DNA of 64,000 bases, from positions 1-64,000 of the forward strand of contig NZ_KB905948.1 of NCBI RefSeq assembly GCF_000381125.1, in the 5' to 3' direction. The stretch is from Caldimonas manganoxidans ATCC BAA-369. Its GTDB lineage: Bacteria; Pseudomonadota; Gammaproteobacteria; Burkholderiales; Burkholderiaceae_C. Positions within the stretch are counted from its first letter, which is position 1; the number at the start of each line of letters is the position of its first letter. The translations under genes and the position numbers were made by a program. Below the pieces are notes generated by a model. The model saw nothing but the letters and a program-made list of their open reading frames with translations, did not search any database and had not been told where the DNA came from. This document shows, piece by piece, positions 1-64,000 of this stretch.

Positions 1-748
<748 letters not shown>

Positions 749-871
749 GATCTCTAAAACTCATCCGGAATTGAAGTGAACTTCACTTCTGCTTCCGTGA
801 GCGTTCAGGAAAGTCTTTCAACTTCCCCACAAGGCATCCGCCTCAAACGCCCACGCTTATCGGCTGTATCT

Positions 872-883
872 TGTTAAAGAACC
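872..883 (-). promoter_or_regulatory. rRNA leader boxA antitermination signal
   Basis: On the minus strand the leader reads GGTTCTTTAACA, close to the boxA consensus TGCTCTTTAACA. It lies about 125 nt upstream of the 16S 5' end and downstream of the promoter. BoxA recruits the NusB/NusE antitermination complex on rRNA leaders. Role inferred from motif and position. Confidence 0.6.
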
Positions 884-945
884 CACACCACAAACAAAAC
901 CTTCGCTTCGTTTGCGTCGCCAATCAGTGATCAGCGAAGACCGAG

Positions 946-975
946 ATTATTGCAAGATTCTTATTTCCTTGTCAA
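946..975 (-). promoter_or_regulatory. rrn operon sigma70 promoter
   Basis: On the minus strand a perfect -35 box TTGACA (970-975) is followed after 18 nt by AATAAT (946-951), five of six matches to the -10 consensus. Transcription would start near 938 and run through boxA into 16S. The 749-1147 stretch between 16S and ptsI holds only this promoter, the leader and AT-richer sequence; I see no gene in it. Confidence 0.7.
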
Positions 976-1147
976 GTGCTCGGTTATTTCGTCTGCTTTG
1001 CTTCACTTGAACTTGCGCCACCGGGACTCTTCGTCGCCTCGGCGCGCTGCTCAGTTGTCCGTATCGCAGCGAAGACAGAAACTTTAGCACACTTTCGAGT
1101 GGTCGTGCCAGCCCCCCAGGCTCCCACCCGGTGACGCGGCACGGCCT

Positions 1148-2935
1148 TCAGTGGGCGAGGGTGTGCTCGCGGACAAGCTCGGGCCGCAGCAGCTGTCCGC
1201 AGGTTTCCTGCGGGTTCTCGCTGGCCAGCACGGTCTGCACGTGTTGCGCCAGACGACGCGTGTCCACACGCAGGATGCGCTGCTTGATGGTGGCGATTTG
1301 CGAGGGATGCATCGAGAAGCTGCGCAAGCCCATGCCCAGCAACAAGGCCGTGAACGCAGGATCGCCGGCCATCTCGCCGCAAATGCTCACGGCTTTGCCC
1401 GCGGCCCGAGCGCAGGCGATGGTGTCGGCCACCAGACGCAGTACCGCAGGATGCCAAGGATCGTATAGGTGCGCCACGGCCTCGTCGGCGCGGTCGATGG
1501 CCAACGTGTACTGGATGAGGTCGTTGGTGCCCAAGGAGACGAAGTCGAAATATCGCAAGAAGCGCTCGACCTGCAAGGCCGCCCCGGGCACCTCGATCAT
1601 GGCCCCCACTTCGACATCGGTGTAGGGCTGACCCGCGTCGCTGAGTTGCTGCTTGGCCCGCGCCAGGGCCTCGAAGGTCTGACGCACCTCACCCAGATGG
1701 GTGAGCATGGGAATCAACAAGCGCACCTTGCCGTACGCACTGGCTCGCAGGATGGCGCGCAACTGCATGCGAAACATGCTGGGTTCGGACAAACTCCAGC
1801 GGATCGCGCGCAAGCCCATCGCTGGGTTGAGGGTGTGTTCGTGGCGCAACTCGTTGTGAGACATGCGCTCCAGGGGCTTGTCGGCGCCGATGTCGATCGT
1901 GCGTATGGTCACGGGCAGCCCTTGCATGGCCTGCACGACGGCCCGGTAGGCCTCGAACTGTTCGTCTTCACCGGGCAAAGCGCCGTTGCGGTTCATGAAG
2001 AGAAACTCGGTGCGGAACAGCCCCACGCCGACGGCGCCGGCTTGCAACGCGCTGGGCGCATCTTGCGGCAGCTCGATGTTGGCCAGCAGCTCGACGCGCT
2101 CACCGTCGAGCGTGACGGCCGGCGTGTGCCGCAAGCGCGCCAAACGCTCGCGTTCGAGTTCGCTTTGGCGCTGACGAAAGCGGTATTCCTCCAGGATGAT
2201 GGGCGACGGATCGACGATGACCACCCCGGCGTCGCCATCGATGATGACCCAGTCGTCCTGACGGATGAGATGGCTGGCTTCTCGAGCACCGACCACGGCG
2301 GGGATGCCCATGCTGCGCGCGACGATGGCGGTGTGCGAGGTCTTACCCCCCACGTCGGTGACGAAGCCCTGAAAGACGCTGCGCTTGAACTGCAGCATAT
2401 CGGCCGGCGCAATGTCATTGGCGATGAGCACGAGGGGGTCCTCCCCTCCCCAGTCGTGCGGGGCGGGCGCCGGCGGGGCCGCCAATACCGAGCCGTTGCG
2501 CCCGAGCACGCGCAGCAAGCGTTCGACGACCTGCTCGATGTCGGCTTTGCGCTCGCGCAGGTAGTCATCTTCCATTTCGTCGAATTGGCGCGCCAGGACT
2601 TCGAGCTGGGCCGACAGGGCCCATTCGGCGTTGTAATGACGCTCGACGATCCATTGTTTGGTGGCCCCGGTCAGCGCCTCGTCGTGTAACAGCATCAGGT
2701 GGACATCGAGCAAGGCCGCCAACTCAGTCGGCGCATCGGCGGGCATGTCGCGTTTGAGACCGGCCAGCTCTTCGGCCACGGCATCGCGAGCCTGGCGCAG
2801 CCGGTCGATCTCCGCCTCGACACGGTCAGGGCTGATGAAGTAGTGGGCCACGTCCACTCGGCTGGAGGCCACCAGGACCGCTTTACCGATGGCCACACCG
2901 CGCGCAACGGGCAATCCGAAGACTTGGAGGGTCAT
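1148..2935 (-). CDS. ptsI: Phosphoenolpyruvate-protein phosphotransferase (PTS enzyme I)
   Basis: Enzyme I takes phosphate from phosphoenolpyruvate onto a histidine and passes it to HPr, in the cytoplasm. The 595-residue product is full length for the family. The phospho-histidine motif GGKTSHTAIVARS places the active histidine at H201. The C-terminal PEP-binding barrel shows LFRTEFLFM, EVGAMIEVP and SLGTNDLIQY, and the catalytic cysteine is C519 in SICGEMAGD. Usually ptsH sits directly upstream, but here the upstream neighbour (cfa-like) is divergent and no ptsH is in the window. Beta-proteobacterial EI often acts in regulatory or nitrogen-linked PTS chains; which one applies here is not visible. 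Confidence 0.95.
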   Translation of the reverse strand: MTLQVFGLPVARGVAIGKAVLVASSRVDVAHYFISPDRVEAEIDRLRQARDAVAEELAGLKRDMPADAPTELAALLDVHLMLLHDEALTGATKQWIVERHYNAEWALSAQLEVLARQFDEMEDDYLRERKADIEQVVERLLRVLGRNGSVLAAPPAPAPHDWGGEDPLVLIANDIAPADMLQFKRSVFQGFVTDVGGKTSHTAIVARSMGIPAVVGAREASHLIRQDDWVIIDGDAGVVIVDPSPIILEEYRFRQRQSELERERLARLRHTPAVTLDGERVELLANIELPQDAPSALQAGAVGVGLFRTEFLFMNRNGALPGEDEQFEAYRAVVQAMQGLPVTIRTIDIGADKPLERMSHNELRHEHTLNPAMGLRAIRWSLSEPSMFRMQLRAILRASAYGKVRLLIPMLTHLGEVRQTFEALARAKQQLSDAGQPYTDVEVGAMIEVPGAALQVERFLRYFDFVSLGTNDLIQYTLAIDRADEAVAHLYDPWHPAVLRLVADTIACARAAGKAVSICGEMAGDPAFTALLLGMGLRSFSMHPSQIATIKQRILRVDTRRLAQHVQTVLASENPQETCGQLLRPELVREHTLAH

Positions 2936-3125
2936 GCCCAGATGCTAGCAGCGCTGCCTGCAGCGGTCATGAGGGTTGACCGCGGCCCGGCCGCTTGCAG
3001 CCGGTCCGCATAGCGCACCGCCGTCCTTGCAGGAGCCGGCCTGCATCGGTCAGACTCGGGGGCAAGTGCAGCGCCTGTCAGCGGCGCATCTCTCATGCAT
3101 GACCCAGCTTGTGGAGGACCACATC

Positions 3126-4361
3126 ATGTCAGGGCTTGCGGGCCTGATCGAGCAGAAACTGGAAGGTTTGCCACGTCCGGTGGCGCTGCAGTGGCCCGGC
3201 GGCAGCGCCGGCGCCCGCGATGCAGCGGTACGGCTGAAGCTCCATGAGCCGCGCTGGTTGGCCGCCTTGGCGCGCGGACAGATCGGCGCGATGGCCGACG
3301 CGTATGTGATGGGCCAGCTCGACATCGACGGCCACATGCGTGACTTGATGGCCGTGGCAGCCGCTTTGGTGGGCAACCCGGTCGCACGAGGGCAGCCGGG
3401 TTGGTGGCAGCGTTGGTGGCGATCGGTGCGCTCGCGCTGGCGCCACCACAAGGCGCGCGACGCGCGGCAGATCGAGTTTCACTACGATGTGTCGGACGAT
3501 TTCTACGCGCTGTGGCTGGATCCGAGGCGGGTGTATTCCTGCGCGTATTTCCGTGAGTCGGACATGACGCTGGCCCAGGCGCAGGAGGCCAAGCTCGATC
3601 ACATCTGCCGCAAGCTGCGGCTCGGGCCCGGTCAGCGCTTTTTGGACATCGGCGCGGGCTGGGGCGGCTTGCTGTTATGGGCGGCTCAACACTACGATGT
3701 GAAGGCCGAGGGGATCACGCTGTCGCGCAATCAGCATGCGTATGTCAACCGGCTGATCGACGAACTGGGCTTGCGCGGACGGGTGCAAATGCATTTGCGG
3801 GATTACCGCGACGTGCCGGAAGACACTCCCTATGATCGCATCGCCTCGGTGGGCATGTTCGAGCATGTCGGGCGGGCTCAGCTGGTGAGCTACTTCGACA
3901 AGATCCGCCGCCTGCTGATCCCGGGCGGCCTGGTGATGAATCACGGGATCACCGCCGCTGGACTGCACAATGCCCAGCTCGGCGCCGGCATGGGGGATTT
4001 CATCGAGAAGTACATTTTTCCCGGCGGCGAGCTGGAGCATGTCTCGGAGGTGACCCAAGCACTGAGCGCCGGGGGGCTGGAGCTCCTGGATGCGGAGAAC
4101 CTTCGGCCTCACTACGCACGCACGTTGTGGGCCTGGTCCGATGCGCTGGAGGCCCAGCTGGAGCGGGCGCGCGCGCTCACCAACGACAAAACGGTGCGCG
4201 CCTATCGTCTGTATCTGGCGGGTTGCGCAATGAGTTTCGAGCAGGGGTGGATTTCGCTGTTCCAACTGTTGGCGGCGCGGCCCAGTGGGTCTGTGGACGA
4301 GGGCTCGATGCGCGGGGCGCAATCGGCCTATCCTTTCAACCGGGAATACATGTACCGTTGA
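3126..4361 (+). CDS. cfa: Cyclopropane-fatty-acyl-phospholipid synthase family methyltransferase
   Basis: Members transfer a methylene from S-adenosylmethionine to unsaturated acyl chains of membrane phospholipids. The 411-residue product has the SAM-binding motif FLDIGAGWGGLLLWAA near residue 172, the conserved FHYDVSDDFYALWLDP block before it, and FEHVGRAQL, RLLIPGG and YIFPGGEL after it, all typical of Cfa proteins. The ATG at 3126 is chosen because GGAGG lies 8 nt upstream; longer in-frame extensions lack a ribosome site and family similarity. It is divergent from ptsI and followed 12 bp later by a DUF1840 gene. Substrate specificity (true Cfa or a related fatty-acid methyltransferase) is not certain. 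Confidence 0.88.
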   Translation: MSGLAGLIEQKLEGLPRPVALQWPGGSAGARDAAVRLKLHEPRWLAALARGQIGAMADAYVMGQLDIDGHMRDLMAVAAALVGNPVARGQPGWWQRWWRSVRSRWRHHKARDARQIEFHYDVSDDFYALWLDPRRVYSCAYFRESDMTLAQAQEAKLDHICRKLRLGPGQRFLDIGAGWGGLLLWAAQHYDVKAEGITLSRNQHAYVNRLIDELGLRGRVQMHLRDYRDVPEDTPYDRIASVGMFEHVGRAQLVSYFDKIRRLLIPGGLVMNHGITAAGLHNAQLGAGMGDFIEKYIFPGGELEHVSEVTQALSAGGLELLDAENLRPHYARTLWAWSDALEAQLERARALTNDKTVRAYRLYLAGCAMSFEQGWISLFQLLAARPSGSVDEGSMRGAQSAYPFNREYMYR

Positions 4362-4373
4362 GGCGGGACATCG

Positions 4374-4697
4374 ATGCTGTACAAATTCAAGTCCAAGGCC
4401 GCCGCCGAGGTGATCATGACGTCTGCGCACGGGGACCATGTGATGCGCCTGATCGGCAAGCCCCCGGGGCAAAAGGGCATTCTCTTGCCGCAGGAGATGC
4501 CAGCCGCGTTGAGCGCGCTGGAGCAGGCCATCGCGCAGGAAGAACATGCCCGACGCCAAGCCGAGCAAGAGGCCCAGGCCGAAGGGCACAGCCTTCCGCC
4601 GCCCGAGGACGTGAGCCTGCGGCAGCGCTTGTGGCCCCTGATCGAGATGATCCGGCGCTGTCATGCCGCCGACAAGGAAATCGTCTGGGGGGTATGA
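4374..4697 (+). CDS. DUF1840 domain-containing protein
   Basis: A 107-residue acidic cytoplasmic protein that matches the DUF1840 family across its length. It starts MLYKFKSKAAAEVIMT and has the conserved GKPPGQKGILLPQEMP block at about residues 28-43. A Glu/Ala/Gln-rich helical middle follows and then a C-terminal RQRLWPLIEMIRRC segment. The family is common in beta-proteobacteria and has no assigned function. It lies 12 bp after the cfa-like gene on the same strand and probably shares its transcript, as does the PEBP-like gene 29 bp downstream. Confidence 0.85.
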   Translation: MLYKFKSKAAAEVIMTSAHGDHVMRLIGKPPGQKGILLPQEMPAALSALEQAIAQEEHARRQAEQEAQAEGHSLPPPEDVSLRQRLWPLIEMIRRCHAADKEIVWGV

Positions 4698-4726
4698 AGC
4701 CCACCCTTGCCTGACAGGAGAGCAAC

Positions 4727-5359
4727 ATGAAACTGTGGAGCCAGAGCTGGAACGATGGACAAGCCATCCCCGAGCGCTACGCGGCCGGACGCCCGGATGC
4801 GCAGGGTGGCGTGACGTTCTCGGACAATCTCAACCCCCATTTGGCTTGGAGTGGGCTGCCCGCGGGCACGCAATCACTGGTGTTGATGTGTCACGATCCG
4901 GACGTGCCCAGCCGGGGCGAGGACGTCAATCAGCCCGACCGGGAAGTGCCAGCCGACCTGCCGCGGGTGGACTTTTTCCATTGGGTGATGGTCGATTTGC
5001 CGCCCACATTGAGCGAGATCGGCGAAGGCGAGTTCTCCAGAGGGTTCACGCCTCGGGGCAAGCCCGGACCGGCCACCCTGCATGGGGCGCGGCACGGCCT
5101 GAACGATTACACGGGTTGGTTTGCCAGCAATCCTGACATGGCGGGCTCGTATTTCGGCTATGACGGCCCCTTCCCTCCGTTCAATGATGCTCTCGTGCAC
5201 CACTACGTGTTCACGCTGTTTGCATTGGATGTGGCTCGCTGCCCTGTCGAAGGAGCGTTCACCGGCGCGCAAGTGCGCCAAGCCATCACCGGGCATGTGC
5301 TAGGCTCGGCATCTTTCGTAGGCACCTACACGCTGAATCGGCGCCTGCGCGCTGGCTGA
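4727..5359 (+). CDS. YbhB/YbcL-type PEBP (Raf kinase inhibitor-like) protein
   Basis: A 210-residue protein of the phosphatidylethanolamine-binding-protein fold. Family marks are the early NLNPHLAWSGLP segment, the CHDPDVPSRGEDVN ligand-pocket motif near residue 55, FFHWVMVDLPP, and the later HHYVFTLFALD strand. There is no signal peptide, so it is likely cytoplasmic. The bacterial role of the family is unresolved. The start is supported by GGAG a short distance upstream (CAGGAGAGCAAC before the ATG). It lies third in a same-strand run after cfa and DUF1840. Confidence 0.88.
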   Translation: MKLWSQSWNDGQAIPERYAAGRPDAQGGVTFSDNLNPHLAWSGLPAGTQSLVLMCHDPDVPSRGEDVNQPDREVPADLPRVDFFHWVMVDLPPTLSEIGEGEFSRGFTPRGKPGPATLHGARHGLNDYTGWFASNPDMAGSYFGYDGPFPPFNDALVHHYVFTLFALDVARCPVEGAFTGAQVRQAITGHVLGSASFVGTYTLNRRLRAG

Positions 5360-5377
5360 CCGTCCCGCTGGACGGTC
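5358..5377 (+). terminator. Hairpin at the stop codon of the PEBP-like gene
   Basis: GACCGTCC and GGACGGTC form a perfect 8-bp stem with a 4-nt loop, starting inside the TGA stop codon. No T-run follows, so it is a weak candidate for an intrinsic terminator. It could instead protect the transcript 3' end. Confidence 0.35.
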
Positions 5378-5437
5378 GGTGGCGTCGTTTCCAACGCCCC
5401 CCCCGCCCGCGTTGCGCCGTCCTGCGTCCTGTCTTGC

Positions 5438-6100
5438 ATGTCCGATCCGCTCCCTACCCGCATCGTGGCCATCCGCCATGGCGAGACCGCCTGGAATGTC
5501 GATGCCCGAATCCAGGGTCACCTGGACATCCCGCTCAATGACACGGGACGGCGCCAGGCCGCGCGTTTGGCTCGGGCCCTGGTCGATGAAGGCTTGCACG
5601 CGCTGTACAGCAGCGATCTGAGCCGCGCTCGGCAGACGGCGCAGGCCGTGGCCGAGCTCACCGGTTTGCCGGTGCACGCCGTGCCGGGCTTGCGCGAGCG
5701 CGCCTTCGGTCATTTCGAGGGTCGGACCTTCCGCGAGATCGAGACGCAATGGCCCGAGCAAGCGCAGCGATGGCGGCAGCGCGACCCCGAGTTCCGTCCT
5801 CAAGGCGGTGAGAGTTTGGCCGGCTTTTACCGGCGGGTGGTCACACAGGCGGAAGCCTTGGCCCGCGCCCATCCCGGCCAAACGATTGCCTTGGTCGCCC
5901 ACGGCGGCGTGCTCGACTGTCTGTATCGGGCGGCCACACGGATCGACCTGCGCGCGCCACGCACCTGGGAATTGGCCAACGCCAGCGTCAACCGGCTGCT
6001 GTACACGCGTGAGGGCTTCACGCTGGTGGGGTGGGCCGACACTCAGCATCTGCAAGATATGGCGCTGGACGAGTCCCTGGAGGGGCCTCGGGCTCGCTGA
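5438..6100 (+). CDS. Histidine phosphatase family protein (phosphoglycerate-mutase-like)
   Basis: A 220-residue cytoplasmic protein of the histidine phosphatase superfamily. The catalytic RHGETAWN motif has its phospho-accepting histidine at H14; the second active-site histidine is in VAHGGVLDC at about residue 155. The acid/base region ERAFGHFEGRTFREIE and SRARQTAQAV are also present. These features fit the GpmB/CobC/PhoE-like branch, which hydrolyses small phosphate esters. Whether the substrate is a phosphoglycerate, alpha-ribazole phosphate or another phosphate ester cannot be told; a cobT-like gene exists 23 kb away but no other cobalamin gene is near. Confidence 0.9.
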   Translation: MSDPLPTRIVAIRHGETAWNVDARIQGHLDIPLNDTGRRQAARLARALVDEGLHALYSSDLSRARQTAQAVAELTGLPVHAVPGLRERAFGHFEGRTFREIETQWPEQAQRWRQRDPEFRPQGGESLAGFYRRVVTQAEALARAHPGQTIALVAHGGVLDCLYRAATRIDLRAPRTWELANASVNRLLYTREGFTLVGWADTQHLQDMALDESLEGPRAR

Positions 6101-6172
6101 GGGTCTCCCCGTAGCCCGTGGTCACCCGTAGCTGCGCACAATGAGGATTTGTGCTTGGCTGCGGAAGGTCCT

Positions 6173-7273
6173 ATGGAAGGTGCACAGATCATCGTTTTGG
6201 CCACCCCGGTTTTTCTGTTGTTGATCGCCGTGGAATACGGCGTCGGACGCTGGCGGGGACGCAACACCTACCGGCTCAATGATGCGCTCAGCAGCATCGG
6301 CCTGGGCATCATGAGTCAGGTGGTGGGGGTCTTGACCAAGGCTTGGACGGTCGGGATCTACACCGTGGCTTACCAGCATCTGGCCCTTTGGCACTTGCCG
6401 ACCGACGCCCTCTGGGTCTGGGTGCTGGGCTTGCTGCTGTATGACCTGTGCTACTACTGGCACCATCGCCTGGGTCACGAGTGTGCGTTGTTTTGGGCGG
6501 CCCATGTGGTGCACCATCAAAGCGAGGACTACAACCTGTCCACCGCTTTGCGGCAAACCAGCTCCGGCTGGATGGGAGGCTGGCTGTTCTATCTGCCCAT
6601 GGCCGTGCTGGGATTTCCTCCGCTGGTCTTCGGTGTGGTGGCGCTCATCGACCTGCTCTACCAATACTGGGTGCACACGCAGCAAGTCGGCAAACTGGGC
6701 TGGTTCGACCGGGTGTTTTGTTCTCCGAGCAATCACCGGGTGCACCATGCCGTCAATGACAAGTATTTGGACAAGAACTTTGGCGGCATTCTGATTTTGT
6801 GGGACCGCCTGTTTGGCACCTTCGAGGAAGAGGACGACCGCGAGCCCTGCGTTTACGGTACGCGCAGCCCGCTGCGCAGCTGGAATCCCGTCTGGGCGAA
6901 CCTGCAGGTCTATCGCGACTTGGCGCTGGATTGCTGGCGCACGCGCCGCTGGAGCGACAAGCTGCGCGTGTGGTTCAAGCCACCGGGCTGGCGCCCGGCC
7001 GACGTGGCCGAGCGCTTTCCGAAGCCTCCCTTCGATCTGTCACGGGTGCACCGCTACGACCCGCCGATGCCGCGTTGGGCCCAATGGGCCGCCGCCACGC
7101 TGTTCTTGGCCTTGTTGGGAGCCACTGCCGCCTTCCTATGGCAGGCGCACACGCTCAGCCTGGGGGCGCAAGTCGGCGCCGCAGCGCTGATCGTGGCCGG
7201 GTTGTGGGGCGTGTCGGCCTTGTGCACCACCTCGGCGCCACAGCAGGCGCCTGCGGTGGGTCAAACCGCCTGA
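6173..7273 (+). CDS. Sterol desaturase / fatty acid hydroxylase family membrane protein
   Basis: An integral-membrane di-iron enzyme family protein of 366 residues. It has several hydrophobic segments (first at about residues 4-20, others between 45 and 120, and two near the C-terminus). The iron-binding histidine clusters are clear: WHHRLGHE, HVVHHQSED and NHRVHHAVND. Family members hydroxylate or desaturate lipids using oxygen. The start is set at ATG 6173 behind GGAAGG rather than the upstream TTG at 6149. The C-terminal hydrophobic tail after about residue 300 extends beyond the catalytic core. Neighbouring lipid and glycan genes suggest an envelope role; substrate unknown. Confidence 0.87.
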   Translation: MEGAQIIVLATPVFLLLIAVEYGVGRWRGRNTYRLNDALSSIGLGIMSQVVGVLTKAWTVGIYTVAYQHLALWHLPTDALWVWVLGLLLYDLCYYWHHRLGHECALFWAAHVVHHQSEDYNLSTALRQTSSGWMGGWLFYLPMAVLGFPPLVFGVVALIDLLYQYWVHTQQVGKLGWFDRVFCSPSNHRVHHAVNDKYLDKNFGGILILWDRLFGTFEEEDDREPCVYGTRSPLRSWNPVWANLQVYRDLALDCWRTRRWSDKLRVWFKPPGWRPADVAERFPKPPFDLSRVHRYDPPMPRWAQWAAATLFLALLGATAAFLWQAHTLSLGAQVGAAALIVAGLWGVSALCTTSAPQQAPAVGQTA

Positions 7274-7288
7274 GACGCCCGCAGGCTC

Positions 7289-8485
7289 GTGCTATCCTTC
7301 TCCGGTTGGCCGAGTTTGCGGCAACTTCCTTGCGGCCCTCATCGTTTTGTCGTCGCGCGTTTGTCGTCCCCACCTGACCGTCCACGCATCTTGCATTTCG
7401 TCACCGGAGGCTTCTCGGGAGCCACTCAGGTGGCGATCGACCTCGTTGACGCTGCACTGTCCAGCGCGCGCACCGAACCCTTGCTGGTCTTGCGGCGCAA
7501 GCCTCAAACGCCACGCTCCCGTATCGACGCGCTGAAGGAGCGCGGCATGCCAGTGGCCACGGTGGCGTCTTGGCCCCACGCCCTGACGGTTTGGCAACTG
7601 GTGCGCCTGTGCCGCAAGTTTCGGCCCCAGGTACTGGTGGCACATGGGTTCAGCGAGCACCTCTGGGGACGGTATGCCGGCCTGTGGGCCAAGGTGCCGG
7701 CCTTGGTGCATGTGGAGCACAACTCGCGTGAGCGCTACACGCCTTGGCGTTTGGCGCAGGCGCGTTGGCTGGCCCGGCGCACTGCGCGCATCGTTGGTGT
7801 CTCCGAGGGTGTGCGCGAGCAACTGCTGAGACTGGGCTTCCCGCAAGATCGCACCGTGGCGATCCCCAATGGCATCCGGCTGGAGCGATTCGCGCAGGCC
7901 GACGAGCATCCCCTCGAAGCACGTGAGCCAGGCATCGTGATGGCGGCCCGCTTCGCCAAGCAAAAAGACCACGCCACCTTGCTACAGGCCATCGCGGTAT
8001 TGAAGACTCGGGGGTGGACACCCCCGGTGTGGCTGGCCGGTGGCGGCAAGCCACGGCACCTCGAAGCAGCGCAGCAGTTGTGCCATCGCCTCGGACTGGA
8101 CGGGCAAGTTCACTTTCTGGGGCACTGCAGCGACCTGCCCGGTCTGCTGATGAGCCAGCGCATCTGCGTTTTGTCCACTCACTATGAGGGGATGCCCTTG
8201 TCCCTGGTGGAAGGCATGGCCGCCGGCTGTGCCGTCGTGGGCACGGCCGTGCCGGGCGTTCGCGAACTCATCGACCACGGCCACAATGGCCTGCTCGTTC
8301 CCCATGAGGACCCCGTCGCGCTGGCCGATGCGCTGTGCGAGCTGCTGTCCGATGCGGCCAAAGCCAGTCGGCTGGCTCGACAAGGACGCCAGACGGCGCT
8401 GAACCGACATGGGCTGGACCTGATGCAGCGCCGCTATGAAACGCTGTTTCTGGCGCTGGCCGGTTCGACCTCTCCTCATGCCTGA
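7289..8485 (+). CDS. Glycosyltransferase family 4 protein
   Basis: A GT-B-fold glycosyltransferase. The N-terminal domain begins RILHFVTGGFSGATQVA. The C-terminal donor-binding domain shows VMAARFAKQKDH, HFLGHCSDLP, and the EX7E-type STHYEGMPLSLVEGMAAG followed by VPGVRELIDHG. This fits retaining GT4 enzymes that add sugars to lipid carriers or polysaccharides at the cytoplasmic face of the membrane. The frame opens at a GTG at 7289. A TTG at 7361 giving a start just before the first beta strand is also plausible and would fit the family better, so the first 24 residues are doubtful. A GT2 gene follows 8 bp downstream and is probably co-expressed. Confidence 0.88.
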   Translation: MLSFSGWPSLRQLPCGPHRFVVARLSSPPDRPRILHFVTGGFSGATQVAIDLVDAALSSARTEPLLVLRRKPQTPRSRIDALKERGMPVATVASWPHALTVWQLVRLCRKFRPQVLVAHGFSEHLWGRYAGLWAKVPALVHVEHNSRERYTPWRLAQARWLARRTARIVGVSEGVREQLLRLGFPQDRTVAIPNGIRLERFAQADEHPLEAREPGIVMAARFAKQKDHATLLQAIAVLKTRGWTPPVWLAGGGKPRHLEAAQQLCHRLGLDGQVHFLGHCSDLPGLLMSQRICVLSTHYEGMPLSLVEGMAAGCAVVGTAVPGVRELIDHGHNGLLVPHEDPVALADALCELLSDAAKASRLARQGRQTALNRHGLDLMQRRYETLFLALAGSTSPHA

Positions 8486-8493
8486 GTCCCTTC

Positions 8494-9516
8494 ATGGACA
8501 CCTCTCCTTGGCTAAGCGTTCTCATTCCCGTCTACAACGTCGAGCTCTATTTGCAGGCCTGCGTGGAGTCGATCCTGATGCAGGCCGACGAGCAGGTGGA
8601 AATCGTCTTGCTCAACGATGCCTCCACCGACGGGTCTGTGCAGGTGATCTCGCGGCTGCAGCAGTCCTGGCCGGGACGGCTACGCGTCTTGCACCATGAC
8701 CGCAACCGTGGGCTGAGTGCGGCACGCAATACGATGCTGGATGCGGCATGTGGGCGTTATGTGTGGTTCGTGGATTCGGACGATCTGATGGCCCCCGGCG
8801 CGATTGGTGAGCTGCGAGCCACCGTCGATCGTGACGCGCCGGACCTGGTGCTTTGCGATTTCAGCGTGCTGCGTGAGCGCCCTCGGCTGAAGCATCGGCT
8901 ACGCGGAGAATCGCATCGACGCACCTTCATCGGTCCGTCTGGCCGCACGCTCACGGACCGATCCGTGTTGTTCGCCGGGGTGCTCGAGGGAGTGAATCTG
9001 CATGCGTGGTCCAAGATCGCCAAGCGCGATCTGTGGGCCGATGATCTGCGGTTCCCGCAGGGGCGCTACTTCGAAGACATGATGGTGATCCCTCGTCTGG
9101 TCCTGCGCGCCCAAAGCTTCCATCACGTGGCCCGCCCCTGGATCCGATACCGTCAGCGACAGGGCAGCATCCTGGCAACCATGTCCATGCAAAAGGCCCA
9201 GGACATGTCTCGTTCTTTGCTGGGAGTGCGTGAAGCGCTGGCCTCGGCGCCGTTTCAGCCAACGCCTCGAGCACAGTTCGCACTGGCTTACTTGGCGGCC
9301 CGAAACTACATCGGCGCCGCCCGGTATGTGGCCAAGCACCACCCTCAACACCAAGCCGCCAGGCTGCGCGAGTTTCGCCAGGATTTCATGCAAACGATTT
9401 CGCTGGACTTGCGTGAACTGCGCCAGGCCTACCTGAGTCGGGGTTGGATTTGGCGCTGGCTGCGTCTGCAGCATTGGCTGCAACAGGCCCCGCTTGGATC
9501 GAGCGAGGCGCGGTGA
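8494..9516 (+). CDS. Glycosyltransferase family 2 protein
   Basis: A 340-residue GT-A-fold enzyme. It opens with SVLIPVYNVELYLQACVESIL, the nucleotide-sugar site NDASTDGS near residue 49, NRGLSAARN, and the metal-binding FVDSDD at about residue 91. These are standard for inverting family 2 transferases acting on surface glycans. The C-terminal third (after about residue 240) is basic and helical with no clear family. It follows the GT4 gene by 8 bp, so the two probably act on the same polysaccharide or glycolipid; the product is unknown. It converges on ruvB, and the 140 bp between them hold nothing recognisable. Confidence 0.88.
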   Translation: MDTSPWLSVLIPVYNVELYLQACVESILMQADEQVEIVLLNDASTDGSVQVISRLQQSWPGRLRVLHHDRNRGLSAARNTMLDAACGRYVWFVDSDDLMAPGAIGELRATVDRDAPDLVLCDFSVLRERPRLKHRLRGESHRRTFIGPSGRTLTDRSVLFAGVLEGVNLHAWSKIAKRDLWADDLRFPQGRYFEDMMVIPRLVLRAQSFHHVARPWIRYRQRQGSILATMSMQKAQDMSRSLLGVREALASAPFQPTPRAQFALAYLAARNYIGAARYVAKHHPQHQAARLREFRQDFMQTISLDLRELRQAYLSRGWIWRWLRLQHWLQQAPLGSSEAR

Positions 9517-9656
9517 CCCCAACGAGGCAGAACAACCGTTGTCAAGGCCGCCGCACGGAGCCCGCGGCATCGCGTGCAAGGTCGTCGATCGATTCTTCTC
9601 GGCGGCTGGATGCGTGCCGCACTGTGGCCGGACGATGTCGCTGACGATGCCTCTTC

Positions 9657-10724
<1,068 letters not shown>

Positions 10725-10734
10725 GGGCGCCGGC

Positions 10735-11310
10735 TCACTTGGCAAGGGACTTCAACGCCAGTTTGATGCCCTCACTGACGCCCACGTCCTCGGGCACAGA
10801 CTTGAGGGCCGCGGCGGCCTCCCGTTCGCTGTAGCCCAGGGCCACCAGGGCCTGCAGCACGTCGGCCTGCACTTCGTTTTTGACCGACACGGCCGCCACC
10901 CCCAGTTCCGCGCCGAGCTTGCCCTTGAGTTCGAGCAGCAATCGCTCGGCCGTCTTTTTGCCGATGCCGGGAATGCGCGTCAGGCGGTCTGCCTCTTGCA
11001 CACTGATGGCCTGGGCCAGTTCGGCCACGCTCAGGCCTGACAGCAGCGACAGGGCCATGCGCGGCCCCACGCCCGAGACCTTGATGAGTTGGCGAAACGC
11101 ATGGCGCTCGGCCGCCGTGCCGAAACCATAGAGCGTTTGCGCGTCTTCGCGCACGACGAAATGGGTCAGCAGCGTGGCCCGCTCACCCAGTGGGGGCAGG
11201 TGATAGAAGGTGCTCATCGGCACGTCGACTTCGTAGCCGACGCCGCCCACATCGATCAACACTTGCGGAGGGGCTTTCTCCGCGATGACGCCCGTCAAAC
11301 GACCGATCAT
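10735..11310 (-). CDS. ruvA: Holliday junction branch migration protein RuvA
   Basis: RuvA tetramers bind the four-way junction and load RuvB. The 191-residue product has the N-terminal OB-fold start [12 protein letters not shown], then GVGYEVDVP and the helix-hairpin-helix elements [16 protein letters not shown] and [21 protein letters not shown] flexible linker follows and then the RuvB-binding C-terminal domain with [20 protein letters not shown]. Length is normal for the family. It is followed by ruvB with a 10-nt gap, so translation is likely coupled. The upstream response regulator gene is co-directional, about 54 bp away. Confidence 0.96.
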
Positions 11311-11364
11311 CCCGGCATTATCGCGGGGGTCGCGGGGGCGTCGCCGCCGACGGCCGCCTCGGGT

Positions 11365-12027
11365 TCATCGCGGGGTGCGCTTGAACAGGCCCAGGCGCTG
11401 CGCCTCCAAGGCCGCCTCGGCACGCGAGGACACATTGAGCTTGCGGTAGATCTGCTTGACGTAGTCGGCGATGGTGTGACGCGACAAGTTGAGTTGTTGT
11501 CCGATCTCGGGCAGCGTGAAGCCTTTGGCCACACGCAGCAGCACTTCGTTTTCACGCTCGGTGAGCGAGACGTCGGGCAGCAGCGGCGTCTCCTCTTGCT
11601 GCTGCCGCGCGTGGGATGCGAAGTAGGCGATCACCCGGCGAGCGATCGAGGGCGACAGCGGCGGCTCGCCCTGGGTGATGCGCTGCAGCTGCTCGGCCAG
11701 CATCTCGCGCGATTGCTCCTTGAGCAGGTAGCCGAACGCACCGGCTTGCAAGGCGGGAAAGAGGTGATCGTCGTCGTCATGGATGGTGACCACGACCGAT
11801 TGGGCCTCCGGCTGCTGCTCGCGCAGGGCTGCGACCACCTCGACGCCCGAGCCGTCGGGCAGGCCCAGGTCGATCAGCGCAAGATCGAACCGCATGGCGG
11901 TGATCTGTTGCAGCGCATCGTGGACACGGGCGCTTTCGACGAGCCGCGCCTTGGGAAACACCTGGATCACCAGGGCTTTGAGCCATTGGCGGATCTCGGG
12001 CAAGTCTTCGAGCAGCAGGATGTGCAT
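11365..12027 (-). CDS. NarL/FixJ-type two-component response regulator
   Basis: A 220-residue regulator with an N-terminal receiver domain (acidic pocket in LLLEDLPE, phospho-acceptor D53 in LIDLGLPDGSG) and a C-terminal LuxR-type DNA-binding domain. The latter reads SLTERENEVLLRVAKGFTLP and then IGQQLNLSRHTIADYVKQIYRKLNV. It sits 76 bp downstream of a sensor kinase on the same strand, and the HisKA_3-type kinase is the usual partner for this class, so the two form a probable pair. The signal and targets are unknown. A strong hairpin lies between kinase and regulator. Confidence 0.92.
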   Translation of the reverse strand: MHILLLEDLPEIRQWLKALVIQVFPKARLVESARVHDALQQITAMRFDLALIDLGLPDGSGVEVVAALREQQPEAQSVVVTIHDDDDHLFPALQAGAFGYLLKEQSREMLAEQLQRITQGEPPLSPSIARRVIAYFASHARQQQEETPLLPDVSLTERENEVLLRVAKGFTLPEIGQQLNLSRHTIADYVKQIYRKLNVSSRAEAALEAQRLGLFKRTPR

Positions 12028-12076
12028 GGCGAGTCAGGGCACCGAGGCCGAAGCGCCCTTACGGGCGGGGGATGGG

Positions 12077-12105
12077 CAAATATTAGCAGGCCGGCCCGGC
12101 CTGCT
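12077..12105 (-). terminator. Strong hairpin between sensor kinase and response regulator
   Basis: AGCAGGCCGG (12085-12094), a single C, then CCGGCCTGCT (12096-12105) form a perfect 10-bp inverted repeat that includes the kinase stop codon. On the minus strand it is followed by AATATTTG, a weak uridine tract. It may act as a partial terminator or attenuator lowering regulator expression, or as a 3'-end stabiliser. Confidence 0.45.
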
Positions 12106-13990
12106 ACAGGGGCAGTGTGAGGCGGATCAGGGTGCCGAACCCTGGGCCGGATTCGACCAGGCACTGTCCGGCCAACTGTTTGGCGCGGCGTTTCATGCTG
12201 GCCATGCCATGGCCGCGGTCGAGGCGGCCATCGAGCTCCATGGGAATGCCTTTGCCGTTGTCCTGAATGACGAGATGAAAGTCGTTGTCGTCGATCACGC
12301 AGCGGATGGTGCAGGCATTGGCTCCACTGTGCTTGATGATGTTGCTGACAGCCTCGCGCAGGATGCGGGTGGTCTGCACGTAGGCGCGCGCCGAGAGGTT
12401 GCGTTCGTCCAGCTCGTGCGCGCTGACCCATTCGACCTGCACGGCCGCTTGGCTGAGCCGCGAGACGGTTTCGGCACGCCAGTCGGCCAAGGCATCGGCG
12501 ATGCGCACCGGCTTGCCGGTGAGCCCGCGCACCGACAACCGCATTTCTTCCAGGGCTTCACGTGCCAAGGTGGCGATGCGCTCGTCGTGGCTGGTATGGA
12601 CGATGGTCAGCAGCTTGGCGCCGAGGTCGTCGTGCGAGTCGCCGGCGATGCGCTTGCGCTCGGCCTCGGCCACCTGTTCGATGCGCAATTCGGCCAAGTG
12701 GGCGTAGCTGCGTTCGATTTCGACCGTGCGCTCGTGCACACGCCGTTCGAGTTCGTCGCGCATGGTCTCGGCCACGCGCAGCGCCTGCGCGAATTCGCGC
12801 AAGACCTGGACGGCAACGACCAACATCAGCACCGGCATGACGAAATGCACCAAGTGTCGGTTGGGCAAGTCCAGCCAGCCGCGTTGCAGCCCCAACTCAG
12901 CCACCGCGGCCAGCACCGCCAGGATCATCACCGCAGCCACACCGCGCCAGCTTGTGCGTTGGGCCCGCCGGGCCTGGATGAGATAGTCGACCGAGGCCAC
13001 ACCGACTTCGAGCGTGAAGATCGCAAACCACAGGTTCATGACCTCGAAAAGCCGCTGCCGACCCGCCAGCGCCAGGCTCAGCGGCACCAGCAGGCATTGC
13101 ATCCACAGCGCGATGTCCACCCAGCGGTAGCGCAGCCCGGCGTGGCGCTGCAGGAACAAAATGGCAAATGCCGTCACCGGCGCGACCAGGCAACCGATCA
13201 GGACTTCGGCTGCGGCATGGGTCAGAGGAATGTCACTCCACCACACGCGGGCACTGACGAGGGACCAGCCGATCAACAGAGCGCCGAAGTAGAGGTACAC
13301 CGGCTGGGATCGCCGGATCCAGCCCAGCCCGAGCATGAACAGGCCCATCACGGACAGCACGGCTGCACCGATTTGCAAAACGGTGACGTTCCAGAACAGC
13401 GCACGGTCGTGGCGCGCGCGCAACTGATCGTAGGAACCCACCTCGAGCACCGACAGCCCCCCGGCGCGTTGGCGCGCGGCGACCTCCCCGGCCGAGAACC
13501 CCACCACCCGCACATCGAGATGGTTGCGACCGGAGGGTTCCAACAAGCCCGACGGCAGTGCAAATAGAAAAGGACGGTAGCAATTGCGGGTGACGGGCTC
13601 ACTCATGCGGCCGCCGCGACCAATGACGTGGCCGTTGAGGCGCACCTCGACATTGGTGCAGGCCCGCTCGATGTACAGCCCCAGCAAGCCATCGGGCACC
13701 ACCAGCGTGTCCGCCCGCAGGTCGAAGCTGGCCGAATAGGTGAGCACCCCAGAGAAGTCCGGCTGCTCGCGTGCCCAGTCGTGAGGCAAGCTGACGTTGC
13801 GCAACACCGGCCGGCCGACACGGCCGTCCGGGTTCTCCTGCGTGACCAGCGCCTCGCGGATGACCAGGTTCTGGGCCTGCACCGGCACGCTGAGGCCCAC
13901 CAGGGCCAGCATCCAGCCCAGCACCCACAGCCTGACGGCCACACCCACCCACGCTCCGCGCGATACGCCCATCGTTTCCATGGCGCGCAT
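12104..13990 (-). CDS. 7TM-DISM-type sensor histidine kinase
   Basis: A 628-residue membrane sensor kinase. A signal-like hydrophobic segment (about residues 14-38) precedes a periplasmic beta-rich domain (about 40-195, with the SLPHDWAREQPDFSG motif). Seven hydrophobic helices follow between about 205 and 410. A short coiled coil leads to a HisKA_3 dimerisation domain with H453 in RIAGDSHDDLGAK, and a HATPase domain with EAVSNIIKHSG, QDNGKGIP and GHGMASMKRRA. The frame stays open far upstream, antisense to phoH, but the product begins at ATG 13990 (or 13972). It is divergent from phoH. The sensed ligand is not visible. Confidence 0.88.
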   Translation of the reverse strand: MRAMETMGVSRGAWVGVAVRLWVLGWMLALVGLSVPVQAQNLVIREALVTQENPDGRVGRPVLRNVSLPHDWAREQPDFSGVLTYSASFDLRADTLVVPDGLLGLYIERACTNVEVRLNGHVIGRGGRMSEPVTRNCYRPFLFALPSGLLEPSGRNHLDVRVVGFSAGEVAARQRAGGLSVLEVGSYDQLRARHDRALFWNVTVLQIGAAVLSVMGLFMLGLGWIRRSQPVYLYFGALLIGWSLVSARVWWSDIPLTHAAAEVLIGCLVAPVTAFAILFLQRHAGLRYRWVDIALWMQCLLVPLSLALAGRQRLFEVMNLWFAIFTLEVGVASVDYLIQARRAQRTSWRGVAAVMILAVLAAVAELGLQRGWLDLPNRHLVHFVMPVLMLVVAVQVLREFAQALRVAETMRDELERRVHERTVEIERSYAHLAELRIEQVAEAERKRIAGDSHDDLGAKLLTIVHTSHDERIATLAREALEEMRLSVRGLTGKPVRIADALADWRAETVSRLSQAAVQVEWVSAHELDERNLSARAYVQTTRILREAVSNIIKHSGANACTIRCVIDDNDFHLVIQDNGKGIPMELDGRLDRGHGMASMKRRAKQLAGQCLVESGPGFGTLIRLTLPL

Positions 13991-14083
13991 TCTGCGACGA
14001 AGGCCGACGGCTTCCCAGGCCCACGCTTCACTTTCCCCGAAGTCGGGGGACAATGCCGGCACTGGAGCTGCCCTGAATCGCCC

Positions 14084-15055
14084 GTGCCCGTGATCCTCCG
14101 CCACGCTTTCATCCCGCTGGACAACACCCGCCTGGCCCACCTGTGCGGCACCCTCGACGAGCATCTGCGCACCATCGAAGCCGCGCTGGATGTGAGCATC
14201 CGCCGGCGCAATGAGTCCTTCCGCATCGAAGGCACACGCCGGCAGGCCGAGCGGGCCGCCGCGTTGCTGCAGTCGCTCTACGAGCGCGCAGCCCAGCCGC
14301 TGCCGTCCGATGTGGTCCAGATGGCGGTGCTGCAAGCGGCCCGCGCCGACGAGCCGCCCGCGCCGGCTGGCGATGATGCGGCCGAGGACATCGTGCTGCG
14401 CACCCGGCGCGCCGATCTGGCAGGACGCACCCCGAACCAAGAGCTGTACCTGCGCAACATCCTCAGCCACGACATCACGTTCGGCATCGGTCCGGCCGGC
14501 ACCGGCAAGACCTTCCTGGCCGTGGCCTGCGCGATCGACGCCCTGGAGCGTGCCGCCGTGCAGCGCATCGTGCTGACGCGGCCGGCCGTGGAAGCCGGCG
14601 AGCGCCTGGGCTTTTTGCCCGGCGATCTCACGCAAAAGGTGGACCCCTATCTGCGCCCGCTGTACGACGCGCTGTACGACCTGATGGGCTTCGACCGGGT
14701 CACCAAGGCTTTCGACAAGGGGCAGCTCGAGATTGCGCCATTGGCCTTCATGCGTGGACGCACGCTCAATCACGCCTTCGTGATCCTGGACGAAGCGCAG
14801 AACACCACGCCCGAACAAATGAAGATGTTCCTCACCCGCATCGGCTTTGGCTCCAAGGCGGTCATCACCGGCGACGTGAGCCAGATCGATCTGCCGCGCG
14901 GCACCCCCAGTGGCCTGATCGACGCCGAACGGGTGCTCAAGCGGGTGCGGGGCATTGCGATGACACGGTTCACCGCCGCCGACGTGGTGCGCCACCCGCT
15001 CGTGGCCCGCATCGTCGAAGCCTATGAGGCGGCCCGGCCCGCTCGAGGGGAGTGA
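14084..15055 (+). CDS. phoH: PhoH family ATPase
   Basis: A cytoplasmic P-loop ATPase of about 323 residues. It has an N-terminal KH-like segment (residues about 1-85, including [11 protein letters not shown]), Walker [13 protein letters not shown] near residue 136, and Walker [21 protein letters not shown]. The C-terminal [14 protein letters not shown] and GLIDAERVL blocks are typical of PhoH. The family is linked to RNA metabolism, and the adjacent ybeY supports that, as phoH-ybeY is a common pair. The start is probably GTG 14084 (or GTG 14090); no ATG fits the family N-terminus. The ybeY start overlaps or abuts the phoH stop. Confidence 0.93.
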
Positions 15056-15057
15056 AC

Positions 15058-15504
15058 ATGCGCCCGAGGCTGCAACTGTCCCTGCAGTTTGCCGATGCGC
15101 GCCATCGCGCGCTGTTGCCCCGGCACAAAGTCGCGCGTTGGATCCGTGCGGCCTTGGAAGCACCGGCCCAGATCACGGTACGCATCGTCGATGCCGAGGA
15201 AGGACGCGCGCTCAACCGCGATTATCGGCAGCGGGATTACGCCACCAATGTGCTGACCTTCGACTACCAGCACGCGCCGGTGGTGGTGGCCGACCTGGTC
15301 GTGTGCGCGCCGGTGGTCCAGCGCGAAGCCGCCGAGCTGGACAAGCCGCTGATCGAGCACTACGCGCATCTGCTCGTGCATGGTACTTTGCATGCACAAG
15401 GCTACGACCACGAAGCCGACGACGACGCCGAGGTGATGGAAGCGCGCGAATCGGCCGTGATGCGCGCGCTGGGTTTCTCAGACCCCTACGCGCGCGCCGT
15501 TTGA
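15058..15504 (+). CDS. ybeY: Endoribonuclease YbeY (rRNA maturation factor)
   Basis: A small metal-dependent RNase involved in 16S 3'-end maturation and ribosome quality control. The 148-residue product carries the zinc motif [16 protein letters not shown], matching the HxxxHxxxxxH signature, plus the conserved [17 protein letters not shown] block that precedes it. The ATG at 15058 lies 2 nt after the phoH stop; a GTG at 15052 overlapping phoH is an alternative. It is likely co-transcribed with phoH. It ends 22 bp from the convergent ABC importer operon. Confidence 0.94.
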
Positions 15505-15526
15505 CGGGCTCGGGCCCGGCCGCAGC

Positions 15527-16519
15527 TCAAAGCCGACCCTCCTCCACGGCGTGGCAGGCCACTTTGATGCCCTGCCTGTCTTGCAAGACCGGGCGCTCGC
15601 GCGAGCAGCGCGCATTGGCATGTGGGCAGCGCGGATGGAACGCACAGCCGCTGGGCGGGTTCAGTGGGTTGGGCACCTCGCCTTGCACCGGCGTGCGCGC
15701 GCGTCCGGTCATGTGGATGTCGGGGATCGCATCGAGCAGCATGCGGGTGTACGGGTGACGCGGGCGCCCGAACAGCTCGCGCTTGGGCGCCAGCTCCACC
15801 AGCCGGCCGAGGTACATCACGCCCACCTCGTCGGACACGTGGCGCACCACGGCCAGGTTGTGGGAGATGAACAGATAGGTCAGCCCGCGCTGGCGCTGCA
15901 AGTCCTTCATGATGTTGAGCACTTGCGCCTGCACCGAGACGTCCAGCGCCGAGGTCGGCTCGTCGCACACCAGGAACTCGGGCTGCGTGGCCAGGGCACG
16001 GGCGATCGAGATGCGTTGACGCTGCCCACCGGAAAACTGGTGGGGGAATTTGTCCATGTCGGCGCTGGACAGGCCCACCGACTGCAACAGCTCGCCCACA
16101 CGCTGCTTGGCCTGCGCATCGGTGTCGACCAGACCGTGCTCGCGCAAGGGCTCGGCGATGATGTCCAGCACCTTCCAGCGCGGATTGAGGCTGGCATATG
16201 GGTCTTGAAAAATCATCTGCATGCGGCGATGCAGCGCTCGGCCTGCGGCCGTGCCGGCCACCGCCTGGGTGTCGATGCCGTCGAAGTACACGCTGCCACG
16301 GCTGGGCTTGTACAGCCCCACCAACAGACGCGCCACCGTGCTCTTGCCACAGCCGGACTCGCCCACCAAGGCCAGCGTGCGCCCGCGCTCGATTTGAAAG
16401 CTCACCCCGTCGACGGCATGCACGAATTCACGCGGCTTGCGTTCGATCACTCGGTTGAGCCAGGGGGCCGAGACATCGAAGGTCTTGGCCAGGTCTTTCA
16501 CTTCCACCAAGGCAGTCAT
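15527..16519 (-). CDS. dppF: Dipeptide/oligopeptide ABC transporter ATP-binding protein (DppF/OppF type)
   Basis: One of two ATPase subunits of a peptide-type importer. The 330-residue product has Walker [15 protein letters not shown], signature [15 protein letters not shown], Walker [14 protein letters not shown] and the H-loop [10 protein letters not shown]. The C-terminal region has the family cysteine cluster [15 protein letters not shown], which in this subfamily can bind an iron-sulfur cluster. The ATG at 16519 overlaps the upstream ATPase stop by 4 nt, implying coupled translation. It is the last gene of the operon. The symbol denotes type; the transported substrate is not proven. Confidence 0.9.
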
Positions 16520-17508
16520 GCGGCACGTCTTTCTTGCGGTGAGTGCAGCCAGCACGCCGCACGGGTGCGGCCGGCATCCATCAGTTCAGGCCGCTCAATG
16601 CGGCAACGGTCGAAGGCTTGCGGGCAACGCGGGTTGAAGGCGCAGCCCTTGGGGATGGCCGTCAGGCGCGGCATTGCACCGTCGATTTGAGTGAGGCGAT
16701 CGCGGTCCTCGTCCATCGAGGGAATGGAGCCCATCAGGCCCACGGTGTAGGGATGGGCCGGAGCGTGGATCACGTCTTGCACCGGGCCGATTTCGACGAT
16801 GCGCCCGGCGTACATCACGGCCACACGATCGCAGGTCTCGGCAATCACGCCCATGTCGTGCGTCACCAGCATCACCGCGGCGCCCTTTTCCTTGCACAAG
16901 CGCTTGAGCAACGCGATGATCTGGGCCTGGATCGAGACATCCAGCGCCGTGGTGGGCTCGTCGGCCACGATGAGCTTGGGCTCGGCCGCCAGCGCCAGAG
17001 CGATCACCACGCGCTGGCGCATGCCGCCGGAGAACTGGTGCGGATAGTGGTCGATGCGCTGCTCGGCCGCCGGAATGCCCGTGTCCTTGAGCAGTTGGAT
17101 GGCGCGCTGGCGGGCCTGCGCCGGGCTCATCGGCAGGTGGGTCAGGATGGTCTCGACGAGCTGCCGCCCCACGGTGTACAGCGGGTTCAGCGAAGTCAGC
17201 GGATCCTGGAAGATCGCGCCGATTTGCCGGCCGCGCACCTTGCGCATCTCCTCGTACGGCAGGTTGTCGATGCGCCGGCCGTCCAGCCGGATCTCTCCGG
17301 CGGCCACGCGGCCCGGCGGCTCCAGCAGACCGATGATGGCCGCTCCGGTGAGCGACTTGCCCGCACCGGACTCGCCGACCACGCCAAGGATCTCGCCAGC
17401 GGCGATGTCGAAGCTGATGTCGTCCAACGCCAGCAGCGTGCCGCGCCGGGTCGGAAATTCCACGCGCAGGTTCTTCACCTGCAGCAAAGGGGTTTCGTTC
17501 GTGTTCAT
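16516..17508 (-). CDS. dppD: Dipeptide/oligopeptide ABC transporter ATP-binding protein (DppD/OppD type)
   Basis: The second ATPase subunit, 330 residues. Walker A is [14 protein letters not shown], the signature is [15 protein letters not shown], Walker B is [13 protein letters not shown] and the H-loop is MLVTHDMGV. The C-terminus carries [15 protein letters not shown], the oligopeptide-transporter cysteine block. The ATG at 17508 follows AGGAG by 8 nt and is preferred over the GTG at 17517. It sits 16 bp after the permease gene and overlaps dppF by 4 nt. Confidence 0.9.
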
Positions 17509-17524
17509 CGTGGGCACTCCTGGC

Positions 17525-18457
17525 TCAGCGCAGGCGGGGGTTCAGCGCATCGCGCAGCCAGTCGCCCAGCAGGTTCACGCTCAAGGCGATCAGCACCAGC
17601 ATGGCGCCGGGGAAAATGGTGATCCACCACTCGCCGGAAAACAGGAAATCATTGCCGATGCGAATCAAGGTGCCCAGCGAGGGCGAGGTGGGCGGCACCC
17701 CGACCCCCAGGAAGGACAACGTGGCCTCGATGATGATCGCTTGGGCCACCTGGATGGTGGCCAGCACCAGCACCGGCCCCAGCACATTGGGCAGCACGTG
17801 CTTGCGCATGATGCGCAAGGGACTGACACCGATCACCCGAGCGGCCTGCACATAGTCTTTGTTGCGCTCGATCAGCGTGGAGCCGCGCACCGTGCGGGCA
17901 TAGTCCACCCACTTGGTCAGCGCAATGGCCAGGATCAGCACGCCGAAGGCCAGAGTCTCGTGTGCATTGGGAAACAGGGCCCGGCCCACGCCATCGATCA
18001 ACAAGGCGATCAAGATGGCCGGAAAGGACAACATCACGTCACACACGCGCATGATGAAGGCATCGACCTTGCCCCCCACGAAGCCCGACAGCAGGCCCAG
18101 CGAGACGCCCAGCACCACCGACAGCACCACCGAGGCCAGCCCGACGAACAGCGAGATGCGCGCGCCATACATCAGGGCCGAGAGGATGTCGCGGCCCTGG
18201 TCGTCCGTGCCCAGCAAGTACTTGGTCGTGCCGCCCTCCATCCACGCTGGCGGCGAGCGTGAATCCGCCAACTCCAACGTGGCCAGATCGAAGGGATTGT
18301 GAGGCGCCACCCAGGGCGCGAACAGCGCGCAAAAGCCACAGAGAAACGCAATGGCCGCCGCGGCGATGGCCACTGGCGAGGTGCGAAAGCTGTACCAGAG
18401 GTCGCTGTCGAAGAAGCGTCGCCAGGCGCTGGGTGGAGCAGTCGTGGAGGTCGTCAT
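17525..18457 (-). CDS. dppC: Dipeptide/oligopeptide ABC transporter permease (DppC/OppC type)
   Basis: A 310-residue inner-membrane permease. An N-terminal cytoplasmic segment ends in a first hydrophobic helix (AIAAAAIAFLCGFCALFAPW), and five more follow. The DppC-type GTDDQGRDILSALMYGARIS and the EAA-like loop AARVIGVSPLRIMRKHVLPN are present. The protein pairs with a DppB-type permease encoded upstream in the same operon, separated from it by the M20 and binding-protein genes. The start at 18457 (MTTSTT) is chosen for family length; an in-frame upstream extension is arginine-rich and unlikely. Confidence 0.9.
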   Translation of the reverse strand: MTTSTTAPPSAWRRFFDSDLWYSFRTSPVAIAAAAIAFLCGFCALFAPWVAPHNPFDLATLELADSRSPPAWMEGGTTKYLLGTDDQGRDILSALMYGARISLFVGLASVVLSVVLGVSLGLLSGFVGGKVDAFIMRVCDVMLSFPAILIALLIDGVGRALFPNAHETLAFGVLILAIALTKWVDYARTVRGSTLIERNKDYVQAARVIGVSPLRIMRKHVLPNVLGPVLVLATIQVAQAIIIEATLSFLGVGVPPTSPSLGTLIRIGNDFLFSGEWWITIFPGAMLVLIALSVNLLGDWLRDALNPRLR

Positions 18458-18556
18458 CGGAATACGCAAAGGTCGTGTGCACCCGCCGTCGGCGCGCGCT
18501 CTCGTGAAGCGCAACCTCCCGGCGGGCTCGGGAGGGGCCCGCTTGGGCCCAGGCCG

Positions 18557-20125
18557 TCACTTCACATGGATGTACTTGAAAGGCATGAAGTTGTCGGCCA
18601 GCTGGACCAGGTCGATGTTGGACTTCATCGCCCAGGCCAGCGCCTGCTGGTGCAAGGGGATGTGCCCGACCTCGTCCTGGTGAATCTTGAAGGCTTCGGC
18701 AATCATGGCGTTGCGTTTGGCCGGATCGGTTTCGGACTGGATGCGCTGGGTCAACTCATCCACCCGGGGGTTGCTGTACCAGCCCAGATTGAACTGGCCT
18801 TGCCCCTTGTCGTTGGGCGTGGCCATCAGGGCCGACAGCGGGTTGTGGGAATCGTAGGTGCCAGGCGTCCAGCCCAACAGGTAGAAGCTGGTGTCGCGGC
18901 GCAGGATCTTGGGGAAATAGGTGGCCTTGGTTTCGGCCTGCAGGTTCACCTTCACCCCGATGCGAGCCAGGTTGGCAGCCACGGCCTGGCAGATCGCCGC
19001 ATCGTTGACATAGCGGTCGTTCGGGCAGTTCATGCCCACCTCGAAGCCATTCGGATAGCCGGCTTCGGCCAGCAGTTTTTTGGCCGCATCGGGATCGTAG
19101 GGCAGGCGCTTGTTCAACTCAGGCACGAAGCCCTTGATGCCCGGGGCCACCATCAGCGCCGTGGGCGTGGCGGCCCCGCGCATCACACGGGTGCGAATGG
19201 TCTCGATGTCGATGGCCTGATAGAAGGCGCGGCGCACCCGCACGTCCTTGAACGGGTTCTTGCCCTTGACGTTGGAAAACAGCAGCTCGTCGCGCTTCTG
19301 GTCCATCCCCAAGAAGATGGTGCGCAGCTCGGGGCCTTGCAAGACCTTCAAGCCCGGGTTGGCCTTGAGCCGGTCCACGTCCTGCAGCGGCACGGGCTCC
19401 ATCAGGTCGATCTCGCCAGACAGCAGCGCGGCCACGCGCGTGGCGTCGTTGCCGATCGGGGTGAAGATCACCTCGGTGACATTGCCCTCGATCTTGCCCC
19501 AGTAGTTGGCATTGCGCACCAGCACCGTGCGCTGCCCCGGCTGACGCTCGCGCAGACGGAAAGGGCCCGTGCCATTGGCGCGGAAGCTGGCCGTGTTCTC
19601 GATGCCTTTGCGGCGGTCCACCGGCGTCTCGGCGCGGTTCTCCTCGCACCACTTCTTGCTCATGATGTAGACGAGGGTGATGACGTCCGGCAAGATGGGA
19701 AAGGGCGCGCTGGTTTCGATCTCGACCGTGTGGGCATCGAGCTTGCGCACTTCCTTGATCGCATTGGTGTAGCCACGCATGTCCGAGCCCTCGCCGGCGG
19801 CGCGCTTGAAGCTGAAGACCACGTCATCGGCGGTGAAAGGCGTGCCATCGTGGAAGCTGACGTTGCGGCGCAGCTCGAAACGCCACACGGTGGGAGACGT
19901 TTGCTTCCAGCTCGTGGCCAGGCCCGGCGTCAGGCCCAGGGTCTTGTCGCGCGCCACCAACGGTTCGTAGATGTTGCCGGTGAAGCTCAACTGCATCGAC
20001 TCGTTGAGCGAATGAGGATCCATCGACTGGGCATCCCCCTGGTTGGCTACCCGCAGGGTCTTGGCAGCGGCCAGCCCGCAGCTCAGGGCCAGCGCCAGGG
20101 CCAGCAATGTGGGCTTGAACTTCAT
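18557..20125 (-). CDS. dppA: Peptide-type ABC transporter substrate-binding protein (family 5), copy 1
   Basis: A 522-residue periplasmic binding protein of the SBP_bac_5 family. It has a Sec signal peptide (MKFKPTLLALALAL to about residue 22, probable cleavage after AAA). Family blocks include MDPHSLNES, NIYEPLVA, VSFHDGTPFTADDVVFSF and GTGPFRLRE. The start follows AAGGAG by about 9 nt. It lies between the M20 amidohydrolase and dppC genes. A second, clearly related binding protein opens the same operon, with matching C-terminal AWAMKSNIDLV-type ends. No lipobox is present. The substrate is presumably a peptide or acylated amino acid. Confidence 0.9.
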   Translation of the reverse strand: MKFKPTLLALALALSCGLAAAKTLRVANQGDAQSMDPHSLNESMQLSFTGNIYEPLVARDKTLGLTPGLATSWKQTSPTVWRFELRRNVSFHDGTPFTADDVVFSFKRAAGEGSDMRGYTNAIKEVRKLDAHTVEIETSAPFPILPDVITLVYIMSKKWCEENRAETPVDRRKGIENTASFRANGTGPFRLRERQPGQRTVLVRNANYWGKIEGNVTEVIFTPIGNDATRVAALLSGEIDLMEPVPLQDVDRLKANPGLKVLQGPELRTIFLGMDQKRDELLFSNVKGKNPFKDVRVRRAFYQAIDIETIRTRVMRGAATPTALMVAPGIKGFVPELNKRLPYDPDAAKKLLAEAGYPNGFEVGMNCPNDRYVNDAAICQAVAANLARIGVKVNLQAETKATYFPKILRRDTSFYLLGWTPGTYDSHNPLSALMATPNDKGQGQFNLGWYSNPRVDELTQRIQSETDPAKRNAMIAEAFKIHQDEVGHIPLHQQALAWAMKSNIDLVQLADNFMPFKYIHVK

Positions 20126-20141
20126 CGACAGCACTCCTTGA

Positions 20142-21359
20142 TCAGTGGGGAGAAAGAGGCATGGCCTGTTCGACCAAAGCAGCGAACAAGGCCGCGCCCA
20201 GCGGCAAGATCTCGTCATTGAAGTCATAGCGGCTGCTGTGCAAGAAGCCGCTGGAATCGGCCACCTCGCGCCCCTGCCCGATGCGCAGATAGGCCCCGGG
20301 CTTGACCTGCAACATGAAGGCGAAGTCTTCGGCGCCCATGCTGGGCGGCAAGTGGCGCACCACATGGTCCTCGCCGACCAGCGAGGCGGCCACGTCGGCG
20401 GCGAACTGCGCCTCACGCGGCGAGTTGACCGTGGCCGGGTAGATGCGCTGATAGTCCAAGGTGGCCGAAGCCCCCAATCCCATGGCCACCGATTCCACCA
20501 AGCGCCCCAGGCGCTCCTCGATCATGTCTTGCACCTGCGAGCGGAAGCTGCGCACCGTGCCCACCAGCTTGACCTGGCGCGGGATCACGCTCATGGCGCC
20601 CACATCGCCGCCTTGCATCGCGCAGATGCTGACCACCGCCTGGTCGAAAGGGCTGACATTGCGCGAGACCAGACTTTGCGCCGCCGTGATGATGTGCGCG
20701 GCCACCAGCACCGGGTCCACGGCCAGATGCGGATGGGCGCCATGCCCCCCCTTGCCGGTGACGGTGATCTCGATGCGGTCGGCCGCCGCCATCATCGGCC
20801 CCGGCGCCACGCCCACATGCCCGGCCGGCAGATGCGGCCAGTTGTGCATGGCATAAACCGCTTGCGCCGGAAAGCGTTCGAACAGCCCCTCGTCGATCAT
20901 GGCCTTGGCCCCACCGAAGCCCTCCTCGCCGGGTTGGAAGATCAGATAGGCCGTGCCATCGAAGCGGCGGGTTTCGGCCAAATAGCGCGCTGCGCCCACC
21001 AGCATGGTCGTGTGGCCGTCATGGCCGCAACCATGCATCAGCCCCGGCTTGGTCGAGCGCCAAGCGAAGTCGTTTTCCTCGCGCATCGGCAAGGCGTCCA
21101 TGTCGCAGCGCAGGCCGATGGCGCGGCCGCTGTCATGCCGACGGCCCCGGATGACGGCCACCACCCCGGTTTTGGCAATGCCGGTGTGGATTTCGTCCAC
21201 GCGCGCGAGCTTGAGCGCCTCGACCACGCGGGCCGAGGTGCGCACCTCCTCGAAGCCCAGCTCCGGGTGCGCATGCAAATCCCGGCGCAAGGCGGTGAGC
21301 TCGGCATGGAAAGGCACGATGTGGCGAAAGATGCCGTGATGCAGATCGAGCAACCGCAT
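20142..21359 (-). CDS. M20 family amidohydrolase / metallopeptidase
   Basis: A 405-residue zinc amidohydrolase of the M20D type (hippurate hydrolase, N-acyl-L-amino-acid amidohydrolase, IAA-amino-acid hydrolase group). Marks are DLHAHPELGFEEVRTS, the metal-binding MHGCGHDGHTTMLVGAARY, FQPGEEGFGGAKAM and GKGGHGAHPHLAVDP. The C-terminal region has PPSMGAEDFAFML, holding the last metal ligand. No signal peptide is seen, so it probably acts in the cytoplasm on imported substrate. It is embedded in the importer operon (15 bp after dppB, 16 bp before a binding-protein gene), which suggests the transporter brings in its substrate. Confidence 0.92.
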   Translation of the reverse strand: MRLLDLHHGIFRHIVPFHAELTALRRDLHAHPELGFEEVRTSARVVEALKLARVDEIHTGIAKTGVVAVIRGRRHDSGRAIGLRCDMDALPMREENDFAWRSTKPGLMHGCGHDGHTTMLVGAARYLAETRRFDGTAYLIFQPGEEGFGGAKAMIDEGLFERFPAQAVYAMHNWPHLPAGHVGVAPGPMMAAADRIEITVTGKGGHGAHPHLAVDPVLVAAHIITAAQSLVSRNVSPFDQAVVSICAMQGGDVGAMSVIPRQVKLVGTVRSFRSQVQDMIEERLGRLVESVAMGLGASATLDYQRIYPATVNSPREAQFAADVAASLVGEDHVVRHLPPSMGAEDFAFMLQVKPGAYLRIGQGREVADSSGFLHSSRYDFNDEILPLGAALFAALVEQAMPLSPH

Positions 21360-21374
21360 GATCCAGCCCCGCCC

Positions 21375-22361
21375 TCAGTGGGCACTGCCCGGACGCTCCA
21401 CACGCAAGCGCGGATCGACCGCGAAATACAACAAGTCCACCGCCAAGTTGATGATCACGAAGATCAGGGCGATCAGACACAGGTAGGCCGCCATCACCGG
21501 GATGTCGGCAAAAGTCACGGCCTGGATGAACAGCAGGCCCATGCCTGGCCACTGGAACACCGTCTCGGTGATGATGGCAAAGGCAATCAGCCCGCCCAGC
21601 TGCAAGCCCGTGATCGTGATCACCGGCACCAAGGTGTTCTTCAGCGCATGGCCGAAATGCACCGCGCGGTTGCTCAAGCCCCGCGCCCGCGCGAACTTGA
21701 TGTAATCGGTGCGCAGCACTTCCAGCATCTCGGCGCGCACCAAGCGCATGATGAGCGTGAGCTGGAAGATCGCCAAAGTCACCGCTGGCAAGATCAAATG
21801 TTTCCAGCCCGTGGCCGTGAGCCAGCCGGTGGTCCACACCTCACCGAGCTGGACCACCTCGCCACGCCCAAAGCTTGGCAGCCAGCCCAGCGTCACCGAA
21901 AACACCATGATCAGCAAAATGCCGATCAAGAAGGTGGGCAGCGACACCCCGAGCAACGAGAACGTCAGCATCAGCTGCGACAAAAAGGTGCCTCGGTTCA
22001 GCGCCGTGTAGACCCCCATCGGGATGCCCACCACCAAGGCGATGACGGCCGCGACGATCACCAGCTCCAGCGTGGCCGGGAAGCGCTCGAGCAACAAGGT
22101 GGACACCTTTTGTCCTTGACGCAGGCTGAGCCCGAACTCGCCCTGCACCGCATTGGCCACGAAACGGCCGAACTGCACGAAGAAGGGCTGGTCCAGCCCA
22201 AGATCGGCGCGCATCTGGTCACGCTGCTCGGGCGTGGCATCTTGCCCCAGGATGTTGGTGACCGGGTCGCCCACGTACTGAAACAGCATGAAGGCGATGA
22301 AAGCCACCGTGAGCATGACCACGACGGCCTGGGCCAGTCGACGAAGAATGAATGCAAGCAT
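21375..22361 (-). CDS. dppB: Dipeptide/oligopeptide ABC transporter permease (DppB/OppB type)
   Basis: A 328-residue inner-membrane permease with the typical DppB N-terminus MLAFILRRLAQAVVVMLTVAF. A periplasmic loop with GQDATPEQRDQMRADLGLD follows, and then five further helices. The EAA-like loop TDYIKFARARGLSNRAVHFG contacts the ATPase subunits. It is the second gene of the operon, 167 bp after the first binding-protein gene. That gap holds no recognisable gene or terminator. Confidence 0.91.
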   Translation of the reverse strand: MLAFILRRLAQAVVVMLTVAFIAFMLFQYVGDPVTNILGQDATPEQRDQMRADLGLDQPFFVQFGRFVANAVQGEFGLSLRQGQKVSTLLLERFPATLELVIVAAVIALVVGIPMGVYTALNRGTFLSQLMLTFSLLGVSLPTFLIGILLIMVFSVTLGWLPSFGRGEVVQLGEVWTTGWLTATGWKHLILPAVTLAIFQLTLIMRLVRAEMLEVLRTDYIKFARARGLSNRAVHFGHALKNTLVPVITITGLQLGGLIAFAIITETVFQWPGMGLLFIQAVTFADIPVMAAYLCLIALIFVIINLAVDLLYFAVDPRLRVERPGSAH

Positions 22362-22528
22362 GAAGCCTGTTCCGGCCGGTTGCCAAGGCGCTCACTCGTG
22401 ATGAGCACCTTCGGGAGTTTCGAGATACACAGAGCTGTGGACCAGCTCGCAAGGAGCGCGGGATCGTCCGCGCCGCATGCGCGCTGGCTCAGTCCGTCAT
22501 GAGAGGCAAAGGCAGCGGCGACACCTCC

Positions 22529-24121
22529 TCAATTGACCTTCACCAAGCGCATGTCGATGCGGTTGTCGGCACGGTGCACCAAGTCGATGTTCTTCTTCAT
22601 CGCCCAGGGGATCACCTGGTCGTGCAGGGGAATGTGCGCCACCAGATCGTTTTGCAGTTGCAAGGCCTCGGTCAGCATGCGCCGGCGCACCGGGGCGTCG
22701 GTTTCCACCTTGATGCGATCGACCAGATAGTCCATGCGCTCATTGGAGAAGCGGCCCACGTTGTAATTGCCGTCGCCACCCGTGCCCACGCTGCGCACCA
22801 GCGATTGCAGCGAATACAGCGCGTCGAAGGTCGGCACGCCCCAGCCCAGCATGTAGATGCTGGCCTCGTAGCGCTGGATCATCGGGAAATAGGTCACCAG
22901 CGGCATCGTGCGCAGCTTGGCCTTCACGCCGATGCGCGCCCACATCGCGGTGATGGCCTGGCAGATGGCCTCGTCGTTGATGTAACGGTTGTTCGGGCAG
23001 GCGAAATCCACCTCGAACCCGTCGGGATAGCCGGCCTCGGCCAGCAGCTTCTTGGCCGCTTCCACGTCATAGGGGTAGCGCTTGGCCACGCTTTCCGTCC
23101 AGCCGGCCACCTGCGGGGCCACCAGCGCGCCGGTGGGCTTGCCCAGGCCGCGCATGATGTTGCGCGAGATGGTGTCGATGTCGATGGCCTGGTACAGCGC
23201 CTTGCGCACCCGCAGGTCTTTCAGCGGGTTCTTGCCCTTGATGTTGGAGCCCGGCAACTCATCGCGGAACTGGTCCATGCCCAGGAAGATGGTGCGGTTC
23301 TCGACGCCGTCGACCACCTTCAGATTGGGGCTGGCGCGCAGACGCGGCAGGTCTTGGGGGGTGGGGTCGAGCACCAGATCGACCTCGCCGGACAGCAACG
23401 CGGCGATGCGGGTGGCGGCCGACTTGATCGGCGTGTAGACGATCTCGGTGACATTGCCCTCCATCTTGCCCCACCAGTTGGGATTGCGCTTGAACACCAT
23501 GCGCTGGTCGGGCTGCCAAGATTCCAAGATGTACGGCCCCGTGCCGTTGGCATTGCGGTGGGCGAAGTTCTCCTCGGGCGTCTTGAGATCCTTGGGCGCC
23601 ACCGAATTGTTCTTCTCGGCCCAGGCCTTGCTCATGATGCGCAGCTCGGTGAGCTGACGCAGCAGCACCGGATTGGGGTTCTTGAGGAAGATGTCGATGG
23701 TGTGGTTGTCGACCTTGACGACCTTGTCGATGCCCTGGGTGTAGATGCTGAAGTTGGACGTGGGGGCCATCGCCCGATTGAGCGAGAACACCACGTCGTC
23801 GGCGGTCATCGGCGACCCATCATGGAACTTCACGCCCTGGCGCAGACTGAAACGCACCTGCGTGGGGCTGATGTCGCGCCAGGCCGTGGCCAGCACCGGC
23901 TCGACCTCGAAGGTGCGGCTGTTGTAGTAAACCAGCGACTCGTACACATTGGCATGCAGGCCGTTTTGCAGCGCATTGTTCTGGGAATGGATGTCCCAGG
24001 TGGCGATTTCGCCCTGGCTGGCCCACTTGAACGTCTTGGCCTGGAGCGGCGAGCCCGTCAGCAATCCGGCGCAGACGACCGCCGCTGCGGCCGCCGCAGT
24101 GAGGGAGGAACGTTTGAACAT
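22529..24121 (-). CDS. Peptide-type ABC transporter substrate-binding protein (family 5), copy 2
   Basis: A 530-residue periplasmic binding protein heading the importer operon. It has a signal peptide (residues 1 to about 26, with an Ala-rich core and cleavage near LQAK) and family blocks WDIHSQNNA, NVYESLVYY, VKFHDGSPMTADDVVFSLNRA and GTGPYILESWQPDQR. It resembles the second binding protein in the same operon along its length, including the PWAMKKNIDLVHRADN C-terminus, so the two are paralogues that may serve one permease pair. The start is set at ATG 24121, where the signal peptide begins; an upstream in-frame start would add 15 unrelated residues. Confidence 0.9.
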   Translation of the reverse strand: MFKRSSLTAAAAAAVVCAGLLTGSPLQAKTFKWASQGEIATWDIHSQNNALQNGLHANVYESLVYYNSRTFEVEPVLATAWRDISPTQVRFSLRQGVKFHDGSPMTADDVVFSLNRAMAPTSNFSIYTQGIDKVVKVDNHTIDIFLKNPNPVLLRQLTELRIMSKAWAEKNNSVAPKDLKTPEENFAHRNANGTGPYILESWQPDQRMVFKRNPNWWGKMEGNVTEIVYTPIKSAATRIAALLSGEVDLVLDPTPQDLPRLRASPNLKVVDGVENRTIFLGMDQFRDELPGSNIKGKNPLKDLRVRKALYQAIDIDTISRNIMRGLGKPTGALVAPQVAGWTESVAKRYPYDVEAAKKLLAEAGYPDGFEVDFACPNNRYINDEAICQAITAMWARIGVKAKLRTMPLVTYFPMIQRYEASIYMLGWGVPTFDALYSLQSLVRSVGTGGDGNYNVGRFSNERMDYLVDRIKVETDAPVRRRMLTEALQLQNDLVAHIPLHDQVIPWAMKKNIDLVHRADNRIDMRLVKVN

Positions 24122-24155
24122 TGGTTCACTCACGACAGGAGTATTGAAGCTGTGA

Positions 24156-24185
24156 ATGATCAGCAAATCCTGTGCCGCTCGTCAA
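24156..24185 (-). promoter_or_regulatory. Putative promoter of the peptide-importer operon
   Basis: On the minus strand TTGACG (24180-24185) is followed after 18 nt by GATCAT (24156-24161), matching -35 at five and -10 at four positions. It lies about 35 nt upstream of the first binding-protein start and downstream of the porin terminator. Assignment is by motif only. Confidence 0.35.
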
Positions 24186-24224
24186 AGGGGGAAGTCCGGA
24201 TGGGTGCACCGATCGCCGTCGCAC

Positions 24225-24252
24225 AAAAAAAGCCGCCCGAAGGCGGCTTTTT
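24225..24252 (-). terminator. Intrinsic terminator of the porin gene
   Basis: AGCCGCC-CGAA-GGCGGCT forms a 7-bp GC-rich stem with a tetraloop, flanked by A and T runs. Read on the minus strand the stem is followed by seven T residues. It lies 42 bp after the porin stop and insulates the importer operon. The mirror T-run means it could also stop plus-strand transcription. Confidence 0.88.
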
Positions 24253-24293
24253 GGACTTGCTGTTCCTTCGGCTCGCGCAAGGCGAGCGTCAGA

Positions 24294-25292
24294 TCAGAAG
24301 TTGTGCTGGATACCGACGTCGAAACCAGTGCGGCGATTCGCGCCCGTTTCCTTGGCGGTGCCCAGGTCGGCGTAGACCTTGGTGCGCTTGGACAGGGGGT
24401 AGTGGTAGCCCACACCGAACTTCTTGATGTCGGTGTTGTTCAGGTCGTTGTCACGCACGGCAAACAGCGCACGCAGGTCGCCACCACCAACCGGGGCGTT
24501 GGCAAACAGGGTCCAGTTGTCGCGGTCAGCCACGTCGACACCACCGGCGTTTTCGGCCGTGCCGGTCGTGTAGGACAGACCCACGCGGGCGAAACCAAAG
24601 TTGTAGGCGCCGGTGGCCGTCCACACGCTGGTCTTCACAGCGCCCAGGGCCGCCGGGGTTTGGTTGCCGGCGTTTTCGTAGCCCAGACCCAGGTAGAGCG
24701 GGCCGGCCGAGTAAACGACGTTGGCGCCGAACGGGTTCTTCGTGCCGGCAGCGGTGGTTTCCTTGGCCGCCACTTGCACCAGGGCCGTCAAGCCGCCCAG
24801 ATTGGGCGTCTTGTACGAGAAGGAGTTGCTGAAACGCACCGGCAGAATGCCCAGCTGGTTGTGCGCAGGACCGGCCTGCCCGATGGTTTCGTAGCCGAAC
24901 GGATCGCCCGCCAGAGCCACCCAGAACAGCGGGGTGTAGTCACGCCCCAGGCGAATTTCACCGAAACCGCCCGACAGACCCACCCAAGCTTGCTGCCAGA
25001 AGTTGGCAGCAGTTTGGGCGCCGGTATCGTTGTTGAAACGATGCTCGATCAGGAAGTTGGCGCGCAGACCGCCGCCGAGGTCTTCGGTGCCACGGAAGCC
25101 CAAACGCGAGCCGGCTTGTTGGTCCAGACCCCAGGCGTCACTGGTGGAGGTCGCGCCGGCCAGCGTGGAGGTGCCGTCATTGGTCTTGGTCAGCGCCATG
25201 TCCAGCTTGCCGTAGATGGTCACGGACGACTGGGCGGCCGCAGCGCCAGCGAAGGCGCCCAGCACGGCGAGAGCGAGAAGAGATTTTTTCAT
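24294..25292 (-). CDS. Gram-negative trimeric porin
   Basis: A 332-residue outer-membrane general porin of the Burkholderia/Bordetella/Neisseria type. The signal peptide MKKSLLALAVLGAFAGAAAA is followed by QSSVTIYGKLDMALT, a typical first strand. Repeating amphipathic strands follow, with LGFRGTEDLGGGL, and LGRDYTPLFW in the L3 constriction region. The protein ends in a C-terminal phenylalanine (IQHNF), required for BAM recognition. It forms a passive diffusion channel for small solutes. AGGAGA lies 8 nt before the start, and a strong terminator follows the stop. Confidence 0.94.
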   Translation of the reverse strand: MKKSLLALAVLGAFAGAAAAQSSVTIYGKLDMALTKTNDGTSTLAGATSTSDAWGLDQQAGSRLGFRGTEDLGGGLRANFLIEHRFNNDTGAQTAANFWQQAWVGLSGGFGEIRLGRDYTPLFWVALAGDPFGYETIGQAGPAHNQLGILPVRFSNSFSYKTPNLGGLTALVQVAAKETTAAGTKNPFGANVVYSAGPLYLGLGYENAGNQTPAALGAVKTSVWTATGAYNFGFARVGLSYTTGTAENAGGVDVADRDNWTLFANAPVGGGDLRALFAVRDNDLNNTDIKKFGVGYHYPLSKRTKVYADLGTAKETGANRRTGFDVGIQHNF

Positions 25293-25598
25293 TGCAACTA
25301 TCTCCTAGGTTGAACAAGAGGTCTCGGTCGCCCGTTGTTGTGCAGGACCGGGCTGTCCGAGCCAACCTCCTCAGCGGAAGTTGGCGCTATTGCACCAGAG
25401 GGTCGCGGCGGCGGCCAGACTTGCGCGCAGAAAAGACCGGGGTTTGTTGTCTATGCGCAACAGGCCAGGCCGCCGAGGCCGGCCCCGCGGCGGCGGATGC
25501 CCCACCGAGACGCAGACCCGCGTGCCCCCCGAGGGGGCTGCCACGCCGGCCGGCCAGGCTCTATGCTTGGGGCTTGGTCGCTGCGAGAGTGTGTTGCG
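25293..25598. other. Divergent intergenic region between porin and coq7
   Basis: This 306-bp region holds the 5' leaders of the porin (minus) and coq7 (plus). I see the porin ribosome site AGGAGA at about 25301-25306, and a GC-rich middle. There is no convincing promoter pair, small gene or riboswitch. Confidence 0.5.
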
Positions 25599-26252
25599 AT
25601 GAATGCCCGCCCCCCCTTGTCTGCCCTGGATACCCTGCTCAGCGCCGCCGATGGCGCCTTGCGCACCGTGTTCGGCGCGCACCGTGCGGCCCGCCCCTGC
25701 CCGCAGCCGACGCCGCCCGCGCCGCAGGCTCCCTTGAGCGAGCCCGAGCGCCGGCTGTCGGGCGCGCTGATGCGCGTCAATCATGTGGGCGAGGTCTGCG
25801 CCCAGGCGCTGTACACCGCCCAGGCGCTGGCCACGCGCGATCCGGCGCTGCGGGCCCATTTCGAGGCCGCCGCCCGGGAGGAGGTGGATCACCTGGCTTG
25901 GACCGAGCAGCGTCTGGCCGAGCTGGGCGACCGCACGAGCTGGCTCAACCCGCTGTGGTACGCCGGCGCCTTCGGCATCGGCTGGGTGGCCGGGCGGCTG
26001 GCCGGCGACCGGGTCAGCCTGGGGTTCGTGGTGGAGACCGAGCGCCAAGTGGAACAGCACCTGCAAAGCCACCTGGAGCGTCTGCCGGCACAGGATGCCT
26101 CCTCACGCGCCATCGTGCAGCAGATGAAGGAGGACGAGGTCCGTCATGCCTTGGATGCCGAAGCCGCCGGTGCCGTGCCGCTGCCTGCGCCGGTGCAGTG
26201 GCTGATGCGCGCGGCCGCCAAGGTGATGACCACGACCGCCCATCGTGTCTGA
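25599..26252 (+). CDS. coq7: Coq7-type 3-demethoxyubiquinol 3-hydroxylase
   Basis: A di-iron monooxygenase performing the last ring hydroxylation of ubiquinone biosynthesis, acting at the inner membrane. The 217-residue product has paired ferritin-like metal motifs: [40 protein letters not shown] and [10 protein letters not shown] supply the Glu/His ligands. The start ATG 25599 ([10 protein letters not shown]) is chosen because upstream in-frame sequence is unrelated. It converges on osmC with a 3-bp gap. Coq7 in place of UbiF is common in beta-proteobacteria. Confidence 0.94.
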
Positions 26253-26255
26253 GCG

Positions 26256-26678
26256 TCAGACCTCGACGATCTCGTAGCTGGTGGTGATCTCGGCCGTCTT
26301 GCCCAGCATGATGGTGGCCGAGCAGTATTTGTCGTGCGACAGCTCGATGGCGCGCCGCACGGCCGTCTCGGGCAGACCCTTGCCAGTCACCACGAAGTGC
26401 ATCTGGATGCGGGTGAAGACCTTGGGGTCGGTGGGGGCACGCTCGGCGCTGAGCTTGACTTGGCAGCCGCGCACGTCGTGGCGTCCGCGCTTGAGGATGA
26501 GCACCACGTCATAGGCCGTGCAGCCGCCCGCACCGGCCAGCAGGGTTTCCATCGGGCGCGGGGCCAGGTTGCGCCCGCCGCCCTCGGGGGCGCCGTCCAT
26601 GTTCAGCAAGTGTCCGCTGCCCGTTTCGGCCGAAAACGCCATGCCGTGTGCCGGCATCCAGTGGATGGTGCATTCCAT
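26256..26678 (-). CDS. OsmC family protein
   Basis: A 140-residue member of the OsmC/Ohr superfamily, closest to the YhfA-like branch. It has NMDGAPEGGGRNLAPRPME, then GAGGCTAYDVVLILKRGR with the first conserved cysteine, and HDKYCSATIML with the second. These cysteines form the peroxidatic pair in characterised OsmC/Ohr enzymes that reduce organic hydroperoxides; other members are unassigned. The ATG at 26678 is preferred over TTG 26687. Its upstream region is shared with a divergent sRNA-like element. Confidence 0.87.
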   Translation of the reverse strand: MECTIHWMPAHGMAFSAETGSGHLLNMDGAPEGGGRNLAPRPMETLLAGAGGCTAYDVVLILKRGRHDVRGCQVKLSAERAPTDPKVFTRIQMHFVVTGKGLPETAVRRAIELSHDKYCSATIMLGKTAEITTSYEIVEV

Positions 26679-26762
26679 GTCACGCAATCTTCAGGGTGGA
26701 AAGCCCCTCATTGTGGGCGCTGCGCGGTCGGCGTGCAGCCTGGAGGTCTGGAAAACGGCCTC

Positions 26763-26777
26763 TCACGCAAACCGTGA
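26763..26777. promoter_or_regulatory. Dyad upstream of the sRNA-like promoter
   Basis: TCACG-CAAAC-CGTGA is a perfect 5-bp inverted repeat with a 5-nt centre. It lies just ahead of the putative -35 at 26786 and between the divergent osmC and sRNA/ilvA units. It could be a regulator site; the half-sites are short, so chance is possible. Confidence 0.3.
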
Positions 26778-26785
26778 AAAATTTG

Positions 26786-26814
26786 TTGCGGCGCATCAAG
26801 GAATGGCGTTAAAC
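26786..26814 (+). promoter_or_regulatory. Putative promoter of the sRNA-like element / ilvA leader
   Basis: TTGCGG (26786-26791) and TTAAAC (26809-26814) are spaced 17 nt apart, giving a predicted start near 26821. The match is moderate. It is supported by the terminator 100 nt downstream, which needs a nearby promoter because the upstream gene is on the other strand. Confidence 0.4.
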
Positions 26815-26820
26815 TTCCGT

Positions 26821-26919
26821 TCATGTGATGCCTGCACTGTGCAGCATTGCAACGTTTGTCTCCTCCACCCTCCTCCTTTGGTGGATTCGGCCCAAGGCTT
26901 CACCGCCTTGGGCCTTTTT
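26821..26919 (+). ncRNA. Putative small RNA with anti-Shine-Dalgarno loop
   Basis: About 100 nt between a predicted promoter and a strong intrinsic terminator, with no coding gene in it. The first hairpin has stem TCCACC (26864-26869) and GGTGGA (26880-26885) presenting the loop CTCCTCCTTT, complementary to ribosome binding sites. The second is the terminator stem at 26889-26914. This two-hairpin plan with a C/U-rich anti-SD loop resembles beta-proteobacterial small RNAs, including, as I recall, a family described as toxic when overexpressed. Alternatively it is a transcribed leader or attenuator of ilvA, whose start is 90 nt further on. Expression is not proven. Confidence 0.5.
26889..26919 (+). 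terminator. Intrinsic terminator upstream of ilvA
   Basis: GGCCCAAGGC (26889-26898), loop TTCACC, GCCTTGGGCC (26905-26914), then five T residues. This is a perfect 10-bp stem and a textbook terminator. It ends the sRNA-like transcript, or may attenuate transcription into ilvA. Confidence 0.88.
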
Positions 26920-27008
26920 CTTGGTACAGCAGCCCCCTGCACCGGCTGCTGCACTGCAAAACGAGGGCGGGGCTCGCGTATATTCGACGGCTTCGCAGGA
27001 GGAGCCCC

Positions 27009-28583
<1,575 letters not shown>

Positions 28584-28601
28584 ACCCTCGTTTGGGGGTG
28601 G

Positions 28602-28647
28602 GCCGCCCCATTGCAGCCAGAAGGTGCCACTGAAAGAATGGGGCGGC
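28602..28647. repeat. 11-bp perfect inverted repeat between ilvA and cobT-like gene
   Basis: GCCGCCCCATT (28602-28612) and AATGGGGCGGC (28637-28647) are perfect complements separated by 24 nt. The element fills most of the 95-bp gap and ends 31 nt before the cobT-like start. No T-run follows, so it is not a clear terminator. It could fold in the leader of the downstream gene or be a protein site. Confidence 0.6.
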
Positions 28648-28678
28648 TTCGCACTGGCAGCGCCTCCCAGCGCCCCCC

Positions 28679-29722
28679 ATGAGCCTGCATCGTTCGCTGA
28701 TCGCCCCCACGTTCCATCCGCCGTTGCAGCAGGCGCTGCACGAGAAGCTGGCTGCGCGCAACACCGCCGCAGGCAGCCTGGGCGAACTCGAACCCCTGGC
28801 GGTGCGCCTGGGCCTGGTGCAAAACACCCTCAAGCCTCGGCTGCACACCCCACAGCTCGTGGTGTTCACCGGCGACCATGGCTTGGCGGTGGACGGCATC
28901 ACCGCACCGGACACCACGCCCAGCACCGAGCAGGTGCAAGCCCTCATCACCTTGCGCACGCCGTTGGCCGTGTTCGCGCACATCCAAGGGCTGGGGCTCA
29001 CCGTGGTCGATGCCGGGCTGGCCGAGCCGCTGGGGCGCCACCCGCTGTTGTTGTCGCGCAAGATCGCCCATGGCACGCGCAACTCTCGGGTGGGGGTGGC
29101 CATGTCCTTGGATCAGGCGCAGGCGGCGATCCGTGCCGGCATGGAAATCGCCAATGCGCTGCCGGGCAATGTGCTGGCCTGCGCAGGACTGGGCGTGGGC
29201 AGCGAGGCCAGTGCGGCGCTGTTGCTCTCGCGCCTGGCGCTGCTGCCGCTGCCTCAGCTCGTGCAGCCGGCCGCGCAGGCGTCGCCGCAGCTGCTGGGCC
29301 ACCAGGTGGCGGTGTTGCAGGCCGTGTTGGAGCGCCACCGCAGTGTGAGCGAGCCGGTGGAAATGCTGGCTGCGATGGGGGGCTTCGAGATCGGCATGAT
29401 GGTCGGTGCGATGCTGGTGGCCGCAGGCAAGCGCCATTTGATCATCGTCGATGGCCTGCCGGCCTGCGCGGCCCTGGCCGTGGCCTCGCGCATCGCCGCG
29501 CCGGTGGTGGACTATGCGGTCTTTGCCCGCAGCCACAGCCGCCCGGGGCTGAGTCTGGCCTTGGGCTACTTCCAGCAGGGGCCGCTGCTCGAGCTGGGGC
29601 TGGAAAGCACCGACGGCACCGGCGCCACGCTGGCTTGGCCGCTGATCCATGCGGCCGCGGCGCTGTTGACCGAGGTGGCCGAAGGCGAGGACCCGGGGCC
29701 CAGCCGGCCCATGGGGTTGTGA
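28679..29722 (+). CDS. cobT: Divergent CobT-like nicotinate-nucleotide phosphoribosyltransferase
   Basis: A 347-residue protein matching the CobT fold, which transfers ribose phosphate from nicotinate mononucleotide to the lower-ligand base of cobalamin. Family features include GSLGELEPLAVRLG, VVFTGDHGLAVDG, MLAAMGGFEIGMMVGAML and LIIVDGLPACAAL. In characterised CobT the catalytic glutamate lies in LGEGSGA. Here the equivalent stretch reads ESTDGTGA, with D312 at the expected glutamate position and E309 three residues before it. The protein also differs from classical CobT in the central region. No other cobalamin genes are near. It may be a CobT variant or a paralogue with another base. Confidence 0.75.
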   Translation: MSLHRSLIAPTFHPPLQQALHEKLAARNTAAGSLGELEPLAVRLGLVQNTLKPRLHTPQLVVFTGDHGLAVDGITAPDTTPSTEQVQALITLRTPLAVFAHIQGLGLTVVDAGLAEPLGRHPLLLSRKIAHGTRNSRVGVAMSLDQAQAAIRAGMEIANALPGNVLACAGLGVGSEASAALLLSRLALLPLPQLVQPAAQASPQLLGHQVAVLQAVLERHRSVSEPVEMLAAMGGFEIGMMVGAMLVAAGKRHLIIVDGLPACAALAVASRIAAPVVDYAVFARSHSRPGLSLALGYFQQGPLLELGLESTDGTGATLAWPLIHAAAALLTEVAEGEDPGPSRPMGL

Positions 29723-29729
29723 GGCGGGC

Positions 29730-31628
29730 TCAGCGCAAATAGTCCAGTTCCAGCCGCTGCTGCAGCCGCCGGGCCAAGCGAAAGGTTTCCTTGAGCATGC
29801 GGCGGTCGATGTCGTTGAGTTGGGCCACGTCGATGCGGTTGGGCTGCTCGGGCATTTCCTCGGCGCCGATCTGCACGCGCAAGCGCAGGGTTTGCAAGAA
29901 TTCGAAGCCGGCGATCCAAGCCTGGCTCTCCTGCGGCTCCACGCCCATGGCCGGGGCAGCCTGCTCCAGGCGCGCGCGCGTGCCCGTGGCCGTGACGCCA
30001 TGGGCCAGCGCATAGACACGGGCGGCCGCCACGAACAAGGCCGCGCCTTGCATCTTGAGGTCCAGCCACTGGTGGGGGCCGTCGCGGGTGGTGTCCAGCC
30101 CGCCCAACCAGTTCAGCGGCACGCGCAAGCGCAGCGCCAGCTCACTCATCTGGCGCAAAAAGCGCGGCACGGCACGGGCCCGGCGATGCACGAGCTGGCG
30201 CATGGGCTCCAGCAGCGCGGCTTGACCGGCCAGCGCTCGGAAGTCGAAAAAGATGCTGGCATGCAGCAAGTCCTCGGGGGCGCCGTGCTCGATCCAGTGG
30301 TCGAAGCGCGCACACCATTCGCGCGGGGTCAAGCACCACTGCGGGTTCATCGCCATCACCCCGCCCTTGCACAGCGGATAGCCGCAGGCCGCCAACCCTT
30401 CGTTGACGGCTTGGGCGAAGGCCAGCCAGCGCGCGCGCTCGCGCTCGGGCGCATCGCTGTGGAAGACCAGTCCGTTGTCCTGATCGGTGGCGATGGTCTG
30501 TTCGCCCCGACCTTCGGAGCCCAGCGCGATCCAGCAGGCTTGCTGCAGGTCCAGGCCATGCGCCTGGGCCATCAGTTGCACCAGGCGCGAGGTCAGCACG
30601 TCGTTGAGATGGCTGACGAGCTCGGTGAGCTGGCGCGCGCGCAGGCCCTGGGCCAGCAAGCTGCGCGCGAAGCGACGAATGTCGGGAGCCACCGACCGCA
30701 GCGCCGCCAGATCGCGGGCATGGCGCAGGTCGGCGCTGAGTTGTTTGAGCGACAGACGTTGCAGCGCGAAGAGGTCGCGCTCGCTGAGCAGGCCCACCAG
30801 TCGCTCGCCGTCGAGCACCGGCACATGGCGAATCCCATGACGGGACATGAGCAAGGCGGCATCTTGGGCCGTGTCGTGCGCGGCCAGGGTGTGCACCGGC
30901 CGGGTCATGACTTCAGCCACCGGCAAGGACAACGGCCGCTGCGCCAAGGCCACGCGGCTGAGCACATCCTGGCGGGTGAGGATGCCTTGCAGGCGGCCGC
31001 CGTCGTCGGTGATCAGCATCGCACCCAGACGCTGGTCGTGCATGGTGCGCAGCGCCTGCGCCAGCGGCGTGTCGGGCCGGCACGTGACGGGCTGGCGGCG
31101 CACCAGGTGCGCCAGCGCCGTCTCGAAGGACTGCTCGGCCAGGGTCTGGGATGCGGCATCGGCCTGGATGGCGCGACGCGACAGGGTGAGATATTGCAGG
31201 ATGCGCCCGCTGAGGAAAGCGGCGAACGGCGGGCTGAGCGCGGCCACCGCATCGACGGCTGGGCGTGGGATCAGCAAACACCAGCCCGGCTCGGTGGCGG
31301 TGTAGGTGGCGGTCACGGGCCGGGCGCCCATCAAGGCCCCGACAGGAAAGACATCGCCGCGTTCGTATTGGAAACCCGTGGCTTCCAAATCGGCCAGCCC
31401 GCGTCGGCCGGTCACCGCGCCGGCCAGCACGACGTACAAGGTGTGGACCGGGCCATCCTCGGGACGGCGCAGCACCTGGCCGCTGGTGCAACGCAGCAAG
31501 GTCGCGGCTTCGAGGAGCTGCTCGACATGGACCGGCTGCATCTGTGAGAACGGTGGATGCGGCTGCAGCATGGCCAGCCATTGCGGCCGCCCGGGACGGG
31601 GGGTGGCAGTTGGGGCCGACGTGTCCAT
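29730..31628 (-). CDS. cNMP-binding/CBS/DUF294 putative nucleotidyltransferase
   Basis: A 632-residue signalling protein of a known domain layout. It has an N-terminal cyclic-nucleotide-binding-like domain (about residues 20-140), and two CBS domains (about 180-295) with PLAQALRTMHDQRLGAMLITDD and PVLDGERLVGLLSERDL. A DUF294 nucleotidyltransferase domain follows with IALGSEGRGEQTIATDQDNGLVF, containing the GlnD-like GSxxR and TDxDN motifs, and then a DUF294 C-terminal helical domain. The family is thought to nucleotidylate an unknown target in response to adenine nucleotides. It starts 27 bp after gspC on the same strand and may be co-transcribed with it. Confidence 0.88.
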   Translation of the reverse strand: MDTSAPTATPRPGRPQWLAMLQPHPPFSQMQPVHVEQLLEAATLLRCTSGQVLRRPEDGPVHTLYVVLAGAVTGRRGLADLEATGFQYERGDVFPVGALMGARPVTATYTATEPGWCLLIPRPAVDAVAALSPPFAAFLSGRILQYLTLSRRAIQADAASQTLAEQSFETALAHLVRRQPVTCRPDTPLAQALRTMHDQRLGAMLITDDGGRLQGILTRQDVLSRVALAQRPLSLPVAEVMTRPVHTLAAHDTAQDAALLMSRHGIRHVPVLDGERLVGLLSERDLFALQRLSLKQLSADLRHARDLAALRSVAPDIRRFARSLLAQGLRARQLTELVSHLNDVLTSRLVQLMAQAHGLDLQQACWIALGSEGRGEQTIATDQDNGLVFHSDAPERERARWLAFAQAVNEGLAACGYPLCKGGVMAMNPQWCLTPREWCARFDHWIEHGAPEDLLHASIFFDFRALAGQAALLEPMRQLVHRRARAVPRFLRQMSELALRLRVPLNWLGGLDTTRDGPHQWLDLKMQGAALFVAAARVYALAHGVTATGTRARLEQAAPAMGVEPQESQAWIAGFEFLQTLRLRVQIGAEEMPEQPNRIDVAQLNDIDRRMLKETFRLARRLQQRLELDYLR

Positions 31629-31655
31629 GGGCGGGCGACGCAGCCGGGGCCGGGC

Positions 31656-32138
31656 TCAGGACGTGCGGCCCTCGGGACGTGCCACCGGCAAGGTGCCGGT
31701 TTGAGGCGCCGGCAGCGCAGGCAGCTCCAGCGTGAGCGTGGCGGGCCCCTCGCGGGGTCCGAGGGATGCGCTGCGGTGGCTCAGGCCGAGCAACACGAGG
31801 TCGCCATCGACGACGCTGCCCAGCGCATAGGCGCGAGGGGTCTTGCCGTCCACCGCGATGAGCGCCGCGCCTGGCCCAGGGCTGCCGGGCGCAGGCGCCA
31901 TCACGCCGACGAGTTTGAAGCGGCTGCTTTGTGCGCTGGGCGCCGGGGCCGCCGGGCCGGCTGGCTGGGGGCCACCGCCCAACAAGCGCAGCACGGAGAC
32001 GGCGCTGCCGGACGAAGCCACCACCGTGCCGGCATGCGGCGGCACTGGCAGCGGTGCGCTGCCCAGGCGCAAGGCCCAGAACACCATGCTGGCGGCGGCC
32101 AAGGCCCAGATGACGAAGGCACCGAGTTGGGCGATCAT
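31656..32138 (-). CDS. gspC: Type II secretion system protein GspC
   Basis: The inner-membrane clamp protein that links GspD to the pseudopilus platform. The 160-residue product has one N-terminal transmembrane helix (ALAAASMVFWALRLG), a Pro/Ala-rich linker and the periplasmic homology-region domain. That domain has FKLVGVMAP, ALIAVDGKTPRAYALGSVVDGDLVLLGLS, the conserved GspC core. The PDZ domain of longer GspC proteins is absent. It is divergent from the rest of the gsp cluster, sharing a 134-bp intergenic region with gspG. It may form an operon with the CBS/DUF294 gene. Confidence 0.85.
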   Translation of the reverse strand: MIAQLGAFVIWALAAASMVFWALRLGSAPLPVPPHAGTVVASSGSAVSVLRLLGGGPQPAGPAAPAPSAQSSRFKLVGVMAPAPGSPGPGAALIAVDGKTPRAYALGSVVDGDLVLLGLSHRSASLGPREGPATLTLELPALPAPQTGTLPVARPEGRTS

Positions 32139-32272
32139 GGTCCCATTATGATGGATGGCCGTCGGCAGTGGCGAGGTGGGCTGTCACCTGCGCGGCTCAG
32201 CGCTGGCGCTATGCTGCGCGCAGACGGCGGCCTGCTGCCGCTGTTTCGGTGGACCCTGAACCCGCGAAACCC

Positions 32273-32728
32273 ATGACTTCGACCTCGACTTCTAGGCGGC
32301 CGCGCGCCGCCCGTCCTTGCCACCACGGCGGCTTCACGCTGATCGAGCTGATGGTGGTGCTGGTGGTGATCGGCATCCTGGCCGCGCTGATCGTGCCCAA
32401 TGTGCTGGACCGCGCCGACGACGCCCGGGTGACGGCCGCGCGCACCGACGTGAACAATCTGATGCAGGCGCTCAAGCTGTATCGCCTGGACAATCAACGC
32501 TATCCCACGGCCGAGCAGGGCTTGCAGGCGCTGGTGGCCAAGCCGACCACGGCGCCGATTCCGCCGAATTGGCGGCCCTACCTCGACAAGCTGCCCAATG
32601 ACCCCTGGGGACGCCCCTACCAATATCTGAACCCCGGTGTGCGCGGCGAGATCGACGTGTTCAGTTTCGGCGCCGACGGCCAGGCCGGCGGAGACGGCCT
32701 GAACGCGGACATCGGGTCTTGGCAGTGA
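32273..32728 (+). CDS. gspG: Type II secretion major pseudopilin GspG
   Basis: The main subunit of the periplasmic pseudopilus that pushes substrates through GspD. The 151-residue precursor has a prepilin peptidase site HGG|FTLIELMVV with Glu at +5, then a long hydrophobic helix. The globular domain shows the GspG signature NQRYPTAEQGLQALV, PWGRPYQYLNPG and the calcium-site-like FSFGADGQAGGDGLNADIGSW ending. The ATG at 32273 gives a 22-residue leader, slightly long but without a better start. It is the first gene of the plus-strand gsp operon. Confidence 0.95.
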   Translation: MTSTSTSRRPRAARPCHHGGFTLIELMVVLVVIGILAALIVPNVLDRADDARVTAARTDVNNLMQALKLYRLDNQRYPTAEQGLQALVAKPTTAPIPPNWRPYLDKLPNDPWGRPYQYLNPGVRGEIDVFSFGADGQAGGDGLNADIGSWQ

Positions 32729-32825
32729 CCGCCCCGGGCCCGGTGGTGCCTGCGGTGTGCGTGTCATGGCCTCGTTCGGCCCCCTCGGCGCGGCCGGATC
32801 CGCCAGGTCGGTGCGAGGGTTGGCG

Positions 32826-33284
32826 ATGATGCGGGCGGTTCCCAGGTGCGGCGACCGTGCCCTCGGTTGGGCGCGCCGGCGCGGCTTCACTCTGCTGGAA
32901 CTGCTGATCGTGGTGAGCCTGATGGCCGTGGTGGTGGGCACCCTCAGCCTGGCGGTGCGCGATCCGCAGGCCACCGCGCTGGAACGCGAGGCCGAGCGCT
33001 TGGCCGCGCTGCTGGAATCGGCCCGGGTCGAGTCGCGGGCTTCGGGCGTGGGGGTGCGCTGGGTCCCGACCGAACAGGGTTTTCGCTTCGTCGGCCTGCC
33101 CGATGGCCTGGCGCTGCCCACGCACTGGTTGCATGAGGGGTTGCGTGCCGAGGTCTATGGGGCCGGTGGACTGACGCTCGGTCCGGACCCGCTGATCGGG
33201 GCGCAGCGCGTGACGCTGTTTTTGGAGGACCGGCGTCTGACCGTGGCCACCGATGGTCTGCAAGCCTTTGCGATCGTGCCATGA
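32826..33284 (+). CDS. gspH: Type II secretion minor pseudopilin GspH
   Basis: A minor pseudopilin thought to help build the pseudopilus. It has a basic leader ending RRRG|FTLLELLIVVSL with Glu at +5, then a helix and a small beta domain (RVESRASGVGVRWVPTEQGFRFVG). The start is uncertain. ATG 32826, followed by a second ATG at 32829, gives a 20-residue leader with GAGGG upstream; GTG 32757 or ATG 32766 would give longer leaders without a ribosome site. The stop overlaps the gspI start by 4 nt. Confidence 0.88.
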   Translation: MMRAVPRCGDRALGWARRRGFTLLELLIVVSLMAVVVGTLSLAVRDPQATALEREAERLAALLESARVESRASGVGVRWVPTEQGFRFVGLPDGLALPTHWLHEGLRAEVYGAGGLTLGPDPLIGAQRVTLFLEDRRLTVATDGLQAFAIVP

Positions 33285-33643
33285 AGCCTGGGACACGAGG
33301 ATTCACGCTGATCGAGGTGCTGGTGGCGCTGGCGGTGGTGGCGCTGGCCTTGTCCGCCGGCTTCAAAGCCGCCGGTGCGCTCAGCAGCAACGCGCAGCGT
33401 CTGAGCGACAACATGGCCGCGCAGTGGTGCGCGGAGAATCAGCTCGCCGGCCTGGTGCTGGCGCGGCAGTTCCCCTCGGTGGGGGACGCCAGCTTCGCCT
33501 GCGAGCAAGCCGGCCGGGCGTATGTGGGGCTGTTGCAGATCCGACCCACGCCCAACCCCAATTTCCGGCGCGTCGATGCCCGCGTCAGCACCCCCGAGGG
33601 GCTGCCGCTGGTGAGCCTGTCGACCATCCTGCCCCGGTACTGA
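33281..33643 (+). CDS. gspI: Type II secretion minor pseudopilin GspI
   Basis: Core of the GspI-J-K tip complex of the pseudopilus. The 120-residue precursor has a short leader TRG|FTLIEVLVALAVVALALSAG and the GspI-typical CAENQLAGLVLARQFPSVG segment near residue 50. The ATG overlaps the gspH stop (ATGA), so translation is coupled. It ends 2 nt before gspJ. Confidence 0.93.
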   Translation: MKPGTRGFTLIEVLVALAVVALALSAGFKAAGALSSNAQRLSDNMAAQWCAENQLAGLVLARQFPSVGDASFACEQAGRAYVGLLQIRPTPNPNFRRVDARVSTPEGLPLVSLSTILPRY

Positions 33644-33645
33644 AG

Positions 33646-34257
33646 ATGCGGCCACGCCGAGGCTTCACACTCATCGAGGTGCTGGTCACCGTCAGCATCT
33701 TGGCCATCGTGGCAGCCATGGGTTGGCGCGGGGTGGACGGCATCGTGCGCACCAAGGACATCGCCGAGGCCCGGCTGGATCAGATGCTGCGGCTGAACAC
33801 CGTGCTGGCGCAATGGGAAGCCGATTTGGCCGCGCTGCATGACACGCGGGTGGTGCCGGCCCTCAGCTTCGACGGCCGCGCCGCGCGGCTGACGCGACGC
33901 AGCGAGCAAGGCGTGCAGATGGTGGTGTGGAGCCTGCGCGCTCAGCAATGGCATCGCTGGAGCAGCGCGCCGGTGACGCGCAGCGCCGAATTGCAAGAGG
34001 CCTGGATGCGCTCGTTGCAGTTGCTGGACGGCGACGTGGGGGATCTGGCCGCCTTGCCCGGCGTGGCGCAGTGGCAACTTTATTTTTGGCGCAACAACGC
34101 CTGGACGAATCCCCAGTCCACGGGCGACCAGTCGGCCAACGACCCGCGCAGCCAAGCCCTGCCCCAGGGCGTGCGCCTGGTGCTGACGCTGACGCCGCAG
34201 TCGGGACTGTCCGGCGAGGTCACGCGCGATATCGTGTTGCGATTGAGGGCCGAATGA
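33646..34257 (+). CDS. gspJ: Type II secretion minor pseudopilin GspJ
   Basis: Second tip-complex pseudopilin, 203 residues. The prepilin site is RRG|FTLIEVLVTVSILAIVAAM. Family features follow: GWRGVDGIVRTKDIAEARLDQ, WEADLAALHDTR and the C-terminal PQGVRLVLTLTPQSGLSGEVTRD (given here in part). The start lies 2 nt after the gspI stop; the stop overlaps the gspK ATG by 4 nt. The same frame stays open upstream through gspI, but the prepilin leader fixes the start. Confidence 0.92.
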   Translation: MRPRRGFTLIEVLVTVSILAIVAAMGWRGVDGIVRTKDIAEARLDQMLRLNTVLAQWEADLAALHDTRVVPALSFDGRAARLTRRSEQGVQMVVWSLRAQQWHRWSSAPVTRSAELQEAWMRSLQLLDGDVGDLAALPGVAQWQLYFWRNNAWTNPQSTGDQSANDPRSQALPQGVRLVLTLTPQSGLSGEVTRDIVLRLRAE

Positions 34258-35195
34258 GAACCGCAGCCCGCCGCCGCCCCCGTGGAGCCGCGTTGCTGAC
34301 GGCCATGATCATCGTGACCGTGGTGGCCACCTTGGCCAGCGGCATGCTGTGGCGGCAGTGGCGCTCGGTGCAGATCGAAGCGGCCGAGCGCAGCCGTGCG
34401 CAGGCGTCGTGGATCCTCACCGGCGCGCTGGACTGGGCCCGGCTGATCCTGCGCGAAGACCGGCGCTCCGGCTCGGTCGATCACCTGTCCGAGCCCTGGG
34501 CCACGCCGCTGGCCGAAGCACGTCTGTCCACCTTTCTGGCCGTCCAGCCCGGCGACGCGGAGGCCGCGCCGGATGCCTTTCTGGCCGGACGCATGAGCGA
34601 CTTGCAAGGCCGCTTCAATCTCACCAATCTCGCGCAAGCCGCCGATGCCGCGCAGCCCCACCGGCAAGCGCTGCAGCGCTTGTGCGAGCTGGTCCATGTG
34701 GACCCGAGCACGGCCGATCGGCTCGCCGCCGGCTTTGCCGCGCCGCCCACCGGGCAAGACGCCGCCGCCGATCGCCCCCTCATGCCACCCACCCCGCAGT
34801 TGCTGGGCTGGCTCGGCTTGGATGCCGCCACGGTGCAGGCGCTGGCCCCTTATGTGGCCGTGCTGCCTCGGCCCACGCCGGTCAATCTGAACACCGCCTC
34901 GCGCGAGGTGCTGGCTGCGGTGCTCGGCGTGGACCTGGCCAGTGCCGACCGGCTGGTGCAGCATCGCCAGCGCTCACCGTTTCGCAGCCTGGCCGAAGCC
35001 GCCCCATTGTTGCCCCCAGGGACGAATTTGTCGGACCAGCAAGTCGGCGTCAGTTCGGACTTCTTCGAGGTGCTGGGGCAGTTGCGCATCGATCAGCGCG
35101 CCGTGCAGGAGCGCTCGCTGGTGGAGCGACGGGGGCTGCAGGTGGTGTCGCTGTGGCGCGAACGCAGCGCCCTGGTGCTTGGTCAGGGGCGCTGA
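34254..35195 (+). CDS. gspK: Type II secretion minor pseudopilin GspK
   Basis: The large minor pseudopilin that caps the pseudopilus. The 313-residue precursor has the leader RPRG|AALLTAMIIVTVVATLA. It lacks the +5 glutamate, as is normal for GspK. A large globular insert follows with ASWILTGALDWARLILRED, SDLQGRFNLTNL and VNLNTASREVLAAVLGVDLASADRLV, a helix-hairpin-helix-like segment typical of the family. It overlaps gspJ by 4 nt. A 109-bp gap with a palindrome separates it from gspL. Confidence 0.93.
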   Translation: MRTAARRRPRGAALLTAMIIVTVVATLASGMLWRQWRSVQIEAAERSRAQASWILTGALDWARLILREDRRSGSVDHLSEPWATPLAEARLSTFLAVQPGDAEAAPDAFLAGRMSDLQGRFNLTNLAQAADAAQPHRQALQRLCELVHVDPSTADRLAAGFAAPPTGQDAAADRPLMPPTPQLLGWLGLDAATVQALAPYVAVLPRPTPVNLNTASREVLAAVLGVDLASADRLVQHRQRSPFRSLAEAAPLLPPGTNLSDQQVGVSSDFFEVLGQLRIDQRAVQERSLVERRGLQVVSLWRERSALVLGQGR

Positions 35196-35219
35196 AGCCC
35201 CCGGTCGGGCCGGCTGGCG

Positions 35220-35237
35220 ATGTCCCCCCGGGGACAT
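35220..35237. repeat. 18-nt palindrome in the gspK-gspL gap
   Basis: ATGTCCCC-CC-GGGGACAT is an 8-bp inverted repeat with a 2-nt centre. Just after it TTCACA (35252-35257) and CATAAT (35277-35282) with 19 nt between could be a weak promoter for gspL onward. Either a protein site or a cruciform; no function shown. Confidence 0.4.
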
Positions 35238-35304
35238 GGCCGCGACATTTCTTCACACCAGGGGTGAAGGGATGCGCATAATGTGTTGATTTGAAACGCC
35301 TTCC

Positions 35305-36558
35305 ATGAGTGTGCTTGTCATCTCGCTGGCCCCCAGGCCGCGCCTGAGTGCGCACAGCGACTCCGCCGCAGAGTCGGCCGCCGCATTGCGCGCGCCGAGC
35401 GAGTACGACTATGTGTGGAGCCGCGACGGCCTGACGCCCCACCGGCACGGCCGTTGTGCGCCCGCCCTGCTGCCCCGGGCCGACAGCGTCGCAGCCGTGG
35501 TGGCCGCCGAAGATGTGTCTTGGCACCGCGTGACCTTGCCCAAAGCCCCGCAGGCGCGCCTGCGGGCCGCGTTGGTCGGGGTGCTGGAGGAGATGTTGCT
35601 CGAGGAGGCCGAGGACACCCATCTGGCAGTGGCTCCGGCCGCGCGGGCCGGGGAAGACACCTGGGTGATCGCGACCCACCGGGCCTGGTTGGTCGCGCAG
35701 CTGGCCGCGCTGGAGGCCGCTGGCGTCGTCGTCGATCGGGTCGTCCCGCCGGCCGAGCCCGGCGAGCCCAGCCGCGCGTATTTCTACCTCGACGACTCCG
35801 GCGAGGACGAACGTCTGCGGATGGTGTGGGCCCGCCCCGACGGGGTGCTGTCCCTGCAGCCGACGGGCACCTGGCTGCGCCAATGCCTCAGCGAGCTGCA
35901 ATCGGGGGACTGGGGCGTGTCCTGGGCCGCCGAACCGGCGGCCGTGGCCGCTGCCGAGGCCATGCTGGGACAGCCCGTGGACGTGTGGCCGCGCCCCGAG
36001 GCAGCGCTGCAGGCGGCTCAATCGGCCTGGAACCTGCGCCAGTTCGAGCTGAGCAGTCGGCCGCGCGGTGTGCGCGCACTGCGCAAAGCCTGGAGCACCC
36101 TGCTTGGGCCGACGTGGCGTCCCGTGCGGCTGGGCCTGGCCGTGCTGCTGGGCGTGCAGCTCGTGGGGCTGAATGCCTGGGCCTGGAAACAGCGACAGGA
36201 GCTGCAAGCCTTGCGGGCCGAACAAGTGGCCTTGCTGCAGGCCACGTTTCCGCACGTGCGCGCGGTGCTCGACGCCCCCGTGCAGATGCAACGTGAAATC
36301 GAGCTGCTGCGTGCCCGTGCCGGCCGCCCGGGGGAGACCGATCTGGAGCCGATGCTGCAAGCGGTGGCCCGGGCCTGGCCGCCAGGCCGGGTGCTCGAAG
36401 GGCTGAGATTCGAGCCCGGGCAACTCACCCTGGCGGTGGGCGACTGGCCCGACGAGGCCATCGCCGAGCTGGCCCGGCAGCTCGCCCCCGAGGGCTGGGC
36501 CGTGGAGCGCAACGGCCCTCAAGTCACCGTGCGACGCTCCATGGGAGGGCGCTCATGA
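35305..36558 (+). CDS. gspL: Type II secretion system protein GspL
   Basis: Inner-membrane platform protein whose cytoplasmic actin-like domain recruits the GspE ATPase. The 417-residue product has a large N-terminal cytoplasmic domain (about residues 1-270, with DSVAAVVAAEDVSWHRVTLP and LEEMLLEEAEDTHLAV). One transmembrane helix follows near 275-295 (PVRLGLAVLLGVQLVGLNAWAW), and then a periplasmic ferredoxin-like domain. Its stop overlaps the gspM start by 4 nt. It is the first gene after the only sizeable gap in the cluster. Confidence 0.92.
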   Translation: MSVLVISLAPRPRLSAHSDSAAESAAALRAPSEYDYVWSRDGLTPHRHGRCAPALLPRADSVAAVVAAEDVSWHRVTLPKAPQARLRAALVGVLEEMLLEEAEDTHLAVAPAARAGEDTWVIATHRAWLVAQLAALEAAGVVVDRVVPPAEPGEPSRAYFYLDDSGEDERLRMVWARPDGVLSLQPTGTWLRQCLSELQSGDWGVSWAAEPAAVAAAEAMLGQPVDVWPRPEAALQAAQSAWNLRQFELSSRPRGVRALRKAWSTLLGPTWRPVRLGLAVLLGVQLVGLNAWAWKQRQELQALRAEQVALLQATFPHVRAVLDAPVQMQREIELLRARAGRPGETDLEPMLQAVARAWPPGRVLEGLRFEPGQLTLAVGDWPDEAIAELARQLAPEGWAVERNGPQVTVRRSMGGRS

Positions 36559-37058
36559 CGCTGGAGGAACTGCGTCAGCACTGGCAGCAACGGCTGCGCT
36601 CGCGCTGGAGCGCGCTGGACGAGCGTGAACGCCGCCTCATCCGCGCCGCCGCCGCGATGGTGCTGCTTGCGCTGCTGTGGGCCGTGGGGCTGCAACCGGC
36701 GCTGCGCACCTTGCGCGACACCCCGGCGCGGCTGGCCGATGTCAGCACCCAATTGCAACACATGCAGCGCCTGGCCCAAGAGGCCCGCAGCCTGCGTGAA
36801 GCGCCCACGGTGGCCATGGTGCAGGCCACGCGGGCCCTGCAGGCCGCCGCCGAGCGGCTGGGCCCATCAGCCCGCTTGAATCTGCAGGGGCCGCAGGCCA
36901 CCTTGGTCGTGCAAGGCGTGCCCGGCGACCTGCTGTGGACCTGGCTGGGCGAGGCCCGCAATGCGGCGCGGGCCCGTCCGGTGGATGTGCAGCTCACCCG
37001 CAGCGGCAATGGCTACAACGGCACCATCGTGCTGGTGCTCGGTGGAGACGCGCCATGA
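36555..37058 (+). CDS. gspM: Type II secretion system protein GspM
   Basis: Bitopic inner-membrane partner of GspL. The 167-residue product has a short basic cytoplasmic segment with SALDERERRLIRAA, a single transmembrane helix (about residues 34-50, AMVLLALLWAVGLQPAL), and a periplasmic domain. The latter has ARLADVSTQLQHMQRLAQEARSLR and a C-terminal strand YNGTIVLVLG. Length and layout are normal. It overlaps gspL and gspN by 4 nt each. Confidence 0.9.
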   Translation: MTLEELRQHWQQRLRSRWSALDERERRLIRAAAAMVLLALLWAVGLQPALRTLRDTPARLADVSTQLQHMQRLAQEARSLREAPTVAMVQATRALQAAAERLGPSARLNLQGPQATLVVQGVPGDLLWTWLGEARNAARARPVDVQLTRSGNGYNGTIVLVLGGDAP

Positions 37059-38005
37059 GCTGGCTGGCCACCCGCCTGGGCCGCTGGCGCGCTGGCCGCC
37101 GTCGGGCCGATGCACGGGATTCGCACTTTGCGGTCTCGCAGTTCGGACCGTCCCGCTTCGGCGCTTCGCGCTTCCCCGTGTCGCGCTTGGACTCAGCCGC
37201 CAGCGCCGCCGCCCGGGCCCGCCAAGCCCGTTTGCGCCGTTGGAGCTGGGCCGGCGCCCTCACCGGTGCGCTGCTGGCCGTGCTGTTGTACGCCCCGGCC
37301 ACGTGGCTGGCCTCGGCCGTGGCAGCCGCCAGCGGCGAACGCGTGCTGCTGGCGCAGGCCCGGGGCACGGTCTGGAATGGCGATGCGGTGCTGGTGCTGT
37401 CTGGCGGCCCGGGCAGCCGCGACGCCGCGGCCCTGCCCGGGCGCCTGCACTGGAGGCTGCGGCCCGCCGGTCTGGGCGTCAGCGTGCGGCTGAGCCAGTC
37501 CTGTTGTCTCCATGGCGAGGTGGGACTGCGCGTGCGCGCCGGTTGGTCGCGCCTGTCGGTGCAACTGCAAGCCCCGCCGGACTGGGCGGCTCAGTGGCCC
37601 AGCGCCTTGCTGGGCGGCCTGGGCACGCCCTGGAACACGTTGCAGCTCGGCGGCGTGCTGCGCCTGTCCAGCCCGGGCCTGACGCTGGAAAGCGCCGCCG
37701 GCCGATGGCTGGTGCAAGGCCGCGCCGACCTGGACATCCTCGACGCGTCCTCGCCCCTGGTCACGCTCAGTCAGCTGGGAAGCTATCGCTTGAGCCTGTT
37801 CAGCAACGAGCAGGGCCAGGTGCAAATCGTGCTGTCCACCCGGGAAGGCGCGCTGCAGCTCAGTGGCGATGGCCTTTGGGGGCCCAGCGGCGTACGCTTC
37901 CGAGGCGAGGCCCGCGCCAGCGAAGGCTTCCAGGACGCGCTGGACAATCTTCTGAACATCATCGGGCGGCGTGATGGCGCGCGCTCGGTCATCTCGATCG
38001 GATGA
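37055..38005 (+). CDS. gspN: Type II secretion system protein GspN
   Basis: An accessory T2SS protein found in a subset of systems. The 316-residue product has an unusual N-terminal extension rich in Arg/Ser/Ala with a repeated SQFG/SRFG/SRFP pattern (about residues 24-45). A transmembrane helix follows (about 67-90, WAGALTGALLAVLLYAPATW) and then the GspN periplasmic domain with ARGTVWNGDAVLVLSGG and LPGRLHWRLRP. Its stop overlaps the gspD start by 4 nt. The role is not well defined; it may scaffold the envelope-spanning complex. Confidence 0.88.
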   Translation: MSWLATRLGRWRAGRRRADARDSHFAVSQFGPSRFGASRFPVSRLDSAASAAARARQARLRRWSWAGALTGALLAVLLYAPATWLASAVAAASGERVLLAQARGTVWNGDAVLVLSGGPGSRDAAALPGRLHWRLRPAGLGVSVRLSQSCCLHGEVGLRVRAGWSRLSVQLQAPPDWAAQWPSALLGGLGTPWNTLQLGGVLRLSSPGLTLESAAGRWLVQGRADLDILDASSPLVTLSQLGSYRLSLFSNEQGQVQIVLSTREGALQLSGDGLWGPSGVRFRGEARASEGFQDALDNLLNIIGRRDGARSVISIG

Positions 38006-40230
38006 GCATGGAACGCATTCTTTCGGCTCGACGTGGCCTGCAAGCCCTGCGAGCGGCCCTGGCCGCCGGCCTGCTGTGCCTGTGCACCCCTGTGGCGGTC
38101 TGGGCGCAGGCGCCAGCCGGCGACGCCAGCGGCCAAGTCACGCTGAATTTCGTCAATGCCGAGATCGACGGCGTGGCCCGCGCGATGGGCCTGATCCTGC
38201 GCCGCCAGTTCGTCATCGACCCGCGCGTCAAAGGGCAAATGACGCTGTACAGCGAGCAGCCCATGAGCCGTGCGGAGGCCTACATGAGCTTCCTGGCCGC
38301 GCTGCGCGGCCTGGGCTTTGCGGTGGTCGAGGTCGAGGGCCTGTACAAGATCGTGCCCGAAGCCGACGCCAAGCTGCAAACCGGCGTGGTGTCCGCCGGG
38401 CCGGGGGTGGCCGCACGCGGAGACACCATCCTCACCCAGATCTTCCGCATCCAACACGAAAACGCGAACAACCTCGTCACCATCCTGCGCCCGTTGATCA
38501 GCCCCAACAACACGATCAACGTCAACCCGGGCAACAACTCGCTGGTGATCACCGACTATGCCGACAACCTGCGGCGGCTGTCGCGCATCATCGCCGCGCT
38601 GGACCTGCCCAATGCCACCGATGTGGAAGTGATCCCGCTGCAACACGCGGTGGCGGCCGACGTGGCCGTGCTGGTGCAGCGCCTGGTCGATCAGCAAAGC
38701 ACCGCCACGGCCGCCAGCAACGCCCCGGCCGCCGCCGCCCCAGGCGCCGCGCAAGCCGTGGCCGGCGGCAGCACCTCGGCCGGCGTGGTGCTGGCCGATT
38801 CACGCACCAATGCCTTGCTGGTGCGCGCCACCAACCCGGCCCGTTTGGCGCTGATCCGCTCGATCGTGGCCAAGCTCGACGTGCCCGGTGCTGCCGGCGC
38901 CGGCGGCAGCAACATCCACGTGGTCTATCTGAAGAACGCCGACGCGGTGCGGCTGGCCCAGGTGCTGCGCGCTGCCTTCCCCAGCGACGGGCGCGGCGGC
39001 AGCGCCAGCAGCGGCGGCAGCGGCACGCTCACCGGCGCGCCGGCCAGCGCCACCGGCGCCACGCTGGGCAGCGCCGCCGGCAGCAGCCTCGGCTCGACCC
39101 AGGCCACGGCCCCGGTGGCCGCCACGGCGCAGCCGTCCACCGGCGGCTTCATCCAGGCCGACCCGGCCACCAACTCGCTGATCATCACCGCCCCCGACCC
39201 GCTGTACCGCCAGTTGCGCGCGGTGATCGACCAACTCGACTCGCGACGCGCCCAGGTCTATGTCGAGACGATGATCGTCGAGGTCAATGCCACCAAGGCC
39301 GCCGACGTGGGCTTCCAGTGGCAAGGGCTGTTGGGCAAAGACGGCGACAAATGGGGGCTGATCGGCGGCACCAACTTCGGCAGCGGCGGCAACAACATCA
39401 TCCAGCTGTCCTTGGCCGCGGCCACCGGCGGGCAAAGCGGCTCGCTGCCTTCGGCCGGCCTGAACGTGGGCATCGTGCGCAATTTCCTGGGCACCTACTC
39501 GCTGGCTGCGCTGGCGCGCTTCCTGGAGCAAAACGTGGACGGCAACATCCTGTCCACGCCCAATCTGGTGACGCTGGACAACGAGGAGGCCAAGATCACC
39601 ATCGGCCAGAACGTGCCCTTCGTCACGGGCCAGTACGCCAACACCGGCAGCAGCGGCACGGTCAACCCGTTCCAAACCATCGAACGCAAGGACGTGGGCA
39701 TCACCCTGCGCGTCAAGCCGCAAATCGGCGAAAACGGCACGGTGCGCCTGACGATCTATCAAGAAGTCTCCAGCGTGGTCAACCAAAACGTCTCGCAAGG
39801 CGTGGCCGATGCCACCGCGGGACTGGTCACCAACAAGCGCTCGATCGAATCGAGCGTGGTGGTCGATGACGGCCAGATCATCGTGCTGGGCGGGCTGATG
39901 CAAGACCAATTCACCGACAACCGCGACAAGGTGCCGGTGCTCGGTGACGTGCCGGTGCTTGGCGGACTGTTCCGCAGCGAGAACCGCTCGCGCGTGAAAA
40001 CCAATCTGATGGTGTTTCTGCGTCCGGTGGTGATGCGCGATCAGGACGCCTCCAACCGCCTGTCTTGGGACCGCTACGACCACATGCGCGCTCAGCAGCT
40101 GGCCTCGCAGCCGGTGCCACGGGTGCTGCTGCCGGTCAACGAAGCCCCGGTGCTGCCTGCGCGCGAGCTGCCGCCACCGGCCGATGCCGCCACACCCCCA
40201 GTGCCGGCCCCTGCAGCGCCCCCGAACTGA
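38002..40230 (+). CDS. gspD: Type II secretion outer-membrane secretin GspD
   Basis: The outer-membrane channel, assembled as a large gated ring. The 742-residue precursor has a Sec signal peptide ending VWAQA. The N0 domain comes next ([33 protein letters not shown]), then N1-N3 domains with [19 protein letters not shown]. The C-terminal secretin domain has [40 protein letters not shown] (cited in part) and VLGGLMQDQ. Two low-complexity Ala/Ser/Gly-rich stretches (about residues 232-255 and 330-378) interrupt N2/N3, common for the family. A Pro/Ala-rich tail ends the protein. In this cluster gspD follows gspN instead of leading the operon. Confidence 0.95.
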
Positions 40231-40246
40231 AGAGGCCCACGTCGCG

Positions 40247-41668
40247 ATGGCTGCCCGATACCCTTTGCCCTACGCCTTCGCCAAGGCCCACCACTTGCTG
40301 CTGGAAGACGATGGCCAACAGCTGACCTTGTGGGCCGACGCCCAGGCCGCCGCCCCGGCACTGTCCGAAGTGCTGCGCCATTTCCGGGTGGACCGCCTCG
40401 AACACGAGCCCCAGGCCAGCCTGGCCCCGCGCATCGCCGCGGCCTATGCCGGCGGCGAGTCCAGTGCCGCAGCGGTGGTGGGCGAGGTCGAAAGCGCCGT
40501 GGACCTGTCGCGCATGATGCAAGACCTGCCTGCGGTGGAGGATCTGCTGGAGGCCGCCAATGATGCGCCCATCATCCGCATGCTCAACGCCTTGCTCACC
40601 CAGGCGGCCAAGGACGGAGCCAGCGACATCCACATCGAGCCCTACGAGCGCAGCTCCTCGGTGCGCTTCCGTGTGGACGGCACCTTGCGCGAAGTGGTGC
40701 AGCCCAACAAGGCCCTGCATGCGGCGCTGATTTCCCGGCTGAAGATCATGGCCGAGCTCGACATCGCCGAAAAGCGTCTGCCGCAAGACGGGCGCATCTC
40801 GCTGCGCATTGGCGGCCGCGGGGTGGATGTGCGCGTCTCCACCCTGCCCTCGGCCCATGGCGAGCGGGCCGTGCTGCGCCTGCTGGACAAGGGCGACACC
40901 CGCTTCACACTGGAGAGCCTGGGCATGGGCGGCGACACCCTGGCGCGGTTTTCTCGGTTGATCGACCAGCCTCACGGCATCGTGCTGGTCACCGGCCCCA
41001 CGGGCAGCGGCAAAACCACCACACTGTATGCCGCCCTGGGCCGCATCGACACCAGCACCAGCAATGTGCTGACGGTGGAAGACCCGATCGAATACGAACT
41101 GCCCGGCATCGGGCAGACCCAAGTCAACCCCAAGATCGACCTGACCTTCGCCAAGGCGCTACGCGCCATCTTGCGGCAAGACCCGGACGTGATCATGATC
41201 GGGGAAATCCGCGATTTCGAAACCGCGCAAATCGCCATCCAAGCCTCGCTGACCGGCCATTTGGTGCTGGCCACGCTGCACACCAACGATGCGCCTTCGG
41301 CCGTCACCCGGCTCATCGACATGGGCATCGAGCCCTTCTTGCTCAGCTCCAGCCTGTTGGGTGTGCTGGCCCAACGGCTGGTGCGCAAGCTGTGCCCACA
41401 CTGCAAGCGCCAGGACGAATCCGGCCGCTGGCATCCGGTGGGCTGCAAGGAATGCGGCATGAGCGGCTACAAAGGCCGCACCGGCGTGTACGAGCTGATG
41501 GTGGCCGACGACAAGATCCGCGCGCTCATCCATGGCCGCGCGGCCGAATCGCAGATCTTCGTGGCTGCCGAACAAGGCGGCATGCGCACCATGCGCGAAG
41601 ACGGCGAACGGCTGGTGCAAGCCGGCATCACCTCGCTGGAAGAGGTGCTGCGCGTGACGCGGGATTGA
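40247..41668 (+). CDS. gspE: Type II secretion ATPase GspE
   Basis: The cytoplasmic hexameric ATPase powering pseudopilus assembly. The 473-residue product has Walker [16 protein letters not shown] near residue 250, the Asp box [11 protein letters not shown], Walker [17 protein letters not shown], and the His box [20 protein letters not shown] tetra-cysteine zinc finger near residue 380-408 reads LCPHCKRQ and GCKECGMSG. The N-terminal N1E domain is shortened compared with the longest homologues. The start ATG 40247 lies 16 nt after gspD; gspF follows after 4 nt. Confidence 0.95.
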
Positions 41669-41672
41669 GCCC

Positions 41673-42887
41673 ATGCCGGCCTACCGCTTTGAAGCCCTCG
41701 ATGCTGCCGGACGCACCAGCACCGGCCTGATCGAAGCCGACAATCCCAAGGCCGCGCGTGCGCAATTGCGTGCGCAAAAGCTCGTGCCGCTGTCGGTAAG
41801 CCCCATCAGCGCCGTTGCCGACACGCCCGGTGCGGTGCGTCTGCGTGGACGGGTGTTCAGCACCACGGCCCTGACCATCTGGACCCGCCAGCTGGCCGGG
41901 CTGGTCGGCTCGGGGCTGCCGCTGGAGCGGGCCTTGACCGCGCTGGCTGACGAGGCCGAGGACCCGCGTCAACGCGAACTGGTGGCTCATCTGCGCAGCG
42001 AGGTCAATGCCGGCTCGTCCTTTGCCAAAGCCCTGGGCACGGCCCCACGCGAGTTCGACGAGATCTACCGGGCCGTGGTGGCCGCAGGCGAGCAAAGCGG
42101 CGGGCTGGGTCAGGTGCTCGAAAAGCTGGCCGACGACCTGGAGGAGCGCCAAGCCCTCAAGGCCCGACTCGTCGGTGCGGCGCTGTACCCGGCCATCGTC
42201 TCGCTGGTGGCCGTGGTCATCGTGGTCTTTCTGGTCACCTATGTGGTGCCCCAAGTGGCCTCGGTGTTCACCGGCAGCAAACGCGCCCTGCCCTGGTTGA
42301 CGGTGGCCATGTTGGGCCTCAGCGACTTCGTGCGCCAGTGGGGCTGGCTGGCCGCGCTGGGCCTCACCGGCGCTGGCGTGCTGCTGGCCTATGCCTTGCG
42401 CCATGACGGCTTCCGTGAAAGTTTCGATGCGGCCTGGCTGCGCCTGCCCCTGCTGGGGCGGCTTTCGCGCGGGTACAACGCCGCTCGCTTTGCCGGCACT
42501 CTGGCCATGCTGGCCGGCGCGGGGGTGCCCATCCTGAAGGCCTTGCAAGCCGCAGCCGAGACGCTGAGCAATCGCGCACTGCGTGCCGATGCGCTGGACG
42601 CCCTGGTGCAGGTGCGCGAAGGAGCGCCCCTGGCCGCGGCACTGGCCAGCAAGAAACGCTTTCCCGGCTTGCTGGCGATGTTCATCCGCCTGGGCGAGCA
42701 AACCGGCACCTTGCCCACGATGTTGGCGCGGGCCTCGACCCAACTGGGCCAGGAGGTGCAACGCCGAGCCCTGCAACTGGCCACCGTGCTGGAGCCTGTG
42801 CTCATCGTGGGCATGGGCGTGATCGTCATGCTCATCGTGCTGGCGGTGTTGCTGCCCATCATCCAGCTCAACACCTGGGTGAAGTAG
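41673..42887 (+). CDS. gspF: Type II secretion inner-membrane platform protein GspF
   Basis: Polytopic platform protein, 404 residues, with the two GspF/PilC repeats. The N-terminal motif is MPAYRFEALDAAGRTSTGLIEAD. The first repeat has WTRQLAGLVGSGLPLERAL, and the second has ARFAGTLAMLAGAGVPILKALQ. Hydrophobic helices lie at about 170-195, 220-240 and 375-400. FIRLGEQTGTLPTML is the family signature before the last helix. It is the final gene of the gsp operon. Confidence 0.95.
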   Translation: MPAYRFEALDAAGRTSTGLIEADNPKAARAQLRAQKLVPLSVSPISAVADTPGAVRLRGRVFSTTALTIWTRQLAGLVGSGLPLERALTALADEAEDPRQRELVAHLRSEVNAGSSFAKALGTAPREFDEIYRAVVAAGEQSGGLGQVLEKLADDLEERQALKARLVGAALYPAIVSLVAVVIVVFLVTYVVPQVASVFTGSKRALPWLTVAMLGLSDFVRQWGWLAALGLTGAGVLLAYALRHDGFRESFDAAWLRLPLLGRLSRGYNAARFAGTLAMLAGAGVPILKALQAAAETLSNRALRADALDALVQVREGAPLAAALASKKRFPGLLAMFIRLGEQTGTLPTMLARASTQLGQEVQRRALQLATVLEPVLIVGMGVIVMLIVLAVLLPIIQLNTWVK

Positions 42888-43094
42888 ACCCCGGCAAGCC
42901 GCGCAGCCCCCCCGGCCCACCGCAGCCGCGGGGCGCACGGACGGGGCTCAAGCAGGGGAACAGGCGGGCCGCGGGAAGGCTCTCATGCGTCGATGCGCAC
43001 GGTAGGTTGCGCAAAGCCCCCGAAGACCACTGGCTTTTGGCATGTGCGAATCTTCACGTGATGCGGCCCGGGCCGGGCTTCGGCCATCAACAGG

Positions 43095-43114
43095 CGGGGG
43101 TTTCCCCGTTTAAT
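43095..43114 (+). terminator. Possible weak terminator after the gsp operon
   Basis: CGGGG-GTTT-CCCCG followed by TTTAAT forms a 5-bp GC stem with a short T stretch, 207 bp after gspF. The stem is short. The rest of the 292-bp gap (42888-43179) is GC-rich with no gene that I can support. Confidence 0.3.
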
Positions 43115-43179
43115 CGGGACATGCATCCCGCTAGGCTTTGCTGCAATGACCCCACCGGCCGCAGCAGTGGAGGTTGTCG

Positions 43180-44172
43180 ATGAGCTCGCATGATCTGGTT
43201 CCCGTGAAAGACACCACCATTCCGATCGCGCACATGCGCAGCGTCTACCGCCTCAGCGACGTGGAGCGCCGGCTGGACAAGCTGCCGCAAAAAGAACATG
43301 AGCATTTGCGCGCCACTTATGAGCGCATGATCGAACGCGGCCCCGAGCGCTTCCAAGTCAAGCCCTCGGGCCTGCCGGCGATGGCTCCGCTGTACGAGGA
43401 GTTGCCCAATTTCACCGAAGTGCTCGACGACGTGAAGCGCCAACTCGCCCTGTGCGAGGACAGCCGCGACGCGCTGGAGATCACGCCGATGCTGCTGTTG
43501 GGCCCGCCCGGGGTGGGCAAGACACACTTTGCCCGGCGGCTGGCGCAGCTGCTGGGCACGGGCATGGGGTTCGTTGCGATGAGCTCCCTGACCGCCGGCT
43601 GGGTGCTCTCGGGCGCCTCATCGCAATGGAAGGGCGCGCGGGCCGGCAAGGTCTTCGAGACCTTGGTGGAAGGTCAGTATGCCAACCCGGTCATCGTGGT
43701 CGATGAAATCGACAAAGCCTCGGCCGATTCGACCTACGATCCGCTGGGCTCGCTGTACAGCCTGCTCGAACACGACACGGCCGGCAGCTTCACCGATGAG
43801 TTCGCCGAAGTCCCCATCGACGCCAGCCAAGTGATCTGGGTGGCCACGGCCAATGACGAGCGCGCCATCCCGGAGCCGATCCTGAACCGGATGAACGTCT
43901 ACACCGTGCCCGCGCCGGACCGCGAGGCCGCGCGCAAGATCGCGCTGCGATTGTATGCCTCCATCCGCGCCGAGCACGATTGGGGCGCGCGCTTCGAGCC
44001 CGAGCCGCAGGAAGCCGTGCTGGACCGCTTGGCCGAGTTGGCCCCGCGCGAGATGCGCCGCGCCTGGATGACGGCCTTTGGCAACGCCAAGCTCGAGCGG
44101 CGCAGCCGCATCGAGGTGCGCGACCTGCCCGATCTGGGCACGCGTCGCAGCCCGATCGGGTTCGTGCACTGA
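43180..44172 (+). CDS. Lon-like AAA+ ATPase without protease domain
   Basis: A 330-residue cytoplasmic AAA+ protein. Walker A is LLLGPPGVGKTHFARRLA near residue 107, Walker B is PVIVVDEIDKAS, sensor 1 is VIWVATANDE, the arginine finger is in PILNRMNVY, and sensor 2 is PREMRRAWM. The module most resembles the ATPase part of Lon, but neither the Lon N-terminal domain nor the Ser-Lys protease domain is present. Related stand-alone proteins exist in beta-proteobacteria with no assigned job. The start ATG 43180 follows GGAGG by 6 nt. It lies between the gsp and pel clusters on the same strand; a link to either is unproven. Confidence 0.8.
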   Translation: MSSHDLVPVKDTTIPIAHMRSVYRLSDVERRLDKLPQKEHEHLRATYERMIERGPERFQVKPSGLPAMAPLYEELPNFTEVLDDVKRQLALCEDSRDALEITPMLLLGPPGVGKTHFARRLAQLLGTGMGFVAMSSLTAGWVLSGASSQWKGARAGKVFETLVEGQYANPVIVVDEIDKASADSTYDPLGSLYSLLEHDTAGSFTDEFAEVPIDASQVIWVATANDERAIPEPILNRMNVYTVPAPDREAARKIALRLYASIRAEHDWGARFEPEPQEAVLDRLAELAPREMRRAWMTAFGNAKLERRSRIEVRDLPDLGTRRSPIGFVH

Positions 44173-44231
44173 CCGGCGGTGCGAGGCCGGGCGGCCCCAA
44201 CCCGTAAGCCCAAGTCAGCCGACCGGCTTTG

Positions 44232-44250
44232 GCGCGCCGCCACGGCGCGC
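44232..44250 (+). repeat. GC-only hairpin immediately upstream of pelA
   Basis: GCGCGCCG-CCA-CGGCGCGC is a perfect 8-bp inverted repeat with a 3-nt loop, ending 19 nt before the pelA ATG and a few bases ahead of the AGGGG ribosome site. A second small dyad (AGCCG-AC-CGGCT, 44217-44228) precedes it. With no T-run it is not a terminator. It may influence pelA translation or mRNA stability. Confidence 0.5.
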
Positions 44251-44269
44251 TGCCAGGGGCTGAACGACA

Positions 44270-47086
44270 ATGCGCCCCGTGATGCATCGACGCGACTTTC
44301 TGCGGCAGTGGCCCGCATGGGCCGCCGGATGGAGCGCCTGGCCGCTGATCCAAGCCCAAACAACCAGCCCCACCCCCAGTTCCATGATCGTCGGCGACGG
44401 CGACGATCCGGCCGTTGCCTTCTTTTATGGCCCGCAGCCGCCGCTGGATGCCTTGCGCTTGTACGACTGGGTCGTGCTCGAACCCGAGCACGCGCTGGCC
44501 GCGCGTGCCGACGTGGCCTCCTGGCTGGCGCCGCACAGCTTGGCCTTTGCCTATGTGTCTGTGGGCGAGGTCCACCCTCAGCGCCCCTATGCTGCGGCCC
44601 TGCCCTCGGCCTGGGTGCGCCAACGCAATGAAGCCTGGGGCTCCTGGGTGATCGACCAGAGCGCGCCGGGCTGGCCAGCCTTCTTCCTGGACCGGGTGAT
44701 CGCGCCGCTGTGGAACGCTGGCTTTCGAGCCTTTTTCCTCGACACGCTCGACGCCTACCTGCTGTTCGCCACGGACGAGGCCAGCCGCGGCGCCCAAGCC
44801 CAAGCCCTGCGCGAGACCCTGCGCGCCATGGTGCGGCGCTGGCCGCAGGTGCGGCTGATGCTCAATCGTGGGTTCGAGCTCATCGACGACGAGCTGACCC
44901 CGCACGTGGTGGCCGTGGCCGCCGAATCCCTGTATCGGCGCTACGATGCCGCCAGCAACACCTATGTCGAGGTGCCCGAGGCCGATCGGCGCTGGCTGTT
45001 GCAGCGTTGGGCCGAACTGAAGCGCCGGGGCCTGCCCGGCATCGCCATCGACTACGTGCCCCTCGGCCAGCGCGGCCTGGCCCGGCAGACGGCGCAACGC
45101 ATCGCCGCCCATGGATTGATCCCCTGGGTGGCCGATCCGGCGCTGGAGACACTCGGGGTGGGCGCCATCGAAGCCGTGCCGCGCGAGGTGCTGCTCCTGC
45201 ACGATCCCGTCGACCCCCACCATCTGGAGCTCCGACAGCGTTCGGCCCATTTGTACGGCGCCTTGCCCTTGGAAGCCTTGGGCCTGGTGCCACGCTACCT
45301 CGCGGTCGATGCGCCGGCCCCGGTCGGCCCCCTGGCGGGCCGTTACGCCGGCGTGGTGCTCTACCTGGACAATGTGGCCCATGCCGACGCTGCCGTGCCG
45401 CTGTTGGACCGTGCCCGGTCGGAGGGCGTGCCGGTCGTGCTGCTGGGCCAAGTGCCCGCGGCCCTGCTGAGCCGCTGGGGCGCCACGCTGACCTCGGGCC
45501 GGCTGCAAGCGCCGGTGCAAGTGCGGCGCGCCCCGGACGTTCCAGCCGCCGAAGCCTTGCCCCGCGTGTTGCCCGAGGCTTCCGTGTTGCTGCGCGCAAA
45601 CGCCCAGGCGCAAGTGTGGCTGTGGGCCGAAGACGACCAGGGGCGCCGCATGGACGGTGCGGCCATCACGCCTTGGGGCGGCTACGCCTTGCCAGGCTTT
45701 GCGCTGTACAACCTGCCCGGGGGGCTGGGCCACCGTTGGTGCGTGGAGCCGATCGAGTTCCTGCGCCGCGCCTTGAGGCGGGGGCCCGACCCCATGCCCG
45801 ATGTCACCACCTGCGTGGGCCGCCGCGCCTTTTTCGTGCATTTCGACGGCGACGGCTGGCTCAATCGCTGCAACCTGCCTGGCACGCCCACGGCCGGCGA
45901 GTACCTGGTGCGCGAGTATTTGATGCGCTACCGGGTCCCCATCACGGCCTCGTTCATCGTGGGGGAACTCAGCGAGCAAGGGGTGTTTCCCGAGCAGGCT
46001 GCGCTGGCCCAGGAATGGGCGCGCCAAGCCCTGGCGCTGCCCCATGTGCAAGCCGCCAGCCACACCTGGTCGCATCCGTTTCACTGGGGCGAAGCCTCGG
46101 GCAAGGCCGATGCCTCCTACGAGTTGCGCTACGGTGTCCACCTGAAGCTGCCCGGCTACGTTTTCGACATGCGCACCGAAATCGTCGGGGCCAAGGAATG
46201 GATCGCCGATCGCCTCTGCCCCCCCGGCAAACCGGTGGAGATGTTGTTGTGGTCGGGGGATTGCAACCCGCCCCCCTCGGCCTTGGCACTGGCGCGGCAA
46301 GCCGGCCTGGGCACGCTCAACGGCGGCGGTGGCGCCATGAGCCGCCTGCGCCCCAGCCTGACCGCGCTGTGGCCCATGGGCCTGCCCAAAAAAGCCGAGT
46401 ACCAGGTCTACGCCCCCGCATCCAATGAGATGGATTACACGAACAACTGGCAGCCCCCGTATACCGGCTACGAACACGTGGTCGATACCTTCACGATGAC
46501 GGATGGGCCCTACCGACTCAAGCCAGTGAACATTTACTTTCACCCATATCTCGTGACCCAGCCGGCCGGCGCCAAGGCGCTGCATGCGGCATTTGCCTGG
46601 GCGCTGGACCAAGCCCTGCATCCGATCACCGCGCGTCAGTATCACGACACCGTGCATGCGTGGCGAGCCGCGGCAGTCGGACGGCGGCTGGACGGCAGCT
46701 GGCGCTTGAGCAGCCCTGCGCCGCTGCGGCAATGGCGACAGCCCCGCGCCGCCCAGCCGCCTTCGGTGAGTCGCAGCCGACAGGTGGCCGGCTGGCAGGA
46801 CCATGGCCCGCTGCGCTATGTGCACCTCACGGCCGACCGGGCCGAGCTGCGCAGCGGCGCTGCGGCCGCTCGCATCGTCGATGCGAACGCCGCGATCGTG
46901 GAGTTTCGACAACGGCCCGACGGCGGCTGGCAGGCCCGGCTGCAAGGCCATGTGCCGGTGGAATTGCGCGTGGAATTGCCCGCCGGTTGGCGAGTGCTCA
47001 CCTCTGCGCGCCTGCGGCGAGAGGGCCCGTTGGCCGTAATGCAAAGCGCCAGTTCTTGGCTCGAGGTGCAATGCCTGCCGGGTTGA
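44270..47086 (+). CDS. pelA: Pel polysaccharide hydrolase/deacetylase PelA
   Basis: Periplasmic enzyme that deacetylates Pel and can cleave it. The 938-residue precursor has a GH114-type hydrolase domain (about residues 45-300) with probable catalytic E219 in AVAAESLYRRY, a reductase-like middle domain (about 305-430), and a polysaccharide deacetylase domain from about 510. The latter has D526 and D528 in HFDGDGW and metal histidines H598 and H602 in SHTWSHPF. A C-terminal beta domain follows. The leader MHRRDFLRQWPAWAAG resembles a twin-arginine signal rather than a plain Sec signal. ATG 44270 or ATG 44282 may be the true start. It overlaps pelB by 16 bp. Confidence 0.95.
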   Translation: MRPVMHRRDFLRQWPAWAAGWSAWPLIQAQTTSPTPSSMIVGDGDDPAVAFFYGPQPPLDALRLYDWVVLEPEHALAARADVASWLAPHSLAFAYVSVGEVHPQRPYAAALPSAWVRQRNEAWGSWVIDQSAPGWPAFFLDRVIAPLWNAGFRAFFLDTLDAYLLFATDEASRGAQAQALRETLRAMVRRWPQVRLMLNRGFELIDDELTPHVVAVAAESLYRRYDAASNTYVEVPEADRRWLLQRWAELKRRGLPGIAIDYVPLGQRGLARQTAQRIAAHGLIPWVADPALETLGVGAIEAVPREVLLLHDPVDPHHLELRQRSAHLYGALPLEALGLVPRYLAVDAPAPVGPLAGRYAGVVLYLDNVAHADAAVPLLDRARSEGVPVVLLGQVPAALLSRWGATLTSGRLQAPVQVRRAPDVPAAEALPRVLPEASVLLRANAQAQVWLWAEDDQGRRMDGAAITPWGGYALPGFALYNLPGGLGHRWCVEPIEFLRRALRRGPDPMPDVTTCVGRRAFFVHFDGDGWLNRCNLPGTPTAGEYLVREYLMRYRVPITASFIVGELSEQGVFPEQAALAQEWARQALALPHVQAASHTWSHPFHWGEASGKADASYELRYGVHLKLPGYVFDMRTEIVGAKEWIADRLCPPGKPVEMLLWSGDCNPPPSALALARQAGLGTLNGGGGAMSRLRPSLTALWPMGLPKKAEYQVYAPASNEMDYTNNWQPPYTGYEHVVDTFTMTDGPYRLKPVNIYFHPYLVTQPAGAKALHAAFAWALDQALHPITARQYHDTVHAWRAAAVGRRLDGSWRLSSPAPLRQWRQPRAAQPPSVSRSRQVAGWQDHGPLRYVHLTADRAELRSGAAAARIVDANAAIVEFRQRPDGGWQARLQGHVPVELRVELPAGWRVLTSARLRREGPLAVMQSASSWLEVQCLPG

Positions 47087-50000
47087 ACACGCCAGCCTCC
47101 ACCGCCGAGGCTCCGCCCAGGGCCCCACTGCTGAGTGTGTCGCCCGACGACCCTCGCCGTAGCCGACTGCTACCGCGAGGCGCCTTGCTGGGCGTCGGCG
47201 GCGTGTGCCTGGCCGTCTTGGCCATCGTCTTTCCCGGCGAGGGCCTGATGCGCTTGGTCGAACGCTCGGCCAATCATGCCTTGGCCATCGACTACCTGCA
47301 CAACCTCTTGCGTTTGCACCCGGGCGATGCACGGCTGCTGCGGCTGCTGGCCGAGCGCTATCTGGCCATCGGCGAGGTGCAGCGCGCCTGGGACGTGTTG
47401 CAAACCGTGGAGGACGCCTCGGCCCAGGCCCTGCGCGAGCGCGTGGCGCTGCAATCCTGGCGCGCCGCCCGCTCCGAAGGCCGTCTCGAAGAGGCAGAGC
47501 GCTGGCGGGGCTGGCTGCTGGGACACCTCGCCCAGCGCCGCCCCACCTCGGCAGAGGCCTGGATCGACACGCTGGAACGGCTGCACGAACTCGAGGCCCT
47601 GGAGGCCGAAAGCCCTTGGTTGAAGCAAGCCGGCACCTGGGGACGCCGTGCGCCCTCGCAAGCCCAGGCCTTGGCGCGCCGCTTGCTCGGGCTGGCGCGC
47701 CCACGGGCAGCGGCCGAGCTGCTCACCGAAGCCGCGCGAGCCAGCACGGCGGCGGCCCAACCGGCCTTGTGGCGCGCCGCCGTCCAGGCTTGGCTGAGCG
47801 CCAACGAACCCCCGCGGGCCTGGCACACCGCCCAGGCCTTGGCCGCGCGCACGCCGGTGCCACAGGCCGACGCCTGGCTGCTGGCCCGCTTGGCCTTGAT
47901 GACCGATCAGCCGCAAACCGCCGCGCGCTGGCTGCGCCTGGCCCTGCGGCTGCACGAACCCGAGAGGCTGGGTACAGCCCCGACCCTCGATGAAGCCACC
48001 CTGGAAGAAGCCTGGGGGATCTTCGTCAGTGCAGGGGACCATGCCGCTGCTTTGGCCATCAGCGATCGAGCGCGCCGTCTCGCGCCCAACAGCACCGTGT
48101 GGGCCGAACGGCACGCCCGCGTGCTCGAATGGAGCGGCCGCCCCCAAGAGGCCCTGGCCTTGTGGGTGCAGCTGATGCGCGGCCCTGTCGCCCGTCTGGC
48201 GCAGCAAAGGGTGCGCGCCCTGGCTCCCGGCCTGTTCGATTGGAACGCTTTGATCGGCTACTGGCGCACGCGCGCGGCCACATCGACCTTGTCGGCCGAA
48301 GAGTGGCGCAGCTACATCGACTTGCTGCGCCAGCAAGGCCTGAGCGAGCAAGCCGTCGAAGTGGCACGACAGGCCGCGGCCCAGCACCCCGCGCTGGATC
48401 GCGTCTTGGCCGCCTTGCTGTGGAACGAAGGACACATCGACGACGCCCTGGCCGCATACCGGCGCGCCGCACGCGGCGGCTGGCTCGACACCGAAGCCCG
48501 CCTGGAAGCCGCCAGCGCCATGCTGATCGCCTTGCGCCTGGAAGAAGCCGCCGGCCTGCTCGCCCCCGATCCGCCGGCACCCACCCCTGCCGCGCTGCGC
48601 GAGAGCTATCTGGAATTGCGCGCCGATCTGGCCTGGGAACTGGGACGACACCAAGACGCCCGGCGCGACTACGAACGCTTGTACCGTGAAGCCCAAAGCA
48701 ACGATGCCGAGATGAGTGACTATCGGGCCCAGCGTCTGCTGACCTTGACGCGACGCCTGGACGGCGCTGCAGCCGCCCTGCGCTTGGCCCCGGCGTTGTG
48801 GCTGCGCGGTGCCTCCGAAGGTTTGGCCGAGCTGTGGCTCGATGTCATTGCCGAGCAGCCCAGCGTGCACACCTTGCGTCAATGGGAACAGGCCATGGCC
48901 GAGACCGCCGTAGGGGCCTTGGTCCGACAGCGACCGAGCCTGCTGCAGCGCCAAGCCGCGGTGTGGCGGCTGTTGGGCCGCAGCGAGCGCGCCGAGCCCT
49001 TGCTGCGACGCGCCCACGCGCTGGCACCGCAAGACGTCTCCATCCTGACCGACTGGGTGAGTTGGCTGGTCGATCAGCGCCGCTGGGACGATTTGCGGCA
49101 CACCTTGTCCGAGCATGCCCAGCGGCTCGAACGCGACCCCGAAGGGCGCCTGGTATTGACCGAAGCCGTGCGCGCGCTCGGCCACCCGGCCTGGGCGCTG
49201 CGGCTGATGCGTGCGCAGCTGGAGCAACGCCAGCACGACCCGCTGTGGCTGGCCGCCTATGCCGAGGTGCTCGAAGAACTCGGCCAGGAGGCTCAGGCCC
49301 GACACGCGCGTGAGCGCGCCTGGGCCTTGTTGCGAGCGCCTCGCTCCGGCACCGACGCACCAGCCGATGCGGCCCAGGCCGCGCGCGCTTTGCAAGCGCA
49401 GTTGTTGCAGCTGCGCCTGGCCACCGGGCGCATGTCCCCAGAGCAAGTACAAGCGCTGCTGGCCGGGCTGCGCGAGCGCCTGCGCCTGGGGGACCTCGAC
49501 GCGGACAGCCAAACGCAAGTCGACGCCAGCCTGGTGCACGCCTTGTTGGCGATGGAGCTCGACTCCTGGGCCGATTGGTGGTTGGCCCGCCGCACCCTGA
49601 GCGGGGCCCTCGGCGCGGGCTTGCGCGTGCTGCGCGCCCTCGCGCACCGCGATGTCCAGGGCGTGCGCGACCATCTGGACCCCGGCCGCGCCGCGCTCAG
49701 CCCGGTGGACCAGGCCGAAGCCGCCTGGGCGATCGGCCAGCGCGGCAGCGCCCTGGCCGCGCTGGGCGCACAACTGGAAGCCGCCGCCGCGCGCGACGAC
49801 GATCCGCAGCGCCTGCGCAGCATCGCCACCCTCACGGCCGAGCGGCAACGCGAGCAAGCGCATCAACTGCGCCTGGGGCAAACACAGGACACGCTGGCCG
49901 GCTTGTCGATACAACGCACCCAAGTGCAAGCCGACCTGGCCTGGGGCGAACGCTGGACCCTGCAAGCCCATCTAGGCCAAGAGCAGCTGAGGCGACGCAC

Positions 50001-50772
50001 AGACTCGCTGCTGGCGCCCCTGCCCTCGGACCTTCGGATGGGGGGACTGAGCGCCACTTGGCATGATGAACGCTGGTCGCTGGGGGCTTGGTGGCGCACC
50101 CACGGACTGGGTGCGCGCCGCAACACCTGGGGGCTCGACACCGGCTACCGGCTCACCGACCGCCAGCGCCTGCAGCTGCATGTCGCACTGGATGCGCCTG
50201 TCTTGGACACCGAGCTGCTGCGCGTGGCAGCCCGCCGTCACCAGCTACAAGCCCAGTGGGAAGGCTCGCATGGACGTTTGTATGCCAGCACCCAGCTCAG
50301 CCTGGCGCGCTACCACACCGACGCCGGCGGCCGGCTCGGTCAGGCCAGCCAATGGCGCGCCGAGGCCGGATACTGGCTGCGCCGCACCGAACCGGTTCTG
50401 GCCGTGCGAGGGTATGCTGCGGTGCGGCGCGAACGGACCGACGACACCCCCCGCCCCGAGCTGGGCCGCTGGCTGGCCTCGGGCGACACCGGGCTGTCCG
50501 GCGCGCAAGTGATGCCCGGCTCGCAAGACGAAGTCGGACTGAGCGTGCGCTGGGGACAAGCCGACGGTCTGGCCTCGCGCCGCTGGTGGCCGCAGTTGGA
50601 ACTGGGCCTGGCGCACTCCCGCCGCAACGGCTTGGTGCCCAGCGCATCCCTCGGCTGGCGCGGCCCTTTGCTGGGCGGTGATGAGTGGCAGTTGAGCGTG
50701 CAGCACAGTCAGTCCGACACCGGCCCCAGCCGATCCGTGCAATGGCAATACCGACATTGGTTCGATCGATGA
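47071..50772 (+). CDS. pelB: Pel outer-membrane exporter PelB
   Basis: Outer-membrane porin with a long periplasmic TPR scaffold that guides Pel and PelA. The 1233-residue product is close to the known size of about 1190. An N-terminal hydrophobic anchor (about residues 38-58, GALLGVGGVCLAVLAIVFPG) is followed by tandem TPR-like helical pairs (LLRLLAERYLAIGEVQRAW and many more) up to about residue 900. A C-terminal beta-barrel follows, with alternating polar/aromatic strands (LDTGYRLTDRQRLQLHVAL, VQWQYRHWFDR end). The ATG at 47071 lies inside pelA, implying coupled translation. A very long antisense frame here is a GC artefact. Confidence 0.93.
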   Translation: MPAGLNTPASTAEAPPRAPLLSVSPDDPRRSRLLPRGALLGVGGVCLAVLAIVFPGEGLMRLVERSANHALAIDYLHNLLRLHPGDARLLRLLAERYLAIGEVQRAWDVLQTVEDASAQALRERVALQSWRAARSEGRLEEAERWRGWLLGHLAQRRPTSAEAWIDTLERLHELEALEAESPWLKQAGTWGRRAPSQAQALARRLLGLARPRAAAELLTEAARASTAAAQPALWRAAVQAWLSANEPPRAWHTAQALAARTPVPQADAWLLARLALMTDQPQTAARWLRLALRLHEPERLGTAPTLDEATLEEAWGIFVSAGDHAAALAISDRARRLAPNSTVWAERHARVLEWSGRPQEALALWVQLMRGPVARLAQQRVRALAPGLFDWNALIGYWRTRAATSTLSAEEWRSYIDLLRQQGLSEQAVEVARQAAAQHPALDRVLAALLWNEGHIDDALAAYRRAARGGWLDTEARLEAASAMLIALRLEEAAGLLAPDPPAPTPAALRESYLELRADLAWELGRHQDARRDYERLYREAQSNDAEMSDYRAQRLLTLTRRLDGAAAALRLAPALWLRGASEGLAELWLDVIAEQPSVHTLRQWEQAMAETAVGALVRQRPSLLQRQAAVWRLLGRSERAEPLLRRAHALAPQDVSILTDWVSWLVDQRRWDDLRHTLSEHAQRLERDPEGRLVLTEAVRALGHPAWALRLMRAQLEQRQHDPLWLAAYAEVLEELGQEAQARHARERAWALLRAPRSGTDAPADAAQAARALQAQLLQLRLATGRMSPEQVQALLAGLRERLRLGDLDADSQTQVDASLVHALLAMELDSWADWWLARRTLSGALGAGLRVLRALAHRDVQGVRDHLDPGRAALSPVDQAEAAWAIGQRGSALAALGAQLEAAAARDDDPQRLRSIATLTAERQREQAHQLRLGQTQDTLAGLSIQRTQVQADLAWGERWTLQAHLGQEQLRRRTDSLLAPLPSDLRMGGLSATWHDERWSLGAWWRTHGLGARRNTWGLDTGYRLTDRQRLQLHVALDAPVLDTELLRVAARRHQLQAQWEGSHGRLYASTQLSLARYHTDAGGRLGQASQWRAEAGYWLRRTEPVLAVRGYAAVRRERTDDTPRPELGRWLASGDTGLSGAQVMPGSQDEVGLSVRWGQADGLASRRWWPQLELGLAHSRRNGLVPSASLGWRGPLLGGDEWQLSVQHSQSDTGPSRSVQWQYRHWFDR

Positions 50773-50824
50773 CCCCCTTCAAGCTGACCCACCCGACCAA
50801 GCACATGCCCAAGGAGCCTCGCCC

Positions 50825-51394
50825 ATGAACGATTCGATGACCACGCGCCGCTGGTGGAGCGTCTGCTGGACGATCCTGCTGAGCCTGAGCCTGGGCGCCT
50901 GCGCGGTGCAAGCCCTGCCACCGCGCGCCTTCACGATCGCAGCGCAAGACACGCTGGCCGTCTTGCCCTTGCACAATGCCACCGAGGCGGCTTACGCCGA
51001 CCGACGCGCCCAGGCCATCTTGCTGTCCCTGCTGCAACAGCGCGGCCTGAAAACCACGCTCTATCCCCAAGCCCCCACCGACAACCCGCTGCAGGCCAGT
51101 GTGCCGCCCAGCACGTCCGAAGCCCTGCAGTGGGCGCGGCGCGAAGGCGCCACCTGGGCCCTCACCGGCACGGTCACCGAATGGCGCTACAAAAGCGGCG
51201 TGGACGGTGAACCCGCCGTCGGTCTGACCCTGCAACTGATCGACCTGCGCAGCGGCGAGGTCGTCTGGTCGGCCACCGGCGCACGCACCGGTTGGGGTTA
51301 TCAAGCCTTGGCCGCCGTGGGGCAAGCGCAAATCGAAGAGCTGTTGCGAGGCGTGCAAGTGCGCGCTGCCGGAACCAGCGAGGGCCCGCGCTGA
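50825..51394 (+). CDS. pelC: Pel outer-membrane lipoprotein PelC
   Basis: Lipoprotein that assembles a dodecameric ring on the periplasmic side of the outer membrane below PelB. The 189-residue precursor has a type II signal with lipobox LSLGAC (lipidated cysteine at about residue 27). A nucleotide-fold-like domain follows with LAVLPLHNATEAAYADRRAQ, WALTGTVTEWRY and LTLQLIDLRSGEVVWSATG, features shared with PelC. AAGGAG lies about 9 nt before the start. The stop overlaps the pelD ATG by one base. Confidence 0.92.
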   Translation: MNDSMTTRRWWSVCWTILLSLSLGACAVQALPPRAFTIAAQDTLAVLPLHNATEAAYADRRAQAILLSLLQQRGLKTTLYPQAPTDNPLQASVPPSTSEALQWARREGATWALTGTVTEWRYKSGVDGEPAVGLTLQLIDLRSGEVVWSATGARTGWGYQALAAVGQAQIEELLRGVQVRAAGTSEGPR

Positions 51395-52812
51395 TGCTGT
51401 CCAAACGGGCCCGTAGCCGACTGCGCCGCCGTCGCTCCTGGCTGAGCCGGGTGTGGCGCCCGCGCGCGACCACCGCCGCCTGGTGGGCCTGGACCGAAAG
51501 CGCTTTGCTGCCGGTGATTGCGCTGGGGGTGGCCTGGCGCTTGAACCCGTCCGATCCGCTGGCGCTGCATGCCGCCTTTCCGTGGGTGTGGTTCGGCGCC
51601 TGGCTGGCGGCCGTGCGCTACGGGGCGGGCTATGGACTGGCCGGCGCGGCGCTGTATGCCATCGTGTGGTGGTGGCAACACGGCGCGCCCGTGGCCGGTG
51701 TGGCACTGTTCGGGCCCAGCGGGGGGCACTTTCCCGGCGAATTCTTTCTCGGCGGCACCTTGATGACGCTCGTGCTCGGCGAATTCGGCTCCGCGTATCG
51801 GCGCAGCGAACGCCTGCACCAAGAAACCGCCCGGGACTTGAGCGTGCGCCTGGAGCGCACCAAGCGCCGGCTGTTCATCGTCAAAGAAGCCTTGGCCACG
51901 CTGGAACAAGAACTGGTGGACCGCCCCTTGACGCTGCGGGATGCCTTGCTGGACTTTCGGCAACTGTGCGCGCAGTGGCAGCGCACCCACCCCGAGGCCG
52001 ACGACGCCGAACGCATCCGTCTGCCGCAAGCCGTCGGGTTCTTGCAGTTGCTCAGCCAATCGTGCCGGGTCGTGGAGTCCGCGATCTTCGTGCGCGATCC
52101 CGCGCAACCGAGCGGTTGGCATCAGGCCGCGGTGCTCGGCCACGAGCTGCCCGAGCTCGACGACACCCATCCCCTGATCGCCACCGTGCTGGACAATGGC
52201 CATGCGGCCCACATCGCCCAGGAAGCCCTGGGCGATGTGGACACCAGCGACTGGGTGTATGCCGCGGTCTTGCGCAGCGACGAACAAGGCCAAGTGCAAG
52301 CCCTGCTGGTGGCCCACACCATGCCCTTCATGGCCTTCGAGCACACCAATCTGCAGCGCCTGCAAGTGCTGGTCGATGCCTATCGCGACTTCGTCGAACG
52401 GGAACAAGGCGTCGGTGAGCAGCGAGAAACCTGGCCCGAGGCCCCCATCGAGTTGCAACAAGAATGGACGGCGCTGGTCCGCCTGAGCCGACGCGCTCGG
52501 CTGCACAGCCATGCCGTGCTGTGGGCCTTGCCCAAAGACCTGCCAGCCGACGCGCGTGCCCGCATGGAGCAGGCCCAACCGGTGGAAAGCGAAAGCTGGC
52601 AATTGACCGGCCCCACGGGCCGCGTGGCCTGGGTGACCGTGCTGCCGCTCAGCAGTGCAGCCACCCTCGACGCGTATTTGCGACAAGCCCGCGAGGTCTT
52701 GCAAACCGCGCTGGCCGGCGAGTTCGAACCGTCGATCTACGACATCCAGGCCGCGCACAGCTTCGCGCAGCTGCGCGATGAGGTGCGACGCCATTTGCAC
52801 ACCACCGCTTGA
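51394..52812 (+). CDS. pelD: Pel synthesis regulator PelD (GAF/degenerate GGDEF) without RxxD motif
   Basis: Inner-membrane component that, in Pseudomonas, activates Pel synthesis on binding cyclic di-GMP. The 472-residue product has a basic N-terminus and four hydrophobic helices (about residues 35-135). A coiled-coil linker follows with RRSERLHQETARDLSVRLERT, a GAF domain (about 190-345), and a short C-terminal GGDEF-like domain. I checked every arginine: no RxxD sequence occurs anywhere, although RxxD is the known c-di-GMP-binding motif of Pseudomonas PelD. Identity otherwise rests on size, topology and operon position. It starts on the pelC stop and is followed by pelE after 6 nt. Confidence 0.9.
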   Translation: MLSKRARSRLRRRRSWLSRVWRPRATTAAWWAWTESALLPVIALGVAWRLNPSDPLALHAAFPWVWFGAWLAAVRYGAGYGLAGAALYAIVWWWQHGAPVAGVALFGPSGGHFPGEFFLGGTLMTLVLGEFGSAYRRSERLHQETARDLSVRLERTKRRLFIVKEALATLEQELVDRPLTLRDALLDFRQLCAQWQRTHPEADDAERIRLPQAVGFLQLLSQSCRVVESAIFVRDPAQPSGWHQAAVLGHELPELDDTHPLIATVLDNGHAAHIAQEALGDVDTSDWVYAAVLRSDEQGQVQALLVAHTMPFMAFEHTNLQRLQVLVDAYRDFVEREQGVGEQRETWPEAPIELQQEWTALVRLSRRARLHSHAVLWALPKDLPADARARMEQAQPVESESWQLTGPTGRVAWVTVLPLSSAATLDAYLRQAREVLQTALAGEFEPSIYDIQAAHSFAQLRDEVRRHLHTTA

Positions 52813-52818
52813 GCCGCC

Positions 52819-53922
52819 ATGGACACGACCAGCCTGAGCAAGTTGGCCAGTGGCGCAGTGGCGCTGGAAGCTGGCGCTTTGGCCCTGCTGTGGAGCCCCG
52901 ATCCGGCGATGTACTGGGCCTTCTGGGCCGGCCACGCCGCAGCGGCCGCACCCACCGCCTTGCTGGGCTGGAAGCTCCTGCCGCCCCCTTTGCAACGGCC
53001 CAAGCGCTGGTCGCTGGCCCTGGCCTACACCGTGGCCTTGATGATGCCCGTGTTGGGGGTGGTGGGCGTGGTGCTGGCCGCTTGGCTGGCCCATGCGCTG
53101 CCAGCGCGCGTGCGCCGGCGCGACCATCTGCGCGAGGCGCCCACACTGGAGGTCTTTGCCATCAGCCTGGACATCGAACAACGCCCCGACGAATTGCCCG
53201 CGGGACAAGTCGCCCGCATGGCACGCGATCCGGGCCGCGCGCGCGCGCAACGCATCCGGGCCGTGCTGGCGTTGCGCGAGATGGCCCCGCGCGTGGCCGT
53301 GCCCACCCTGCGTGCGCTGCTGGCCGACCCCGACGAAGAAATCCGCTTGCTGGCCTACAGCATCGTCGAGGTCTGGGAGCGCGAGCTCACCGCCAAGCTG
53401 CAAGCCGCCCTGCGCGAGCTGCAGGCCTTGCGCGCGCAAGGCGCCCACGGCCCGGTGCTGTCGCGCGCAGCCCAGCAAGTGGCCGAGCTACAGCTCGAGT
53501 TCGTCTACCAAGGCTTGGCCCAAGGCGATTTGCGCGACTTCACGATGGATCAAGCCCGCACCTACTGCCGCATCGCCTTGGAAGCTACCCCCGAGGAGCC
53601 CAGCTTGTTGATGATGCACTTGCGCCTGAGTCTGGCCCAAGGGGCGCACGGCGAAGCACGCGACATGCTGCTGCGGCTGCGCGCCACCGATGCCAGCCCA
53701 ACGATGTGGCGTCCCTATGCAGCCGAGCTGGCGTGGCAGGAACGACGCTACCAAGACGTGCGCGAGGTGCTGCGCCCGATGCACGCCGACCAAGTCGCCC
53801 CGCGCCTGCGCCCGGTGGTGCGTGTGTGGGCGCGCCCGCAGCGCGGCGAGCCACGCGTCTCGCGGCCCGCGCCCTTGAGCGATGCGCGCCCGCTGAGTGA
53901 CATCACCGAGGCCCTGGTATGA
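52819..53922 (+). CDS. pelE: Pel inner-membrane TPR protein PelE
   Basis: Inner-membrane scaffold bridging PelD and the PelF synthase. The 367-residue product has two N-terminal transmembrane helices (about residues 10-50 and 70-95, YTVALMMPVLGVVGVVLAAW) and a cytoplasmic helical repeat region. That region has QRIRAVLALREMAPRVAVPTL and later TPR-like segments ARTYCRIALEATPEEPSLL and EARDMLLRLRATDASPT. This agrees with PelE of other species. It overlaps pelF by 4 nt. Confidence 0.88.
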   Translation: MDTTSLSKLASGAVALEAGALALLWSPDPAMYWAFWAGHAAAAAPTALLGWKLLPPPLQRPKRWSLALAYTVALMMPVLGVVGVVLAAWLAHALPARVRRRDHLREAPTLEVFAISLDIEQRPDELPAGQVARMARDPGRARAQRIRAVLALREMAPRVAVPTLRALLADPDEEIRLLAYSIVEVWERELTAKLQAALRELQALRAQGAHGPVLSRAAQQVAELQLEFVYQGLAQGDLRDFTMDQARTYCRIALEATPEEPSLLMMHLRLSLAQGAHGEARDMLLRLRATDASPTMWRPYAAELAWQERRYQDVREVLRPMHADQVAPRLRPVVRVWARPQRGEPRVSRPAPLSDARPLSDITEALV

Positions 53923-55544
53923 GTCGCCCCCCACTGGACCGTGTGCCTGCCCCTGGCCAACGCATCGACGTGATGCTGCTGCTGGAAGGCACCTACCCCT
54001 ATGTGTCCGGCGGCGTCTCCAGCTGGGTGCATCAAATCGTCAGCGGCTTTGCCGACCTGCGCTTTCACATCGTGTTCATCGGGTCGCGTCCCGAAGACTA
54101 CGGCGCACCGCGCTACCAAATGCCGTCCAACGTGGTCGGCTTGACGCACCACTACCTGTTTGCCGAGTCGGCCTTGCCTGCGCCCAGAGAATGGCGTGGC
54201 CAGCGCCGCACGGCCGAGGTGGTGGAACGCTTGCACGAGGAGTTGCGCCGCAAGCAAGACGCCCATGCCCGGGCCGAACTGCTGGCGCGCAGCCTCAAGC
54301 TCATGCGCGAGGACATGACCCTGTCGTATCTGTTGCACTCGCATGAGGCCTGGCGGTACCTGACCGAGCAGTATCAGTTGCGTTGCACCGACCCGTCCTT
54401 CGTCGACTACTTTTGGACGGTGCGCACCATGCACACCCCGCTGTGGACCCTGGCCGATTTGGCCGAGCACCTGCCGCCGGCGCAGGTGTATCACACGGTC
54501 TCGACCGGCTATGCCGGCTATTTGGGCGCGGTGCTGGCACGCCGCCACGACCGGCCGCTGGTGCTGTCCGAGCATGGCATCTACACCAAAGAGCGCCGCA
54601 TCGACCTGTTCTCGGCACAGTGGATCAGCGACAACTTGCCGGTGCTCGAACGCAGCGCGGGACAAACCGGCTATTTCCGTGAGCTGTGGATTCGCATGTT
54701 CGAGTCGCTGGGACAGATGTGCTACGACGCCGCCGACCCGGTCATCGCCCTGTACGAGGCCAATCGCCAGCGACAGATCGCCGACGGTGCCGACCCTCGC
54801 ACCACCTGCAACATCGCCAATGGCATCAACATCACCCCATTGGCCGCCACCCGCGCGCAGCGCCCCGACCCCCCACCGCCGGTGATGTGCCTGATCGGGC
54901 GTGTCGTGCCGATCAAGGACGTCAAAACCTTCATTCGTGCCGTGCGCGTGGCCAGCAATCGCGTGCCCGGGCTGCAAGGCTGGATCGCCGGCCCCGAAGA
55001 CGAAAACCCCGACTACGCCCGCGAATGTCACGAGCTGGTGCGCAGCTTGGAGCTGGAAGACAAGGTGCGCTTCCTCGGCTTTCAAAAGCTGGTGGAATTG
55101 ATGCCGCGCATCGGGCTGGTGGTGTTGTCTTCGATCAGCGAAGCGCTGCCCTTGGTGCTGTTGGAAGGCTTTGCGGCCGGCGTGCCCGCGGTCACCACCG
55201 ATGTCGGTTCATGCCGGCAATTGATCGAGGGCCTGGGGCCTGAGGACCAAGCCCTGGGAGCTGCCGGCCAAGTCGTCGGTATCGCCGATGCGCAAGCGCT
55301 GGGCATGGCCTGCGCACGACTGCTCGGCGACCCCGGCGCCTACCGCAGCGCCCAAGCCGCCGGCATCGCCCGGGTCGAGCGCTACTACACCCAACCGCTC
55401 ATGTTCGACAAGTACCGCCTGGTCTATGAAGATGCGCTGGCGCGCAGCCGCCAGCGAGCGCAAGGGCAGGCCGACGAGGTCGGCCGAGTCGCGGCCATCC
55501 TGCGTGGCGAAGCCCCCTGGCCAGACGCTGGAGGAGCCCACTGA
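53919..55544 (+). CDS. pelF: Pel glycosyltransferase PelF
   Basis: Cytoplasmic GT4 enzyme that polymerises N-acetyl-hexosamine residues of Pel. The 541-residue product starts with the PelF-typical VMLLLEGTYPYVSGGVSSWVH, and contains VYHTVSTGYAGYLGAVLA, VLSEHGIYTKERRID, the donor-site MCLIGRVVPIKDVKTFIRA, and the EX7E-type SSISEALPLVLLEGFAAG. There is no transmembrane segment; membrane recruitment is through PelD/E/G. The start overlaps pelE (ATGA), and the stop shares one base with the pelG start. It is slightly longer than the Pseudomonas protein because of the C-terminal tail after residue 500. Confidence 0.95.
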   Translation: MSRPPLDRVPAPGQRIDVMLLLEGTYPYVSGGVSSWVHQIVSGFADLRFHIVFIGSRPEDYGAPRYQMPSNVVGLTHHYLFAESALPAPREWRGQRRTAEVVERLHEELRRKQDAHARAELLARSLKLMREDMTLSYLLHSHEAWRYLTEQYQLRCTDPSFVDYFWTVRTMHTPLWTLADLAEHLPPAQVYHTVSTGYAGYLGAVLARRHDRPLVLSEHGIYTKERRIDLFSAQWISDNLPVLERSAGQTGYFRELWIRMFESLGQMCYDAADPVIALYEANRQRQIADGADPRTTCNIANGINITPLAATRAQRPDPPPPVMCLIGRVVPIKDVKTFIRAVRVASNRVPGLQGWIAGPEDENPDYARECHELVRSLELEDKVRFLGFQKLVELMPRIGLVVLSSISEALPLVLLEGFAAGVPAVTTDVGSCRQLIEGLGPEDQALGAAGQVVGIADAQALGMACARLLGDPGAYRSAQAAGIARVERYYTQPLMFDKYRLVYEDALARSRQRAQGQADEVGRVAAILRGEAPWPDAGGAH

Positions 55545-56914
55545 TGGCTGGCATCGGCTTCGAGCTGCGCAAACTGCTGCGCACCGAGTCCTACCTCGGG
55601 CTGCTGCGGGCCTATACCTACGCCTCCATCATCAGCTCCGGGCCGTGGGTGTTTTCCATCGTCGGCCTCATCGCCATCGGCGTGTTGTCGCTGGGCACGG
55701 TCTACCCCGATGTGCTGATCGTGCAATTCCAGGTGACGGTGACGCACCTCATCATGGGCTCGCTCATCTTCACCGGCGGCCTGCAGCTGGCATTCACCCG
55801 CTGGGTGGCCGACCGATTGTTCGAAAAACGCCCCCAGATGGTGGTGCCCAACTTCCTGGGGGTGACCTTGGTGACCACCGCCCTCAGCGGCACGCTGGCC
55901 TGGGTCGTGGCCTGGTTCGGTTTTCGCGAGGCCAGCCATCTGTACCGTGTGCTGCTGGTGTGCGGCTTTGCGCTGCTCAACAACATCTGGGTGGCCACGG
56001 TCTTGCTGTCGGGCTTGAAGCAGTATCGGGCGATCCTGTGGTTGTACGGTGGCGGATACGGCTTGTCGGTGGGCTTGGCATGGGCCTTGCGCCCCTTGGG
56101 CATGGAAGGCCTGTTCGCCGGCTTCCTGGGCGGGCAGTTCGCGCTGTGGTTCGGCATGGTGGCTCTCATCCTGCGCAACTTCCCGCTGCGCGAACCGATC
56201 TCGCTGGCCTGCTTCGGCCGACGCCAGATGTACCCCGAGCTGCTGTGGGCCGGGTTGTTCTACAACCTGGGTGTCTGGATCGACAAGCTGGTGTTTTGGT
56301 GGTCGGAGGCGACCTCGCAGCACATCATCGGCTGGATGCGCGCCTCGGTGATCTACGACTTGCCGGTGTTCCTCGCCTACTTGTGCGTGATCCCTGGCAT
56401 GGGCATCTTCCTGGTCAAATTCGAAACCGACTTCGTGGAGTGGTACGACAAGTTCTACAACGCCGTGCGCGAAGGCGGCTCGCTGTACGACATCGCGCAC
56501 TACCACGACCGCATGCAAGAAACCGTGCGCGAAGGCTTGTACCAGATCATGAAGGTGCAGACGATCACCTTGCTGGCCGTCTACACCTTCGTCCCGTCAC
56601 TGTTCGACTGGATCGGCATCAGCGATCTGTACATTCCGCTATTCCTCGTGCAAGCAGCAGCCGCCAGCTTCCAGGTCATGCTGCTGGCCGTGCTGAACGT
56701 GCTGTACTACCTCGACCGGCGGCGCGAAGTGGTGGCCATCACGCTGAGCCTGGTCGTGCTCAACCTCGTGCTGTCTCGCTGGTCGATCGAGCTGGGGGCC
56801 GAGTTCTTCGGCTACGGCCTGGCCCTGGCCCTGCTGGGTGCGCTGCTGCTGGGCCTGACCCTGGTGCAGCGGCTGTTCCGAAAACTGGAATACCAGACCT
56901 TCATGCTGCAGTGA
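55544..56914 (+). CDS. pelG: Pel inner-membrane protein PelG (Wzx-like)
   Basis: Polytopic inner-membrane protein, 456 residues, about twelve hydrophobic helices, of the MOP flippase-like superfamily. It likely moves the growing Pel chain across the membrane in complex with PelD, PelE and PelF. The N-terminus MAGIGFELRKLLRTESYLGLLRAY is the family signature. YNLGVWIDKLVFWWSEATSQ and VKFETDFVEWYDKFYNAVREGG are also typical. It is the last pel gene, and converges on pobA with a 36-bp gap. Confidence 0.95.
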   Translation: MAGIGFELRKLLRTESYLGLLRAYTYASIISSGPWVFSIVGLIAIGVLSLGTVYPDVLIVQFQVTVTHLIMGSLIFTGGLQLAFTRWVADRLFEKRPQMVVPNFLGVTLVTTALSGTLAWVVAWFGFREASHLYRVLLVCGFALLNNIWVATVLLSGLKQYRAILWLYGGGYGLSVGLAWALRPLGMEGLFAGFLGGQFALWFGMVALILRNFPLREPISLACFGRRQMYPELLWAGLFYNLGVWIDKLVFWWSEATSQHIIGWMRASVIYDLPVFLAYLCVIPGMGIFLVKFETDFVEWYDKFYNAVREGGSLYDIAHYHDRMQETVREGLYQIMKVQTITLLAVYTFVPSLFDWIGISDLYIPLFLVQAAAASFQVMLLAVLNVLYYLDRRREVVAITLSLVVLNLVLSRWSIELGAEFFGYGLALALLGALLLGLTLVQRLFRKLEYQTFMLQ

Positions 56915-56950
56915 GGCCGGCACCGCGTCGTACGGGTCAAACCGCGCGAC

Positions 56951-59192
<2,242 letters not shown>

Positions 59193-59780
59193 TCGCCGGC
59201 TGCGGGAAGTCCCGCATCGCGGCCTCGAACAGCGTGCCACGCACCGCCTCGTCGGCCCAGCGCCCATCATGGCGGGCGCTGGTCTCGTACAGCACCTGCT
59301 GCGTGCGCGCATCGCGGATCAGCACCGACACGTCTTGCACATAGTAGGGCTGCGGCGCATAGAAGCTCAACCCCACGCTGGCGCCACGGTAGGCCCGTCC
59401 GCCATAGAAAAAGCCCGTGTTCCAGCCCCAAGGCCAGGGGTCGTCCCAGGGCGCGCGCTCAAAGCGGGTCAGCCGGCTGGCCACCTGGATCACGTACTGG
59501 GGCGAGGCATCGGCCGCAGCCAGCGTGAAACCCGCCTTTTGCAGCGCCGGCAAGGCCGCCGCCTCGATGGCCTCTTGCTGCGCGGCTTGGGCCTGTTGCG
59601 AGGGCAAACGCTCGAAGCGGAAGCTGCCGGGGCGTTGATCCGCCGGCCACTGCGAATGGCTGCTCACATCGCTTTCGATCAAACGCATGCTGGCGCAGCC
59701 GCCCAACACCAACAGAGCAGCCAGCGCCCACCCGCTCATCCAACGCATCGGTCGTCTCCCTGCCCGCCGCAGCGGGCCGC

Positions 59781-60704
59781 TCAGCGATCCCAGTGCCAAC
59801 TCACCACCGCCGACGACGGCGGCGCGGCGCACGCCTCATCCTCGTCGAAGGCCTTGTCCCCCCCGGCCTCGGGCACCCCGGAGGCTTGGAGGCCGGCAAA
59901 GGGATACAGGTTCCGGTCCATCAGGTGCGAAGGCACGACGGTTTGCAAGGCCGAGAACATGTTCTCGATGCGGCCAGGATACTTCTTTTGCCACTCCCGC
60001 AGCATCGCCCCCACCTGCTTGCGCTGCAGGTTGTCCTGACTGCCGCACAGATCGCAAGGGATGATCGGGAACTGACGATGCTCGGCCCAGGCGGCCAGGT
60101 CGTGCTCGGGCACGTAGGCCAGCGGGCGGATCACGATGTGCTTGCCATCATCGCTCACCAGCTTGGGCGGCATGCCCTTGAGCTTGCCGCCAAAAAACAT
60201 GTTGAGGAAGAAGGTCTGCAAAATGTCGTCGCGGTGATGGCCCAAAGCGATCTTGGTGGCCCCCAGCTCGCTGGCCACGCGGTAGAGAATGCCGCGGCGC
60301 AAGCGCGAGCACAGGCTGCATGTGGTCTTGCCCTCGGGGATGAGGCGCTTGACCACCGAATACGTGTCCTGCTCCTCGATGTGGAACGCCACCCCCCGGC
60401 TCTTGAGATACTCGGGCAGCACATGCGCCGGAAAGCCCGGCTGCTTCTGGTCGAGGTTGACGGCCACCAGATCGAAATGCACCGGCGCGCGCTGTTTCAA
60501 GTTGATCAGGATGTCCAGCAGGGCATGGCTGTCCTTGCCCCCGGACATGCACACCATGACCTTGTCCCCGGGCTCGATCATGTTGTAGTCGGCAATCGCC
60601 TGCCCCACCAGGCGGTGCAGCCGTTTGCTCAGCTTGTTGGCCTCGAAGGCTCGCTTGTCGGCCGCCGCCTTGCCACCGGGGCGCTCGTCCAGCGCGGTGC
60701 TCAT
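59781..60704 (-). CDS. ttcA: tRNA 2-thiocytidine(32) synthetase TtcA
   Basis: An iron-sulfur, ATP-dependent enzyme thiolating C32 of certain tRNAs. The 307-residue product has the PP-loop [16 protein letters not shown] near residue 50, the CxxC pair [28 protein letters not shown] and a later [12 protein letters not shown], the three-cysteine Fe-S arrangement of TtcA. The ATG at 60704 follows GGAG and overlaps the folB stop by 4 nt, placing it last in an SDR-folB-ttcA operon. Confidence 0.95.
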
Positions 60705-61099
60705 ACCGACTCCTTCATGCGGAAGACCTCGACGCCGACGGCATCGCAATCCGGATAGACATCGGGCTTCTCGGTGGACACCCGCGCGGCCTTGACCTGC
60801 GGATGCGCCATCATCAGCTCGATCACGTCATCGCACAAGGTTTCTTGCAAATGGATATGCCCTTGCGCCACCCGCTGGGCGATGGTGCGGCGGATGAAAT
60901 CGTAATCGACCACCTCCTCCAGCCGATCGGCCTTGGGCGTGGTGGTGGCCAGCGGCACGTACAACTCCACATTGATCAACACACGCTGCTCGCCGCGCTT
61001 TTCGAAGTCGTGCACACCGATGTTGATCCAAACCTCGTAGTTGCGCAGAAAGAGCCGGCGGCAGTCCATCAGGCTCGGATGGTTCAACAGGGATTGCAT
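60701..61099 (-). CDS. folB: Dihydroneopterin aldolase FolB
   Basis: Folate pathway enzyme splitting dihydroneopterin to 6-hydroxymethyl-dihydropterin. The 132-residue product has the family start [25 protein letters not shown], then [30 protein letters not shown] and a closing segment [19 protein letters not shown]. The conserved Glu and Lys of the active site lie in LQETL and TEKPD. It starts 1 nt after the SDR stop, so the two are translationally coupled. Confidence 0.93.
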
Positions 61100-61100
61100 G

Positions 61101-61925
61101 TCATTCCTTGGAAACGGCCAAGCCCTGGCGGGCGATGAACATCACGTCACGCGGCTGGGCATTCAGATGCTGGCCACCATCGACCAGCAAGGTCGTGCCG
61201 GTGATCGCCGGCGCATGCAACACGAAGCGCACGGCCTGAGCGATGTCTTGCGGCGTGGACGAGCGCTGCAGCGGCGTCATGCGAAACGAAGCGGCGAACT
61301 CGGCCTCGTTCATCGGCCCCGAGGGCAGGGTCACGCCTGGGGCCACGCCCACCACGCGCACCGCAGGCGCCAGCGCCTGGGCCAGCAAGGTGGTGGCCGA
61401 CTCCAGCGCCGCCTTGGACAAGGTATAAGCGAAATAGTCAGGGTTGGGATTCCACAGCTTCTGGTCCAGCAGATTGACCACGCAGCCGCTGCGGCCGTCG
61501 CCCTTCAAATGATGGGCCAACGCCTGGGCCAGCAGCACCGGAGCTGCGGTGTTGACGCGCCAATGGCGCTCCATCGAAGCCAAGTCGGAGCTCAGCGCGT
61601 CGTCGTACTCGAACAACGACGCGTTGTTGACCACCGCATCGAGCCGCCCGAGCGCAGCCACCGCCTGCGGCACCAAGGCCCGGCAGGCGCGCTCGTCGGA
61701 CAGATCGGCCGCCAGCACGGCCACACGCGCGCCGGCGTTGCGGCACTGAGCGGCCGTCTGTTCGGCCTCGGCCGCCGAGCGGCGGTGATGCAAGGCAATG
61801 TCCCAGCCCTGCGCCGCCAGCTCCAGGGCCATCGCGCGGCCCAGACGGCGCGCCGCCCCGGTGATCAAGACCACCGGCCGCGCGGCTTCGGCTGAGGACT
61901 TCAAGGGCTTTGGAGAAGCAGACAT
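61101..61925 (-). CDS. SDR family oxidoreductase, pteridine-reductase-like
   Basis: A 274-residue NADP-dependent short-chain dehydrogenase. The cofactor motif TGAARRLGRAMALELAAQG has the TGxxRRxG form seen in pteridine reductases (PTR1, FolM), not the common TGxxxGxG. NNASLFEYD and the catalytic YTLSKAAL complete the fold. With folB immediately downstream (1-nt gap), a role in reducing dihydropterins or dihydrofolate is likely. It is divergent from the MidA-type gene, with 23 bp between starts. Confidence 0.88.
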   Translation of the reverse strand: MSASPKPLKSSAEAARPVVLITGAARRLGRAMALELAAQGWDIALHHRRSAAEAEQTAAQCRNAGARVAVLAADLSDERACRALVPQAVAALGRLDAVVNNASLFEYDDALSSDLASMERHWRVNTAAPVLLAQALAHHLKGDGRSGCVVNLLDQKLWNPNPDYFAYTLSKAALESATTLLAQALAPAVRVVGVAPGVTLPSGPMNEAEFAASFRMTPLQRSSTPQDIAQAVRFVLHAPAITGTTLLVDGGQHLNAQPRDVMFIARQGLAVSKE

Positions 61926-61948
61926 GGACGGCTACCTACAATGCCGCG

Positions 61949-63067
61949 ATGCAGACCAACGAACCCCTCAGTGTAACGGCCGCCCTGTCCGAGCGCCTGC
62001 GCCAGGCCATCGTTGCCGAGGGCGGCTGGTGGGGCTTCGACCGCTTCATGGCCGCTGCCCTGTACACCCCGGACCTGGGTTATTACGCCAGCGGACGCCG
62101 CACCTTCGGGCTGCTGCCCGACAACGGCAGCGACTTCGTCACCGCCCCCGAGCTCAGCCCGCTGTTCGGCCAGACCCTGGCGCGGCAATTGCGTCAGGCC
62201 TTGGTGGCCAGCGGCACCGCAGACATCTGGGAGTTCGGCGCCGGCTCGGGCGCCCTGGCCAGCCAGATCCTGGGCGCACTGGGGCCGGCGGTGTCGGCCT
62301 ATCACATCATCGAGCTGTCCGGCGCCTTGCGCGAGCGCCAACGCCAGCGCCTGGCCATCGAGCAACCCACGCATCTGCCGCGGGTGCACTGGCACGACCG
62401 CCTGCCCGAGACCATGCGCGGCGTGGTCATCGGCAATGAAGTGCTCGACGCCATGCCGGTGCAGTTGTTGCATTTCGACGGGCAACAGTGGTTCGAGCGG
62501 GGCGTGGGCGTGGACGGCTCGCGTTTCGTCTGGCGCGACCGTCCCACCGCGCTGCGCCCGCCGGTGCCTGCGGCCTTCGTGCCCGGCACCGTCACCGAAA
62601 TCCATCCCCAGGCCGAAGCCTTCGTGCGCACCTTGGCCGGCTGCCTGACCCGCGGCGTGGTGTTCCTGATCGACTACGGCTTTCCCGAGGACGAGTACTA
62701 CCTGCCCCAGCGCCATGGCGGCACGCTGATGTGCCACCGCGCCCACCGCGCCGATCCCGACCCTTTGGTCGACGTGGGCGACAAAGACATCACCGCCCAC
62801 GTGAACTTCACCGGCATCGCGCTGGCCGGCCAGGAGGCCGGGTTGGAGGTGCTGGGTTACACCTCGCAGGGCCACTTCCTGCTCAATTGCGGGCTGTTGG
62901 AACTCATGCCGCCAAACGATCCACGAGCCGCCGCGGCCGTGAACAAACTCGTCAACGAGCACGAGATGGGCGAGCTCTTCAAGGTGATCGCCTTGGCTCG
63001 CGGCTTCGACCTGCAGCACTTCGAGCCCATCGGCTTCACCCACGGCGACCGCAGCCACAGACTTTGA
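61949..63067 (+). CDS. SAM-dependent methyltransferase, MidA/NDUFAF7 (DUF185) family
   Basis: A 372-residue class I methyltransferase. The N-terminal YTPDLGYYASGRRTFG is a family hallmark, then FVTAPELSPLFGQTLARQL, the SAM loop WEFGAGSGALASQIL near residue 96, VVIGNEVLDAMPVQLL and VVFLIDYGFPEDEYYLP. Mitochondrial NDUFAF7 methylates a complex I subunit; the bacterial role is not established. The start ATG 61949 is 23 bp from the divergent SDR start. A DUF2905 gene follows after 8 nt. Confidence 0.9.
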   Translation: MQTNEPLSVTAALSERLRQAIVAEGGWWGFDRFMAAALYTPDLGYYASGRRTFGLLPDNGSDFVTAPELSPLFGQTLARQLRQALVASGTADIWEFGAGSGALASQILGALGPAVSAYHIIELSGALRERQRQRLAIEQPTHLPRVHWHDRLPETMRGVVIGNEVLDAMPVQLLHFDGQQWFERGVGVDGSRFVWRDRPTALRPPVPAAFVPGTVTEIHPQAEAFVRTLAGCLTRGVVFLIDYGFPEDEYYLPQRHGGTLMCHRAHRADPDPLVDVGDKDITAHVNFTGIALAGQEAGLEVLGYTSQGHFLLNCGLLELMPPNDPRAAAAVNKLVNEHEMGELFKVIALARGFDLQHFEPIGFTHGDRSHRL

Positions 63068-63075
63068 GGTGCTGC

Positions 63076-63270
63076 ATGCTGCGCTGGCTACTCATCATCC
63101 TCTTGGCGTTGATCGTCTTCAACGGTCTGAGCGCCTGGCTGCACCGCATCGGCCTGGGTCGCCTGCCCGGCGACTTTCATTTCAAGCTCGGCGGCCGGCA
63201 GTGGGACCTGCCCTTGACCAGCGCGGTGCTGTTGAGCCTTCTGGCAGCGCTGATCGGAAAATTCGTCTGA
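63076..63270 (+). CDS. DUF2905 small membrane protein
   Basis: A 64-residue protein with two hydrophobic helices (about residues 3-20 and 48-62) joined by the DUF2905 hallmark IGLGRLPGDFHFKLGGRQW. It probably sits in the inner membrane; function unknown. It starts 8 nt after the methyltransferase stop, and its position right behind a MidA-type gene suggests co-transcription. Confidence 0.85.
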   Translation: MLRWLLIILLALIVFNGLSAWLHRIGLGRLPGDFHFKLGGRQWDLPLTSAVLLSLLAALIGKFV

Positions 63271-63335
63271 GTCACCGCCTTGGAACGCGCCGCGAAGGCC
63301 TTGGGCTGCGAGCCCCGAGGCGGAGCGCGCGGCGT

Positions 63336-63551
63336 TCAAGGGAACCAAATGTTCCACAGCCCCGCCGCCACGTGTCCCCAAATGAGGACATTGACGCCCA
63401 GCAGCGCAAACGTGCGGGTATAAGCCCACAAGGTACTGGCCCGGCGGGCCAGCACGTCATGGCCGGTGAAGGCATAGAGCAACATGCAAAGAGCCGACGG
63501 GACCAGGGTGCCCACGATGAGCACACCCATCACCCAGTAAAAAACAGTCAT
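63336..63551 (-). CDS. Small hypothetical membrane protein
   Basis: A 71-residue protein with two hydrophobic helices: one starting TVFYWVMGVLIVGTLVPSALCML, and another, TFALLGVNVLIWGHVAAG. The C-terminus is NIWFP. The start MTVFYW (ATG 63551) follows a GGAG-like stretch; a longer in-frame start adds an unlikely leader. I do not recognise the family. It lies between DUF2905 (convergent) and pcaG (same strand). Confidence 0.55.
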   Translation of the reverse strand: MTVFYWVMGVLIVGTLVPSALCMLLYAFTGHDVLARRASTLWAYTRTFALLGVNVLIWGHVAAGLWNIWFP

Positions 63552-63623
63552 GGCGGAGAACGATGTCGAGTTCGTGGGCGCTCGCTTTCGCTGCACGCAT
63601 CCCACAGATTACATCGCCTCCCA

Positions 63624-63651
63624 GAAAATGAAAGCCCCGTCGGCAGGGCTT
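63624..63651 (-). terminator. Probable intrinsic terminator after pcaG
   Basis: On the minus strand AAGCCC (63646-63651), loop of 8 nt, GGGCTT (63632-63637), then TTCATTTT. The stem is 6 bp and the T tract interrupted. It lies about 80 bp after the pcaG stop, and would separate it from the small membrane-protein gene. Confidence 0.55.
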
Positions 63652-63731
63652 CGGCCTGTGCGCTGCCGATGACGCTGGGCGCCAGCCGGCCCAGCGCCCC
63701 GCGTCACCGCATGCGAAGCATCCGAGGCGCC

Positions 63732-64000
63732 TCACAGGTCGAAGAACACCGTCTCCTGATCGCCTTGCATGTGGATGTCGAACTGATACACCACGCCAGC
63801 GGGCTGCACCTGCCGGCGCGCCAGCAACGTGCCGCGACGCTCGGCCGGCACCGATTGCAACACCGGATCCTGGGCGTTGGCCTGCGCTTCATCGTCGAAA
63901 TAAATGCGAGTGAAGGCATGGCTGAGCATGCCGCGCATGAACACGATCACATCGATGTGCGGGGCCTGGCCATCGGCCGCGCCGGGCTTCACGGTGGTGA
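63732..64000 (-). CDS. pcaG: Protocatechuate 3,4-dioxygenase alpha subunit, C-terminal part
   Basis: The last about 90 residues of a protein that continues past the right edge. The text APHIDVIVFMRGMLSHAFTR, IYFDDEAQANAQDPVLQSVP, RRGTLLARR and a final QFDIHMQGDQETVFFDL are the closing blocks of the PcaG alpha subunit. PcaG pairs with the iron-bearing PcaH to cleave protocatechuate between its hydroxyls. pcaH would normally lie just upstream, outside the window. The reaction follows directly on that of PobA encoded 5.6 kb away. Confidence 0.88.
   Translation of the reverse strand, partial: TTVKPGAADGQAPHIDVIVFMRGMLSHAFTRIYFDDEAQANAQDPVLQSVPAERRGTLLARRQVQPAGVVYQFDIHMQGDQETVFFDL

Follow-up and report, generated by a model that had tools for sequence, protein, structure and literature searches.

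A small RNA gene of the RF02278 family beside coq7 and osmC in Caldimonas manganoxidans, with a predicted PhaR operator at its promoter

The window analysed here is a 64,000-nucleotide stretch of the genome of Caldimonas manganoxidans ATCC BAA-369 (contig NZ_KB905948.1, positions 1 to 64,000), in which a small RNA (sRNA) gene lies between a divergent OsmC-family gene and ilvA. The locus is made up as follows.

25446..26252, + strand: coq7, conserved, two genes upstream, exact start uncertain (NF033656, 310 bits, cut-off 180)
26256..26687, - strand: OsmC-family gene, the conserved, divergent upstream neighbour (NF008009, 149 bits, cut-off 138)
26783..26799, + strand: palindromic operator TTGTTGCGGCGCATCAA, a predicted PhaR site over the -35 box (from motif match and conservation)
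26786..26815, + strand: predicted promoter, with -35 TTGCGG at 26786-26791, an 18-nt spacer and -10 TAAACT at 26810-26815
~26822..26921, + strand: predicted sRNA transcript of about 100 nt (from promoter comparison and terminator)
26825..26850, + strand: 5' hairpin SL1, a recurrent structure of variable sequence and a predicted part of the transcript
26857..26921, + strand: RF02278 core, comprising anti-SD strand, anti-SD hairpin and terminator (65.5 bits, covariation)
26857..26863, + strand: single-stranded anti-SD 1, UGUCUCC, unpaired in the predicted fold
26864..26885, + strand: hairpin SL2, with the anti-SD 2 loop CUCCUCCUUU (DNA CTCCTCCTTT) at 26870-26879
26889..26919, + strand: intrinsic terminator with a covarying stem
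27009..28583, + strand: ilvA, the downstream neighbour, outside the sRNA unit (TIGR01124, 834 bits, cut-off 411)

The original prediction had described an sRNA-like element with an exposed anti-Shine-Dalgarno (anti-SD) loop, and the pieces it named (a dyad, a hairpin and its loop, a terminator stem, a T-run and the start of IlvA) are all present where it placed them. Its central claim, an independent gene of about 100 nt of the beta-proteobacterial anti-SD kind, is borne out by a family match, covariation and a comparison of promoters. Comparison with Rfam returned RF02278 (Betaproteobacteria toxic sRNA) at 26857-26921 (+), scoring 65.5 bits (cut-off 50); the whole model (1-64) is aligned, with an E value of 5.9e-11 over the window, and this is the one sRNA match in the window at the curated cut-offs of Rfam 15. 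The score, together with anti-SD and terminator hairpins that carry compensatory changes, places the RNA in this family. NmsRb (RF02877) also aligns over its full length at 26821-26919, with 35.7 bits against a covariance-model cut-off of 52, which leaves the RNA outside the NmsR family, and there is a weak, sub-threshold covariance-model match to ar14 (22.4 bits).

From 5' to 3', the predicted transcript comprises the 5' hairpin, the UGUCUCC strand, the hairpin with the CUCCUCCUUU loop and the terminator, whose stem at 26889-26914 has 10 pairs (8 GC) and is followed by a T-run at 26915-26919. The region 26825-26921 folds into three hairpins at -42.2 kcal/mol (z -5.97), and none of 200 shuffled sequences folded equally well. 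An alignment of 59 linked copies, chosen out of 94 distinct ones, shows double-sided changes in 12 of 16 pairs (2 of 5 in the anti-SD stem and 10 of 11 in the terminator), with 95.0% of paired cells able to pair compared with 28-54% in slid controls, while TGTCTCCTC, in the region of the anti-SD strand, is invariant in all 59. The predicted leader folds into a hairpin in most relatives: those of 81 loci, including that of the window, have a median z of -2.05 (below -1 in 60 of 81), and their sequence is free to vary. Exposure of the anti-SD strand is only partly borne out by folding: with a fixed 40 nt of upstream sequence, UGUCUCC has a mean unpaired probability of at least 0.7 in just 53 of 94 loci and at least six of its seven bases unpaired in the best fold in 49 of 94, and a stricter count of eight unpaired bases out of nine, two of which belong to the stem, holds in 2 of 81 loci.

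RF02278 matches occur in 104 of 120 sampled genomes of the host's family (82 over the cut-off) and in 128 of 200 genomes of its order (75 over the cut-off). Among 111 copies examined in the family, 95 share a single locus, marked by coq7, osmC and ilvA, six lie just 3' of a phasin gene and ten elsewhere; a further 25 copies, of 40.9 bits or less, were left out, so unlinked and phasin-side copies are under-represented in these counts. All three neighbours keep the window's order at 74 of the 95 linked loci, the others being partial. An exact search found the 28-nt core unchanged in named Bordetella, Achromobacter, Cupriavidus, Ralstonia and Pandoraea, among others, in at least 119 stretches, of which 80 were analysed, some ending soon after the core; osmC or coq7 lies beside the RNA in most of these 80 listed loci.

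Two Bordetella genomospecies carry the exact 28-mer, and in both loci coq7 and osmC adjoin the identical core. S17 of B. pertussis also adjoins coq7 (PMC11722255). Sequence and neighbourhood therefore make it very probable that the window gene is orthologous to Bordetella S17 and newly extends an established family. We infer that the 28-mer corresponds to the conserved 27-nt stretch published for S17 and that the gene is orthologous to NcS27 of Burkholderia cenocepacia, whose neighbours the available text of PMC5688073 gives by locus tag alone. The likeness to S17 extends to the two anti-SD sites and to a short form, S17S, which RNase E releases from the long form by a cut close to where the core shared with the window begins; the S17 leader, at 123 nt, is longer than the one predicted here (PMC11722255). 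A reporter test showed direct repression of one target by S17S, and in most of the candidate targets the region around the start codon matches the single-stranded sites of S17S (PMC11722255). NcS27/BdhR1 and the double-hairpin RNAs of B. cenocepacia share with the window RNA the core hairpin, the anti-SD strand and the terminator, and the 5' part of the 92-nt NcS27 is cut off, which is also a predicted possibility for the window RNA (PMC5688073). The CU-rich parts of NcS27 are predicted to cover ribosome sites; its overexpression slows growth, antisense to its CU-rich part speeds growth, and NcS27, ncS03 and ncS05 are up in glucose medium, biofilm and starvation (PMC5688073). Four such RNAs, 93-115 nt long, are known from Herbaspirillum, with the core starting at nt 25-48, offsets that resemble the predicted 35-nt leader of the window RNA (PMC7011215). 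NmsRA/NmsRB (RcoF) of Neisseria likewise form three stem-loops, with a UC-rich SL1-SL2 strand and a UC-rich SL2 loop as anti-SD elements, but are tandem genes whose expression is tied to RelA (PMC5362039).

The promoter, which the original prediction had called plausible, stands on comparison with relatives, which also puts the transcription start near 26822; a generic sigma-70 scan detects no promoter here. The terminator and the suspicion of transcriptional regulation are both upheld, the latter by a conserved operator at the promoter. The element proposed to be regulatory, the dyad TCACGCAAACCGTGA at 26763-26777, has been dropped in that role: in a genus alignment judged by eye it is not conserved, and the conserved palindrome is the next one, at 26783-26799, which overlaps the -35 box where the dyad precedes it. 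This palindrome has no mismatch to the PhaR-regulon motif YTKNTGCRNYGCANMAR, published for Ralstonia eutropha PhaR as deduced from its phaP1 and phaP3 sites; PhaR represses phaP1 there, from sites that adjoin the -35 and -10 boxes (PMC12849132). In the genus alignment, palindrome and -10 box are kept in nine of ten loci, the tenth being a second copy within one genome, and when the upstream regions are stacked the palindrome lies over the -35 box in nearly all linked copies. Counted strictly (exact nine-base centre, at most three mismatches in 17, within 220 nt), the operator precedes the RNA at 87 of the 93 linked family loci that remain once two of the 95 are set aside for short upstream sequence. 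The reversed motif occurs at none of the 93; of 1860 dinucleotide shuffles 3.1% contain the motif, as do 2 of 92 stretches taken nearby at osmC. The best -10 box begins 25-27 nt after the motif start in 83 of the 87 loci, in a search over offsets 22-30 that favours, without forcing, such near-fixed spacing. On this basis 26783-26799 looks like a binding site for PhaR, a repressor that senses the storage granules of the bioplastic PHB, and with such a switch at its promoter the amount of the RNA is probably set by the carbon-storage state of the cell.

The same palindrome is found at phasin genes. In 18 genes from 16 genomes, mostly chosen among those with an sRNA operator, a PhaR-type palindrome lies within the 300 nt searched before 17, in 16 of them twice at a distance of 55-60 nt, compared with 1 of 18 for the reversed motif. 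The right half is GCAGCA or GCAACA in 75 of the 87 family sRNA operators and mostly likewise in the family's phasin sites, and in Bordetella, Achromobacter and Pandoraea the half GCACAA or GCACCA is usual at both sRNA and phasin genes, with exceptions, among the loci listed. The half-sites preferred by a lineage thus tend to agree between its sRNA and phasin promoters, again with exceptions. In the host genome, 77 matches of a related pattern compare with 21 for its reverse; sites before gene starts include those of phaP, phaZ (617 bits to TIGR01849; site 54 bp upstream), kup and a ferredoxin-NADP reductase-like gene, and most of the other sites looked at fall inside genes.

The host itself has phaR (TIGR01848, 154.4 bits, cut-off 109.45, contig C43), as do 79 of 80 family genomes checked, the exception being 55% complete. 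The six family loci without the motif are all in genomes with phaR, so the family offers no contrast in phaR. Across the order, 80 RNA-bearing genomes were compared (72 over the cut-off outside the family sample and eight below it, five of these from one family), 55 of which have phaR. The motif is present in 38 of these 55 and in 1 of the 25 without phaR, a difference whose Fisher p of 1.9e-8 is overstated because the genomes are related. The lone genome with the motif and without phaR is 85% complete, and both its sister genomes in the sample have phaR. The result is similar for genomes over the cut-off alone (37 of 53 vs 1 of 19), when extra copies are included (40 of 63 vs 1 of 25, with the reversed motif in 0 of 88) and when the count is confined to loci linked to osmC or coq7 (32 of 44 vs 1 of 5, p 0.034). 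Taken by family majority, 12 families have both phaR and motif, seven have phaR without the motif, nine have neither and none has the motif without phaR. In the exact-core set, 76 of the 80 loci listed have enough upstream sequence for the count, and 63 of them carry the motif (reversed motif 0 of 76), a figure more safely put at 60 of 76 since three weak Ralstonia matches look misplaced and, by position, spurious; phaR is present in all 47 genomes of this set that were checked, among the matches listed.

The strict motif is absent in 17 of the 55 order genomes with phaR. Among the loci listed, it is missing from six of seven in Cupriavidus and four of four in Ralstonia, in genomes that have phaR, so PhaR control, if real, has been lost or changed where PhaR is best studied. 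Eight Cupriavidus and Ralstonia copies (L251, L256, L282, L293, L311, L275, L278, L284) share another upstream element, around ATTTCG(C/T)AGTGCAAATT in most, in place of the PhaR-type site. The single Burkholderia locus examined, of B. singularis, also lacks a strict site though its genome has phaR, and the text of PMC5688073, as far as available, mentions no PhaR site for NcS27/BdhR1; the published induction in glucose medium and biofilm is therefore not to be credited to a PhaR site. A different palindrome, TATTAGANNATNCTNAT, encloses the -10 box in 19 of 25 genomes without phaR. It recurs in 1 of the 55 genomes that have the gene and at none of the 111 copies in the family sample, the pattern having been drawn from the same sequences in which it was counted (L173, L184, L189, L206, L210, L216, L219, L221, L229, L230, L233-L235).

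The interpretation that we regard as probable is that of a trans-acting anti-SD sRNA of the RF02278 (S17/NcS27) type, repressed by PhaR and released by PHB granules, which puts a brake on the use of carbon and amino acids. Family membership, covarying structure, the invariant anti-SD strand and the conserved locus and operator can be read in the DNA itself; the steps that would connect them are as follows. PhaR, bound to the palindrome that covers the -35 box, would repress the sRNA promoter. PHB granules, as they form, would titrate PhaR away from the operator, and the sRNA would then be made together with the phasin mRNA. The UGUCUCC strand and the CUCCUCCUUU loop may pair with mRNAs for transport and catabolism at their ribosome-binding sites and so shut off translation, with the result that uptake and catabolism would be damped while carbon is stored; it is through this block during storage that the RNA would act as a brake. 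A comparable circuit is known from Sinorhizobium meliloti, where the sRNA MmgR (alpha-r8) is likewise tied to PHB and carries a promoter dyad that PhaR (AniA) binds and represses (PMC12542648, PMC8401924). The two RNAs belong to different bacterial classes and different RNA families, and the comparison made here is one of circuits.

The palindrome might instead serve some other regulator with a TTGCRNYGCAA-type site, the RNA being a standard RF02278 sRNA and PHB uninvolved. We judge this unlikely, while giving it real weight, as PhaR binding at the palindrome is a prediction from the motif and the site is missing from most of the Cupriavidus and Ralstonia loci listed, in genomes that have phaR. 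It also draws on the strict 15-mer TCTTGCRNYGCACMA, scanned in ten chosen genomes that all have a site at the RNA: 11 of its 20 matches lie at sRNA promoters, every genome having one or more of these, and no match coincides with a phasin detected with the one query protein used; the phasin sites of these lineages are other variants of the PhaR motif. Such a regulator would, however, have to share its motif with 17 of 18 phasin genes, track the presence of phaR across the order and happen to recognise a sequence with zero mismatches to the published PhaR motif.

Two further readings appear very improbable to us. RF02278 owes its name to the toxicity of cloned copies in E. coli, where growth inhibition has been reported for other members (PMC5688073, PMC4603805), and a toxic RNA of a toxin-antitoxin or selfish module might be suspected; yet one chromosomal locus keeps 95 of 111 copies, there is no plasmid match, and overexpressed S17S slows E. 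coli only modestly, on entry into stationary phase (PMC11722255). A plasmid-borne element had been considered and was dropped, a search of plasmids having given no match to the sRNA at E 0.001. The other reading, that the RNA is a leader or attenuator whose terminator governs read-through into ilvA, develops a possibility raised in the original prediction and could appeal to the T-run ending about 90 nt before the ilvA start and to an 8-nt match between the anti-SD and the host's own ilvA ribosome site. This complementarity is not conserved: the mean anti-SD match is 4.8 nt for ilvA (88 loci), compared with 4.0 for coq7 (81) and 5.3 for osmC (91), the last raised by a few misplaced starts. Linkage to ilvA is frequent in the host's family and rarely detected elsewhere among the loci listed. 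Even within the family, ilvA is not found within 1.5-2 kb downstream in 7 of 95 linked loci and is inverted in one, and the distance to the aligned part of ilvA runs from 36 to 1169 nt; other lineages keep the RNA with ilvA seldom detected downstream (2 of the 80 exact-core loci listed, some stretches ending soon after the core). Given the variable linkage and the unconserved match, we reject an ilvA attenuator. As an addition to an established family the window RNA holds up well; its interpretation through ilvA fails.

A search for further copies in the host genome, as the original prediction had suggested, found one, of 39 bits and thus below the cut-off (L002:1501-1561, minus strand, contig C3), which begins 95 nt past the stop of a phasin gene on the same strand and has no PhaR-type site in the 220 nt upstream. 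In eleven distinct loci (the others being L098, L100, L105, L108, L111, L386, L392, L393, L394 and L398), TGTCTCCT lies 17-97 nt past a phasin stop and ahead of a predicted hairpin and terminator, and it is present at 6 of the 18 phasin genes of the promoter comparison. These copies score 31-48 bits or not at all against RF02278, all under the cut-off, so the model covers this sub-class poorly. The phasin mRNA probably terminates in the phasin-side copy, which would then come under the same PhaR promoters. This suggests an extension of the PhaR-repressed brake that we hold to be possible, with more doubt than confidence, namely a PHB-driven brake of two RNAs: release of PhaR would induce both the osmC-linked sRNA and a phasin gene whose 3' UTR is a second anti-SD double hairpin, perhaps freed by RNase E as S17S is, while lineages without phaR would use another regulator with a TATTAG-CTAAT operator and further siblings would depend on sigma-54. 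Were it true, the phasin mRNA would be messenger and regulator at once.

The wiring of an RF02278 sRNA to PhaR is, as far as we searched, the new part. We found no link between PhaR or phasins and RF02278 in the main texts of the literature searched (among them PMC5688073, PMC11722255, PMC10987360, PMC7011215 and PMC4603805), and an earlier description is possible; PMC5760752, in the text available, has one phasin-like gene in an expression table and no RF02278. RF02278 RNAs are widespread, yet their triggers are unnamed in this literature, and the PhaR operator would supply both a candidate regulator and a signal. The authors of the S17 study postulate an unidentified repressor of the S17 promoter (PMC11722255), for which the PhaR operator in two Bordetella genomospecies offers a candidate. 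More generally, the predicted wiring would tie carbon storage to broad control of translation, in parallel with the alpha-proteobacterial PhaR-MmgR circuit.

Several smaller observations were made on individual copies. The host's own phasin ribosome site CCACCAAAGGAG (L389), before the phasin start, is perfectly complementary over 12 nt to the loop and stem of the sRNA (z -4.9); in the other 17 phasin genes the match is 5-8 nt and not conserved, so this is a lead for the host genome only. Six of the ten unlinked copies (L073, L079, L083, L087, L092, L096), outside the coq7/osmC locus, have a promoter of the sigma-54 type (TGGCACG-N4-CTGC) that begins 36-42 nt upstream of the core, compared with none of the 95 linked copies; an RNA made from it would begin at about the core and have no leader. 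The largest numbers of RF02278 copies (9, 8 and 8) are found in three genomes (G126, G174, G295), all of one family of the order. The core pattern matched ten viral contigs, one of which has a copy over the cut-off (L423:21-81, minus strand, 52.4 bits); a tRNA gene lies about 570 nt away, and the site may be the flank of a prophage. In Pigmentiphaga humi (L375, L380) the sRNA occurs as a tandem pair 433 bp apart, each with a PhaR-type site, an arrangement that may be compared with the NmsRs of Neisseria.
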